DNA of 64,000 bases from Gaertneriomyces semiglobifer (lineage: Eukaryota; Chytridiomycota; Chytridiomycetes; Spizellomycetales; Spizellomycetaceae): positions 620,001 through 684,000 of the forward strand of contig JAHLKF010000003.1 of the NCBI GenBank assembly GCA_025558075.1. Reading direction: 5' to 3'. Positions 1 to 64,000 of this stretch are shown here, piece by piece. The notes beneath the pieces were generated by a model that saw only the letters and a program-made list of their open reading frames with translations, had not been told where the DNA came from and made no database searches. The translations under genes were made by a program, and so were the position numbers. The first letter of the stretch is position 1. Each line of letters opens with the position of its first letter.

Positions 1-136
1 CTGAGAATTGACTCCCTGCTTTTGGATTGTTACAGTAAATTCGTATACCGCTTTCTGCAATTACCATACGGCGTCTAAATATGTGGTAGCTACAGACCTA
101 TACTAGGGACTGCACTAGCTACACCGTATGCCGATT

Positions 137-856
137 TCAAACGGTAAACGGGTACCTGTCGCAGAACTGGTCCTTTGTCATCTTCTCTCCATGCTTTTGA
201 ACAAATTCTGTGATGGTCTTGTTGAGTTCTGCCAACTTCATGGGTTTGGTGCACTGTATGGAGTGGTGATCGGTGTGTTCATGGAGAAGTACCAATTCGG
301 GTGGCAGTTCCGTTCCTAAGGAAGCCGTGAATCAGTGATAGTGTTCTATAGGTGACTATACCGGGAGCAGTCTATTCACTGCAGCAGGAACGGTCATGTA
401 CCTTCCGGAATACGGTAAATGGTGGTGCGACGGCCTCGGAAGCCTCGAATGAGTTCCTGAAGAAAGGCACCGTTTGGACGTACGGACGCACCGTTTGGGC
501 CTAGCAAATAACCATGTTTGGAATTAGGGTCGTAACTACTTGGATCCAAGTGCACATTAATGTTCACCTTCGAAATTTGGTCCATCTTTGGGGTGTACAA
601 GGCCATCCTCTTTGACATGAAGATCGTACGAGGTCCGCTTCATCTTCCTTTGCGCTTCATAATCCCGCAAGACGACCTTGTCGGTTGCATTGATACGAAA
701 GAGGTCCACCGGCACCACACGATACCGACCCAGAAGTGGGGGCTGCTTCACCGAGCTGTAGCATCGCAGACGAGGATTTACCGCCGGCAAGGGAGCGACC
801 AGGTTGCCTGTAAGCAGACCCCTTGCAAATGAACGACTCGCCAGCAAGTTGGCCAT
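137..856 (-). CDS. Tse2-like ADP-ribosyltransferase-fold protein with mitochondrial-type leader
   Basis: Three exons: 856-568, 500-402 and 315-137, giving 188 aa. Both introns are GT-AG and the phases join. Residues 1-35 are rich in Arg, Ser and Leu with no acidic residue, and end near a RCYSS motif, which is typical of a mitochondrial presequence. The remainder carries features I associate with the fungal Tse2-type ADP-ribosyltransferase family: a PNG..VRPNG segment, an IYRIPEGT segment and a LVLLHEHTDHHS segment, one in each part of the spliced frame. The bacterial founder of the family is a secreted toxin. The fungal relatives are mostly uncharacterised, so activity and role here are unknown. 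No break is visible. An upstream in-frame ATG at 1009 would add 51 residues before the leader and is less likely. Confidence 0.7.
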
Positions 857-1073
857 AGTTGGATTGCTGTTCTGCAAATCACAGTTATTTGCTATTTGTG
901 AGTGGAGCGCTTTAAAAAGGTCTGTTGCTGAAAGCGCGCGGTGGCTTTCGCACCAAGAAACGCAGAGCGGTCCACAGACTGGACAGTCGCTCATACAGAT
1001 AGGTAGCATAGCTCCCCATTGCAGGTACGTCGACGAAGGCCCCCCGCACGGGCCTCGGACGAGTTGAGAAAAA

Positions 1074-2300
1074 ATGGAACGGTTCCGGTTAGACTTTTCG
1101 CTGAAAAGTAACCGCCAAGGCTTCTCAAAGGTTCACGAAGTGGTAAAACGAGGGAAGCGTCATTACATTCGACTGCCACTGGTGAGTATGCTTGGTATGG
1201 AATCACGCCGCATGTATATGGTGGGACTCATTTCCATTTCGCTTCAGGTGTATAGAGACTCCTTTCCGCAGTCAGGCTTGAACGATTTCCTCTCACACCT
1301 CCTATCTCATATCCCATCCTCGTCGAGCCCTACAGCATCAACTCCAACACCTTCAGTAACGATAGGAGCAGCATCTGCCGCCGCGCAGCCGGCAAGAACA
1401 TCAGCAACGGTTGTACCATCCCTCGAGTTTGTTACTGATATTGCGCGTTATGCGCCTCGTGGGAGTGGGTGGACAGTATGGCTAACTCCAGAGTTACGGC
1501 GTGAATTCCTTGAGAAGAAGTCTACTGTGCGCTCTGATAAGAACTTTACTCATGCCGAGTTTGTGGCCGTTTTATTGGCATTGGAAGAGGAATTTTGTGT
1601 GCGACGCTCGCCGTCGCTTCCTTCAGGTCGTGAACACTGTGTGCCCTCTGCTGGGAGCAGTGTCTCACCGAACGTCAATGCAGAGGAACCTACCATGAAG
1701 GACATTCTTGTCAAGTTAGACGAATCACCGCATAAAGCTTCGGACGGCGAGCCACTTCCTTCCTACTTGGACGCCTCGTGTAAGGACTCTAAAAGCTTAG
1801 AAAATCGTCCAGTGACTACTTCTGGCAGGCCCTCTTCTCACCCAGCCGAGCCAGTACCAGTCCTGGAACCGCCCCCATACCTCGATAGTTCTGCAAACCT
1901 GCATACTGAATCTTCGCCCGCCCCGGACTGTGAAACCTCCTCCGTCTCCTCATTGAAAGACTTTGATCTCTCCGCATTCCTCAACACAGATGCACTTTGC
2001 TCCTCTCCCGAATCAAGCACGCCATCATCGCCAGCTATGAGTTTTACCGAGCCTAGCAGACGACGGCCTTCCTATGGTAATAACATGGAGGTAGACGAGC
2101 CTTTACCGAGTTACGAGTGGTCCGTGTCGAAAAACGATTGTGACGCAAAGGGTGGTGATATGCCGGTTGAGAAGGGGGAACTAGATTTAGATACCATGGA
2201 CTTCAATATGATGTTGGACGATGAGTTGGATAGCGAGGCCTGGTGGGCTGAACCTCATCTATCTTTGACTCCCGGAAACCATAACATTTCCAACCATTGA
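1074..2300 (+). CDS. Uncharacterised protein with repeated PPxY-like motifs
   Basis: I do not recognise this gene. The frame is open from ATG 1074 to the stop at 2300 (408 aa). A probable GT-AG intron at 1182-1247 is 66 bases long, a multiple of three with no stop, so removing it gives 386 aa. The N-terminal part is basic (VKRGKRHYIRLPL). A Ser/Thr/Pro/Ala linker follows, then a folded-looking block (GWTVWLTPELRREFLEKK ... FVAVLLALEEEF), then a long disordered acidic tail. The tail holds three similar motifs, LPSYLD, PPPYLD and LPSYEW. The second is a canonical PPxY WW-domain ligand. This suggests a regulatory adaptor, for example of a Nedd4/Rsp5-type ligase, but that is inference. Confidence 0.6.
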   Translation: MERFRLDFSLKSNRQGFSKVHEVVKRGKRHYIRLPLVSMLGMESRRMYMVGLISISLQVYRDSFPQSGLNDFLSHLLSHIPSSSSPTASTPTPSVTIGAASAAAQPARTSATVVPSLEFVTDIARYAPRGSGWTVWLTPELRREFLEKKSTVRSDKNFTHAEFVAVLLALEEEFCVRRSPSLPSGREHCVPSAGSSVSPNVNAEEPTMKDILVKLDESPHKASDGEPLPSYLDASCKDSKSLENRPVTTSGRPSSHPAEPVPVLEPPPYLDSSANLHTESSPAPDCETSSVSSLKDFDLSAFLNTDALCSSPESSTPSSPAMSFTEPSRRRPSYGNNMEVDEPLPSYEWSVSKNDCDAKGGDMPVEKGELDLDTMDFNMMLDDELDSEAWWAEPHLSLTPGNHNISNH

Positions 2301-3021
2301 TGTGATTTGAAGGAAGACAGTTCATGCGTGTATATCAGTTTGATTTTTGGAGTTGTTTGTTCATATATATACGTTTGCGACAGAAAAATGACCAGTTATG
2401 CTTTCCATCCATGCCTCGTGTAGCGTCCAAGTGTGTTTGCTGACAATATATGATCATTTCAATACCAATCTCGACTTCAAAGGTCTTAGTGCCCTCACTT
2501 CAAACTATTCAGCGCCCGCTCTTTGCACCTCACCGACAATGGCCGGGCAGTCGCCAGTGGTTGCATACTCTTAAGTTTTTGCACGCGAATGCCGACTCAT
2601 CACGCCGCATCTTCTTCGCCAGAATATGCAGATGTGTTTCAAGTGGGTTCTCCAAACCGCAACTGACGAGTCGCCGATAAATGAGGCCGGAATGGGATAA
2701 TGGGTTGATCGGACACTGCGACGCGAGAAGCAATGCGGACTTCTTTGGTTGGTACGCTGCCGATATCGCAAAGTGTGCTGTGACCGAATCGACGTACCAA
2801 ATTAGTCTCTCTATCGTCTTCATGTTCGTCTACATGACGTTCGTGAGCGTGCAGTGCGAGGCAGATGGCCGCGGCTATATATTGGGTGCGGTTTACCCAG
2901 CCAAAGTGGGGAAAGGCACGGATATCCCTAAGAGAGTCTTCTAAACTGTAGACTCGGATATGTTGAGACAACACTCAGAAGATCCAAGTTGGCACGGTCG
3001 CAATTTCATGGCGCACAAACG
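2301..3021. other. Intergenic, no gene recognised
   Basis: This is the 3' flank of the PPxY-motif gene and the 3' flank of IND1 (convergent). Several overlapping open frames of 66-111 codons lie on both strands. None has a recognisable motif, and they overlap each other in a way typical of chance. Confidence 0.5.
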
Positions 3022-4273
3022 TCACGAAGCTTCGCTCTGAATCGGGAGTCCCAACTTCTCTGCGACCTTTCTGGCTAAGCCTTGATAGACCTTAGCGTGA
3101 ATTCCTTCGGGTTGCGCAACGACAATAGGCGTTCCCATATCTGACGTCGCGCACACGTCCGCATGAAGAGGAACATCTCCTATAACGTCAATGCCCAGTG
3201 CATTTGCCTGTCTAAGGCCGCCGTCTTGCCCGAAAATATGTGTTGTGTGGTTACAGTTAGGACAATGGAAGGACGACATGTTTTGCACCAAACCAAGAAT
3301 CTGTACAACAAAATCAGTTAGTCAGTTTGGAAAGAACTATTAATCTCGGTAGCGTTTCTATGCAGCGATGGCACTCACCGGAACATCGACGGTCTTGAAC
3401 ATTTCAACACCCTTCCTGGCATCTTTTAATGCGACATCTTGGGGAGTAGACACAATGACCGCTCCATCGAGCGGGACGTTCTGCGTCAACGTCAACTGGG
3501 TATCACCTGTTCCAGGAGGCATGTCCACCACGAGAATGTCCAGTCCCGACCAATCCACCTGTCGTAGCAGCTGTTCCATCGCCTTCATTACCATCAAGCC
3601 ACGCCACACGACGGGCTTCTCTTCTGGTATCAAGAACCCCATGGACATAGTTTTAATGCCATAGTTTTGTAGCGGTATAAGATGGTTCATTTCATTGATA
3701 GTCGGGTTTTGGTTGTGTAGGTTGAGCATTGTTGGTATGGACGGACCAAATAGATCCGCATCCAGAAGACCTATGCGCAGGTTTAAGTGGGATAGTGCCA
3801 CGGCCAGGTTTACTGTAGAAACTTTCGTTAGTACCTCTGTATACTTCGGGACGGTTCCTGACTTCCTGGGTTAAGGGCCTACCTGCAGTAGTGCTTTTCC
3901 CCACTCCGCCTTTCCCGGACGCAACGGCAATAACATGTCGTACACCTTCGATGGGTTTTTTAGTCGGCAACCCTCGCGCCATGCGAGGTAGAGTGGGAGC
4001 TGGTCCAGTTGGTTTAGGCCTCGTCGCCCCAGGGCGTTGGACAGGTTTTGGGAGTCCCTAATGGAAGATAAAGATTACTACCGTTTTTCATTTTACGCAT
4101 CACTAAAGGATGGAAGGAGTTGCACAAATACGAACCAGAGGGTTGTCATGCCGTAGAATGCCTCCTCCATGAAATCCGCGTCGTTCCAAGGGGTGTCTAC
4201 GAAGGACCGCATGCACCTGCTGCGCTGCTGTCGTTCGTGCACGCAGTCTTGTCGCTGCCTGAAGCACCTGCAT
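3022..4273 (-). CDS. IND1: IND1/NUBPL mitochondrial Fe-S protein, P-loop NTPase
   Basis: Exons 4273-4136, 4057-3883, 3812-3379 and 3300-3022 give 341 aa in consistent phase. Residues 1-32 form an Arg-rich, acid-poor mitochondrial leader. A Pro-rich linker follows, then the deviant Walker A loop [11 protein letters not shown] (about residues 93-103), the [13 protein letters not shown] block, and [15 protein letters not shown] (Walker B/switch). A CPNC pair (about residues 262-265) is the Fe-S-ligating motif of the Mrp/Nbp35/Ind1 family. Ind1 delivers Fe-S clusters to respiratory complex I, so its presence implies the organism has complex I. The first intron starts GTTCGT, a weak donor, but the leader joins in phase. 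The alternative is another mitochondrial Mrp-type protein. Confidence 0.92.
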
Positions 4274-4848
4274 AATGTCTGTTCGCCTCGTCGTCCGATG
4301 AAGCTGTTAACATTCAGATCTTCACGACGTTGAATGTTCAACTAGGTGGGTCACGTGACAGTCTACTCGAACGGCGGTCTTATAAAAGGACGACGCCTTT
4401 TTAACAGTTATGAAGAGATGAAAGATGGGTGAGAGACGAGCATATTGGACGGGATGCTGATGGCAAGAATAGACAGAGGAGTGGTAAGTACCGCCTAGAT
4501 GTCAATTCATTACAATCATTGACGCCGCAAAGTCCAGCCGACTTTTGCATTCTCTCTCTAAGCAAACTGCTATCTTTACCCATTGACCTTTTGCTCTACG
4601 CTGTTCGGCTGGCTAATGAGAGGAGTAGGCTCCGTAAGATGTATCGCGGAACTTCTAGCTGTCAGCGATGAGGAGTGGCCCAGATGGCGGAACTGAATGA
4701 GAGTCCGTTTCGAAACTCGTCTTTCACCCAAATGCCGCATTTCGAGCAGGAGCATCCTCCTTGTGATCGTAATGATTTTGAATGTAATCCTCGTTTGGTT
4801 TGCATGTCCCGTCTCCACAGCATCGACGGACCATATCAGTTGTAGGTT
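4274..4848. other. Intergenic with TATA box and possible short plus-strand gene
   Basis: A TATAAAAG box lies at 4381-4388 in plus orientation, about 110 bases upstream of the IND1 start on the other strand. Downstream is a strong splice-donor-like site, GTAAGTACC, near 4483. Open plus frames reach to about 4671 and 4690. One reads KLLSLPIDLLLYAVRLANER, which looks protein-like. I cannot settle an exon structure and recognise no family, so no CDS is called. Confidence 0.3.
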
Positions 4849-5286
4849 TCAAACCGTCTCCACATGCTCCAGAGGGACATCCGAAAGCTCCGACTCAACG
4901 AGCTCATACGTGGCCCTCGCTCGTTTGATCCGTCTCCAAAAGAGATCGGCCGTTATTGCAATTGCGGTGCCAACCAGGGTGCCCGCCAAATTGGCGGGAA
5001 TGTCCTTTCCATCGAAGCTCCTATACGGGCTGATACCTTGCAAGATCTCTGTCACGACCGACAGCACAAACATGCTAATCAGAGTTACTTTGAGGGAAGC
5101 GAAGGGCGGGAAATCAAGTGCAAAGTAGAAGAGGACCGTAAAAAGGCAAAAGGCGAGGAAGTGAAGGTTGGTGTCGGAATGAAGCCATGACGGGAGGTAG
5201 GGAGCGATAACCTCAGACGGAGCAAGTCCCAATAAGAGCAGGAAGACGGATAAGATGATGAGGAGGAGCAGCGGGACTTTGCGCAT
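4849..5286 (-). CDS. VanZ-like small membrane protein
   Basis: Single exon, 145 aa, starting at ATG 5286. The open frame extends slightly upstream only through a non-ATG codon. There are four hydrophobic segments, at about residues 4-23, 43-60, 65-84 and 98-115. The VanZ-family core is clear: SDTNLHFLAF in loop 1 and TEILQGISPYRSFDGKDIPANLAGTLVG spanning TM3-4. The C-terminus is basic then acidic and presumably cytosolic. Many fungi encode such stand-alone VanZ-domain proteins with no assigned function; resistance to teicoplanin applies only to the bacterial namesake. Its 3' end faces the undefined segment at 4.4-4.8 kb. Confidence 0.75.
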   Translation of the reverse strand: MRKVPLLLLIILSVFLLLLGLAPSEVIAPYLPSWLHSDTNLHFLAFCLFTVLFYFALDFPPFASLKVTLISMFVLSVVTEILQGISPYRSFDGKDIPANLAGTLVGTAIAITADLFWRRIKRARATYELVESELSDVPLEHVETV

Positions 5287-5834
5287 CGCCGATGATGATG
5301 GTGTTCTGGTCAACGTCGTCGCAGTTGCGTGCGATCAAACGCGACCGTCCGCGCAGGCTGCTCCGATACTACACCCACTTCAAAGTTGTATTTAGGTCAT
5401 GGCTGCCTGGTTTAGTTAGAAGCTGCTACTTCTTCCTTAGGTTAGTTTCTGTCGTGGAGCCGTGGAATGGACGAAGCACTGAAATGCTGACGAGGTTCAA
5501 CTCTGCTTGCAAGAGGGCGCTTGCATTTCACGATTCCACCAGGAGGTACCCCCCATCTGATGCGACCAACTCACTCATATCAACCAGCGCCTGCCTCGTT
5601 CGTAGCTGAACCTTACCCGTTGACGATGGATATTGGCTTCTCATTCATCGTTTTCCTCGTCGATTCGCAGGATGCGTTTTAGGCTTGTCTTTGTGACGTA
5701 ATGCCCGTTCCCAAAAGGGCCGACCTGCAAAGCGCTGTTTATAACGCCTTTGACAGTCTCTCGCGCGGTAGCACGTAACTCGAAGAAGAGGAGGATAAAG
5801 CTTTCCACCATCAAGAAGCCGTGGTGGATGATCA
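5287..5834. other. Intergenic, between divergent VanZ-like and phosphatase genes
   Basis: Probable shared upstream region. A 66-codon minus-strand frame with an ATG (5641-5841) overlaps the phosphatase start. It contains a hydrophobic stretch near its N-terminus but has no recognisable homology, so it is not called. Confidence 0.4.
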
Positions 5835-7469
5835 ATGTCATTGGTGTTAAGACGATTTCTACCTAAGGTTTCATACGCGCAAGCAGTTTCCTACTCAAGT
5901 TTCCCACTACCAAAACGTTACCGCACGCCAATCCGCATTAGGACTATCATAACAGCTGATACAAAGTTCGCCATGTCTACGGCTACAGCCAGAGTCGAGA
6001 CTCCACCGCAACATCCAGAAACAAACATTGCGAAGAAGGCCATGCAACAAGAGGCGCTACGGCCTGACGTCCAGATTGTGGATCAAAATACGAAGCCCGA
6101 CCAGATTCCTGAAGCCGTCGAGCCTGCACATGCGCCTGTTGCTGACAATGTAGACGGCGACGCTCAAATGGCTGCAGCGGCCACTGGACCAGTCCCTTTA
6201 ATGCTAGCAGAAGAGGAGCGCCCCATTCCGGAGGTTTTTCAGAATATCGTCAACTTTCGGGATATTGGAAAGAACTATAACCTAGACGCCAAGAGCCCTC
6301 TGCTGAAAGAAGACTGGTTTTTCCGCTCGGGTCGTCTGGACGATGCCTCAACGAAGGATTTGGACCTGTTGACAGCGAAGTACAAGATCAAAGTGGTGGT
6401 AGACCTTAGATCTGAGTACGTTGCAATATCCAAACTGTTTGATTGAGAGATGAACTAATGTCTATTTCACTATAGAACTGAGGGAAAGATGGGAGAGGAC
6501 CTGGTCAACACATTTCCTGCGTCGGCGATCAACGAGCAAACGTCAATCATTGGCATGCTGAGCCTTCCAGAAAAGAAGAAACGTCGCGTTCGCGTCCACA
6601 CGAAAGGGAACAAAAGCGCCAGTGGTCGCGTTGAGCCAACGGATGCCGAGGCTTCTTCGCCTGGTCCTAACACGGCAGTGGAATACAACGATGTGAACTT
6701 GACCTATTACGTCAACTTTGCCGGAAATAAGTTCAGAAAAAATTTGGTCTGGAACCCACTGAGGTTCAGCACCAAGCTGTGAGTACAAGCGCATCAGTTG
6801 AGCCGCGGCTCTGCAGCTCTTTAACGCTAACGCTAAACTTACAGTAAGGTGATTGGTTTAATGATGGTGGGCCGTAAACCACGGGTTGTGGAGCTGGTTG
6901 GACAAGAAGCCATCCAACCTCGTGGTTTGCTGGGCTTGAACTACGCGTTTGTGGACTTTTGTGGTTCGGAGATAGTCCAGGTAACAAGATCGCTCGCCTG
7001 ACGCCTCGTGCTGTCGCTGCAACTGACATATTCATTTGGCACAGGCGCTTCGCGTAATGTCCAATACGAACAACTATCCTCTATTAGTGCATTGCACCCA
7101 AGGCAAAGATCGAACAGGTTTGGTGGTTGCCCTTGCACTGTCAATTTGCAACGTCTCGCGGGACCTCATTATCAAAGATTACGCACGCACAAACCAGGTA
7201 TAGCTTGCTGGATCAATTTGACTTTTTCACCATTGCTAATAGTTGTGCCCAATTCGTACTAGGGTCTGGCCAGGCAACGTGATATTATGGTTGAAGAGAT
7301 GCGCAAAACTGGGCTAGACTCTACATTTAGTGATGCACCACCGGAAGTTCTTGAGAAGACGTTGAGTTATATTGACACGAAGTACGGTGGTGCGGTGAAG
7401 TACCTCGAAGACCTAGGTTTTGGCTCGGAAGACCAAGCACGTTTGAGAGCGTGTTTAGTGCAGACATAG
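5835..7469 (+). CDS. Tyrosine/dual-specificity phosphatase (Y_phosphatase3 type)
   Basis: Five exons: 5835-6415, 6476-6778, 6845-6980, 7045-7197 and 7263-7469. The introns are 60-66 bases and the product is 459 aa. The catalytic loop HCTQGKDRTG matches the CX5R signature (Cys 357, Arg 363). NIVNFRDIGKNYN and FFRSGRLDDAS near residues 140-175, plus VVDLRSE, are the N-terminal hallmarks of this atypical phosphatase family, which resembles bacterial and fungal PTPs such as Siw14 and MptpB relatives. A long low-complexity N-terminus precedes the domain. The first 45 residues are Arg-rich and could target mitochondria. A second ATG at 5973 would remove them. An insert of about 60 residues rich in Lys and Arg separates RSE from the next core block. 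Confidence 0.85.
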
Positions 7470-7692
7470 ATCAACGACGAGATGGGCGACATTGTAAGCG
7501 ACATGAGACGGCACACATATATTCTAGAATTTGCGGTTGTGTTTCTGTACACCTACTTTTCAAGTCAAGCGCTTTGCATTCAACAGTAACGTAACGCGCC
7601 TTTTCCACATTTTACATTCCTGCTTGTCACAGTTGAACTCTTTTTTGAATACATCGAGTTCAACACATAGAGCTTTGATTACAGTGCCAGTC

Positions 7693-9288
7693 ATGGCCTC
7701 ATTCGTTATTGACACGAAAGGCGATGCGTCATTAGCTGAGCAGCTCCCGATTCCCGTTCCACATGATGTGTTCATAGCCGCTGGCATTATGGACACTGTA
7801 CCCGATGGTCCCGTAACCGAAGTGCAGGCGGAGGAATTCATCAGCCTGACGCCGCCGAGTCGCAAGGATAGGAGAAAAGGTCGGAGGAAAAGCCATAGTA
7901 AGGCTGTTGACAAGCGAAGTGGTCGGGGGAGGAGAAGAAGCCACATACCTCCAAAGCTCCTGGCTGGAACGGCAGCCTCACAGAAGTTTGGACAGGATTC
8001 GTCAGGGGAAGATTCTGTTGATATTGACCCTGAAGAAATGGCAATTATGATGGATTACATTCAAAACTCTTCTGTCAAAAGGAACACTTCAGTCAATGCG
8101 TTGCCTGAGCCTTCTCTTGCAGACTTGGAAACGGCGGAGCTGGAAGACATGGTGCTCGTCAGTAAATTAACAGGGTTACCGTATCCATATGATATGGATT
8201 CGGATGCGGAAGATACAGATGATCAGGAAACTGGTCTGTACGAAGCGCTGACGCTTGGAGAGGACTTTTCTGACGGTGATGAAGAGAACGAGACAGACAG
8301 CTCGGATTTTGAGATTGCACTCGATAGGGATGATGATGATGCGAGCTTAGCAATGGATGGTCTTGATATCGGCTCCTCGGACGATGATGAATACCTACGT
8401 AGAGATTTTGAAGGGCGGAGGTCTACTTGGGCAGACGATGATCACCGCGAATCAAATGCCTTGGAAGCCAAGTTCCGGAAAGTGCTTCATGGCGATTTTG
8501 ATGTTCAGCCACGATCGTTTGTCGGGTTAAGCGAATTAGAGGACTCGACAGGGGGCGTTATGAGCCGTACACAAAAGCGAAAGCAGGCCAAGCTACAACG
8601 GCGACACGATCGCAAAGCAAAACTCGACAAGCTTAAGGCGCAACAAGCAGAGACGTCACACGTGAATCGAGTACTGACACGGAGTAAGGGCAGGGTAGAC
8701 AAGCACATGTTCTTGTATCTGCGTCGTATCAACGAAGAGCTGCGCTCGTTTGTTATCGATCCGGATCAGAAGGCCAGTATACCGCTGGCGGCAATGCCTT
8801 CAAGTGTACGTGGTGCGGTAACAGAGCTCGCTGGGCGTTTTGGCCTGAAAACCAAGACGCGAGGGGATGGCAAAAGCCGCCGCAGCGTTGTGATCAGAAC
8901 CGAGAGATCACGTGTTCCTGAGGGTTGGTCCCGGTTGGTGGAAGAGATTATACCGCTCGTTACAACGTCTCCATCAACACCGAGGCGCAGTGGCGGGTCA
9001 GGCTCGTCTGCGCGACCGAAACTACGCGGCAACACACGACCGATGTCCGCCCAGAAGCCCAAGAGGACCGGCCCTCCTCAGGGACCTGATCAGCAGGCTC
9101 GGCCGAAAATTGGCTCCGTGGTTGGGCAAAGCGCACAACCTGTTTCGACGTCCAACATTGGTCATCGGATGCTTTTGGCTATGGGTTGGTCTCCTGGACA
9201 GGCCCTTGGTACTGAAGGCACTGGTTTGGTAGACCCAGTTGAGGTGATGGTAAGAAGTAGAAGGAGTGGGCTAGGAAATGCTGTCTGA
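7693..9288 (+). CDS. SQS1: SQS1-like R3H and G-patch protein
   Basis: Single exon, 531 aa from ATG 7693. A very acidic central region (DSDAEDTDDQE, DRDDDDAS, SSDDDEYLRRD) is followed by a basic linker (KRKQAKLQRRHDRKAK). An R3H domain follows at about residues 345-410 (LRSFVIDPDQKASIPLAAMPSS ... GRFGLKTKTRGDGKSRRSVVI). The C-terminus is a G-patch (GHRMLLAMGWSPGQALG....GLVDPVEV) with the expected Gly spacing. Sqs1/Pfa1 family proteins have this R3H plus terminal G-patch layout. They activate the DEAH helicase Prp43 in spliceosome recycling and ribosome biogenesis. The open frame continues 54 codons upstream without an ATG, so the start is assigned by the first ATG. Confidence 0.88.
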   Translation: MASFVIDTKGDASLAEQLPIPVPHDVFIAAGIMDTVPDGPVTEVQAEEFISLTPPSRKDRRKGRRKSHSKAVDKRSGRGRRRSHIPPKLLAGTAASQKFGQDSSGEDSVDIDPEEMAIMMDYIQNSSVKRNTSVNALPEPSLADLETAELEDMVLVSKLTGLPYPYDMDSDAEDTDDQETGLYEALTLGEDFSDGDEENETDSSDFEIALDRDDDDASLAMDGLDIGSSDDDEYLRRDFEGRRSTWADDDHRESNALEAKFRKVLHGDFDVQPRSFVGLSELEDSTGGVMSRTQKRKQAKLQRRHDRKAKLDKLKAQQAETSHVNRVLTRSKGRVDKHMFLYLRRINEELRSFVIDPDQKASIPLAAMPSSVRGAVTELAGRFGLKTKTRGDGKSRRSVVIRTERSRVPEGWSRLVEEIIPLVTTSPSTPRRSGGSGSSARPKLRGNTRPMSAQKPKRTGPPQGPDQQARPKIGSVVGQSAQPVSTSNIGHRMLLAMGWSPGQALGTEGTGLVDPVEVMVRSRRSGLGNAV

Positions 9289-10292
9289 AATGTGTTGGAA
9301 CCTTGCCATAAACAGCGGTGGGCAGACTTGGAGTTTTTTAAGAAATTTGCTGAGCTGCGAGACGCAAACCGCTATACCACACTTGGGTTTGCATTCAGGA
9401 CCCATATCGTGCTTCTACTGTTGCCACTGAGTAGCGCCCGAACTGTATATAGTATTATCCATTGTAGAATGAGCGTCATCGCACAGAGTGGACGAGCCCA
9501 TGTTTTTGATTAGTTTATTCACTGCACATTTACACCTCTTTCGTAATCGACGGATGATGATTCTTTGGAATGGCCACTCAAAAAGCTGCCCGGACCGTAG
9601 ATCTAGAGTAGCGCTGGTAACAGGCGACCGGACCGTAGAGTAGCTCGCAATGCCCAAGGCTGTTAAAAAACGTGAATGATTTTCGCACTGGTGGGAAAAC
9701 GCATTAAATTTCGACGGGACGCGTTCGCGATTACATAAGCAATTTTCTTTTTGCACCTTTGTCGTCAATTGTTTGATGTCGAGTTGCTCGTAGTCGCCTC
9801 GCTATTGAAAGGTCTTTTTGCGATCTTGGAAGCCATATTACCCTAACTTGCATTGGAAGGTGGGTAGGTGAATAAAGCGAATGTTGCTCGCGAACGATAA
9901 GGGTGGATGGGTTGGTGCAGGTGCCGGATTGGAGTGGTGAGGCGAATTGAGGAATCATTTGAGGACTGGGCCGGTCAGTGGAGTCGTCGCCGGAAAGCGA
10001 TGGCAGCAGGCAAGCGTTAGAGGATTGGAGCCGTTGGCTCTTAGGTCAAGGGCTGCAGCTAGCTTGCCAGCAGAAGATGCCATTGTCTGGAATGTATGGG
10101 ACTCTAGAGTACTAATGTGCGTCGAATGGGTGGGAGGCTATTAAGAGAGCAGCGTAGTTGGAGGTTAAGGAGCAGAAAGAGAAGGGTTAATGGCTTGGTT
10201 GCTTGGAGTGAAGAGGCGACGTAAAACAACCTATTTCACCTTGAAAAACGACCAGCGACTGATTCATTTTGGCCTTTCTTCAGAACGCAGCA
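9289..10292. other. Intergenic, eL20 upstream region
   Basis: About 1 kb between the SQS1 stop and the eL20 start. A ten-base sequence CGGACCGTAG occurs twice, about 42 bases apart, near 9590-9645. A pyrimidine-rich TTTCTTCAG just before the eL20 ATG could be the acceptor of a 5'-UTR intron, common in ribosomal protein genes. No coding sequence is recognised. Confidence 0.4.
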
Positions 10293-10943
10293 ATGGGTAG
10301 GCTCAACGAGTACCAGGTTGTCGGCCGTCACTATCCCACGGAGAAGGAACCCGTGCCGAAGTTGTTCCGCATGCGTCTCTTCGCTCCCAACGAAGTTGTC
10401 GCCAAATCCCGCTTCTGGTACTTCCTGAAGAAGGTCAGCAAGGTCAAGAGGGCCTCTGGTGAGATTGTCTCTGTCAACCAGGTATGAAGATATTAGTGCG
10501 GCCTTGCTTCTTTTTGTATGCTGACTATGGCGGATTTAAGATCTTCGAGAAGAACCCCTTGGCGGTCAAGAACTTCGGTATCTGGATTCGTTACGACTCT
10601 CGTTCTGGCACTCACAACATGTACAAGGAGTACCGTGAGCTTAGCCGCACCGACGCTGTTGCCGCGTGCTACCAGGACATGGCTGCCCGTCACCGTGCCC
10701 GTTTCTCATCTATCCAGATCATCAAGGTTGCTGTAGTCAAGGCCGCCGACGTTCGCCGTCCCTACATCAAGCAGTTGCTTGTACGTATTAGACTACTTAA
10801 TTTGCAGTGCTCCTTCAGGCATTTGACTTTGTTCAACTTTTTAGGAACCCAAGCTCAAGTTCCCTCTTCCCCACCGTGTTACCCGCCCGGCCAGCAAGCG
10901 TTTCCGTCCTCTCTACGCTGCCGTACGTCCTAACACCATTTAA
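10293..10943 (+). CDS. RPL20: 60S ribosomal protein eL20 (L18a)
   Basis: Exons 10293-10481, 10541-10780 and 10845-10943 give 175 aa, essentially the eukaryotic family length. Hallmarks are [19 protein letters not shown] at the N-terminus, [48 protein letters not shown] and the C-terminal [11 protein letters not shown] ... RPNTI. Exon 3 is read through GTACGTCC to the stop because the RPNT tail is conserved, although this is also a donor-like site. The protein is a structural component of the large ribosomal subunit. Codon choice is notably C-ending compared with neighbours, as expected for a highly expressed gene. Confidence 0.97.
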
Positions 10944-11403
10944 TTGGAATATATGGGTTGAAGAGTGCATCTACTTTGTTTCATTTTTTGCCTTTGAATT
11001 GTGACGACGAGCATGTCCAATGTGCATTCTATTATGATACTTTAACAAATGATACTTTAGCTGTACTAGTGGACAACCCAGAGGATCCTGAGCAGGGGAA
11101 GATTGTGTCAGAATTTATGTGATTGCTGTGGCAGAAGCTTTGGACAAACTTTGAATGAATGGATTACGGCATGGATATTATTATGGTCCGGGCCTACAAC
11201 AGCTGCTGGTTTGATGTCTGGCTACTTACGACAATCAGCATTCGCCTGACACAGCGCACATCTCCGACTACATACTCGTATTTCAGCGACAGCTAAGAAT
11301 TTTTACGTGGGAGACGTTCGCCCGCCGAATCACAATTTGGAACAGAACAGTACGATCTCGCAACACCAATCCTCCGGCTGTACCCTCAATAGCATGGCAA
11401 AGT
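10944..11403. other. Convergent intergenic region
   Basis: Separates the 3' ends of eL20 and the chromodomain gene. AT-rich and repeat-poor, with no coding sequence recognised. Confidence 0.4.
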
Positions 11404-12657
11404 CTATCGCGACGGTCTCCATGCAGGTCCAAACTTTTGTTTGTTGCTCCAAAACTCTTCGATTTTCAACCTTGCATTCTGCAGGTTTTCTTCGGGTTCC
11501 CACGTATCCCACGATTCGTCCTCGTATCCTTTCCATTTAATAAGGTATTTGCGCACTTCTATGAGCTCCCCGTTGGAATCAGCTTCGCTGCCATTGGCAT
11601 TCTGTGATTGCCTTGGTACCAGTTCAATCGCTGTATCCAAGATATAGTCAACCTCGTACTCCGAGCCGTCGTCTTCTGACTGAGCCTTCTTTCGTCGAGT
11701 ATATTTGCGCTTCTTCTGTTCTTTGGAAGCCCCAGAGGGATCGAAAGTCTCCTTCTTCTTTCGTTGCCGTTTGTTCATTTTAATGGTGTCGGAAACACTT
11801 GTGAACGCGGGAACTCTGGTTTCCTCGGATGTTCCTGGTACGAGGGTTGGCTCTGGTGCATTAGGAGGCAATGTGTCCTTCAGTGTGGGAACGGCTGAGT
11901 TGCTGGCGGATGGTTGATATATGTCCGATGCACTGGATCCAGGCGGATGGCTTGTATACCTGAGCTTCTTGTCTTTCCTGCGTTTCTTATATACAGAGAG
12001 CGGGGGCTCACCAACTTCAGGAGAACCATTACGAGCAACTTCTGATGACGATAGAAGCTTGTAGAGGTTGGAATCCCGAGACTTATCGGCTGTGCGTGAC
12101 CCGAACGATCCAACAACTGATGTCTCTTGTTCCCTTAACGCGGCATCGAGAGATGTTGCTGTGGCTCCGGACTCAACCAGCATTGGCTTCGGTGGACCAT
12201 CACTCAAAAGGCGCTGAAGTGAGAGATCATCATCCACACTCGTCGACTGAAAGCTGCCAGTCTTTTCTTTCTCCTGCTGGTGTGACACTTCGTGTTGATA
12301 TGAGCCCTTGTCCACGCCAGCGCCCAGGAGTTGTTGGAGGGAGAGTTTATTATCCGAACTTTGACTAAAGGACGTTCGCCGTGAGCTTGTGCCGGGACGT
12401 AGTACGATGCTCTCGTTGGTTGGTAATGCAGTAGTTTCCGCGGTCGTCTTTTGGGGTGTCTTTTCGAAGTAATCTGCGCTCATCCATGGAAAACGTTGAT
12501 ACAGCGACTCGCACTCCAACTCAATTGGAAGCTTCCAGTCGTCCCGACCAATAGTATCTGGTGCATCTAAGATGCGGTTGATCTGATCTAGTATGCTCGA
12601 GCTACCAACACGTCCAAACATTGCTGGGTTTGGCATAAACTGAACACTTTTCTCCAT
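11404..12657 (-). CDS. C-terminal chromodomain protein
   Basis: Single exon, 417 aa. The chromodomain is at residues about 334-405: YEVDYILD, then YLIKWKGYEDESWDTWEPEENLQNARLKIEEFW. The aromatic-cage positions Y (YEVDY), W (IKWKGY) and W (SWDTWEP) are all present, so methyl-lysine binding is plausible. An insert of about 25 residues sits between the first and second strands. Upstream is disordered, with a strongly basic nuclear-localisation-type stretch (NKRQRKKK, KKRKYTRRKK, about 295-324). Three short motifs recur: LSLQQLL (105-111), LSLQRLL (145-151) and LYKLL (198-202). It is not full-length like HP1 or CHD. A swi6-like heterochromatin or chromatin-targeting role is inference. Confidence 0.85.
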   Translation of the reverse strand: MEKSVQFMPNPAMFGRVGSSSILDQINRILDAPDTIGRDDWKLPIELECESLYQRFPWMSADYFEKTPQKTTAETTALPTNESIVLRPGTSSRRTSFSQSSDNKLSLQQLLGAGVDKGSYQHEVSHQQEKEKTGSFQSTSVDDDLSLQRLLSDGPPKPMLVESGATATSLDAALREQETSVVGSFGSRTADKSRDSNLYKLLSSSEVARNGSPEVGEPPLSVYKKRRKDKKLRYTSHPPGSSASDIYQPSASNSAVPTLKDTLPPNAPEPTLVPGTSEETRVPAFTSVSDTIKMNKRQRKKKETFDPSGASKEQKKRKYTRRKKAQSEDDGSEYEVDYILDTAIELVPRQSQNANGSEADSNGELIEVRKYLIKWKGYEDESWDTWEPEENLQNARLKIEEFWSNKQKFGPAWRPSR

Positions 12658-12888
12658 GGTACGCTTGGTTGCCCGCTGGCCGCAGATGAAAGGGCCACTT
12701 GGAAGGCGCAGGTGGGAAATTCTCCATCACTCTCTAGGTCTGCTCTTAAGAGCGGAACGTTTCCATGTCATTTGGAAAAGAAGGTTTCTGCAAAAACCCG
12801 CCCGCGCTTCCGCTGCGAAGTTCAATGCCAACGAACATGCGAATGCTATGCGATAGAAAACACTCGCAGCAGATAATAGGCACCAGTA

Positions 12889-13385
12889 ATGTCATCGTTA
12901 ATAGATGCTAGCACGAAGATAAGGTAAATCTTGTACTCATTTTGTTGCTGGCACATAACGATCGTTGGTTTTCACCGCAAATCAATAGAGTGAGCTCGAC
13001 ATTGAATCGAGATACCAAGTCTTACGGAAAACAGTATTTAACAGATGGTTCTGTTGAGACTTGTTGGAACTCTGAACAGGGCTCTCCGCAGAGTATCAGT
13101 CTCGAGTTCGGTTCGCCTGTGAGCGTTAGTTTCTTGAATCTCATGTTTCAGGGAGGCTTTGCAGGCAAGGAATGTGAATTGATGGGCGTATCAGTAAATG
13201 AAGAATGGGAGAGCATTATGGAATTCTACCCCGATGACACAAATGCCTTGCAGCAGTTTCCTATGCCAAGCGAGAAAAAGCCACAAAGTTGGAAGAAGAT
13301 GAGAATTGTGTTCAAGAACAGTACGGACTTTTATGGCCGTGTGGTCATTTACACTTTGGATCTTGTTGGAACCTTGCAGCCCTAA
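12889..13385 (+). CDS. NR2C2AP-like F5/8-type C (discoidin-fold) protein
   Basis: Exon 1 (12889-12923) and exon 2 (12989-13385) give 143 aa, close to the about 140 aa of the animal NR2C2-associated protein. The family blocks are RVSSTLNRDTKSYGKQYLTD, ETCWNSEQGSPQSISLEF, LMFQGGFAGKEC, EFYPDDTNALQQFPMP and DFYGRVVIYTLDLVG. The fold is a small galactose-binding-like beta sandwich. In animals it was named for binding a nuclear receptor, which fungi lack, so the ancestral function is unknown. It is divergent from the chromodomain gene with 231 bases between start codons, probably a shared promoter. Confidence 0.85.
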
Positions 13386-13914
13386 GAGAACATGAACAAC
13401 GAAGAATGATTGTTGGATAGTTTGTTAGATGAGAGCATATTTATTTATTGAGAGAGCCACTGGCCAGCGCCAGTCCTGATTCATGCCTCGGCTTAAGATC
13501 CCCAGCGTTAAAGGATATTCCCCCGCCCGCTGTGGGTGCTGCTTCCATTGATTCTGCTGCCGGTGCCGTGCCCGGCATTGCCAACATTGCTCATGGCCTT
13601 CAAAACTGCAATAATAAAGAGTCAACGCTTGTTTAGGGCCATTTTGGGCCCTGCCACTTCGCGTCTTCCACAACTCATTCACTGAACTGAAATAGGCTCA
13701 ATATACCCCTCCAAAACCATCAGCTCCCATCAGAAAGTCACTATTGCTGTGCCGTCTTTCACTTCTACAGCCTCTCCATTGCCCGCTTTCTCCATCGATC
13801 TGCAACTTGAGTACACCCTCAGCACGTCGGAAAGAGTCTATAAGAGAGTTGCTTCTTTGAGAAAGGGAGCTGCGCGAGAGTTCACATAGAATACACATTA
13901 GGAAGCGATCAAAA
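13386..13914. other. Glycogen phosphorylase upstream region
   Basis: No coding sequence recognised. Minus-strand open frames of 66 and 85 codons look like chance. Direct transcription evidence would be needed to call anything here. Confidence 0.4.
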
Positions 13915-16868
13915 ATGAGTAGGCGCAGATCTAGTAGTCACCAGGCAATTACTCCTACGTGGGCCCCTCCGCCCGAAGCTGTCCAGATCTGGGAGGACTA
14001 TTCCAAGGAGGAGCGCACTGATGAGTTCACCATTCAGGTAATATAACCGCTACCGCCTGCACGACCTTCATGTTTAATAGATCTACTAACATTGATGTGA
14101 TTCTTAATAGAAATCGTTTATTCGTCATGCTACCAAGACTTTGGCTCGTAGCTCCATCAACATGGATGCGTTTGCCGCGTATGAATCGGTGGCCTACAGC
14201 GTGCGTGATCATCTGATTGATAGATGGAATGCAACGCAACAGTGCCATACTCGCAAGGACCCGAAGCGAGTGTATTACATGTCCTTGGAGTTTCTCATTG
14301 GTCGGACCCTCGACAATGCTCTTTTGAACTTGGGTCTCAAGGAAAACTACAAGCGCGCCATCGGTGGCGTCGGCTTCAACCTGGAAGAGCTCATAGATGA
14401 GGAGACCGATGCCGCCCTTGGGAATGGTGGTCTTGGGCGTTTAGCTGCTTGCTTTATGGACTCACTTGCCACCTTAGACTACCCTGCCTGGTGCGTATAC
14501 GGAGCGTGTGTGGGCCGACGCGTAGCGTAACTGATCGACCGAGCTGTTGGGTTTATAGGGGCTATGGTATTCGTTACGAGTACGGTATCTTCCAGCAAAG
14601 GATCATGGATGGGTACCAAACCGAATACCCGGATTACTGGCTTACCTTTGGTAACCCGTGGGAGATTCAGCGTCTTGACGTCTCCTACGATGTTCGCTTC
14701 CGTGGCTACGTTGACAAGTACACTGATGACCAAGGTTGCCCACGCTACCGGTGGGAAGGCGGCGAGAAAGTCGCTGCCGTTGCCTATGATTACCCGATTC
14801 CTGGATTTGGTACCAAGAACTGTATTAATATTCGTTTATGGTCGAGTCAACCCAAGAAAGAGTTTGACTTTGCCAGCTTCAACGAAGGCAACTACGACAA
14901 GTCCGTGGAAGATCAAAAATCGGCGCAGAACATTACCAGCGTGTTGTACCCCAATGACAACCACATGGTTGGCAAGATGCTCCGTCTCAAGCAGCAGTAC
15001 TTCTTTGTTTCTGCTACCCTGCAGGATATTATTCGCAGGTTCCGCAAGACGCAAAGACCTTGGTCCGAGTTCCCGGAGCAAGTGTCCATTCAGCTCAACG
15101 ACACGCACCCGACACTTTCTATTGTCGAGCTCCAGAGAGTCTTGATCGACGAGATTGGGCTGGAATGGGACGAGGCTTGGAATATTGTCACCCGCACTTA
15201 CTCATACACAAACCACACCGTGCTTCCTGAAGCGCTTGAGAAGTGGGCAGTTCCTCTCATTTCCGACTTGCTGCCTAGGCACATGATGATCATCTTTGAG
15301 ATCAACTTGTACTTCCTTCAGAGCGTGGAGAAACGTTACCCTGGCGATAGGGAGCGTCTTCGCCGCATGTCTGTGAGTAACCCTATATTGCATGTCTCCC
15401 CCTTGGTACATTTTGCTAAGTTCGATGGTGCAGATCATTGAGGAGGGTCACCCTCAGTACGTCAGAATGGCTCACCTTGCGGCTATGGGCTCTCACCATG
15501 TTAACGGTGTGGCCGAACTTCACTCCGAACTCGTAAGAACCACCATTCTGCACGACTTTGTGGAATTCTTCGGTGCCGAAAAGTTTGTGAACGTGACCAA
15601 CGGTGTTACGCCTCGCCGCTGGTTGCACCAAGCTAACCCAGGGCTCTCTTCCTTGATTGCAAAAACTCTGGGATCTACTGATTTCCTGAAGGACCTTTCC
15701 CTTCTCACCGGAATAACTGCACATGCGGAAAACCCCCAGTTCCAACAGGCATTCATGCAAATCAAATATCAGAACAAGCTTCGCCTTGCTGAGTATATCA
15801 AGGAGGTTGTTGGCGTCACTGTCGACCCTGAGGCTTTGTTTGATGTGCAGTGCAAGCGTCTCCATGAGTACAAGAGGCAGCATATGAACATCTTTGGCGT
15901 TATCCACCGGTATGAGAAGCTCAAGAAGATGAGCGTGGATGAGTTGAAACATGTTGTTCCGCGTGTTGGTGAGTTACGTAAGTGAATGGCCGCGCAGCAG
16001 ACACAAGTAATAACTCTACGATCATCCAGTTATTTTTGCCGGAAAGGCTGCTCCTGGTTATTACACTGCCAAGACGATCATCAAGCTCATCAACAATGTG
16101 GCTAACGTTATCAACAACGACGCGCAGATCAGCCCCTTCCTCAAGCTCATCTTTATTCCCAATTACTCTGTCTCGGTTGCTGAGATTCTCATTCCTGCTA
16201 GTGACATCTCTCAGCATATCTCTACTGCTGGAACTGAGGCTAGTGGAACTAGCAACATGAAGTTCGTTTTGAATGGCGGGTTGATTTTGGGAACGGTTGA
16301 TGGAGGTACTATCGGCAGATTTTGGAAGTTTAAATACCGATGTAATGCTGACAGATGTTCTCACGTTTAGCTAACATCGAGATTGGAGAAGAAGTTGGCG
16401 ACGATAACATCTTCTTCTTCGGTGCCCTTACCAAGGAAGTAGAAGACGCGCGTCACAAGCAGATGTACTACCAGTCTGAGATGAACCCCAATCTGCAAGC
16501 TGTCGTCAACTCAATTCGCGCTGGAAAGTACGGCGAGCCAGCCATTTTCGATGGTTTATTGGGCACGTTACGCACGGACTATTACCTTCTGTCCAAAGAC
16601 TTTGACAGTTACCTGCATGCCATGGAGAAGGTTGATGCGGCGTTTAAGGACAAGAAAGGTTGGGCAAAGAAGTGCATCTTGGCCGTAGGCAGGATGGGCA
16701 AGTTCAGTTCCGATAGGTACGTAACTTAGTGCGCGTTTCCATTTTGTTTTTTCCCACACATAACAATCGACATCGTATATCAGATCAATTCAAGACTACG
16801 CCCGCACTATATGGCGCGCGAAACCCGTCCCTGCCGTACAAGACGAAGGCGCTGTGACTGCGAAATAA
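13915..16868 (+). CDS. GPH1: Glycogen phosphorylase
   Basis: Seven exons: 13915-14037, 14111-14490, 14559-15372, 15434-15968, 16030-16305, 16371-16716 and 16784-16868. The product is 852 aa, normal for the GT35 family. Visible hallmarks are [79 protein letters not shown], and the pyridoxal-phosphate site [10 protein letters not shown] with the Schiff-base lysine at residue 695. It phosphorolyses glycogen to glucose-1-phosphate in the cytosol. The N-terminus (RRRSSS) is Arg/Ser-rich and resembles a phosphorylation site such as the one that controls yeast and animal enzymes; that is inference. All introns are 61-73 bases. Confidence 0.97.
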
Positions 16869-17382
16869 ACAGATTTTCAGCACCGCAGTGGGTGATAGCG
16901 TTCGTACTGGACATCCGCGATACCTTCTGTCTGTTCCAGTATACCTTAGTTTCTTTCTTTCTGTCGAATGTTGAATGGATCGTAATTAATTGCCCGTGAA
17001 CCATGCGTATCGGTGGAATTAACTGTTCACTCCGGTCATCCCCATACAACCGACCAATCATTATATTACGAGAATTCCTACTTTGAGTCCCTAGTTATAT
17101 TGTGGTCATGGCATACACAGTTCCACAAACATCGCATCTCAAGTAATCACGAGATGCATCACTTCATCTGAATAGGAGACAAAGAATTTTGGGTATACAG
17201 GCCAGCGGTCATATGACAGCGATACTCTCGCGAAGCTCACACCCTAACACACCCGTGATCGCCACACTACCGATCTTGGCACCTAAAGACCCAGCCACAT
17301 CCTCGCATGCGCGACGCAAGCGCCAACGCGTTTTGAATCATTGAATCCCACGCAACCACATAGACCAGCGTCAACTGGGTAT
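16869..17382. other. Convergent intergenic region
   Basis: Between the glycogen phosphorylase and SEN2 stops. No gene recognised; open frames here are short and overlapping. Confidence 0.4.
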
Positions 17383-18642
17383 TCAGTCTCGCGTTTTTTG
17401 CGGCACCCATCGCCGCAAGCAGACGTCCCAGATGGAGAGCTTTCTGATGCATGCTGGGTCATTAAGATCCTCCACACTTAATGTTGAAGGCAAAACGACG
17501 TGGCATAATATTATGGGCTTGCTTACTTGGGCGCAGACGCGATTGATGCTCAATGCCCACAGCCATGATCGCCTTTCCCGATCGCTAGTGGCTTCATCCG
17601 CGAATGCTGGCACAACCACAACGGCAAAGTCGGAGTGTCTGAAGATGGGTCCTTTCTTGTAAAGCACGAAATCCGTGCCAAACTTGATGCCTGATTTCAC
17701 AACCCACCCTCGACTACGGTAGTAATGATAGGCCGCGTATCTCACTGCGAATTCCTTGGATACGTCAGTTGTTTCTGAGTTGATATTGCGTTGCCGCTTC
17801 CACAGTTCCGCGGCTGATAATATGCATCCCTAAACAACGGGCTTCAGTATGCGGAGAAGCAAGAACGGCGAAATGACCACCAAAATAACCGACCTCTTCA
17901 GATTCTTTGACAGCGAGAATTCCCAAGCAATGTGCCAGAAAAAAGGCTTCCTCCGGCATCAACTGGTATCTTTCAGGATCGACAGTCAGAGCCTGTCTCA
18001 GAAGTACATTGCGAGCATGCGATCCAGTTGATTGCTTCTGTGCCCGGCGTTGCAGTCGTCGACTAGTCGCCAAGCCTAGCATTTGTAGTGAGTTAGACGA
18101 ACTTTAGACGGGTCCCACATCAGCCAAACAAACCTACTTTCGCCTTTTGGTTGTCCCTGCGTGTCATCGCTCAAGCGACTTTGCCAAGTAGGTTCTCCTC
18201 GAGATAAGGTAGCCTTTCCGAAAAATCCACCTCTCCATAAGCCTAGCCCCAGCACATGTAGCACTCCTTTCGCAATTGTAACCGTCGTGCTCCGTGAGCT
18301 CCAAAGCTCCCACTTTTTCACATGTCCGTAATAGTCAGACTCTGCTGACGCTGCATCCGATGCAGGAAGCACCCAAACACATCCAGTCTCGGGCACTAAT
18401 ATTCCTTGGTACGGCGGTGCTGGCGTCGGTTGGATTCGGCGGTATCCGATGAGCAGAAGACTCTTCAACAAAGTGTATATCACCACGAAGGCGGATGGAC
18501 CACCAGGATGTTCACTTAGAGGCAGGAGTATCGGCACTGGGTTACTATACAAACTGCGATCCACCCTACGCCCGGCGGATTTTGTTTTCGTCGTGGAGGA
18601 AGCCGGTGCGGCCGCCGAGTGACGTTCGGCTACCATTGACAT
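17383..18642 (-). CDS. SEN2: tRNA-splicing endonuclease catalytic subunit SEN2
   Basis: Exons 18642-18138, 18075-17894 and 17829-17383 give 377 aa. The C-terminal nuclease domain reads RYAAYHYYRSRGWVVKSGIKFGTDFVLYKKGPIFRHSDFAVVV. It contains the catalytic Tyr (DFVLYKKGP) and His (FRHSDF), and the Lys follows in QVSKPIILC. PEEAFFLAHCLGIL marks the N-terminal alpha/beta part of the core. SEN2 cleaves the 5' splice site of intron-containing pre-tRNAs in the SEN complex. Intron 1 uses the donor GTAGGT; the nearby GT at GTTTGT would put a stop in exon 2. It lies tandem, 140 bases downstream of the pyroglutamyl peptidase stop. Confidence 0.93.
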
Positions 18643-18782
18643 TGCAGCAAGATGAAGCAGCGACTACTCGGCAGGCACGGACATTCACATATACAAACAC
18701 ACATACGAAATGTCTATATGGTGGGACACCAGACTATATACTGTAGAGGCCCTCCACACTCTTTATACGATCTATCAAAATT

Positions 18783-19670
18783 CTAGCATACCTGACACAG
18801 CACCTTCACAAGCTCTTCCACAGCCTTCCCGAGTTCTTCTGCACTTCGATATCCCTTTTCGACATCAATGGGCGGTACGTGCAGGAAGAACACGGGAACA
18901 TCCATGCCATGGAGCTTGGCGAAACGAGTGGAACTGTAAAAAATGAACTCGCAAAGGTACAACCCAGCATCCATCGAGGTTTGCAAAGTCCATTTTTGCT
19001 CATCCTGCACGTTTTCAAAACGTTTGGAGAAACCTGCGGCAATGTTCTGTACCAATTTCTCTGGTAAGGTATGGCTATCAAAACCGTCTTCGCTCCGACC
19101 TTCCCAGATGTTCTCCTTGTTGTCATCAGCGCAATCTGCTGGTGGCTCCTGATACTCTTCGCAACCTTCCCATGGAACAGCACGCTTCGTCTTTGGTATC
19201 ATGTTGCAAACGTCCCGTTTATCATAAGGCCCTGATCGACAGGCGCATTCCAGCTGAAGCACTCCCGATGGAAGCCGTCCATGCGCACCCACATGAAGAA
19301 TGAAGCGAGGGACAGTATCGAAGAAATGGGGAGTTATGTCTGAAAGGGTGCAAAATTACGAGAAGATAGGATGCATGCAGCCAGTTAAGTCGGGCTCTTA
19401 CCGTGCACTCGCTCATATTCCGTAGGTATTTCGAGTACCTTGCAGAACACCTCTTGGTTATCGCCTGACCGGAATTTGCGGGCTTGTAGATTCCGGACGG
19501 ACTCATAAGAAGGATTGACCGGAAATCCGCGGAAGGGCTGTGGCATCCAATGCGGATAGTGTTAGTGCTCATTTTCGAAGGAGACAAATATCAAATCCAG
19601 AACCACATACGCCGTAACCAGTGATCAGGCAGATACCCCCTTGCGATTTATCTTTTGGTGTGGGCGCCAT
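18783..19670 (-). CDS. Pyroglutamyl-peptidase I (peptidase family C15)
   Basis: Exons 19670-19611, 19537-19402 and 19339-18783 give 250 aa, slightly longer than animal and bacterial enzymes (about 205-215). The N-terminus LITGYGPFRGFPVNPSYE is the family oxyanion and active-site loop. The catalytic Cys is in SMDAGLYLCEFIFYSS, and the His is in VFFLHVPP. The enzyme removes N-terminal pyroglutamate from peptides in the cytosol. The extra length comes from an acidic insert (EYQEPPADCADDNKENIWEGR) before the catalytic Cys segment, and a short C-terminal helix. Confidence 0.92.
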
Positions 19671-19920
19671 TGTTTGTATGTCCACGTCTGTAAATAAGTG
19701 GGAAAATGTCAAGTTGTGACTCTCGCTCCAAATAAAATCCACGCATTCGTTATGTCTTTCCGTTCAAAAAATATGATCAGGGAAAAGCGGAGACTATATT
19801 TGCATACGTCAAAAACGGAGACACAACCGAGTGGCCCCAGTGAACACTCTATCGCACACACAAGTGCCTTTCTTAATGAATATATTTGTCGACGAACACT
19901 CGATCAAGCAACCGTCATAT

Positions 19921-20697
19921 TTATTTCTTGGCCTTCTCCTCCTCGGCAGCGGCCTTAGCACGTGCTTCCCGGGCACCCTTGTGGCGCTTGTCGGAACGAG
20001 CCATACGGAGAGTGTGGTAAGCGTGGACCTTGGGGGCCTCACCGATCGGGCGCTCAACATCAGTGTTAGCGGGCTGAGCAATGGGGAGAACAGCTCCACG
20101 CAACTGAGTAGCGGAAGCAACAGTGGCAGCCTAATCAAATAGAGATAGATCAGCAAAGCATTCCACCAGGCCAAAAAGAAGACATCGCCGCAAACCGAGC
20201 GAAAATACATACATCAGCATCACCCTTCTTGGGCTTGTTAGCCTTCTTGGGGAATACAATCAACTTGGACTTGTATTCCTGGAGACGCTGGACGTTGGCC
20301 TCAAGTCCTTCAACGGACCTGTTCTTACGGCGGTGGTCAACGGAGATACCGATGGTGAGAGCCTCCTTGCGGCGGATACCAGCAGCCTAAAACATGCAGA
20401 ACCCATCCATCAGCTCCTCGTCTCGTGTTCTCAAAATCATCATGAATTGCCCCATACCTTGAGCTCCTCCAAGGTGAAACCACGACCAGCCCGGACCTTC
20501 ATGTTGTACTTGACAGTCTGGCCACGGACGGCGGGGCGAAGAGGACCGTCAACGGGACGGGGGGCGATCTTGGCAGCCTTCTTTACCCGTTGAATTCTAC
20601 GGGCCTTCTTCTGGCCGGGTTGGTCGAACCAGGTGCGCACGTAGCGCTGCCAGTCCTTGTGGAAATGGCCCTGGGGCAAAACATTGTTGTGCTTCAT
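19921..20697 (-). CDS. RPL13: 60S ribosomal protein eL13
   Basis: Exons 20697-20458, 20386-20213 and 20130-19921 give 207 aa, standard for eL13. Hallmarks are [72 protein letters not shown] and a Lys/Ala-rich C-terminal tail. It is a component of the large ribosomal subunit. Codon use is strongly biased, as in the eL20 gene. Confidence 0.97.
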
Positions 20698-22261
20698 TTT
20701 GGCTGGAACAGAGAGACGCAGTCAGCTCGACCGTCTCAATCATCACGCATTTCCAATTCGGACATGACATAGCTCCATCTGCTCAATGTGCCGCGGCATA
20801 TCTCATCGGGAACCCATCTCCAATCTAAGTGACCTTCCCACTTCAACGAGAAAGCCACGCATATATTCAACCGAAGCTGTACAGTTGTCTCTTCCCTGAC
20901 ATTCCCAGCGTCCCGGAAAGCCCTGTCGCATGCAGTCGTAAAAACAGTGTCGTCGGCATTCCTCAACATTTGGACAGTCTCGGCATCATGTCGCCACACC
21001 ACTTGGAAACTGTTCATCACCGCTCATAACCTTGATCCAGCTAGCCCACAAGAAGCTTTCTCTGCTCGAAACCTCTCCTCTAATTCCCATCCATAACATG
21101 GTGACTTCCTGCGGGTTCCCGATCATCGCCATCTTCAGTCATCCCCGTACGTTCGCTGCTGTTCCCACGCTGGCCTAGAATCCATCCAAAAACCTGACGA
21201 CACACACCACACAAGGCCCGAGATGCATACCTTCAACAAACGGGTAACGTTGCCGTGTCGAAAATGAGTTCGAACGACGTGCGTCAAGTGTTGGCTCAAG
21301 AAAGTAACGGAAGGAAACGCTGCTCCAAAAAATCCGGTCGCCTTCGTCGCAGGCCCCAAAAGAAAACGCGCTGCCCTAACACTGAAATGAGGCACAGTTT
21401 TGTTGTTACATAATCAGACGCGCGGCGGCGTTCCCTCGGCCGAGTATAAAAGCGGGTCTCTCGAACGACGAAAACCTTTGCAAAACCAACGACGGGTTCG
21501 CAGAGCCAAGCGAGCGAGCGAGGGTGGGTGGGAGAGGCAGGGGAGCATGTCTGACACTCGTTCGGTGCGCTTACGTAGAGGCGGCTAGGTAGAAGGTTGC
21601 GGATGTGCAGAGTTTGTTATGAAAGGGACCATATCATGGTTTGGCCGCCGCTGATGGACAATGGATCATGCGTGTGCCGGCGCCCATAGGCAGTGTGGGT
21701 TGTATATCTCACTGCTGCCTTTGTGCATTTCCTTTTCTCCTCTGTCTGTAACTGTTGTCTCCTGTCGATTGTTGAGATGTTAGTTAGTGGTGTGCTCGGA
21801 TACTTGCGCCAAAAGCTCTAGAACGCTTCGCTCAGTATCCTCTAATCCCGTTCCCTATCATTACAAGGTTTTTCTTTGATGTTCATGGGTATCAGGTAAA
21901 TCAATCGAGGTGGGACGTTTGCCAGACACAGTGCATTTATACGAGCTAGCAATATGATTCCAACCCAACTGTACGCCATATCATCTCGCTACCGTTGACA
22001 TGCTTCATTGTGCCAGACTGGACTGCGAATCCATTATCTTTTGCTTCTCCGGCCATGCAACTGTCTGACGAGATCTTCCACCATTGAAGTAGCGTGGAAC
22101 ATAACAATTGCCTTGGGAAAAATAAGCATTTGTAGCAAACACAGCACAGATAAGAGAGCCGACTGTGGCTGCGAGCCGTCGTTGAGATGGTCAACGGCAA
22201 GTGGGTCTTGTTCGACGCGTGAACCAACTTTTTTGAAGATAGGATACTGACCAAAGCGACA
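20698..22261. other. Long intergenic region with a TATA box
   Basis: 1.56 kb between the divergent eL13 and GH5 starts. TATAAAAG at 21445-21452 (plus) is followed by a GAGCGAGCGAGCGAGGG-like purine-rich run near 21510-21530, and by a 13-codon frame starting at 21547. That could be a leader or non-coding first exon for the GH5 gene. No recognisable protein-coding gene is seen. Confidence 0.4.
21445..21452 (+). promoter_or_regulatory. TATA box
   Basis: Consensus TATAAAAG in plus orientation. The nearest downstream plus-strand gene is the GH5 gene 800 bases away, so a spliced 5'-UTR would be required for this to be its promoter. Confidence 0.4.
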
Positions 22262-23776
22262 ATGCCGTCCCCAGCTCTAGACCTAGAGCTTCCCTTCGTC
22301 TACGCGGAGTCTACCCGCTTCCGTACGTCCCTGCATCCTCTCTCACCTGCGCCATCACAAGATCCGCTCTTCTTCGTGGTCGGTTTCAATTACTGGCATG
22401 CACCATTCCTAGCTCTACCCGAGGGCTGTCCTTCATCAGATCCTAGATGGGCTCCCAACCTCGTGCGACTTCAATCAGAGTTAGATGCAATGAGGTCTAT
22501 CGGGATAAATGTCATCCGGGTCATGGCTGCTTTTGAAGGACCGGAGACAGAACCGTATCGATCATGGCCGTGCACACAACCAAAGCCTGGGGAGTACAAC
22601 GAGGACATGCTAAAGGCACTGGATGTGGTGTTGCATGAATGTAAACTCAGGCACATTCGTGTTATTCTTTGTCTAAACAACTATTGGCACTGGTCTGGAG
22701 GCATGGCGCAGTATGTTGCGTGGACGAATGAAAACGTGAACAACAACAGCATACCGTACCCGCCGTCACATCCCGAGTATTCCGGATCCCCTCTTGCATA
22801 CTTCCGTTATGTCAATCAGTTCTATTCCAATGAGAAGGCCGTGGATCTATGGTTGTCTTATGTAGAACACCTCCTGGGCCGCGTCACTAGTGCTTCTCAC
22901 TGTCCCTATGTTGACGACGCTACGATCTTTGCTTGGGAGCTCGTGAATGAGCCCAGATACTACTCCTCCCTGGCTTGGCTCAAGCGAGCCGCCACGCTGA
23001 TCAAACAACGTGCCCCAAAACAGATGCTCACCATTGGCATCGAAGGCTTCGACGGTGTACTATTCACGGATCCCATTTACAAGAAAAGCCTGGAACTTCC
23101 TCAAGTCGATTTTGCTACCTGCCATCTGTGGGTGCAAAATTGGGGTTTCTATGAGCCAGCAGATGAAGCCGAGAGGAGGCAACAAGACGCTTTAGACGGG
23201 CGAGGTCGGGCAAGCACAATGACTTTGACAAGGTGGCGCCACCACTACCTGCAAACTCTACGAGTTTACTTGGCTTTCGCCTTCTCCTACATCGCATCAT
23301 ACGTACCAACGTTTCTGACCAACATTCTTGCCAAAGTGACCCCGACATCTATCACCAACGCCATACACAAGCGCAAGGATTTGCAGCATGCGCTCCATTT
23401 CGCAACTTCATTTTTGGCATCACAGGCTGCTCTTTCCTTGAAAATCGACAAACCCATGCTCCTGGAAGAATACGGGCTTGCGCGTGACCACCCGCTACCT
23501 GGAAAAGACAATTGGAAGGACGTATATGATCGCGCCGCACCTACTTTGGCACGAGATGCGTACTTTTCGAATATCATAAGCATTGTTGAATCCCACATCA
23601 AAACCGGCGGATTTGCGGGCCAGATGATGTGGAGCTGGGGGGGAACAGCAGTGGGCGGTGGTGATCCTGCCCATGAGCGTCCTGGATGGTATTCACTCTA
23701 CAGCACAGATGAATCAACGCTTGGGATCATCAAAGCACACGCACAAAGGCTTAAGCAGAGTTACGGCAATCAGTAA
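22262..23776 (+). CDS. GH5 family glycosidase (mannanase-like) with hydrophobic insert
   Basis: Single exon, 504 aa. The GH5 catalytic acid is in WELVNEPRY and the nucleophile in MLLEEYG. GINVIRVMAAFEG, ILCLNNYWHWSGGMAQYV and DFATCHLW are characteristic of the endo-beta-1,4-mannanase group (GH5_7). Two features are unusual. There is no signal peptide, so the enzyme may be cytosolic. Between the DFATCHLWVQNWGFYEP strand and the nucleophile strand lies an insert of about 85 residues that includes a hydrophobic or amphipathic stretch (about residues 330-360, VYLAFAFSYIASYVPTFLTNIL). Substrate could be mannan or another beta-linked glycan; the precise subfamily is not established. Confidence 0.85.
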   Translation: MPSPALDLELPFVYAESTRFRTSLHPLSPAPSQDPLFFVVGFNYWHAPFLALPEGCPSSDPRWAPNLVRLQSELDAMRSIGINVIRVMAAFEGPETEPYRSWPCTQPKPGEYNEDMLKALDVVLHECKLRHIRVILCLNNYWHWSGGMAQYVAWTNENVNNNSIPYPPSHPEYSGSPLAYFRYVNQFYSNEKAVDLWLSYVEHLLGRVTSASHCPYVDDATIFAWELVNEPRYYSSLAWLKRAATLIKQRAPKQMLTIGIEGFDGVLFTDPIYKKSLELPQVDFATCHLWVQNWGFYEPADEAERRQQDALDGRGRASTMTLTRWRHHYLQTLRVYLAFAFSYIASYVPTFLTNILAKVTPTSITNAIHKRKDLQHALHFATSFLASQAALSLKIDKPMLLEEYGLARDHPLPGKDNWKDVYDRAAPTLARDAYFSNIISIVESHIKTGGFAGQMMWSWGGTAVGGGDPAHERPGWYSLYSTDESTLGIIKAHAQRLKQSYGNQ

Positions 23777-24126
23777 CCCGCGACGTAGCGAGATTAACCA
23801 TTGCATTTCTCATGTCCTTCGCAAACGTTGCTTCCCTGCAGTTGCTCATATGGAACGGCGATCGCCGTTTTCACTACATAGCTCTGAATTCCTGGTGAAA
23901 ATCCTGATGCCTTTGACCGTCTCCGTTTAAAAGCATCTTAAAGTTGAACTGCTACGCAATCAACCTCCCTACCAGAGTACACGGTTCAATCACACCCCGT
24001 CTATCCACTTTTCTCAGTAACTGTTGCTGTATACCCCCTTCGTTTAGTTCCAGTACACGCCATTAATGGACGTGTAAACGTTACGCGTAGATGTTGCTCC
24101 TGGATCGTTAGTTGCTTCCATTTGAC
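23777..24126. other. Intergenic, GH5 to TPGS2-like
   Basis: 350 bases with no gene recognised; the promoter of the TPGS2-like gene should lie here. Confidence 0.4.
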
Positions 24127-25014
24127 ATGCCCTCTCAGCACCCGTCGCTAGGTCCACTGCTTTCTCATCTTCCCAAACTGGACCATTTCCATGCTTTAAC
24201 CACTACGCCGTCGTCCCCGTGCGCTGGCATACGCACGTTTGAATTATCTAATAATGTAACATTACCAGACGATCTCAAACTATGGCTGCAAGGAGGTGAC
24301 GGCTGCGGGCTTACTTGGAAGGTCAGGATGCTGTCAAGGAAAGCAAAGTGGAATATCGCGCGCGGAAGGAGTCCGGAAGACCACGTTATAATAGAAATCG
24401 GACGCATACAGATCAACGGTCTGCGAACTATTGAAGATTCATGCGTAGAAGAACCAGATGGTTGCGGGAAGTGGGGGAAAGTGAGCGTGAGGTTTTCAAT
24501 AGAGCAAACGGTTTTTGGGACGGTGTGGCTGGTGTATCCCCCATTCCCCTCTGACGCACCGGGATGGTCTGCCGAGAGACTGGGTACCGACAGCGACTCG
24601 GATTGCTTGTGCTCATGCTCATCCACTCCGAAGAACCGCCCACATGGAAATGATAGAACTGGCCCTAGAATCTACTTTGCTCCGAGGAATGCAGACAAAC
24701 TCTACCCCTTGATTCCCACGTTTACGGCATACTTTCAGCTTGCCCTTCTTCACCTGGGCGTCCACGGATGGCAACTCCTCTATATGCCCTCGGAGGATCT
24801 GCATGCGTTGGGAATCAACATTCAACCAACGCTAGATTGGCTAGCATTGTATGCACCGGAGCGTGTGAAGATCTTCCGCAGTATGCGTGTTAGAGAACTC
24901 TATAAGGGGAATATGTCCACTGAGACGGCGTCAGCGGAAGCATTTGATAGAGACAAGTTGACGGAACTCTTGAAATCGAAGAAGATTGGGGCAATGAAAA
25001 GAGGGAAACCGTAA
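24127..25014 (+). CDS. Tubulin polyglutamylase complex subunit 2-like (TPGS2)
   Basis: Single exon, 295 aa from ATG 24127. Blocks line up in order with TPGS2: LPDDLKLWL..GDGCGLTWKVR, IIEIGRIQING, GTVWLVYPP, RIYFAPRNADKLYPLIPTFTAYFQLALLHLGVHGWQ, and LGINIQPTLDWLALYAP. TPGS2 is a non-catalytic subunit of the complex that adds glutamate chains to tubulin, chiefly in cilia and centrioles. The first half has the Smi1/Knr4-like fold seen in the family. In a fungus this implies axonemal microtubules. A variable acidic and Cys-rich loop (SDSDCLCSCSS) separates the two halves. The 3' end is convergent with the ANKRD40-like gene. Confidence 0.8.
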   Translation: MPSQHPSLGPLLSHLPKLDHFHALTTTPSSPCAGIRTFELSNNVTLPDDLKLWLQGGDGCGLTWKVRMLSRKAKWNIARGRSPEDHVIIEIGRIQINGLRTIEDSCVEEPDGCGKWGKVSVRFSIEQTVFGTVWLVYPPFPSDAPGWSAERLGTDSDSDCLCSCSSTPKNRPHGNDRTGPRIYFAPRNADKLYPLIPTFTAYFQLALLHLGVHGWQLLYMPSEDLHALGINIQPTLDWLALYAPERVKIFRSMRVRELYKGNMSTETASAEAFDRDKLTELLKSKKIGAMKRGKP

Positions 25015-25118
25015 TACATGTTGTGCTGCGGCGTAATGATACAGTTCGTTCTCCCACTCTCCAGTTCCACCTGCCATTTCACCCACCAACGCATCAGTGC
25101 CCAACTTACATTATTCAC

Positions 25119-25923
25119 TCACAGAGTCTCACCAACTACAATCGCATCGCTTGGGGCCCAATGCGACAATGTCATCTGATCCCATTGCCGTCGTTTCACA
25201 GGAACATCATACTTCCCGTCATTCCTCCACACAGCAATTCGTTGAAGCGGGATATCCAGTTCGAGTTCGTAGTGTAATTGGGTGATTGTTTTTGAAATCG
25301 TATCAGTTGGTTGTACCAAGATGGCACCAAGGATAGCGTTCTGGCAGAAGACCCGAAGCTTTTGAGATGGCATGGTTGGTACCCTCACTGGAGCAGCAAC
25401 AGGAGGTTTGGTAGCAGGCGTAGCGACATCATGAACTTGGGATGTCTCCTGATCTAGCGCTTCTACCATCTCTGTCGGTTCAAGGTCAACGGGTGTGCAC
25501 CACATCGTTTGATCAGCCTGCCTTCGATATGCCGGCACAAACCCTCCATCCGCATTGACCTCCTGTTGTTCGCTCTCCTGTCCATCAGTCTCTGCTACTC
25601 CCAACACCCGTCTGGCACCACCTTTTGCCACATCCGTAGCCCGTTCACCTTTTGCCGTTGTGAGGTGCGCATCTGCACCATGTTTCAGCAGCAATCTGGC
25701 AACCTCCTCATGATCCCGATAGCATGCCCAGTGCAATGCCGTCCATCCGTTGACGTTGTTCTGGGAGTTGACATTTACACCTTGGGAGATGTAGTACTCT
25801 ACGGCGCGGAGGTTGCCGAGAGCAGCAGATTCTCGCAGAGCCTGGTTTGCCAGACGTCCGTAATTAGTCCTTTTGGCGGGGTGATAAATGAAACGATCTT
25901 TATAGTACCTCTTCAGTGGACAT
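25119..25923 (-). CDS. ANKRD40-like ankyrin-repeat protein
   Basis: Exon 1 (25923-25909) encodes MSTEE, and exon 2 (25841-25119) follows after a 67-base intron, giving 245 aa. Two ankyrin repeats: LRESAALGNLRAVEYYISQGVNVN, and NGWTALHWACYRDHEEVARLLLKHGADAH. A variable acidic linker leads to a C-terminal domain (LRVFCQNAILGAILVQPTDTISKTITQLHYELELD). Short N-terminal ankyrins plus this C-terminal domain is the layout of animal ANKRD40, of unknown molecular function. The alternative is an unrelated ankyrin protein. Confidence 0.75.
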
Positions 25924-26022
25924 ATCGCTGGTGACGGAAAACGAGAGGTGGAGATCTTGGAACTGTCATTCGAAGACTACGGTCGACCACATTCGATTTT
26001 CGCTCATATTAAGTCCCATCAC

Positions 26023-26036
26023 ACACACACACACAT
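26023..26036. repeat. (CA)n microsatellite
   Basis: A short run of CA dinucleotides lies in the upstream region of the ANKRD40-like gene. Confidence 0.7.
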
Positions 26037-26121
26037 TGTCTGCCCACATTAGCCCAACCAACAAGAAAGTCTACTTTATAAGTAATAATCTACTCTATCT
26101 GTTTCTTCATAGCATAGATTG

Positions 26122-27354
26122 TCATGGCTTCCGGATTCTGGTCCAGATACAAGTACCTTCGTGTTTGACATACCCGACTCGTTTCATCATTGCCATGCTC
26201 GCAACGTTGTTCACTTCAATGTTCGCATAACTGCATCGTTGCCTCGCCGCGGGTTTGCAGTACTTGTTATCGTTCCCGTCTGTGACATACCGCTTCTCAA
26301 GTTCTCGAAAATACACTTGTTGCGCCTTGGTGACTTCATTAACGCACTTTTGTGCGAGCCCTCGTCGTGTGTGCTCTGGGTGGGTGGAGACCAGTCCCAG
26401 CGAGAAGTCGCTGTGTGTCAGAGCCCACGATACCGCTGGGTACCGTGCGTACATACTTCCATTGTCGACGTTCACTGTACGATCCTTGACATCCATGCCG
26501 CTGTGAATACTGTCGTTGGGAATTAATCGCATACAGCGATGCAGGTTCCTATAGGTCTCATTGCTGATCAAGAATTCAATATACGATCGTGGGTAGTCAA
26601 CAGTTGCCCCGCTCATCACAGCATCAACGTCACTCTCCCGTAGGAAATCCAAAACGTAGCATCCATACGACCCATTCTTATCGCCTCCACAGCTCATACA
26701 ATGAGTACGGGATGGCATCAACTTAGGAGAGCGGCCGTCGTGGTGGACGCATGTCCACACACGATATTCGCTCGATACATACTCTTTCTTGTAGTAAGGC
26801 TGGAGAAGCTGGTAGAGTCGTGTATCGATACCCATTAAGAAGAGAGTGTTGTCGTTGACATCGTTGTGGTGTTCATCTCGGTTTAGGATCTTGGATGTAA
26901 CACGCGAGAACATGGCATCCAGCATGGGAATCAAGATGATTTTCGCAGCGTCGCTTGTTGAAGATAGTCCATTCATGTTATTGTCGGGAGAGTCATGTAC
27001 GGTAGCCGACGACGATGTCAACACGTCTTCGCAGCACCACCAGTTCACAGCGATGCCTTCTCCAGTGAAGTGTGTCATCAGAGCGACCGAAACTAGCTTG
27101 TCTAAACTCAAACCATCTACAATCGAACTCCCCTCGTTGGAGTTCCCCGATTGTTCACTTTCTCCCTCGTTGCATGAGGGCTTGACGTACAGAACGACGT
27201 ATCCGGTGGCAGATGGCACGGAGATCGACCAGTTCAAGATCCCGAAAAGACTATTGACGTGCGGGGTCGCCAACGTCGAAAGGAGTGAGATGAGAGCAAG
27301 GGACACTGATGGGGAGAGGGCGACAGTGTGAACCGGCATTGTGACCTGGACCAT
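26122..27354 (-). CDS. GNAT-family N-acyltransferase
   Basis: Single exon, 410 aa. The C-terminal GNAT fold is recognisable from VSWALTHSDFSLGLVSTHPEHTRRGLAQKCVNEV. The strand-4 to helix-3 motif (VSTHPEHTRRGLA) binds the CoA pyrophosphate. The later IEVNNVASMAMMKRVGYVKH is the usual motif B, with the Asn and Gly-Tyr. The spacing resembles the glycine N-acyltransferase/FR47 branch. The N-terminal 250 residues are less conserved and contain a Cys cluster (HCMSCGGDKNGSYGCYV). Substrate is unknown. No signal peptide is evident. Confidence 0.75.
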   Translation of the reverse strand: MVQVTMPVHTVALSPSVSLALISLLSTLATPHVNSLFGILNWSISVPSATGYVVLYVKPSCNEGESEQSGNSNEGSSIVDGLSLDKLVSVALMTHFTGEGIAVNWWCCEDVLTSSSATVHDSPDNNMNGLSSTSDAAKIILIPMLDAMFSRVTSKILNRDEHHNDVNDNTLFLMGIDTRLYQLLQPYYKKEYVSSEYRVWTCVHHDGRSPKLMPSRTHCMSCGGDKNGSYGCYVLDFLRESDVDAVMSGATVDYPRSYIEFLISNETYRNLHRCMRLIPNDSIHSGMDVKDRTVNVDNGSMYARYPAVSWALTHSDFSLGLVSTHPEHTRRGLAQKCVNEVTKAQQVYFRELEKRYVTDGNDNKYCKPAARQRCSYANIEVNNVASMAMMKRVGYVKHEGTCIWTRIRKP

Positions 27355-27682
27355 AGCGCCGAGATGGTTGAGCTCTATTGTTTAACGGTTCGAGTTGTCG
27401 CTGATACAGCTCGCGCGACCTCGCCTAGATGGGACTCTCTGCCTTCGTCCTTTCGTCAAGGCAATCCAGGCATCCTCAACGAGTGGCCGAGCCAGTCCCC
27501 TCTACCCACTTGTATGTCTCAAATCTTCCTGCTGCCTCGCCAATTATTGTAAAGATGAAACGGAACCAAAATAGAAATTAACCCAACAAACATCAAAAAA
27601 TCATATACACATAATATTTGGACCAGCCTATCATGTATCGGTTCAAGTTCTCGAGTAGTCAAGGAACTCGTATGCATAGCTT
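27355..27682. other. Intergenic, GNAT promoter side / GH13 3' flank
   Basis: 328 bases with no gene recognised. Confidence 0.4.
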
Positions 27683-29360
27683 CTAATATCGGAAGATTTG
27701 ATAACCCCACGGCTTCAGTGCTACATGTAGTCCTCTGCTTCGAATTTCTTTTGCATCTCTTTGATACTTCTCCCCGCTGAACACCTCTTCAACAGTCCAA
27801 CTTCCTGTTTGGTCTGGTACCTCGCTCAAAGTCACACGCCCATCAGCCCATTGCTCTGTGGGGTTAACAATGACTACTGCCCGTTCACCATTGAACACCC
27901 ACTTCCACGCCAGCATTCTCCATGCGGTATTGGACGATTCGGCGACAGGGAACAGTTGGGTCCAAGTACCCTCAGTGAAGAGCCGGGAAGCGATGAGTGG
28001 ACCAAGTTTATCGTAGATTTTCACGACATCCTCGGTTGGGTCAAAACGATAACGACGGAGCTGTACGACGAGTTTGGCTTTCTGCCCTTCGTACTGTCCC
28101 CACCACGTCAGTCTTGGTCCAGGTAGTGTCAGACTCGTTACCGCCGCAACATCGGCCAATTGTTGGGATTCAAAATGACGGAGTGCACGAGTCTCATCAT
28201 GGTTTTCGACAAAGTGAACTTGTTTGGGTAGTCGGCCCTCACGAGCTTCATTACCGATGTAACCTCGCAAATTATCCAAATGTGGCTTTTTCAGTGAATC
28301 GTAAAGCTTCTTGTCGTACGTAGCATCGAAACCCATTCGCTGGAGTCTGACATCAAGAAGTGGGTTGAAATCTGTCCAATCGTAAACTTCAGCAATGAGG
28401 TAGAAGGATGGGTTGACTTGCTCAAGAAGCGGAATCGTTTCTTCCCAGAATTCAGTTGAGGGACGTTGGAAGCCGTTGGCGCGCAGTACATCTCCCCATG
28501 CTTTCTCAACGACATCGTTGACCAATAACATGGCCATATCTACTCGGAGACCGTCAGCCATGGTGGCCAGCTTTTTGAGTTCATCTTGAAGGTGTTTGCG
28601 GGTCACCGGACTCCAATGGTTGAGTTGCAAGGTGTCGACCCAGTTGCCACTGTAGAGATCAGCGCCGTGAGCGCGGCCGGAGGCATCCCATTTGTCGCTG
28701 GGAGGTGCGTTGTTGGGACGGTGGATGAAGAGGTCCTGCTTGGATGGGTCAGAGGCAACGACTGCATCAACTGCAACATGCTGTGGAAACGTATCATAGG
28801 TGAGAATGATGCTCGCGATAAGGAGCGCTCGCTCATCCATCAAAGAGAAAACTTACGTTGGGAACAAAGTCAAGCATCAGCTTGATTCCCACACCAGCCA
28901 ATCTTTGTCGGAACCTTTGTAAGGCTTCGTTGCCGCCTAACTCTGGGTTGACATTGTACTCCTTGATGGCGTAGGGCGATCCAATAACATCATCTTGCGT
29001 CCACCCGGGCAGATGCTCGTTGTAGCTTTTGATTCTGTTAGGCTCTACTCGATCAACGTTGTCGAGGGCCCAGGTACCGAGAGACCAGACGCCTTGCAAC
29101 CACAGCATACCCACACCGTGCTTGACAAAGTAGTCCAGCTCGGATTGCGGGACATCATCAAGAGATTTGATGCTGCCGTGCTTTTGGTTGAGATCATAGA
29201 GCCAAGGGCGCGCAGGAACTTCATAGATGGTGATGCCACCTGCAGGGACAGGCTTAGTGCTTTGGCGAGGAGCATATCGTGGCATGGCGAGTGCAGTGGT
29301 GAATGAGAGGGATAGGTAGGCCAAGACAAGCAAATATATGGACTTGGATTTGGATATCAT
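27683..29360 (-). CDS. Secreted GH13 (alpha-amylase superfamily) enzyme
   Basis: Exons 29360-28857 and 28780-27683 give 533 aa. The N-terminus (SKSKSIYLLVLAYLSLSFTTALA) is a signal peptide. The frame is open for a further 70 codons upstream of ATG 29360, but only this start gives a signal peptide. GH13 regions are DFVPNH (split by the intron), GLRVDMAM with nucleophile Asp 249, LIAEVYD with acid/base Glu 299, and FVENHDE with Asp 363. All three catalytic residues are intact. ITIYEVPARPWLYDL, HGVGMLWLQGVWSLGTW and TQDDVIGSPYAI look like the bacterial-type GH13 branch rather than the usual fungal secreted amylases. Specificity cannot be read from the sequence. Confidence 0.88.
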
Positions 29361-30686
29361 TTTTATAGTGACGTGGTATATGATGATATTTATACAGTGC
29401 CCTTGAGTCTTGGAACGATGAGGTATGCTATATGACAGATGACGGACGGAAGACCAGTTCCGAAGCCAGACTGCTGCGTCTGAAGAAGCAACTAGCCAGG
29501 ATTCCAAGCAAAGATGGCATCCTCTTAAATACCCAACCGACCTTTTTGAGTTTTCCAATACATGTATCAAGTGACTAAAACCAAGATGATGAGGATAGCG
29601 TCAAATTTAAGGACCGGGAAGCACATCTACGACATGGCAATGGACGTCCACGAAACCAGCCTCGATCATCTTCGTCCAGATGTCCGATATGTTTAATATC
29701 CAAGTCTGCATCTTGGAAGTGTGAAAAAGGTCCCGCACGCGAGTTCACGTCCACGTCCGGCGTCGGTCGTGGAAACGGTCGGCGTTCGGGGAAGGCTATC
29801 GTCAAAGCGACGCATGTGTATCTTTGGAGTGGATCTGGCGACCTCACGAGGGCAGCAAAGTTTGCATGTAGCCGGTGACGTTTGGTTGTTATGCCTTGTG
29901 GGTGGGTTGGTGTTGTGTATATACCGTACTGTGGTATGCAACTGCTGCATGGCACATCTTGCGGAATGAAATGATGTGTATTTACTGCGCATGATGATGA
30001 AAATGATGGGGATGAGGATGATGTTCAGGGTGCAGATCCAGCGAGGTGCCGCATGCGAGCTATCCTTTGAGGTAGGGTACCCTGCATTGGCTGCCACGTT
30101 GGCACACACACACCTCCCCTCGTATACGTACGCTGGACCTGGACTCCATGAGCTGCTGAACAGGCATGAACAGCCAGGGTAGAGATACATGCATCGTATT
30201 AGGTCAAACATTTCACCATGCGGTAACTTTATTTCTCATGCGGGTGCCCTTGCTGCATCGGATCCAAGTCTTCACTTGGTGGCTACAAGTTCGCTGCTTG
30301 CTATACCCATCCGCAAACGATTGTTAATGACAGATGATTTACACCATCCTCTACAAAAACCTCACAACAATGAACAAACAGGGCATCAAAAGTTTGTAGA
30401 TGGTCCGCCGGCAGTCAGCGGGATGAGTGCCTTTTCTGCACCTGCCAGGCTTCAGTTACATCAGGCCATCCGCTGGCATGCCAAGCTTGCAGCTTCCAGA
30501 TCCAGATCCATACGTCCGTTCCGCACTGGTTGGTCTTTCATCCATCATTTCGTATTTGCAACGGCAGAAGCAGGCCGAGCGTATGATGTAAGCAGATGTC
30601 TCCGCGGAGTTCGGAGTTCACGCGTTCGCTTCTACGCGAAGGTGAGCAGACCAACGAAGGAATCGCTCCATGCACAGTCCCACATA
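29361..30686. other. Upstream region shared by GH13 and DRC5
   Basis: Divergent intergenic region. A plus-strand frame from ATG 30189 runs without stop into the DRC5 coding exon and could extend that protein by 166 residues. Nothing else is recognised. Confidence 0.4.
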
Positions 30687-32580
30687 ATGTCCGCCGATGC
30701 AGTCTCTGAAAGCACTCCGTCAACCGACGCCCAGTCCCAAGTGCCTCGGTCCAACTCGGTGACTACGAATGATCATCCACCTATAAGCGAGTTCGAGCAA
30801 GATGCCACCGCGACGGTACCAGAGCTTTTTGAGAAACAGCCAACCGGCACACAGCTGCCGCAGCAGCCACCCAGCATATCAGATGGTCTGACAAAAAAAG
30901 AGCGGATTGCAGCTAATAGACGGGTCATAGCGGAAGATCCAGAATGGAATCTTGCACCCGTGAAGAAGCTCGTGGAGATGTGTTTGGACATGGTGATCAA
31001 CCATTTTGAAAGTATGTCAAGAAGTAGAAACCGTGCAAGCAAACTTGCCTGGACCACTATGACTTATGTAATTTTACTCTCAACTTGCTACTTTAGAACG
31101 ACCCATCCGATTAGAGGCATTTCCAAAGCACCATCTGCCAACGGTCCTTGCCCGGCTTCCAACAACTCTTCCATTACCCCTGACCGCGCCGCTGATCTCT
31201 CGCCAAGAGTACTGGCATCGAAAGGCCCGCGACACCTTCGCAGTCTGCGATGTGACATCGCATGACCCAGAAGGCAAAGACTGGAAGCGCATGTTCTTCG
31301 AGCGTTGGGCGGAAGATCTCATCGAGAGTTACACCCCGCCTGCTGACCGACCACCAGAGACCAAGGAATCCGACGAGAAAACATCTGACCCAGAAACAGC
31401 ATTTGTCAAAGACTTGGCGCTGGCGTCGCCGTACATTCATCGTCTGCGTATTGGTCAATTGGTGCCTCAAGGCCTAACTCTTCCACCGCCACCAGCCCTT
31501 CCCGACCTGCTTAAACCAAAACCACCAGCAACGGCTGCACAAGCAACACCTCAACCGGCTCCCTTCGTTGCTCCTCCGCAACCAACCTTTAACATTTCGC
31601 CAAGGCCCATTCCCCGAGCTCCACATATTGATCCTGGCTTGCTCATCCCTGTACCATATCTTACCGACCTGACGTTAACATACAGTCTGCGCGCCATATC
31701 CACTCAGTATCGAAAAGAGTATTTTGGCATCACGCCATTGGACGCCACAAGATTGGCTGCAGCAGTACCACAGCTGGGCAGTGCGGCTGGTGGGTTGCGT
31801 CGACTTGCCATTCCTCGCAGCGGTTTGAATGACGAGATGGGAAGGGTGGTAATCAAAGCACTGCTAGGGTGCCCGAACCTCAAAATTCTAGGTACGCACA
31901 AAGTTCGATGTCAAGAATGAGTCGACGATAGGTACTGATACTCCTCTTCGTAGACTTGTCCCACAACCAGCTTTCAGCTCCTAGCGCTCGGGCGCTCGCA
32001 AAACTAATAACAAACGTTGCACAAGAGGCGAATCACCCAGCGGTGACGCATTTGAACCTCGCCAACAACCGGTTCACCACTGCGTGCGCCGATTCATTGG
32101 GTCACGCACTTGCACATCCCTCAAGCACCCTATCGCACCTTGATCTTACTCTCAATCACCTTTCCGACGAAGGGGGTTGTACCTTGCTGACGTTTTTGCA
32201 AAAGAACACCGCCTTAACGGACCTAAATCTTGCGGCCAACGACTTGCGAACAACGAGCCTGGAGGCGCTCGCGCAGTTACTTCGAACACATCCCAACATG
32301 CGCTCAATTGATGTGAGTGTCAATGGTTTCGTTGGTCAAGACGATGGAGGCAGGAAACTCTTTGAAGGATTGGAAGGCAATAAGGTACGTACCCATTACC
32401 GTTAGTCCAACTCGTCTGGTGTAGCGAGCATACTAGACACAACTATTCTTACTCCTTCTTCCCAAACAGACAATGATACGCTTAGAGCTGCGACAAAGTG
32501 GGCTCGACGATAAGTGGGCGGCCTCGATTGAGGCCATCTTGGATCGGAATCGCAACGGTTCACTTTCAGCATTGGGATAA
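30687..32580 (+). CDS. DRC5: DRC5/TCTE1-like subunit of the nexin-dynein regulatory complex
   Basis: Exons 30687-31011, 31097-31891, 31954-32384 and 32470-32580 give 553 aa. The family N-terminal block is clear: NRRVIAEDPEWNLAPVKKLVEMCLD, then HFEKRPIRLEAFPKHHLPTVLARLP across the first junction, then PLISRQEYWHRKA and GKDWKRMFFERWAE. Leucine-rich repeats follow (LDLSHNQLSAPSARALAK, LNLANNRFTTACADSLGHAL, LDLTLNHLSDEGGCTLL, LNLAANDLRTTSLEALAQLL), ending with NKTMIRLELRQSGLDD. DRC5 links outer-doublet microtubules and dynein arms in motile cilia. A Pro-rich insert (PPPPALPDLLKPKPPATAA) precedes the repeats. The start could instead be the in-frame ATG at 30189; 30687 fits the conserved region best. 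Confidence 0.9.
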
Positions 32581-32899
32581 TAACTATACAATACTATACA
32601 CTCCAGTACATCACTATACGATCTGCTCACTCATTTTACTATTCATATCTTGCCATCCTCGTCGTTTCGCTGCGCTTTGGTTTTTGAAAGTGCGATCCTC
32701 GATTGTTCCCATTGCGAGCCCGCGAGCATGACTGTGCCGCCAATACCATGGCTGTGCCACCATAGCGAAGGCTGTTGAGGCAGCTCTCGATGGCCGCGTC
32801 GAGGGCCGATTTCGCAGGTTCGACAACGCCAAACATCCCCGACTTGCGGATCCTGCGGAGCTACGTACTGCTGTTAAACCAGGATAAGACCGATTAGAA
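32581..32899. other. Intergenic, DRC5 to TPD3
   Basis: 319 bases with no gene recognised; should contain the TPD3 promoter. Confidence 0.4.
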
Positions 32900-35074
32900 A
32901 TGAGCGCCGAAGACGCCGATGATTCTCTTTACCCCATTGCTGTGCTCATTGATGAGTTGAAGCACGAAGATGTGACGCTCCGCTTGAATGCCATCCGTAA
33001 ACTGGACGTGATTGCTGTCGCACTTGGACAGGAGCGTACGAGGGATGAGCTTATTCCGTTTCTTGAAGGTAACCTTTGCTGATTGAGAACGTTTTGCAAG
33101 ACCGGTCAAACATGCGGAATGGCATGGTTGCGAAGGAAGCATTTTTCACAGCAGGGTGCGTGGTACTGATAGAGATACTGCTAGATTCTATCGATGACGA
33201 GGACGAAGTTTTACTGGCTCTGGCGGAAGAGCTTGGGAAGTTTACGGAACTAGTTGGGGGACCTCCATACGGGCACTTGTTGCTGCCCACTTTGGAAACA
33301 TTGGCTGCCGTCGAGGAGACTGTTGTAAGAGACAAGGTTAGATCCCGTCCATGCAATCCAAAATTCCATGGCGAACAGCACAATTTTGACGTTACGAATG
33401 GGTTGTAGGCGGTGGAATCCATTGCCGAAATTGTTTCTCAGCTCAGCCAAGGCCAAGTAGAAGAACACTATATCCCTATGGTAAAGCGCTTGACCGTAGG
33501 CGATTGGTTCACCAGCCGAACTAGTGCATGTGGTCTTTACGCTCCAGGATACGCGCTCAGCACTCTAGAAACGCAAGAGGAACTCCGAAAGCTCTATACA
33601 CAGCTTTGTCAAGATGACACACCCATGGTCCGTCGCGCTGCAGCGACCTACCTTTCCAAATTTACCCCAAAGCTGTCCAAAGAGCATATTATTGCTGAGA
33701 TTATTCCGTTATTCAAGACGCAGGCAGGGGACGAACAGGACTCTGTGAGGTTACTGGTGGTGGATAGTTTGATCGCAATTGCCCAGGCTTTGAATCCGGA
33801 AGAAACCAAAACACATCTTTTGGATACCCTGCGCAGTCTGTGCTCAGATGCCTCATGGAGAGTGCGTTATATGATTGCAGACAAATTTACAAAGGTAATA
33901 TCTCTACTTTCCGCACAACGACGCGGTATGTATATGTTGACCTTTGTGTGAAATATGTTTAGCTGGCGGAAGTTGTGGGTGAGGAGATTGTAAAGGAAGA
34001 GCTGTTGGGTGCGTTTGTGCAATTATTGAAGGATTCTGAAGCGGAAGTACGCACAGCTGCAGCTGGACAAATTCCTGGTTAGTCAAATGAAACTGCATTA
34101 GCCTTCGCCTGAACCACTGATGTTCAATGACACATTTCATGAAATTGTAGGCTTTGGAAAACTCGTCGACAAGGAATCCATTCTTCGAGAGTTCCTTCCT
34201 TGCGTGAAGGATTTGGTGACCGATACTTCTCAGCACGTGCGCCAAGCTCTCGCAACCCATATCAGCGGCCTTTGCCCTCTTCTCGGTAAAGACCACACCA
34301 TCGAACACCTCCTTCCGCTGTTCCTCCAGCTACTCAAAGACGAGAATTCCGATGTGCGCCTCGCCATCATTTCTAAACTCGATCGCGTCAACGAGATTAT
34401 TGGAATTGAATTGCTGTCACAGTCACTCCTTCCGGCGATTGTCGAACTCGCGGAGGACAAGCAATGGCGTGTCCGTCTGGCAATCATTGAGAATATTCCT
34501 CTGTTAGCATCGCAGCTTGGAGTCGCGTTCTTCGATGAGAAATTGGGCAACCTCTGCATGACCTGGCTAGGAGATTGTGTATTCTCTATTCGAGAAGCTG
34601 CGACAATCAACTTGAGGAAATTGACAGAAGTCTTTGGAGTGGAGTGGGCCAAGCAAACTATTATTCCCCAAATCCTGCAAATGGCACAACATCAAAACTA
34701 TTTGTACCGGATGACTACGATTTTTGCACTTTCGGTGAGTACGCCCCAAATTTTAACTATATGTCACATGCATGATGAGGAGGCCTTTGCTCATCATTTG
34801 CCTCAAATTCCAGACCCTTGCGCAAGCAGTCAATGCCGAGACGCTTCGTGATCTCTTGCTACCCACTGTTATCCACCTTGCTTCCGACCCGATCCCGAAC
34901 ATCCGCTTCAACGTAGCAAAATGCCTCGAACAAATCATTCCTCTTGCGAAAAAGGCGGGATTGACACAGGTCGTGAATGATGTTATCAAGCCAGCCCTGC
35001 AGAAGTTGAGTGAAGACCAAGATGCAGACGTTAGATATTTTGCCCAAAGGGCCGCTGTTGGTGTTGCTGCTTAG
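32900..35074 (+). CDS. TPD3: Protein phosphatase 2A scaffold subunit A (PR65)
   Basis: Six exons: 32900-33068, 33185-33336, 33409-33894, 33963-34077, 34151-34734 and 34814-35074. The product is 588 aa against 589 for animal PR65. Fifteen HEAT repeats are expected. Typical strings are [101 protein letters not shown], and [15 protein letters not shown] near the end. It holds the catalytic C and regulatory B subunits together. The first intron is 116 bases, long for this window, with stops in the retained frame. Confidence 0.96.
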
Positions 35075-35257
35075 GTTCAGTTGAACATTCACATCAACAT
35101 GATTTGTTTGTTGGAAAGCATGATGCTATTGTGTTAAAATAGCCGTTTTTTCTCGGCGGCAGGCGTGCCGAGCACCATGAAGTACCCTCGGTAGACGACG
35201 TCGTCGTTGTGACATTAAATGTAAGAAGGTATATTTACAAAATCCCATGAATATGGT

Positions 35258-36038
35258 CTAGACCGCTTTAGCAAACTCAACCTTCATCGGATGGGTCGGT
35301 GTTAATTTAAATCCATTCAGTACACTTTTTGCAGTTTCCGCCTGTACATCCGTCTCATACTCGACGAAACCAATTCCCGGTTTCCCTGAAACCAGTCGCA
35401 CCTCCTTAAACCCTGCGTATTGCTGGAACAACATCGACAGCATTTCTTCAGAAACACCAAGTGGAAGGTTGGATATAAACAGAAGCGGAGATGGCGGATT
35501 GGGCGCTTCTTCCTCTATTTCCGGTTCCGCTTGTGCTGATGTCGTTTCCTCGATGCGCGCACGCTTTGAATCTGGTTCTGACCCCTCTTCCCATGGTCTT
35601 TTTTGTGATGTGGGTAGTTGAGGGATAGCCCCCAGTTGATGTTGTGGTGGTCGGTTAGGTTGTGGGAGATCAACGGACGGCGCAAGACCTTGTGCGATCT
35701 TGGTAGCACTTGATGTCGACCGTGCATAGTGAATTGTCATAGGCTTTTCGAACAACGGAAAGCCTTGCAAACTCCTCATTGCTGCCGTCGCACTCGGTAT
35801 ATCTTCGAATACGATATGTGCTTGGCCCCGCATTTTCATTGTCTTCTGCGCCACAACGTCCAGAACTCGCCCATGATTGGAAAAGAGATAGTAAAGTGCC
35901 TTGCGAAGTTCTATAACAAAGCCGGAAAAGTTAGATTGGGATCGTTCACGTTTTGAAGGTTCCATCATTACCTTGCTTATGGACTTTTTCATCCAAATTC
36001 CGGATGTAAAGCGTTGGCGACGGCGGTACTGCTGCCAT
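35258..36038 (-). CDS. U1A/U2B''-type snRNP protein with two RRMs
   Basis: Exons 36038-35972 and 35910-35258 give 239 aa. RRM1 begins SPTLYIRNLDEKVHKQELRKALYYLFSNHG, with RNP1-like MRGQAHIVFED, the U1A/U2B''/SNF signature. A linker rich in Pro, Gln and Glu follows with a KRPWEEG..SKRAR nuclear signal. RRM2 runs PLLFISNLPLGVSEEMLSMLFQQYAGFKEVRLV to the C-terminus. The protein binds the stem-loop of U1 and/or U2 snRNA. Lineages with a single gene use it for both, so U1A versus U2B'' is left open. It shares a 217-base divergent promoter with TRM82. Confidence 0.93.
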
Positions 36039-36255
36039 TGTTGTGCTGTGCTTGAAAACGCTTCTAGTGCCGTTGGCGGGGTGTCGTTGACGTTCTGCTC
36101 GTCGGTTCGTCAGTTCGTCGTCGTGGTCAATCTGCGAAAGATCCAAGTGCGTTCGCACGCTCTTGTTGCCATGGCACCGCGTCAAGCTGAGACTTTTTGC
36201 AAATGACAGACCCTTTGCAGGCAGCTGCAACGAAAAACGCAGGCCTATCACGATC

Positions 36256-37609
36256 ATGGCGACGGACGTGTCGGCGGCTACGGCGGCTGCAGTAGCTTCG
36301 GTAGCACTACCGTACCATCAGATTCTGCATTTGGAGAGAAATGAACTTGATGCGCTCGTGATAGCTAGTGGCAACATATTTGTTGTTGTCGACGCACGGT
36401 AAGCACTTAGTATACTTTAACTTCATGCTGCAATCAGCCAGACCACTCAGATCTGCGGAATCATTTAGATCTGGGAATCTTCTTGCTGCCCCAGCCGTTC
36501 TGGAAACAGCTGCCCCTATCCAAATGCCATCCGACTCGTTTCCAGAGGGCCAAATCCGCTGTCTTGCGTTCTCACCTGCCCATAACCTCCTTGCTGTCGC
36601 CACAGATTCCAAGCATCTTACATTCTATGACGCATCCTCTTGGGAGAAAAAGAGCAGTCGTGTATCTATAAAGCGTGCCAATTGCGTCACCTTCACACCA
36701 GATGACAAGGTGCTCATTGGCGACAAGTTCGGAGACGTGTATAGCTTTTCCATAACGGACGAAAAAGCAGATGAACCCCTGATATTGGGTCATGTTAGTA
36801 TGATTCTGGACATGGCCGTATCAAAGGATGGTCGATGGGTGCTCACAGCGGATCGCGATGAGAAGGTGCGCGTTTCGCGTTACCCGCATGCATATGATAT
36901 CCAGGCGTTCTGCTTGGGGCATACTTCCTACGTATCGAAGATCCATATCCCGGATTTCGCGCCGGATGCGTTAATATCAGGTGGCGGAGATTCGTTCTTG
37001 GTGGTCTGGAACTATGTCGACGGACAGATCGTTCAACAAGTAGACTTCGCTTCGGCAGCACCAGTGATTGCCATTGTGAGCCATGCGGAAAGTCGAACCG
37101 TTGCTGTTGCGCTTGAAGGAGAACCGTTTGTCCTGATATACGATGCCAGCGACATAAAGGCCATCAAGGAGACGCAGCGCGTTTCGATTCCGTCAGAAGC
37201 CTTATCGCTCGAATTTGACAAGACAGGCACTTTGTTTGCCCCTACGCTGGCAAGCGGTATCATTGCCCTCTCTCCTGACGACAAGAAGGTTTTCCACGTG
37301 AACACAGCGTCTCCTATTCTCTCGACGTTTTCCGCTATCCGGTCCATTACGGCAGAGGCACTTCCCGACTTCCATACAACCTCGAAGCTTCGGAAAGTTG
37401 TGTTAGCGCCATATCCGAATCAGCGCGAATATGATGAATTGCATCGGCCAAAAAACGGTAATCAGGGAAAGGGGACCAAAACCCGAGGCGGCAAAAAGCA
37501 AAGAGAGAAATTAGAAAATAAAAAAAGCGAGGCAGGAGAGAAGCGGAAATCAACAGATGAGGGTGTTTCAGACGACAGTACGAAGAAGCTGAAGCACAAC
37601 TCCGAGTAA
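36256..37609 (+). CDS. TRM82: TRM82/WDR4, non-catalytic subunit of tRNA m7G46 methyltransferase
   Basis: Exons 36256-36398 and 36442-37609 give 436 aa. The intron (43 bases) is the shortest in the window, and the acceptor must be CCAG at 36441, because the CAG seven bases earlier gives a stop. WD repeats include GQIRCLAFSPAHNLLAVATDSKHLTFYD and GHVSMILDMAVSKDGRWVLTADRDEKVRVSRYPHAYDIQAFCLGHTSYVSKI; the latter is the Trm82 hallmark. The C-terminus is highly basic and charged (GGKKQREKLENKK). With Trm8 it makes 7-methylguanosine at position 46 of tRNA. Confidence 0.93.
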
Positions 37610-37703
37610 CATGGGGGTTTTTTTGGATCTGATCCGCAGGCATGGATGCTCTGCAATTGACAGTATTTAATCGTAAGCAAGTATATTAGAAAACACATAC
37701 TAT

Positions 37704-38690
37704 TTATTCATCACGGTCAGAACCAGAGACGACGCTACTAGTAGCACTACCCGTGGGTGAACCTTCTTTGCTGGAAATGGACCGTGACCACCACCGTTTC
37801 CGATGGACACGGCCGAATAGTGCAGTGAAGGATTTCACAAGTTCTCCACTCACTTCTTCCCATTGCTCAAGTGTAGATTGTTTAATAGTGTCCATGCGAT
37901 GTTTCAGACGAAGTTCCTTCTCTTTGAAGAACCCGATGTTGAGCTCCTTCGGAGAGATGCCCCTTTCGAGGTTTCTGCGAACGTAAGCATCGTAATCTCG
38001 TACGATTCGCGTAATGAGGTCAGACGTCGAAACGCCCTGCGTACGTCGTGTGGGAATAAACCTCCCGGCTTTCTTGACAAAAGAATACACGTCTTCAGAA
38101 TCATCACTGACATACGGAATATCGTCGTGGGCGACATAATCAATCTTGTGTGCGTCCAGGAAAGCCTGGTCAATGATCCAAGGCGCATCAGGTACGACTT
38201 CGTCGACCCATTTGCAGTGACGCATCGCTTCATAGCGTTCGGAATCTCTCATGACAGTCTTTCCTTTTTTGGAGTGAGTGAGGGTGTCATTGCAGACGCC
38301 GACTAGGAGGTATACGTTTGGAAACACTTTTTTCGCTTGCTCGAGAGCGCGAGCGTGGCCAAAGTGGAAAAGGTCCCAAATGCCGTCGCAATATATGCGG
38401 ACTGGGCGATCTGTCGGCGGGGACGCTAGATTAGAGGGAAGGCCGTTTTCACTCAAACGGGAGAGGTCCGCCATTTTTGAGAAGAGGATCGCTCCACTGT
38501 TGCTCTCTTTGGAAGTGTCATTCTTCTTCTGTGGTGTATCTGTTTGTATTGTCGCTTTCTTTGCAGGAGGCTCTTGAAGGGAGGATGTCGATGCGCGGTC
38601 GCTCTCGCCGTCGTCGCTGGCGGTTCCTGGCGTCGAATCCAAATGTCTATTCTCGAACGGTTCAGGTCTCTTACGTTTGGGAGGTGTCAT
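37704..38690 (-). CDS. PCT1: Choline-phosphate cytidylyltransferase
   Basis: Single exon, 328 aa. Cytidylyltransferase motifs are HFGH (109-112), RTQGVSTSD (216-224), the [12 protein letters not shown] block and [10 protein letters not shown]. It makes CDP-choline from phosphocholine and CTP, the rate-limiting step of the Kennedy pathway. A C-terminal amphipathic region ([33 protein letters not shown]) resembles the membrane-sensing M domain. A Ser-rich end is probably phosphorylated. It is convergent with TRM82, with 94 bases between stops. Confidence 0.96.
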
Positions 38691-39504
38691 GATGCTCTAG
38701 AGTTCTGTACTGCAAGCAGCTGGCCGTGCTGCGTGAGTTATATAACCAGGAGGTGGGTGCTCCGTCGCCACGATCGCTGAACCAAAGTCTGCGGATCTGA
38801 ACGGCCAAACCTGAATACGCTGGGGTTAGGGTCGGAGATATCTTATGTAATCATTACTGCATTTAAACGGAAACGAGTTGGGTTTGCGGATATCATAATA
38901 ATATCATGGCAGCGGTAGTGATATTTGCCAGACAATACGCAACCGGCAGGTGCAGTGGAAACACGTATACGACACGGAACGCTAATCCACCGGTCATCCC
39001 CGTTCAGTGAACAGTAGTTCGAGGAGGTCGTAGCAGGAGTGGATGATGGCATACAAGGACAGGATGAATCAAAGAAGCCTAACGCATTCAAAGGATTAAA
39101 TGCCATCCGTTCCCAAACAACAACGGTGCAAGACAGCATTGATTGTATCGCAGTCGTCCGCGGTCGCTCTTTTGAGATGCGCGCCGAAACAAGCGAGCGA
39201 CGCGGCGTTTGCTGTTTATGTAATCCGCTTGCCTAATACATGTAATCTACTTAAGTCCCTATACTGCTGTATACGCACCTTCCGGCTAATTGGGTTGTTG
39301 TATAAGCACCCATGCACTAATAATAGAATATTGTACTTGCACCACCACTGTGGTTCTGTTTCCAGCAAAAGTCAAGAATCGCTGCCGGACAACCCACCTC
39401 CTCACACTCACTGACAGAGAGCTACCACAGCTCATCCGCTGGCCTCCCTTGCGCCTCTGCAGTCCCGCACCACACAACTGCAGCGGAACACTCAACGACA
39501 CTGT
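38691..39504. other. Intergenic, PCT1 and SPP1-like upstream regions
   Basis: Divergent promoter interval; no gene recognised. Confidence 0.4.
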
Positions 39505-42394
39505 ATGCGAATGTCCAGGGAACCGCCTATTGTCTCTCCGCAACAGCCTTCTGGAAAGGCTGCTGTCATGAACATGCTTCTCAAAAAGAACGTGCAACCC
39601 GATAGAGTACGTATTCCTGTGATGCTGGACATGGCTGTGGAGGGAAGACATGGCAGATATGGAACATCGAGTGGATGCGAGCGAATATGTCCGCATGTTC
39701 GGACATTTGCATTCTTGTTGTGGACAAAATTGAAAGGCTTTTTTCAGCGGAGCTGCGAAGCAAGATGGAAGTGCGGAAGCTCGCCAAAGGTTTCGGCGCT
39801 ATGTGATGAGCTACGTAGGTGTATGTGGATTCACGAGAAGGACGCGTTGAGCGCATTACAGAAAGTGTGATTACTATGATCTTCGGCTAACCTGTGGATG
39901 TTTTCCTGTTCTCTGTGGTGTTTCATAGCCTACTCAAGACTCTGCGATTCCATCTACATCCCAACGGTTTCCCTTGCATGTTCAAGCTCAGGTGCCACTG
40001 CCACCACCACCGTCGCATTTTCAATACTCCGCTCCCCTGTATAATGCGCTGGCGCAACAACCACATCCACAACACCACCAAGCTCAGCAGCGAGCGCCGA
40101 TATACGCTCAAATCGTATCCCCATCACAGTCGATACCGTCGTTGGCATATGCGGCACCTCAAAATATGCATGGAATGATACAGAGATACAACGCTTCGAT
40201 AGCCGCACAACATTTGTCAGACATAGCAGTAACACCAACGCAGCCTTACCCCCCACCATCTTCTCTAGCGTATTCTTTCCATTCGGCACCTTTGCTTCCT
40301 TCAAGACCGCACGGCGTGCCACCAGACAATCAACACACCGAACACACCGCTTCTCAATCGTACCTGTCGCAGCAACGATCACACGGTTTACCCACGAATC
40401 ATGCCGTTACGGTAGCGAGTGTGTCAACGCCAATGCCTCCGCGCTACACCATTGATGACTCGGTGCCGTTATCACCAAGCGCGACAATGTCTGGCACGCA
40501 GAGTGGTACGGAAGAGGATGTTTCGCCCACCGGTAAGCGGAAAGCCGGCGATATAGGCAGCGCTGGTCCCGCCCACAAACGTACAAAGGAGTTCGTAGCA
40601 TCTAGTGTGGAGGATCAAGATCTGCCTATTGAAATACGTTCTGGATCAACCACGCCGCGAACGCCGAGTGAGCCGGCGTCGAGACACAGTACGCCTGCTG
40701 CGTATGATGCATCAGTAGAGTCGGCTGCATCTCGTGGGAAAAAGCGCGCCCCTGTAGTTGCACCAGCTTGGTTTTCTCATATCCGAAGTGAGGGTGATGG
40801 ACTTGGTGATGGCGACGGCGTGGATGAAGATGTTGGGAGCGACATAGGTAGTGAGAAAGCCAGCGATGATTACTCCAGTGGACTTGCAGTAGAAGAGTGG
40901 CAGAATGTGTCTGACACGGCCTTGCAACCACCGATCAGCAAGGACTTGGAACGAGTCAAGAATGAAGGCCGTGTTAGAAAGGCGAACACGAAGAAGGGAA
41001 AGAAGGGTTCACAACAAAAGGATCCAAATTTGATGCATGCTAGTGTGACTTCTACTGATACTACGAAGAAAGCACCGCGACGACCAGTGTCGGGCGCCAG
41101 CGTGGTGAGTGCAAAGACGACGAGCGGGACAAGTGGTGCGAATCGCAAACGACGAAAGGTCGATTACAAAGCACTGTCTCGGGGAGGTGCATCCACACCA
41201 GAACCTACCGCTGTTACAGCAAGTGCTTCTGCTGCGAATTCTTCCGCCTTATCCCACTCCCCACTTAAAAAACGTTCGCCCACGCGGCCGCAAAACTCTT
41301 CCGGCAACGATGAATGGACTCATGACCCTCGTGTGGTATACTGCCTGTGCAAAACTCCTGCTTCAGCGAATGATCCGCGTGTATTTATCCAGTGTGACGC
41401 TTGCGACGAGTGGTTCCATGCCGAATGTGTTTGTATCAACGAAAGTGAGACAGATGGTGTGGAAAAGTTTGTGTGTCTCGATTGCGCAGAATTGGGACGC
41501 GGAGAAACTCGGTGGTGGAATCGTTGTCAACGTCAAGGATGCAACGGTTGGGTTAAAAATGAGGAAGATGGGCAAGCCGAAGTATCTACTGGCGCTGATG
41601 ATGAAGGAGTGGATGTCAGTGACATGTCGAAGCTCCGGAAACGGGAAAAGTACTGCTCCGATAGCTGTGGAATACAAGCTGCACAAACTCTTCTCGACAC
41701 ATGTGGCTTACCACCACTCATGCAGTCGCACAGAGGCGAAGAGCTTTATGCATCCGTCCTTAACGAGCAGACGCATTTATGGCGAGAGATTCAGCGAGCG
41801 GAGAGGATAGATCGAGAAGAGCTTATGCGGGTGGAAGACGAAAAGCAGGCTGTGAAAAGGCGGTTAAAGACATGGGAATGTGTTCGAAAGCGTGTGTGGA
41901 GCATATTGGAGGAATGGTGTGAACGGGCGGAGCGCGAGATAGGAGTCGATGCTGGGGAGAACTCGGGCGCTGAGCTCCTCGCAAGCGAGAAGCCTGTAAG
42001 AACGTGTGGCTTTGATGCGCGTTTGGTTGATCTTTCAGCACTTGCTGATGAAGGTGGCGACAACGGCGGTACGGTCGTCATTCATACTAGGGCGACGCCC
42101 ATGCATACCCACACCGATGCGCCGATCATTACAACTACAACTATCCCTGCCGGAGATGACTCCATGGTAGGGATCTGCACGCAGCCCCTTACATCGTCAA
42201 ACAAGAGTGCACCACCGTCATGTCCATACCATCCTCGCTGGCAAAGCGTGAAATGGGATGAGATACAGAATGAGATCCATCTCGCAATGGAGGAGCTAGA
42301 AGGAGTGAGACAACGACGGAAGCTGGTGCTCACGAGCATGAAGCGACGGCGCGAAGCGGTTCTGGTTAGTCCTGGTGCTGATAGTAACGTGTAG
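39505..42394 (+). CDS. SPP1/CFP1-like PHD-finger protein (COMPASS)
   Basis: The main exon is 39929-42394. Exon 1, 39505-39606, is inferred from an ATG, a GTACGT donor and phase-0 joining across a 322-base intron. Total 855 aa. A long low-complexity N-terminus (Pro, Gln, Ser, with basic patches GKKRAP, RKRRKVDYK) precedes the PHD finger at about residues 495-550: YCLCKTPASANDPRVFIQCDACDEWFHAECVCI ... FVCLDC. The next zinc-binding block, RCQRQGCNGWVKN ... KYCSDSCGIQAA, and a coiled-coil tail (REIQRAERIDREELMRVEDEKQAVKRRLKTWE) match Spp1/Cfp1, the H3K4me-reading subunit of the Set1 complex. Exon 1 is less certain than the rest. Confidence 0.85.
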
Positions 42395-43113
42395 ACATAT
42401 TACTTTTTATTGCCTATTGCATTGTATAGTAAGTGAATTGGAAGTCTTTTTTTTGGGCCTCTCATAAAGTTTCCAAGCGGCGAAAGTAAACCCAGTTGAG
42501 CAGGACGCGCCTTTCGCTTCGGCGATCCTATTACGTAATCAAACTCCGCCAGCTAGTTTCCCACTTCAACAGCGATATGAGTGCTAATAATGCGTATGAT
42601 TTTCGGCGGCTGGTGTGCTACGAAGGCGGGTTGCAGAAAACCTTAAATGCGGTCAATGCCTCAGCACTTCATCACGCATTCCGTAAAGTTTCATGTTATC
42701 AAAGAAAGGGCCGTTTTAAGACTCTGTACAGAGATCTACAGATAGTCACAGTTGTAGCCGCATCATGAACCGCGCCGATGCTACTAAAGCCTGAAATTCT
42801 GAAACCTAGTGAGAGCAAATTGATGTGGGCCTGGTCTTCAGAATCATCCTCCGCAACCGTTGCCGCTACCAGCACACTACCATGCTCATGTTGACCAACA
42901 CGAGAATAGATGCCAGCCCACTGTTATTATAACACAAAAATTGGCGTATACAGAGTCCCATATGCAGCTACGTTGAGAAATGCCATTACGGAAATTCTAA
43001 TTTATACTTAGCTGGGCGCCCCAAAAAATCAAAAGAAAATCGACGGTGAACTGCTTGGGTATATGTACACGCGCAAGATGGGGGAGGGGCGCAGCATTGC
43101 ACTTTCCAAAATC
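42395..43113. other. Convergent intergenic region
   Basis: 719 bases between the SPP1-like and MDM34 stops. One chance open frame of 90 codons lies on the plus strand. No gene recognised. Confidence 0.4.
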
Positions 43114-45254
43114 TCAGTATGATGTCTTGAGACTGCTTGTTTGAGTTGATATATCCGAGGGTGTGCCAAAAGCAGTAGACGGTGGTGGGAGCATGGTGGG
43201 CGTGATGGTTGCAGCCATCATGACAGACGAGGGTGGAAGGGGAGGCGCCTGTGTAGGTGTCGGTGTTAGGGGCGCAGGTGGTGTTCCCGCATGATGTGGA
43301 TAGTGGGGATGATGATGATGGCGATCCCTCCGCGTGTGAGCCTGATGTCGATTGTAGGACGGTGTCTCATGAGGGATTGGCGGTCGCCGGGCACTCGCGG
43401 CAAGGCTATGTTGCGTCACAGTACGCGCGGTAGCAGTCGTTGTATTACTAGCGCTACTGCTAGCGGCGGACGTGCTAGTGACCACGGTGTGCATGGAGTA
43501 AAGTGTCCCGCTACTTAGCGTCCGCAACATTTTGCGTTCGCTAGGTCGAGTTTGTCCATCACTTCTCACGCTAGGACTACCGCCGTAACGTGAGCTACCG
43601 ATAGGCGACGTTGACGATGAGGTCGATGAAGAGCCGGAGGGATGTTGACCGTGATGATGCAGCCGTTGGTGATGTAAGTCATTCAGGCGGTCTCTTAATC
43701 CTGGACTGATAAGCGCTTTCGGAACTTCCACACCCTTGGGAAGCTTGAGCTTCATAACCCTACGCGTGCGCCATTTACTGCTGGTTGTGCTGACGGTTGA
43801 GGCAGTCTCGGTAGCAGAAATGTCGCTACTGTTGCTGCTGCGAAGTCGAATGGGACGTGTTCGATAAGTAATGTGAGTCAGGTCAGACGTCTGAGTGTGC
43901 GGAGCGATGGTATGGTTGGCTGACAGAAGGTTGGCAAGATGTGCTGCAAGCGGGTTCAATGTGGGGGACAAGGTGGTCCGGGAATTCACAAGCTCAGGTT
44001 CAACTCTTTCATTCCAGTTTGCCGCGCCTTTGGTCGTAACCCAGTCTTGAAAAGCAGAATCCAGTTCAACTGAGGAACGGGCCTTTTCTGGTATTCTAGG
44101 CCTGGTAGTGAAGAGCTCCAGGTGCAAGGGTCTGCGCCTTGGATAGTAGTCAGGGCTAGGTAGACTCTGTACACTCACACCACCATAACTTCCGAGGCTG
44201 TGCCTTCTGTGGCCATAACCGCTTAATCCGGGATCGCTGATATTCTCCCACTCCCTTCGCTCTAGAGCCCGGTGACGGACCAGTACTCGTTCATTTACAA
44301 CCGGTCGGGGCGCACTGAGATTCTTCAGGCCGTAGTCGGTTGCACCACACACAGCACTCAAATTCCTGTAGAATGTATATCCATAAACCCAAGCCGAATC
44401 GTCCTCGTGTTCATCGACCGATGAATTCCCAAGCCATTTTTCCCTTTGCCATCCAGTATCGTGATGTACTGAGGGCAACGGAAACGTCTCATCCATGTAA
44501 GATTGATAGCCACTGTCCAGCGAGCCAATCTCATCGTGTTCTTTTCCGGACCTGTCCCCTAGTGTGTTCGTACGCGTATCGATGAGCGTTCCATTCTTCT
44601 GGCTTAAATAAACAAGGCTGAGGCCATGCACTAAGGCGGGCAGTTCTTCTCCAAACATTTTCCGTAACTGCAACTCAATTTGAGCTTGCAAGAATCTTCT
44701 GATGTTGGGGATATTGTCAAAGGTAGAGTTTACGTCGACCTTTTCGAGCGGATCGTTCTTAAACACCAAGGTAACTCCCTTATGCTTGTCGACCACCAAA
44801 ACGATAATTCCTCGGAGAACCAAATTAGAGATACGCAACCGCATTGGGACAACCAGCGGCGTATTGGCCGCCAAAATTCCGGAGCAATTGTTGATCTTCA
44901 GAGTATGGGATGGTGTACGGAGTGGGTTCGCTTGCACCTTTGTTTGCAGTTCAATGTAGGCGTCTCCGGCGTAGTTCATCTTGAAGATACCACGAAATCT
45001 CTCTTCCTGTAGGTCGCCTATTTCAAGAATTTCCAAGTCTGGCGGCTACACGTTGTAAAACATCAGCTCACAACCCGGGATACAGCTCTTGAGATCCGTG
45101 TACTAACCTTTGTTCCCATATTCAACTCCTTGACTTCAATCCTTCCAACAATGTTGGCAGGCTTTTCTCCTTTGTTCAATGCAGTGGTGAGCTGGGCGGT
45201 AGCCTTCTCCATGAACTCGGGAGAGAACGTTGGCCAATTGAGCTTGAAAGACAT
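43114..45254 (-). CDS. MDM34: Mdm34, ERMES complex SMP-domain protein
   Basis: Exons 45254-45108 and 45045-43114 give 692 aa. The N-terminal SMP domain starts MSFKLNWPTFSPEF and continues IVGRIEVKELNMGTK, then across the junction PPDLEILEIGDLQEERFRGIFKM, all Mdm34 signatures. Mdm34 sits in the mitochondrial outer membrane and, with Mmm1, Mdm12 and Mdm10, transfers lipid between ER and mitochondria. After about residue 200 the protein is disordered, with His-rich runs near the end (RRDRHHHHPHYPHH) and Ser/Thr/Pro stretches. It is longer than yeast Mdm34 (459 aa). Confidence 0.95.
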
Positions 45255-46493
45255 CTCGCGTAGGCGTTGTACGATAAAGAATCACGGGGCTGTTGACGGC
45301 TGGCAATGAACTCACAGCAATCAAGGTAATCTAATGCGTATGTATGAGCTTGTTTTTGGTAGCTTTCCACACAGGCTCTTCGGGAGAAGTCGGGACACTT
45401 TGTCAGTGCCAAGCACATAACATTGTCATTGACTTTCACGTCAGAACAGAAGGCCGCTCGCTATAGCTGAATCCTGAGGACGATTACAGTTGGCGAATTC
45501 GTCAGCTAAGGAGTCTCCGATCAGGCAATGCGCGCGAGCAAGTACAACAACTGTATGATGGCTGCTGCTACTCTCTGTGACTGTCTGTATATCGATCGCA
45601 AGTTGTGCTCCCTCACTGCACTCTGCTATTCGTATCTTTCTTTGGACAACTGGTTATGATGTCCTGTATAAGACTCTTCAACGGTTTCAATGTTTGGTCG
45701 TTCGTCGTCGTCGTCGGAATTATGTCAATCAAAAAACGAGGCGTTTCCATTTGACATGACACTCGTCGCAAATGAGGCCATTGTTTTACACAAAAGTTGG
45801 TTTGGTCATGATGGGAACGAAGCAGCAACGGACAGGAACAAACGGGCCTAGCGGACATGCAGGGAAGGAGGAACGTTGTGGAGGAGGCTTCTGAATTCAG
45901 GCGGCCCCTTTAACATGATAGATATGCTGAACTTTGTGAAGCACAGCGACTGTCATAACAGCTCCGCTGGCTTGTCCGTCTACCGCATTGACTGCCTGGC
46001 TTCAACCTGCTTACTCGAAGGTCCTCGCTGGTTTCTGGAGGAGACGGTGATGCGTTGGTAACCCACAGCGTCGCCGTTTTCAATACATAGTCCTTCCCAA
46101 TAAACTTTCCAGGCCAGCAGCGCATCAGACGCCTACAACCAATCTTATCGGACATAGTTAACCCCCCGCTGACGGCCTCATATCCAGCGCCGTCCGGTTC
46201 TGCGAATGTACTTTCCGTTTGCAGCTTCCGTTCGCAACTCAATTGAAACGACGACGGCAACGCGAAACGTATTTTGCTCGGGGACCAGAAGAACCAGCCG
46301 AAGGCACCTCTTTCAACGGCGACGCACTACGACGACGACGATGCTTTCCCGTCTTCTGTTAGGAATCTCCTGGAGGATCCCCTAACTACTTCAATTCCAG
46401 TCTTTGCGGTACTATCCTTACTTCGCGTACTTCCAGGTCCTCTCGCCTACATTCCTCGTTGCTTTGGGAAAGAGCTAACTGGGTCCGAGAACA
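45255..46493. other. Divergent upstream region, MDM34 and channel gene
   Basis: 1.24 kb with only small, non-ATG or overlapping open frames. No coding sequence recognised. Confidence 0.4.
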
Positions 46494-49400
46494 ATGAGTG
46501 CTAACGAGCGACAACCATTGCTCGCGGCAGCCGCTCGCACCGCCAAACCCGCAACAAAGGGTGTGAACCCGTATTGGTCTCCTCAAGGAAAAAAGTGGCT
46601 CAAAAAAGGTGCCGGTCAGCGACGAACACTTAGCCAGAGCTACCTCGACACAAGTGGTGGTAGTGCATCCGATATAGCCGCAGACGACGATAGTCAAGAT
46701 GGAGCAGTAGACGCCGACGACCGAGAATTGAAAGAAGGGAAAAAAGCGTCCTTGCGAGAGCAATGGAGTTACTTTTTGGATGCAACCACCTGGGGTCGCT
46801 GGTACGTACCTGTGCCATTTCACTCAGATCCTGCCCCGAACCTTTGCTTTCGGTTTCTGACTAGACCGCTCCTTGTTCAGGTGGCAAGTCTTTGATGCGG
46901 CATTGAACATCGCTTTTGTCCTCTTATTCATTTACTTGACCACTTACATTACTGCTCCGCCGGGAGGCGACGGGAGCAGACCGCCCCCACCTCCAGACCA
47001 TCTCTTACTCTTCGACATGCTGCTGGCTTTGGCGCTCTTGCTTCAGTGGCTCCCGCGAGTGTATCTATCTCTGGACCCTTACGTCGAGATTTTTACATGG
47101 TTCACATTTATGACGATTTTGGCAACCGTCCCGGTCTTTTGGGCATATGCCGAGACGGATGACAGAAACATGGATTATATGGACGCGAATAGGGTATTGG
47201 CTTTCATGTACCCGTTTCGCTTCTGGCGGATGCATTTGAGTGCCATGAGGGTTCTAGCGCCAAGGTGGGATATGGACTAACGGGCAACAACGTCGCCAAT
47301 CGCGAGTAGCTGACTGACTTCTTTGACCCAGCAAAACGGTTGCGTTGAACGTATCGCCCATTACTCAAAAGGCGCTCAAGTTGGGACTTTCCATTTTCAA
47401 CACACTACTGACCGTGACCGCCTGGGTCCACATTTGCCTTTATATTATTCAGGTATGCCTTGATGTGCCACCGAGTTTGGCCATTATGTGCAATAACATC
47501 GATTGGGTTTTTAGGCATACTACACCTTGAGCTTCTTCGATGTGCTCTACACCATCTTCGTCTCATCGACTTCCGGTCTGAGCACTCAGATTATTCCGGA
47601 TAACCCGTTCAGTCGACTTGTCATTATGGTATGTTTTCAAACACGTTGATCAGGTACCTTTGTTAAGTGATTGACGCGCCATCATGTCACGCAGTACGTG
47701 ATGATTGTCGGGGCCATCCACGTCCCTACAAACCTGGCCGAGCTGCTTTCTCTCATACGAAACAAATCCAAATACGACAAACCGTATTCTGCGAACAACA
47801 GCTCACACGTCCTCATTGTGGGCAATTTTGAGATCCCATCTCTGCGGGATTTCCTTTGGGAGTTTTTCTGTGAGGTATTGTGGTCGTGATAAGCGATGGT
47901 GTGTGGCGGGGATTACTTCTTACTCAGCGTGGTGTATTATTTAGGACCATGGCCCGAAGACGATGACGGCCCAGGTTGTTCTTCTTAACGAAAGCGAGCC
48001 CTCCGAAGAGCTTGAGTCCTTGCTCTCTGACCCGATGTACCTCAAGCGGGTACGGTATGTCAAAGGTAGTCCCTTATCGTTTCGCAGCCTGCACCGGGCA
48101 AAGGCACACACTGCGAAGGCGTGTTTCGTGCTTGCGAGCCGGTTCTCCGGGAGACCAGCAATCGAAGAAGATGCTGAGACAGTTATGACAGCTTTGGTGA
48201 GTCTTTAACATGCACTTGATCAGTCAAAGCGTTTTGCAGTCGACCTGACCTTGGAGATCACAGGCAATCAAGAAATTCTACAGGAAGGCAAACATCTTTG
48301 CCCAAGTCATCTCTCCGGGAAGCAAAATGCATTTTCAGATTCTATGTAAGTCCAAGGTCCTTGTGATTCACGTGCTATTTTCTGCTAACTCATACTGCCT
48401 CTCAAGCCGACCATCTCTTGTGCATCGACGAATTCAAGCTGGGTATGCTGGCCCAGAATTGCTTGGCACCCGGATTCTCAACTATGTTGTACCTATTGAC
48501 CACGTCGATTCCCGCGGCAACGAAGAAGGAGTTGAAGACAAAGGCCAAATTTGCGCCGTGGATAGATGAGTATGCGGACGGAGCTGAGATGGAAATTTAC
48601 GCAGTAGGTGCTTTTTCGTTGAGTACGGTTGAGTGTTGGCTTACCGTATCAAACGTGCAGGTCCGTCTTTCCCACATCTACGCCGGAATGTCCTTCCCGG
48701 AGGTAGCTGAACGCATTTATCTGACTCACTCAGCCATTATTTTTGCTGTCGGTTTTCAAAAGGATCCGCAGGACACTGAACCCTTCATTGTGATGAATCC
48801 TCAAGACTACATGTTCAATGGCGGAGAAACAGCATACCTGATCACCACTCAGAGTAAAGTGGCGGATACCATTGGAGCTGAAGGAGTAGTGTTCAGCAGC
48901 GTACCGTCCTTTGACGAACATGTTTCGGACGTTCAGGCGGATGTTGAGTTAGCCAGCGACGGCGGTTGTTCGAGTGTGAATCATGCGGAAGCGCGGGGAG
49001 AGTCGACTGCGTCTTCCTCCTCGACTTTACAAGGCTCGCCCGACCAGAGCATTGCCACTGATGAGCTCATCACGTTTGGCACCAAACACCGTTCTACGAC
49101 CATCTTGGACGCAGAACCCAGTGCGCACTCCTCCAAGACTACATCATCGTTGCCCAGCAATGTCTGTGATCACATCCTGATTTGCACGCTGGAGCCAAGT
49201 TTCCCGCAGAATCTGGCTTTCTTCATCGCGCCGTACCGTCACAAGGAGAGGAAGTCTATCGTCATATTGTGTCCCGAAGGGCCGGACGAGGAAACATGGA
49301 CTAAACTGGCGGCGTTTAGGGACGTACATTTCGTCATTGGAACGCCATTGCACCGTAAAGATTTGCAGCGGGCGAAGGTTGAAAAGGCCTCAAGGGCTGT

Positions 49401-50295
49401 TATTTTGGCCAACGCGTTAGAGCAAAAGTAAGTCCGTCAGTTCTACAACAGTGGTGTGAGAAGTCATGCGTCGCCTAACAGATTCTTTTCAATAGCATTG
49501 CAAGTCGGGCTGCTGACTCACAAGCCCTTCTCGCTATCCTCAATATTCAGGCCTTGACCACCTTAGTTACTTCGGACGCTGCTAGCCCCACAGGGCCCTC
49601 ACGTCCCGAAATTTTCACAATGGTTGAATTCATTCATCCTGAGAACGCAAAGTTCATTGGAAACGGGGAAAAGTATTACAGAGACGGGGTGCAAGGTCGG
49701 TCAGCCCTTTCTTCTTACTGAATTGCTCAATACTGACTGGATGCTCTTTCACCTTGAAAGGACACAACCTAATGCCCTGCTTCGTGGGAGGTCATGTCTT
49801 TTTCAACGCGATGTTCTCGTCACTTTTGTGCCAAACCTATTACAATCCGCATTTGCTGCACGTTCTCAAGGTAGTATTTTTTTTCTCACTTTCAGTCGTC
49901 AATGACATGCTGCTGACTTTGGGCGTCACTAGCATTTCATATTTAACGGAACTCACTCATTACCTGCCTCCACGCCATCGGCGCGCCCGAGCTGGCTTCC
50001 TTCTTTCCCGTTTCAGTCGTCTCTCCCACATCAACCGACCGACCCAGATCTGCCTTACCAGACCCACAGCAACCTTCATCAAATCGCCGTTCCCGCCGAG
50101 TATGTCAACTCCACGTATGCTTCATTATGGGTGTGGCTCCTCCGCAGAAAGGTTCTTGCGTTAGGATTGTATAGAAGGACGGTGGAAAGTGGCCTGTGGG
50201 TGAAGTATGTTGTTGTGAATCCGGGACATGCGGTAAGACTGAGGGAAGATGATCGGGTGTTTGTCTTTATGGCCGGAAATGGGGTGGTAGAGTAG
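46494..50295 (+). CDS. BK/Slo-like channel with RCK-like cytoplasmic region and altered selectivity filter
   Basis: Twelve exons: 46494-46801, 46881-47264, 47332-47452, 47515-47628, 47695-47874, 47945-48196, 48264-48345, 48407-48603, 48661-49427, 49496-49695, 49761-49870 and 49933-50295. The product is 1025 aa and every phase joins. S1-S6 are visible, and S4 carries RVLAF..PFRFWRMHLSAMR. The first RCK-like region starts VLIVGNFEIPSLRDFLWEFFCED and includes ADHLLCIDEFKLGMLAQNCLAPGFSTML. The second starts ICTLEPSFPQNLAFFIAPYR and ends MVEFIHPENAKFI and GGHVFFNAMFSSLLCQTYYNP, typical of BK. At the pore, residues 290-295 read TSGLST where K+ channels have TVGYGD. There is no Asp-rich calcium bowl and no obvious extra S0 helix. 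Confidence 0.85.
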
Positions 50296-50498
50296 GGAGA
50301 ACTTTAGACTCGGCTAGTAAAGTTAGAAAGACCTTTGTAGATCTAAGACCAGGGTCGCCAAATGTATCACATTCGCTTAATGAAACAGTGAAGAGTGGCC
50401 GTTCTATTCGGAAGCAGATTAAGGCGATGATGCTGAATGCTTAATGGAAATGTTCCTTTTCGAAACAAAACAAAATAGAAAGTTCAAAAAAATACAAG

Positions 50499-50572
50499 TA
50501 CTCTCGCGCAGACTCGAACTGCGGACCTTCTGCGTGTGAAGCAGATGTGATAACCAGCTACACCACAAGAGC
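50499..50572 (-). tRNA. tRNA-Val (CAC)
   Basis: A 74-base cloverleaf read on the minus strand. The anticodon stem TCTGC/GCAGA encloses loop TTCACAC with anticodon CAC. The T arm is CGCAG-TTCGAGT-CTGCG. The acceptor stem GCTCTTG/CGAGAGT has a G-U first pair. There is no intron, and a T run follows downstream as Pol III terminator. Confidence 0.93.
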
Positions 50573-50582
50573 AACTTATGTC

Positions 50583-50743
50583 TCGACACTTGTTGCATAA
50601 ATGTGATCATGTTTATCCAATGGCCAGCAGTTGTTGCATTTCAACAGCGACCCTCGTTACTGAAAGTAAACGTCCTTTCGTTCAGTATTGTACGCGCTCA
50701 CTTATAGAAGCGGACGTAGCCGACCACTGGACGTATTCTTGTA
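50583..50743 (+). repeat. LTR-like repeat copy A, upstream of tRNA-Val
   Basis: About 161 bases starting TGTTGCAT 19 bases upstream of the tRNA 5' end. The distal end (50711-50743) matches the inverted copy at 53222-53402 at 32 of 33 bases; the interior is diverged. It looks like a degraded solo LTR, but no open reading frame or second LTR is attached. Confidence 0.55.
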
Positions 50744-50849
50744 TGGAACGTGTGAATGAAGTAATGAGCGGGTAATGAGTTCAATTGTCATGGGCCTGCC
50801 AAGATATATTTCACAGACTCAGGGCCTGCCCCTACTTAGACGTTACAAT

Positions 50850-52257
50850 CTAAGGTGTAGTGTTGAGACTGAGCTCAACAGCAAAGCCAATAGCGAGCTT
50901 GGTGAATTCTTTCATATGGGCATACGAGACGGTCGCAAGAGTGTCCTTGTCGGTATGGATGTAAGGGCTGCAAGACGAGGAGCAATCATATGAGCATTAT
51001 GGCAACGACGGGTGATTGAATACAACCGAGGGAAACACATACCTCGAGTCAGAGAATGAAGATTCGAAAGCAAAGGTTGCAGGGAAACCAGCCTTTGTCC
51101 ATGAGGCATGGTCTGCGAGGTAGAGGTATCGTCAATAATGTTACGCTGCTGCATGCGACAGAGATGAGAAATATACTTACCGGAGCAACCGTATCCACAC
51201 TTAACATTTCCCCAAGGAATGGCGCAGTAGGCTTTAGCCAGAGATTGCAAGTATTTGCTCAATGGAGCGTTAACATAGTCTGTCGCGATTCCAACAATGG
51301 CTTGCTTGCCCTTGGGAGTGTATCCGGTCATGTCAAGCTGCAGGGTTCCAGCTACCTTTCTGCCCGCAGCAGTGAAGCTTTTGACAACCGCTTGTGATCC
51401 CAACAAACCGGCTTCTTCTGCTGCATACCAGTGGAACTCGATCGGGACATTAGGAACAATGTTGTTCTCCAAAAGAATGCGGTAAGTTTCGAAAATGGTA
51501 ACGGATCCGCTACCGTCGTCATCAGCTGCAATAAGCGTGTCAGCTGGGAATGAAAGGCCAACACTAGCTGCCGCGCACACAAAAGCTTACCTCCTGGTGC
51601 CCGACCGCTTGTGGGATTGTTGGAATTGATCGAGTCCATGTGAGACGAGAGAACCACAACCGGGTCGGCTGCTTGGGCCGTATTCGCGGCCGCAACCCGG
51701 GCGATGATTGAGTATTGGGTCCAACTGTGAGTGAACTTGGTGACCGTGACATTCAAGCCTTTATTAGCTTGATTCGCAGCGGTAGCTTTGTCGCTGGCTT
51801 GATTGAAAATATAGTCGGAGGCCTGCTTGCCAGTAGTTGATTTGTAGTAGCGTGTGTGGAACTGAGTGAGGGTCGTAAGCCACTGTTGCATTGAATCTTC
51901 CGAAATGGCACTGATCAGAGGGGTAACAATTGACTGCTTGTTAGGACCAATAGGCACGGCAGTGATAGCACTGTCGTCAAGCCGTGCGAAACTCGCGGTG
52001 TCGTCGGCATCAGTAATGTCAATGAAGTGCTTGCGTTCCCTGTAAAGCGCAAAGATCTAGAAACAAGCACGTTTAAGCAAGAGCGCGACTGGCAATTGCT
52101 GCTCTGAACCCACCTCTTCTTCGGTTAACCACTTCGTTTCCGTCTCAGACAGAGAAATTAGGCGCTTGCCACTGGCCGCCTGGTCAACAGGGGCGGCGAA
52201 CGCAGACGACACGGCCGAAAAAACACCAAGGGCAGAGAGGGCGATTGAGAAGCGCAT
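50850..52257 (-). CDS. Secreted M28 (M28E) leucine aminopeptidase
   Basis: Exons 52257-52114, 52056-51591, 51525-51181, 51112-51043 and 50967-50850 give 380 aa. The N-terminus MRFSIALSALGVFSAVSSAFA is a signal peptide, followed by a propeptide-like stretch. All five zinc-ligand motifs are present: SSHMDS, ADDDGSG, YAAEEAG, LDMTGY and YIHTDKD. These fit fungal secreted leucine aminopeptidase 1. The acceptor of the second intron has two candidates; the one giving RAPGADDDGSG is chosen on family grounds. It lies between two inverted LTR-like repeats and two tRNA-Val genes. Confidence 0.93.
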
Positions 52258-54420
52258 TATAACTTGGCGATACTATTCAACGAGGTGGGTAATGAGGTTC
52301 TAAGGGATCGCCCGAGAATGTCGCGGACTCGGAGAGTTGACATCGTACTCTGAGACGCATCCCGTGTGCCTTATATACTTGCGCGGCCTCCATCTGCCAG
52401 TAATTGCAGGGACTGATACAGCAGCCTCAAGTTGTTCACCATCAGCGTGCTCCGAATCCCATTCCATCCATCCGGTCGCCGTGCGTTCCATCTGTGCGAC
52501 AAAGGATCCTCCCTTTTCCTCAAGGATTGCATAGATTTGCGGGCAGAGCATCGGTTCTCAGAGAGAGATAGCATCAATCGCATCATCATTTGATCTGAGA
52601 TAGAATTCGTAAATTCATAGGTGCCGTGCGCAGACGTTACGCGTGGGGGACGTGCTCGTCGGGGCAGCCGTTCGAGGTCTTCAGAGATTCGCACGCGTGG
52701 ATGGCACAGTCATCGGAGGGACGTGGAAACGCTGGGCCGTTCTCGTGGAGCGAGCGGGCAGCAGAACTTACTTCATTAGTTGCAGGCTGCGGACGGGTGG
52801 TGCGCGCGATGCGCAACGGAGAGTGCGTGAAGCGATGATGGGTGATGGGTGAAGCGATGATGAGTAGGAAGGAGGGCGAAGGAGGGCGATGATGTAGTTG
52901 CATTCCCTTTCCACATGGGCAGTCTGATGATCGCTCTGAACTGCGTGAAGGGTCAAAGTAATTGATCTGGAAACCTTCAACTAACTCTATTTAACTTGCG
53001 CTGAACAGCACATCCAGAAAATGCCCGAATGCAAGAGTCCTCATATGCATTTCAACAACACCAGCAGAGATCTTTCTCTGTTAGCAGAGTTGCAATTGTC
53101 GTCGGGCAGTAATTAATAGTTAAATATCGCTTCCGCCAGTGAAAGGCCAGCAAACACGGTCATTGTATGTCCGGGCGTAATATGCATTGAAATGGCACAT
53201 CACAGGACGTAGTAATCGAGTTACAAGAATACGTCCAGTGGTAGGCTACGTCCGACTCTAGTAAGCGAGAGCGTACAGTACTATCCTGCGGTGGAGAAAG
53301 GACCTTTTGCTTTCGGCAACGAGGGTCGCAGTTGAAAAGCAATGGCCGCATGGAATTGAAACTTGATCTTTGGATAAACATATATTCATGCAATAAGTGT
53401 CCAAATATCTTTTCTTTGTCTTTTCACTCCGTGCTCTACGGATAGAACAATCGTGCCCTACGGACAGAACTACTCCTGCGGGATATACCTTAGCACATGC
53501 TTATGGTTCGAGTGAGATCGCCTAGGTACACTTGCGCACCGAAAATGCATGCGAAACCGTCTGAAAATCGGTCATTAGACGTCCAAAACCACTATTTAAA
53601 AGCGGGATAGCTAGATCTACCAAGCTTCCTGGATCTGAGCAGGTTGAATTATCAAAAACCGTCCATTTTACGTTGTCTTCTAATTCTTGGTGTTTAGAGC
53701 GCTGAATCGCGCCGAGACAGCTCTTCCTGTCACTTTTCCTTCTGAACACATGCGAAATATCGACTGATGCCGTTGAACCAATGGTAAACCTACATAGAAC
53801 AGCACTTATCATAACACCACAGGGTGCCGTATCAACGTCTCAGGCACCTATTTTGCTTGTGGAGCGAGTTTTAATGGTAAGCGGGTACATTGGGCACAGG
53901 AGACACAGGAACATGTTCAGATAACATAAAAACAGCAAAAACCAACAGCAGCACTGCAATGGAGGATGTCAAGGGAATTTCCAGTTTTTCTCTGAGCACC
54001 CCGAGCGCTTGACACTCGGGAGACTCAGATAGTGTGAAAGTGGTGAAAGGTGGTGGCTTCATTAACAAGTTTGCTAGGGGTCCCGAGGCTTGAACACCTT
54101 GTTATTGCTGACATATCAGTCAAACCTGTCATCCTCAGCATTTTAGACCTCAGCATTCTTGAAAATCTCGAGAGCATGCCGGGACCACAAAGTCTGTTGA
54201 TGCCTACCAAAGTCCGAGACCTTTGCATACGGCAATTCCAAAATATACGTACGGGGTACGGACACATCCTCTCGTGCACCGTCGGAAAAGACCTTTCGCG
54301 CGCAGCATTTGTCCGGCAGATACCATTCTCCGATCGTCTGTCGGGTAGAGGTCCGCGTTTGATCTAACAGCTCGAGACTATTTTGCTTGGGGAGACGGCA
54401 CACGATGCGCTCCAGGTCCT
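52258..54420. other. Accessory interval with repeats, no intact gene
   Basis: The promoter of the aminopeptidase gene and repeat copy B lie here. On the minus strand at 53.5-54.4 kb, several protein-like fragments occur in different frames. One (minus, around 53871-54068) carries a hydrophobic segment near its C-terminus, IPLTSSIAVLLLVFAVFMLSE. These may be remnants of an old gene; no intact reading is possible. Confidence 0.35.
53222..53402 (-). repeat. LTR-like repeat copy B
   Basis: Inverted relative to copy A. Shared blocks are GACACTT.TTGCAT, ATGTTTATCCA, GCGACCCTCGTT and the 33-base end at 53222-53254. It is not next to a tRNA gene. Confidence 0.5.
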
Positions 54421-56468
54421 ATGTGGGCCCTTTCGCAATCTATGGGAGATAATGCAACACGAGGAACTAGAACGCTGGATGCATGTGGTGGCATGGTTGG
54501 GTCGCTGGCTCCAAGTGCTGCGACCATGTTTACTACGGGCGCGCCAGTGGGCGACGCGTTTTTGAACGAGTGGTTGGTGTCTGGCAGAGATGGGGCAGAA
54601 TCGGGCAGTACGCCTACCTATCTCCACGTCGGTCGACCAATGATCGTTCCTTTTGGCACGGGTGGTGACAACGATTGCGCGCTGCTTGTCCATTGCACCT
54701 ATCCAGGAAAGGTGAAATACAACAGCACTCTTGCACCGTACTACATCGAAATGATCGGTTTGACGAAGGCGGTGCATGCAGCGGCGGTTTCCGTGGTGGC
54801 GAATGAAGTGGAGAGGTCCCACGGACGGGGCGAGGAAATTCAGCGGTTTGTCTTTGAGCGCGATCGAGTGCTGCCCACGGTGATGCGCGCATTGGAGGAG
54901 GCGGCATACTGGAACGACTGCAAGTCTTATCCGACCAGATCGGTCGACTCGAGTCGGCGTTTTTGTAGACCGGGCATCCTGTGGGAATCCATCCTTTGGA
55001 GAGCAATCCGCAAAGTTCAAACAGGACGGCACACGGAGAGCGCTGTTGTCCAGGGGAACACCCGGCAGCGCTGGACGTCGGGAGCAACTCGACTCGTTGG
55101 TCGCCGCGAACCGGGAACGTACTTCCCGCGGTCAAAGTCCCATTCTCGCACGGTTCTTTCCATCCGTCACATTTGGCGACATTGGCGATGCATCGTGGCG
55201 GACGTGCATCTTGACCGTAAACGAAGGAAAAGAGGAAAAGACATGTGGGAGGTGATGAAGCGATGGGGATACAACTACGTCGCTCATTACACGGAGGAAC
55301 AGAAGACAACTTACCTCCAAGCCCGAAATTTCACCTCGGACGCCGTGTCCAAGCGGAACAAGATCCGCAACACGTCGGACAAAGCTCCGGCCCCAAAGCC
55401 GACCCAGAATTGGAGAGTTGGAATGACGCTGCTATCGAAATGATAGCGTCCGCTGAATACCGTCAGTCGACCGGCCAAAATTGTCGACACCTATACGAAT
55501 ATATAGCATGCAAAGATCGGAACCAGACCCGTCGGCGGTCCATCTTCCTCTGCGATCCCCAGGAAACGGTGGTGGGCGTGCGAACCACATGCACGATGGC
55601 GATACCGCGGTAGCCGACGACGACGGGTTGGGCTACATGCGTCGACGCATATATAGCCTGGGAGACATTGCGGAGGAATTGCAGATTCTATTCGACCAAG
55701 GGAACGCTTCTCCAGAAAAAGTCGAAAGGGTTCTGCTCTCGGATCTCGAGATTCCAAATGTCTGGGCCGAACAGCTGGGACTATGCGACGAACTCGACCA
55801 TTGGACAGCCACCACCACGTTGCCATTGTCTAGAACAGGCACCCACCATGCAGACAAAGTGCAATGCCTCGCTGACACAGTGCGCATAATTAGCTGTACA
55901 GCTAATTATCCGCACTGTGTCACTCGCTGCCTATCAGCTCATCCTAGCCCGTGCTGGTTCCCATGCACTTGATCCCAATTCCGAGGATGGATCCTCGGGG
56001 CCCGAACTCATGCTCACTCTCGCGAAATCAATGACCAAGCATGGGATCCGGCTCGGATGGATGGAGTGTGCCGTTATCGACGGCGAGACCGACTCGCCTG
56101 GTTCTTGGACTGGCATCAGAGCTATAAATGTGGGACGCCAACAGCACATACATGCATTAACACAGCAAACTGAACACGGCCTCTCCCAGGCCCCGCGCAG
56201 GACAAGCCGACCGCGAATAGGCGCCCCAACGATCGAGCGGTTTGCCGACCTTCCCTTCTACGTCCAAGTTGGTCTCTTCCGGAGCCTGATGTTCGAAGCG
56301 GGAAACCCCTTCACGGTTTTCGAGAAAGCGGGATGGATTGGAAACATTTGGTATCGTGGTCCTCGTTGCCGCTGTCCGAAACGCCGGTTGTTACCTCTGG
56401 GCCGCCCGCCGATCTGTCCCCACGACCACCCCGGCTCCGTCGCGCAAAGGTCGTCTAGGAAATTATGA
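54421..56468 (+). pseudogene. Degenerate intronless coding tract of unknown origin
   Basis: A run of overlapping plus-strand frames looks coding but breaks repeatedly. 54421-55443 (340 codons) reads naturally to about 54930. At about 55046-55255 a better-looking frame is another one (QLDSLVAANRERTSRGQS). From about 55242 the first frame resumes (DMWEVMKRWGYNYVAHYTEE), and after 55400 a third takes over. Further fragments lie at 55481-55972 and 55917-56468, separated by a palindrome. I recognise no domain. The absence of introns, the frameshifts and the different composition point to a decayed insertion, such as an old endogenised viral gene or a transposon gene, but nothing identifies it. Confidence 0.4.
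55874..55921. repeat. 48-base near-perfect palindrome
   Basis: Two 24-base arms meet with no spacer. Each ends in GACACAGTGCG-type sequence and the arms meet at GCTGTACAGC. There is one mismatched pair (C opposite C). It sits inside the degenerate tract. Confidence 0.9.
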
Positions 56469-56764
56469 GACCGACGTCCTCCGCTACGCGGGGGCATGCA
56501 GCAAAGGGGCTCGTCGAAATCTCCAAAGAGTCGAGGGTGCTACCGTACTGTCTCTAGACGGTGCGTTTGTAGTCATGGGCGTGTTTTGTAAAGATGAGGA
56601 GGAATCTCACTACCAAACATTTCTGAACGTTAACTTGACATTAGACTCTGTATTGCTCGTTCTTCTTGCACTTCTTTGCTGCCATCTCTGTCTCACGCTC
56701 TGCGATACGAGACTTGCATTCAAATTCAAACGAGTAGGAGATTCATTCTATGCAATGGCAAATC

Positions 56765-56798
56765 CACAAGCTATGGATACATTCATACAACAAGTATC
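56765..56798 (-). repeat. Short LTR-start-like sequence next to tRNA-Val
   Basis: On the minus strand it reads GATACTTGTTGTATGAATGT, matching the start of repeat copies A and B. Its TGTTG lies 18 bases upstream of the tRNA 5' end, the same place as copy A (19 bases). The similarity fades after about 25 bases. Confidence 0.4.
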
Positions 56799-56809
56799 GA
56801 GGTATAAAA

Positions 56810-56883
56810 GCTCCCGTGGTTTAGTTGGTCATAACGTCTGCTTCACACGCAGAAGGTCCGCAGTTCGAATCTGCGCGGGAGTA
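56810..56883 (+). tRNA. tRNA-Val (CAC)
   Basis: A 74-base cloverleaf with the same anticodon arm and T arm as the copy at 50.5 kb, and acceptor stem GCTCCCG/CGGGAGT with a first G-U pair. TATAAAA lies immediately upstream and CTTTTT immediately downstream (Pol III terminator). Confidence 0.94.
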
Positions 56884-57033
56884 CTTTTTCTACCATTTCC
56901 AGATTGCTTGCACGTCTTATCTATAAGATGGCAACGTTCGGGTCAAGATTCTTTTCCCAACGTTCGCAGCCATGTTTTTACAAGCGCTTTTTAGTCCAGG
57001 CAACTCGTATGTGACTCCTGTTGTTGCTCCGTG

Positions 57034-57204
57034 ATGCTTACGAATAGAACCAAGCAGCGTATTACAGTGGGCCTCATTGTCGGTGTCGCCTTTCTCGCCA
57101 TCTTCACCGTTGCTTATCCGACCACAGATCCGGATGCCATGCGCCGACGCCGAAGCGAATTTCGAACCCCGCCTTCAACCCCGTCGTCATCAAAGCGAGA
57201 CTGA
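57034..57204 (+). CDS. Small single-pass membrane protein (candidate)
   Basis: A 56-codon ATG frame: a short basic N-terminus, one hydrophobic helix (ITVGLIVGVAFLAIFTVAY), then an Asp/Arg-rich tail ending in TPPSTPSSSKRD. The composition is what a small tail- or signal-anchored protein would show. It lies 150 bases after a tRNA gene. It may also be one exon of a larger gene. No homologue is recognised. Confidence 0.4.
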   Translation: MLTNRTKQRITVGLIVGVAFLAIFTVAYPTTDPDAMRRRRSEFRTPPSTPSSSKRD

Positions 57205-57620
57205 AAGGAACTTAGATAACTGATTTGAACAAAGTCCTCGATCCTACCAATAAGATGGTGTAGGAACCGACCCCGAACTGCCCAGCCACACGCTCAACAT
57301 ATCCATGGCAAACCAAACGACGATGCGACCCGTCCCCGACTTCTCGGATAGGCGAGACGAGCAGCAGCATCGCATTGTAGTGCGGATGGACTAAATACGC
57401 CCGCTGGTGAACACTTCGAGTGGAAGGGCCGAGCCATTTTGCTCCATTGAACCCCACCGAAAGGAACCAGCCATAGCCTTTTAGATTAGAATGATACCCT
57501 TCGCCATTGTCGAACAACTGGGAGGTAACCACATAAAGTGGCAATAAATTAAAGCTGTAACGTAGACGTACGACCTGATGGGTGGCTATCCTAGATCTAC
57601 AGGACTATCTGCCTACCTTG
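57205..57620. other. Intergenic with an unexplained minus-strand frame
   Basis: A 110-codon minus frame (57212-57544) lacks an ATG but is preceded by an acceptor-like CCTCCCAG. It reads GYGWFLSVGFNGAKWLGPSTRS and similar. It could be a terminal exon, but no upstream exon is found before the PPR stop. Confidence 0.3.
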
Positions 57621-60032
57621 CTACGCAACCATGTCTGGATAATGCTCCTCCAAAAACGCCACAACCCTCTGTTTGTCATCATCGACTGCCTTTTTTAATC
57701 CAGACATCTGTGTTTTCAGTATCACCGCGTCGTAGCACGCTATGAGTTGTGTGTATCCGCTAGGCGTCAGAGATCGTTCCGCATTCACCATATCAACAAT
57801 CGCGGGAATAACATCCTCTCTCTGGTTTTTGGCCAACACTCGTAACCAAATGGACCAGTTTTCCGCGTCCATTCCCAGGTATGGTGCATCGGTATCCTTC
57901 TGAAATATATCTTGGACCGCCTTGACCGTGCGTTCCCTGCCATGTGCCGCTAAACCAAGCAAGAATGATTTTATACAGGCTTGTGATATCGCAGCCTTGC
58001 TGGCATCCCGATGTCGCAAAAGATCCGAAAATATTTGAACAAGACCCACAAGGCTGTCCGAGTTGGAGAGCTGGGTATGTGCATCCATCGCGTACTGGTA
58101 AACGTGGTCTGCGCAACGGGTGCCCTTGGAAGTGAGCGCTCGGTAAAGAAGGAGGATCAGCTGACAACTTTCAGACAAGTCATCTTGTGCGAAAGCAGGC
58201 GAAGTTGCAGCGTTACTTTGGTCGGTTGACAAGGACTTTCCAAGTGTTCGCAGAAGATTCTCAAAGCCCACCCGCTGCTTTTGTATTACTTTTGCGAGGT
58301 CAACGGAATCTGAAGCAGTGTTCCGATCCAGTGACATCAGCTTGGCTGCTGCTGGTAGACGCAAAGCGTGTATGTTCGCTTCAATCAATTTGAGAAATGC
58401 TAATGGCCGTAGTGAGAATCCCGCTCTGACCATGTCGTAGCAGATTTTTGTTGCAATATCCACTTGATTCCACAAAAGAAATCCCTCCAACGCAACTGTA
58501 TAACATGACTCGGTTGGAGTTAGATGAGCATCATGAAGCTCCTTCCAACATTGTTGAAATAGTTCCGGGTTGCGCGATTCGATTGCGGACTTCATCACCA
58601 CAGCATACATTGGCGCCTGCATTTCACCCGCTTTCTTGAAATTGCGGTACAGCCGTGCCACATCAGCCGCACTACCAGCCTTGCTGTAGGCAGCTAAAAG
58701 CCGCACGTATAACCGCCTGCTCAGATGGGTCGACGCCGGAAGACACTTGTTGATAAACTCTTCCGCATCAGCTACTCTGCCTGCTCCACATAGGGCTATC
58801 ACCACTCGATCTACTATCGGTGTGGTTTGAGGACCTTCGAAGGCACTCAGGCTGTCAAGCGTCAGGTTCATAGCGTCGTCCAATTTGCCGTTCTTGGTCG
58901 CGGCCACGACAAGGATGTGGTAGATGACAGGGTTCGGCTGTAAACCCCGGGCTTTAAGATCGTGATATTTCGACATCATCTTGTCGAATTCATTCACTCT
59001 CGAGTATCCAGCCATCAACGTCGAGTATATGTACAGGTTGGGATCCACGGCTTCCTCCAGCATATTCGCATACCAACTTTCCGCAGTCTGCATGTCCTTT
59101 TCCTCTGCATATACTCTTATCAGCGCATGATATGCTCGGACATCAGGTTGTAAGCCGAGATCGCGCATCTCATCAAAAAATTGCTGCACCACATGCACTC
59201 GTTGCGGACCATGTACATCTTTAGTTCCTTTACAAGCGCCTTCCATGAGAAGCGTATACGACTGAGTGTCGGGTAGTATTCCCTCATCAGCCATGCGAGC
59301 AAGGAAAACTTGTGCTTGAGCGATGTCCTTTTTAGCATATATGCGAAGGAACATGTTGTAAGTGCCGATGTCCATGGCTACCCCAGCCGCCGTCATTTCT
59401 TCCAGAACTTTTTGGGCCTCAACAATGTTCTCTGATCTCGCGTGAACTCCAATCAGAGCGTTATACACCGCAGTGTCGATAGGAAACCTTTTCTGAACCA
59501 TATACGCGACAACCTCTCGCGCCTTTTCGGCATCGGACAGGATATCTATCAGTTCAATACAGTGCTCTTGGCTTACGCCAGCCGCTAAGGCAGATGGCTG
59601 CTGCCCACTCTCTTGCGGGGCAGTTTCCGCATGAACCAAGTCGGAAAATTTCATCCAGGCTTGTTTGGCATCCTTACGCTCGATTGCTGCCAGGAACTCT
59701 GGCATATTGGGAGGGCGAACTTCGCGAGTCCACATGTCTTCCGTTGTCTCGTGTGCCGTTCTCTGTGCCGATTCGGACCGAGCCTTGACGGTTGTTCCAC
59801 TGGGTATCCTCAGTTTTGGTTGGAAAACTCTCGGCACAGAATCCCTGGTTTTATGACGCTGTTTCCTCTGTGACGCCGAGGAGGTCCTCGTGGAGACGCA
59901 TCTCGTACTGGCAGACGCCAAGCAGGCGTCATCGAACATTCGCATCCATGGCCTGCTTGTTGAGGTCGCACCTCGTTCCAACTTGCATAGGAAACGAATG
60001 CCGTGCCCTCGAGTGAAAACTGAAGGTATCAT
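57621..60032 (-). CDS. Mitochondrial pentatricopeptide-repeat (PPR) protein
   Basis: Single exon, 803 aa from ATG 60032; the frame is open upstream only through a GTG. The N-terminal 60 residues are Arg/Ser-rich and acid-poor (SASTRCVSTRTSSASQRKQRHK), a mitochondrial leader. PPR motifs are obvious from about residue 180: DTAVYNALIGVHARSENIVEAQKVLEEMTAAGVAMD, GTYNMFLRIYAKKDIAQAQVFLARMADEGILPD, RAYHALIRVYAEEKDMQTAESWYANMLEEAVDP and NLYIYSTLMAGYSRVNEFDKMMSKYHDLKARGLQPN. Further degenerate repeats run towards the C-terminus. Such proteins bind organelle RNA and act in its maturation, stability or translation. The specific target is unknown. Confidence 0.92.
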   Translation of the reverse strand: MIPSVFTRGHGIRFLCKLERGATSTSRPWMRMFDDACLASASTRCVSTRTSSASQRKQRHKTRDSVPRVFQPKLRIPSGTTVKARSESAQRTAHETTEDMWTREVRPPNMPEFLAAIERKDAKQAWMKFSDLVHAETAPQESGQQPSALAAGVSQEHCIELIDILSDAEKAREVVAYMVQKRFPIDTAVYNALIGVHARSENIVEAQKVLEEMTAAGVAMDIGTYNMFLRIYAKKDIAQAQVFLARMADEGILPDTQSYTLLMEGACKGTKDVHGPQRVHVVQQFFDEMRDLGLQPDVRAYHALIRVYAEEKDMQTAESWYANMLEEAVDPNLYIYSTLMAGYSRVNEFDKMMSKYHDLKARGLQPNPVIYHILVVAATKNGKLDDAMNLTLDSLSAFEGPQTTPIVDRVVIALCGAGRVADAEEFINKCLPASTHLSRRLYVRLLAAYSKAGSAADVARLYRNFKKAGEMQAPMYAVVMKSAIESRNPELFQQCWKELHDAHLTPTESCYTVALEGFLLWNQVDIATKICYDMVRAGFSLRPLAFLKLIEANIHALRLPAAAKLMSLDRNTASDSVDLAKVIQKQRVGFENLLRTLGKSLSTDQSNAATSPAFAQDDLSESCQLILLLYRALTSKGTRCADHVYQYAMDAHTQLSNSDSLVGLVQIFSDLLRHRDASKAAISQACIKSFLLGLAAHGRERTVKAVQDIFQKDTDAPYLGMDAENWSIWLRVLAKNQREDVIPAIVDMVNAERSLTPSGYTQLIACYDAVILKTQMSGLKKAVDDDKQRVVAFLEEHYPDMVA

Positions 60033-60349
60033 GACCAACCGCGCACGGCGCACACATAGACGTCCGGTAGCTGATTGACGCTTCTGCCGTGCCTCGTCGT
60101 TTGCTCCTGCTAGTTGCTGATGCTTCCTGCGCTGTCATCAATTATTTTCTCTCAAAACTGTCACGGTGCTTATAGATAACTGAAATGAACAGTTACCGCC
60201 GGTTATTGATTATGACATGCGAGCACCAGTCGCAACGATTTTCGAGACTGTGAACTCAGTAACAGGGATGCGATTTTTACTTTCAATATGATACAATGCT
60301 CTGATAAGCAATAATAGGCACATGCTGTTTGAGGAGAACATTCCAAAAA
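60033..60349. other. Intergenic, PPR promoter side
   Basis: 317 bases with no gene recognised. Confidence 0.4.
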
Positions 60350-61812
60350 TCACTTGTCCTGCCACTTTTTCTTTTTCTTGGTTGGCGTTTGTTTACTTTG
60401 AGGCGACCTCTGCTTTTGCTGTGCTTTGGGCGACTTATACGTCCTCTTGCTCGGCTCATCCAAGCTAAGTATTCCCCCTAACAGCCCCTTTGACTCCGAA
60501 TGACGTCTCCCGCCTCTTTCCACAAATTCTGCATGGAGCCAATCCCAACAGGCGCTGAAATGGCCGGTCGCTTCAGGGACACTAGTGAACGGTAGTCCAG
60601 GATCAACCGCAGGATCTACAGGATCTTCTATACTCAACAGTCCCGCGCAGCCCTTCTTGTAATGAGGACCATTGTTTTTATCGAAAAGAACCCCAGTTCC
60701 CCGCTGGGATGGTCGTAGTCCTACATTCCAATAGTCGAATACTCTACCGAAGAACAGGAGAAAATCCAGAAAAATTTGCCCAGCCGTGGATGGATGCGAG
60801 GGGAACATGATAGGATGGATTTCCAAGAAGGATGCCAGCCACAAAACGATCGCGTATCCCCCGATGCCGTTGGTGGCTGGATTATTTAAACCGCGGCACT
60901 TCATGAAGACCTTCAGAACGAAGACTAATGGTCGCAGAAGGGGTTGTCGCGAAAGCAATGTTCGTGTGACTGCAACGCCGTCAGTGGCGTTTAGTTGTTG
61001 AAACGAGATGTCCACATTGTAACGCTCCTAAAACAATAAATATCGCTTAGCCCAACCAGTTGATAGCCTGATCTTCCCCATTTGGCAAACATCCTACCCA
61101 CCGTTTCAGTCACCTGAATCTTGAGTATTGGTACTCGTGCCTTGCCGAGAATCTGGCACACACCATCCTGTCCTCTGAACGGTTTCATAACACTCTTGAT
61201 TCTCTTCAACTGACTTGCAGCAGCCTTCTGGGTCGCGGCTGGCTGTTGGTCATCAATTATGACGATATCAATGTCCGCCCCTGGGAGACTCAAGCCGGTC
61301 GCAGACGACCCAAAAAGTTCGAAACGCATATTGGGAAATGCAACTTTGAATGCATTCTTAATCAAGGCAATGTAATTCTGACGGCGTTCTGAATGTTCGG
61401 GGGTTTCTAGGAGAAAACGACAAAAGGATTAGCGAGTCTTCCTCGCTTTTTCGGCTTCCCTTATCCTGAGCTTCAGCATAACCAGTCGTTCTGCGGAGGC
61501 AAACGAATCCATGCCGTCCTTACCTGAAAGGACATTGACAAAGTCTTCGATCTCTTGCGACAATCGTTGTTCTAGGGTACCGGTATACAGTCTGCCGGGT
61601 GGCACCCAAGGAGATTGCCCATTCGTCTGAAAGATTTGCGGTTGTAGCCGTGATGGATTGACACTGTTGCCTGCCGGCGGTATGTAGTCGTCAGTATCAT
61701 TGGCGCGGTGCTTTTGTCGAGGCATTGCGTTCGAGTCTGTGGCCAGTCGCTTCGCATTTCTCGTAGTGTCCCCTTCATCCACCTCATGCTTTCGTTTGAC
61801 TACTTCTGTCAT
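60350..61812 (-). CDS. Trf4/PAPD5-type non-canonical poly(A) polymerase
   Basis: Exons 61812-61524, 61406-61114 and 61027-60350 give 419 aa. The nucleotidyltransferase core reads FELFGSSATGLSLPGADIDIVII, with the catalytic Asp pair; the third Asp is in NVDISF, just after the second junction. The PAP-associated domain follows: PLLRPLVFVLKVFMKCRGLNNPATNGIGGYAIVLWLASFLE and LDFLLFFGRVFDYWNVGL. The C-terminus is a Lys-rich tail (TPTKKKKKW). In yeast such enzymes add short oligo(A) tails in the TRAMP complex, feeding RNAs to the nuclear exosome. Exon 1 also supplies VNVLSETPEHSERR across the junction. Confidence 0.93.
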
Positions 61813-62376
61813 ATTGTGGAATGTCTGGGCAGCAAGTCAAGATTCACCCTGGTTTACAACGAGAAAATGTCAAAAAGACACGGGCCTCATCAATGCAAAC
61901 TGGCAACGAACTTTCTGACAAAACAAATGAGAGAAAAAACCGAAGTTGCTGCGATATAAACTATGAGGCTTTCTCAATTCAAAGGCTAATGAAGGAGTGC
62001 GCTATTGCAGGGTCAGGCGTAAACGGCATCTGCAACCGCATCACTTTCACGAATGTGTGAGGCCCATGATATGCATGACGACGGGAGCCTCAAACCGGTA
62101 TGGGAAGACCATCCACAACAGCAGATCTACAGTAAATCTCAACAAGACTCCCTGATAATTGGGCATTCCACATGTGGTATAACTCTGTAGCTTTCTGCAA
62201 TCGAAAAGCCCATCACAGGACAGCATCCGGCAAAGTTTTGTATATATTCTTTTTGCAGTTACTTTATCCATTGAATGCCGCAATCTTCCATTCGAACATA
62301 GGAATCCCCAAACTATCAACTGGAATTTGGTATTGTGTGTACAATTGACGATGGACAAAGGGGCGAGGATCAGCGT
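61813..62376. other. Intergenic
   Basis: Between the poly(A) polymerase start and ATP17 stop. A 103-codon minus frame (62047-62358) has no recognisable feature and is taken as chance. Confidence 0.4.
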
Positions 62377-62753
62377 CTAGTGGAACTCGAAGCGAGGGTG
62401 GTCTACGGTGGCAAAAGAATATCATCAGAATTTACTTTATCAGCTGCCAGGCCATTGCCTATTCGGTATAGATACTTACAGTGACCGCCCTTGAAGTAGC
62501 TGATGTAGTAACCAGTCGGTACCATCACCCCAAGGAAGTGCAAAAGTGGCTTGGGAGAGGAGGTAGCAATGTATCGGGCGTGGTACCTTTGCCAGATGGT
62601 CTTGGGAGTGAAAGGCTGAGCCTGGCCCTTAGGGATGTTCTTGTAGAAAACCTTCATGCGGTTAAACAGAGTAGGGTGAGCCTGGGGGTAAGCCGATGTA
62701 AGCTTGCCGAGCTGGCCAAGCCCGGAGATCGAAGGAGGGAAGATGGAAGGCAT
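62377..62753 (-). CDS. ATP17: ATP synthase subunit f (Fo, mitochondrial)
   Basis: Exons 62753-62480 and 62402-62377 give 99 aa, the expected size. VFYKNIPKGQAQP, ARYIATSSPKPLLHFLGVMVPTGYYISYF and the GGHYHPRF end fit the fungal f subunit of the Fo sector, a one-helix inner-membrane protein. An AG preceded by CTTCTTC just before the ATG suggests a 5'-UTR intron. The last exon is only 26 bases and is placed by its phase-matched HYHPRFEFH tail. Confidence 0.88.
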
Positions 62754-63130
62754 CTCTGAAGAAGGATCCGCTCAACGAGACGTTCTTGTAATCCGACAAC
62801 GATGAATGCAAAAGAGGCTCACCGTCTTTGGTCTGCGTTTTGCAAGTCGCCGAGTGAAGCTCAGGTCGGCAACCGTCGCTAGGCGTTTTCGCGTATTTGG
62901 ACCACCTTTTGGACAAAACCGTTATTACGAACTACGATTGACAAGAGGAAGTAGAATGAACTAGCGTCGGCGTAGGCAAGGCGACAGAGCAGGTGAGGAG
63001 CGGAAGGGAGGAATCCTTCTCGAATTCGAATTTACAAATCAGACATGGGGATGGTTAGATCGCCAATACGGAAGACAATGATCAAATAGATATATATGTT
63101 GACACCTAAAACACCAATGAAAAAACCTAA
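62754..63130. other. Intergenic, ATP17 upstream
   Basis: 377 bases with no gene recognised. Confidence 0.4.
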
Positions 63131-64000
63131 TCAAAATGCATCAACAACACCGCCTAATGCTTCTGCTCCGCTTTCTATCAATCTTTGCTTGCTAATACCG
63201 TCCTCGAGCATTTTCACGATATCTACCCAACCGGCATTCTGTGCTTCATCCTTCGGAGTGCGTCCCCACGCATCTACGGACTCCAGGTTCACACTAACCC
63301 ATGAGGGAATCTGAAGCGACGTTGTGGACGATTGCGCACTCGTAGTAGGTGTGCTTGGACGATGCCACTCAAAAGGCGGCGTCTCGGACCGGGGCGGTGT
63401 ACCGGACCGTAGTGGACTGAACGTGAACGGGTTCCCAGTTGTCACTGGCGGTGTCAACGGCAGAGCGCCGGACACTCCGCTGCCATTATTGGAAGGTCCT
63501 ACCGAGGAGCCGTTTTGAACGACAGCAACTTGTAAAGCATGCGCGATTATGTATTGAACGATATAGACGCTCCCATGCTTTGCGGCCTAACATCACTGGC
63601 ATTAGTCTTGGATCACTCGAAAAGACGCAAAAGGAATAGTCTCGATCGCTTACCACATGCAGAGCTGTCCGCCCATCGACGACACTCCTATTCAAATCAG
63701 CACCGCATTCTACGAGTAGTTTGACCATATCCAGATCCCCCTTGCTGACGGCGCTAATCATCCGTACACAGCACATCTCAAGCTCCTCCTCACCAAAGTG
63801 TGCACCAGCCTGCCGTAACAAGTGAGCGGATTCAGCATTTCGGCATCGGAGTGCATCGTACAACGGACTGTGCCCGAAGCGGTCCCGTAGATGCACATTG
63901 GCACCATGAAGCAATAGAAACTCTACGGCGGTCATGGCATTTTCGGAGGCCGCAATATGAAGTGGCGTCCTTCCGTCATAATCACCGACAGATATGAGCT
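63131..64000 (-). CDS. C-terminal ankyrin part of an L-asparaginase/lysophospholipase (ASPG)-like protein, 5' truncated by the window edge
   Basis: Exons 64000-63654 (runs off the window) and 63586-63131. Ankyrin repeats in order: DYDGRTPLHIAASENAMTAVEFLLLHGANVH, RDRFGHSPLYDALRCRNAESAHLLRQAGAHF, and, after the EEELEMCCVRMISAVSKG linker, LDMVKLLVECGADLNRSVVDGRTALHVAAKHG. This order and spacing, including the GAHFGEEELE linker, match the C-terminus of ASPG-type proteins. A Pro/Ser/Thr-rich disordered stretch and a last repeat-like segment (VDAWGRTPKDEAQNAGWVDIVKMLEDG) close it. The catalytic part, if present, would lie beyond the window. Confidence 0.7.

What the first reader, a model, noticed from the sequence alone, without database searches (positions are those of the whole stretch)
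47569..47586. BK-like channel with the K+ selectivity filter replaced
The gene has S1-S6, a BK-style S4, both RCK-like blocks and a QTYYNP C-terminal motif. The six residues at the filter position (290-295) are TSGLST instead of TVGYGD. The region is inside a continuous 114-base exon with good splice sites, so mis-splicing is unlikely to explain it. A missing GYG implies the protein is not a conventional K+ channel: it may conduct other ions, be a non-conducting sensor or dominant partner, or have decayed. The Asp-rich calcium bowl also appears missing.
Basis: partly seen in the sequence, partly recalled or inferred. Interest (0 to 1): 0.8.

Follow-up and report, generated by a model that had tools for sequence, protein, structure and literature searches.

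The report
Fungal Slo channel without potassium filter
A gene built like the big calcium-activated potassium channel carries, at the spot that normally selects potassium, a different short sequence that has been kept with little change across zoosporic fungi and kin, so it is probably a working channel for other or mixed positive ions rather than a broken potassium channel.

Summary
A 12-exon gene (46494-50295, +, 1025 aa) encodes a 6TM, tandem-RCK Slo-type protein whose pore reads STSGLSTQIIPDN where K+ channels have TVGYGD. It is not decay or mis-splicing: of 29 family proteins (the window's plus 28 found), 26 carry the motif or a close variant, 19 of them TSGLST exactly; the other 3 gene models are broken or missing there; 0 of 29 has T-x-G-[YFLM]-G. 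In 25 aligned members the pore Gly and an outer-mouth Asp are invariant, and the filter is the most conserved of 15 stretches measured. The same genome has an ordinary Slo paralogue with TIGFGD, kept in 48 of 48 relatives counted. BK's RCK1 Ca2+ ligands D367 and E535 are kept (25/25; 23/23); the inner acidic ring E321 is E/D in 23/25; calcium bowl and Mg2+ site are lost. Best reading: an old Slo subfamily, gated by Ca2+ at RCK1, passing cations without K+ selectivity. Conduction and selectivity are inferred. Closest precedent: plant CASTOR/POLLUX. Eight searches of an open-access library found no description.

The parts
46494..50295 (+). 12-exon gene, 1025 aa: exons 46494-46801, 46881-47264, 47332-47452, 47515-47628, 47695-47874, 47945-48196, 48264-48345, 48407-48603, 48661-49427, 49496-49695, 49761-49870, 49933-50295
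   Evidence: GT-AG junctions, open frame; same length as P0001
46788..47446 (+). S1-S5 (helices aa 99-124, 142-165, 176-193, 209-227, 240-269); no S0 helix in the model
   Evidence: AlphaFold model of the 97% identical P0001, coordinates
47533..47574 (+). pore helix aa 278-291
   Evidence: coordinates
47569..47586 (+). TSGLST (aa 290-295) at the selectivity-filter position
47599..47601 (+). D300, outer-mouth Asp, 25 of 25 family members counted
   Evidence: coordinates
47605..47763 (+). S6 (aa 302-332, interrupted by intron 47629-47694) with P320 (25/25) and E325 = BK E321 (E/D in 23 of 25)
47797..48299 (+). RCK1 N-lobe (PF22614, aa 344-465)
   Evidence: coordinates
47945..47947 (+). D370 = BK D367, RCK1 Ca2+ ligand, 25/25
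48409..48750 (+). BK_channel_a domain (PF03493, aa 482-576)
   Evidence: coordinates
48592..48594 (+). E543 = BK E535, RCK1 Ca2+ ligand, 23/23 (2 further rows gapped); Q 18, H 2 of 20 canonical paralogues checked
49159..50292 (+). RCK2 and C-terminus (aa 713-1025)
49644..49762 (+). place of the calcium bowl (aa 852-869, NAKFIGNGEKYYRDGVQG): no bowl
49832..49849 (+). QTYYNP (aa 893-898), aligned with the ATYFND stretch of BK RCK2

Best explanation
The gene is the Gaertneriomyces semiglobifer member of an old Slo subfamily in which the K+ filter has been exchanged for a conserved T-S-G-L-S-T-x-[IL]-x-x-D loop. I think it forms a tetramer with an RCK gating ring like BK, that Ca2+ at the RCK1 site (D370, E543) opens it, and that the open pore passes monovalent cations with little or no K+/Na+ discrimination (perhaps some Ca2+), so that a cytosolic Ca2+ rise would depolarise the cell, the opposite of what BK does. 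Shown: gene, predicted fold, conservation, loss of GYG, kept RCK1 ligands. Inferred: tetramer, conduction, ion selectivity, Ca2+ gating, physiology.
Against: No electrophysiology exists here. The filter stretch has modest model confidence (block mean pLDDT 68) and the model is a monomer. A protein kept for sensing or scaffolding could also keep its pore. The filter's register is unsure by one residue, so ion sites cannot be named. D367 is also kept in 20 of 20 canonical paralogues, so that site alone is not telling, and R514 (a main-chain ligand in BK) is I/V/M/F. E321 has two exceptions (Q, N). Seven of the 26 motif-bearing proteins vary within the six residues.
Confidence: 0.58

Rival explanations
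1. A silent or dominant subunit: it does not conduct on its own but joins the canonical TIGFGD Slo paralogue and changes or blocks its current.
For: 13 species carry both types by name (in one, Borealophlyctis, the TSG-type model is odd at the filter), including this genome.
Against: The two types are only 20-25% identical to each other over the alignment. TSG-type proteins come from Allomyces, Blastocladiella, Paraphysoderma, Dispira, Dimargaris and Paraphelidium, for which one search listed no canonical partner (that search is word-based and limited, so absence is not shown). The pore mouths keep acidic positions, not needed in a silent subunit.
Confidence: 0.15
2. A Ca2+-selective or strongly Ca2+-permeable release or entry channel, working like plant CASTOR/POLLUX/DMI1.
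Against: The filter Asp of CASTOR (D265), whose D265N change abolished activity, is Thr here in 24 of 25. The Ca2+ sites in the gating rings of BK and CASTOR differ (PMC6697748).
Confidence: 0.12
3. Still K+-selective through an unusual backbone filter, as in Trk/Ktr-type transporters.
For: E. coli TrkH loop 3 reads TTAGFTT and is the best of 470 windows of TrkH for a 14-column profile of this family, with its Gly under G292.
Against: An unrelated stretch of the canonical paralogue scores almost as well (7.4 against 8.2 bits). With 24 columns the TrkH loop is still first in TrkH but scores below zero, and with 39 columns it is third. Pfam at E up to 10 lists no TrkH for four family pores; three of the four weakly match Ion_trans_2, the window's none. 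The likeness may be chance.
Confidence: 0.1
4. A decaying or mis-annotated gene.
For: Three of 29 family proteins have a broken or missing pore in their deposited models (P0006, P0019, P0030).
Against: The motif is the most conserved stretch of the family; open frame, GT-AG junctions, a transcriptome-derived member.
Confidence: 0.03

Closest known systems
Slo family (Slo1/BK, Slo2, Slo3)
   Same: Pfam Slo-like_RCK x2 and BK_channel_a, fold, RCK1 Ca2+ ligands D367 and E535
   Different: no GYG filter, no calcium bowl, no Mg2+ pair (E374, E399), no S0 in the model, S3 D186 lost
Canonical chytrid Slo paralogue (L015, P0033)
   Same: same genome, same architecture, shared S6 Pro (47 of 47 ungapped rows)
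   Different: TIGFGD kept in 48 of 48 rows counted; Q or H at the E535 place and K/R at the E321 place in 20 of 20 checked; P0033 and P0001 are 24% identical
CASTOR/POLLUX/DMI1
   Different: filter sequence, four predicted TM in CASTOR against six here, Ca2+ sites
CNG/NaK/HCN channels
   Same: relatives of K+ channels whose filters are non-selective or weakly selective (PMC13088309, passages)
   Different: gated by other ligands; their filter letters (TIGET, TVGDG) are recalled, from no call

Membership tests
Slo (tandem-RCK) family | two Slo-like RCK domains plus BK_channel_a domain | tested here: met
   PF22614 183.8 bits, 2 stretches; PF03493 88 bits
Slo (tandem-RCK) family | S1-S6 with re-entrant pore helix | tested here: met
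   helices (model of P0001), structural matches to Slo1/Slo2 over about aa 82-1021
Slo1/BK | S0 helix | tested here: not met
   aa 1-82 below pLDDT 50, only a helix 87-97 before S1; no long hydrophobic stretch in aa 1-82 (sequence)
Slo1/BK | RCK1 Ca2+ ligands D367 and E535 | tested here: met
   25/25 and 23/23
Slo1/BK | RCK2 calcium bowl | tested here: not met
Slo1/BK | voltage-sensing residues R167, D186, R213 (D153 not covered) | tested here: inconclusive
   R167 R/K in 19 of 22, R213 R in 20 of 21, D186 lost in 22 of 22
K+-selective channels | T-x-G-[YF]-G-[DN] filter | tested here: not met
   0 of 29 with T-x-G-[YFLM]-G
CASTOR/POLLUX/DMI1 | AD[SA]GNHA filter | tested here: not met
   filter; family columns
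CASTOR/POLLUX/DMI1 | tandem-RCK gating-ring fold | tested here: met
Trk/Ktr/HKT | PF02386 match | tested here: not met
   not listed
any cation channel | measured conduction | not testable with these tools
   no electrophysiology

The most novel reading that the evidence does not exclude
Before aphelids and fungi split, a Slo channel changed its K+ filter for a conserved Ca2+- or mixed-cation filter; in zoosporic fungi that lack voltage-gated Ca2+ channels this Ca2+-gated, regenerative inward-current channel stands in for them in zoospore flagellar and excitability control.
Probability: 0.12. Interest if true: 0.9.

Novelty: new variant of a known kind. Interest (0 to 1): 0.67.

Why it matters
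Slo channels are the textbook K+-selective Ca2+ sensors. A conserved Slo subfamily with another filter would be a natural experiment in how selectivity changes inside one scaffold, and would reverse the sign of the response (Ca2+ rise leads to depolarisation). It also gives a candidate for the question, posed in PMC4685582 (passage), of how a flagellated chytrid without Cav channels controls its flagellum. At least five deposited members are named as calcium-activated/BK potassium channel proteins (P0003, P0012, P0014, P0015, P0017), which the filter does not support.

Tried and rejected
Second canonical filter: none in 29 proteins. Decay and mis-splicing: see conservation. Trk-like filter as homology: tested with profiles and Pfam, left as an analogy at chance level. 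No TrkH match in this genome by exon-level search. dN/dS was not done: no DNA of a close relative was at hand. Tree (S6-RCK1-BK_a columns, filter left out; 25 of the 29 TSG rows, 21 of 53 canonical, 2 animal BK segments, 4 unnamed GYG-type rows): TSG group on one side of a branch at 82/80, not starred; canonical group 100/100 on a long branch (2.2); both together apart from animal BK and the GYG-type rows at 99/96; the program warned of long branches meeting (P0023 with P0032); midpoint root, so the order of the groups is not settled. Searches for prior mention: 0 papers each; 20 of 21 listed; 4; TSGLST: one NCAM paper; 8; 10 of 25 listed; 8 of 143 listed. I saw passages, not whole texts, of PMC6697748, PMC3410928, PMC4685582, PMC6987127, PMC6299283, PMC13088309, PMC7935092 and PMC4319557; none of these passages describes this family; of the rest I saw listings only. 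The library lacks most subscription journals.

Full report
What is there. The window lies in a 20.86 Mb genome of 66 contigs. Its canonical Slo gene sits on contig C5, 1,210,509 bases long, and is 100% identical to a Gaertneriomyces semiglobifer protein on a contig of that same length (P0033), so the organism is most likely that chytrid. The gene of the finding runs 46494-50295 on the + strand in 12 exons with GT-AG introns and encodes 1025 aa; TSGLST is aa 290-295 at 47569-47586 in a 114-base exon, as stated. A sister strain has a deposited protein of the same length, 97% identical; its 35 differences are densest in the linker (12 of 100 residues), with 1 of 62 in pore + S6 and none in the filter.

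Is the odd filter real biology? Two protein searches gave 28 TSG-type proteins besides the window's, plus four unnamed GYG-type ones (P0021-P0023, P0032). Of the 29, 26 carry the motif or a close variant and 19 read TSGLST exactly; variants are SSGLST, TSGSAS, TSGTTR, TSGLNT, TSGQNA, TNGLDT and TTGLST. P0006 is frame-odd there, P0019 starts too late and P0030 lacks the pore; 0 of 29 contains T-x-G-[YFLM]-G. In the 25 rows I counted (P0006, P0017, P0019, P0030 set aside, though P0017 has the motif; a few rows are near-duplicates) the columns read T290 24/25, S291 23/25, G292 25/25, L293 22/25, S294 20/25, T295 22/25, D300 25/25, P320 25/25, and aa 286-295 have the lowest mean entropy of 15 stretches measured (0.80 bits; next S6 1.22). 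The taxa named are chytrids, Blastocladiella, Allomyces and Paraphysoderma (Blastocladiomycota), Dispira and Dimargaris (Dimargaritales), and a Partr_v1 protein; Partr_v1 is the transcriptome-based proteome of the aphelid Paraphelidium tribonemae. The higher taxa are recalled, not looked up. This pattern is what purifying selection on an alternative filter would leave, not decay.

The contrast in the same genome. The paralogue at C5 (L015, one open frame of 1118 aa) has STIGFGD; so have 48 of 48 rows counted, out of 53 found (P0083 also has it and P0078 has TIGFGD but were set aside; P0082, P0084 and P0085 start beyond it). 13 species have both types by name. A tree without the filter columns puts the TSG proteins on one side of a branch (82/80) and the canonical ones on another (100/100), with animal BK outside both (99/96, midpoint root); the TSG branch is not strongly supported, and the program warned of long branches.

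Sensors. By alignment to human BK (25 of 29 TSG rows and 20 of 53 canonical rows), RCK1 Ca2+ ligands D367 and E535 (identities from PMC4319557) are D 25/25 and E 23/23 (two rows gapped); the canonical paralogue has Q or H at E535 (20/20) and D at D367 (20/20). The calcium bowl and Mg2+ residues E374/E399 are gone. Of BK's voltage-sensing residues R213 is kept in 20 of 21 and R167 as R/K in 19 of 22, but D186 is lost in 22 of 22, so voltage sensing is doubtful but not excluded. The S6 acidic ring E321, known from general knowledge to draw cations into BK, is E or D in 23 of 25, where the canonical paralogue is K or R in 20 of 20.

Register. HMMER aligns TSGL with TVGY. MAFFT with canonical relatives and BK and the equal pore-helix lengths of the two models (278-291; 336-349) favour no gap, so SGLSTQ would face TVGYGD. 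Rows of both types were aligned together for the models, so this is not independent. The filter block has pLDDT 68.

Mechanism. The acidic ends of the pore and kept RCK1 ligands argue for a conducting, Ca2+-gated cation pore; the lack of GYG argues against K+ selectivity. RCK-gated CASTOR without TVGYG conducts Ca2+ and shows PNa/PK about 2 (PMC6697748); CNG channels are non-selective (PMC13088309). The filter Asp of CASTOR is Thr here when aligned by hand on the Gly, so I put a mixed-cation channel above a Ca2+-selective one. A likeness to a Trk pore loop was tested and found hardly better than one unrelated stretch.

Limits. All functional steps are inferred. The homologue searches score only the candidates that share most words, so absence from Dikarya, Mucoromycota or Rozella, and absence of canonical partners in some taxa, are not shown. 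No prior description was found, whose listings were partly cut.

Noticed in passing
L015:2633-5989 (-), contig C5: The canonical Slo paralogue is one open frame of 1118 aa without introns in that stretch, whereas the window gene has 11 introns.
   Followed up: partly
own genome (G000): Exon-level search with PF00520 gave six matches at six separate places and no cluster of four Ion_trans repeats, so no obvious Cav/Nav/NALCN-type channel, in line with what PMC4685582 says of Spizellomyces; PF02386 (TrkH) gave no match.
   Followed up: partly
P0028 (Quaeritorhiza) and P0024 (Entophlyctis): Deposited proteins join the TSG Slo to unrelated N-terminal halves (dehydrogenase/ferrochelatase-type in the name and Pfam list of P0028; not identified in P0024), probably merged gene models.
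   Followed up: no
S6 position of BK E321 (window aa 325): Acidic in the TSG group (23/25) but K/R in all 20 canonical chytrid Slo checked: a charge reversal at the inner mouth of the canonical channel itself.
   Followed up: no
window 50498-50572 (-) and 56810-56884 (+): Two tRNA-Val(CAC) genes, one just downstream of the channel gene.
   Followed up: no
window 50915-51586 (-): Peptidase M28 match next to the channel gene (PF04389).
   Followed up: no
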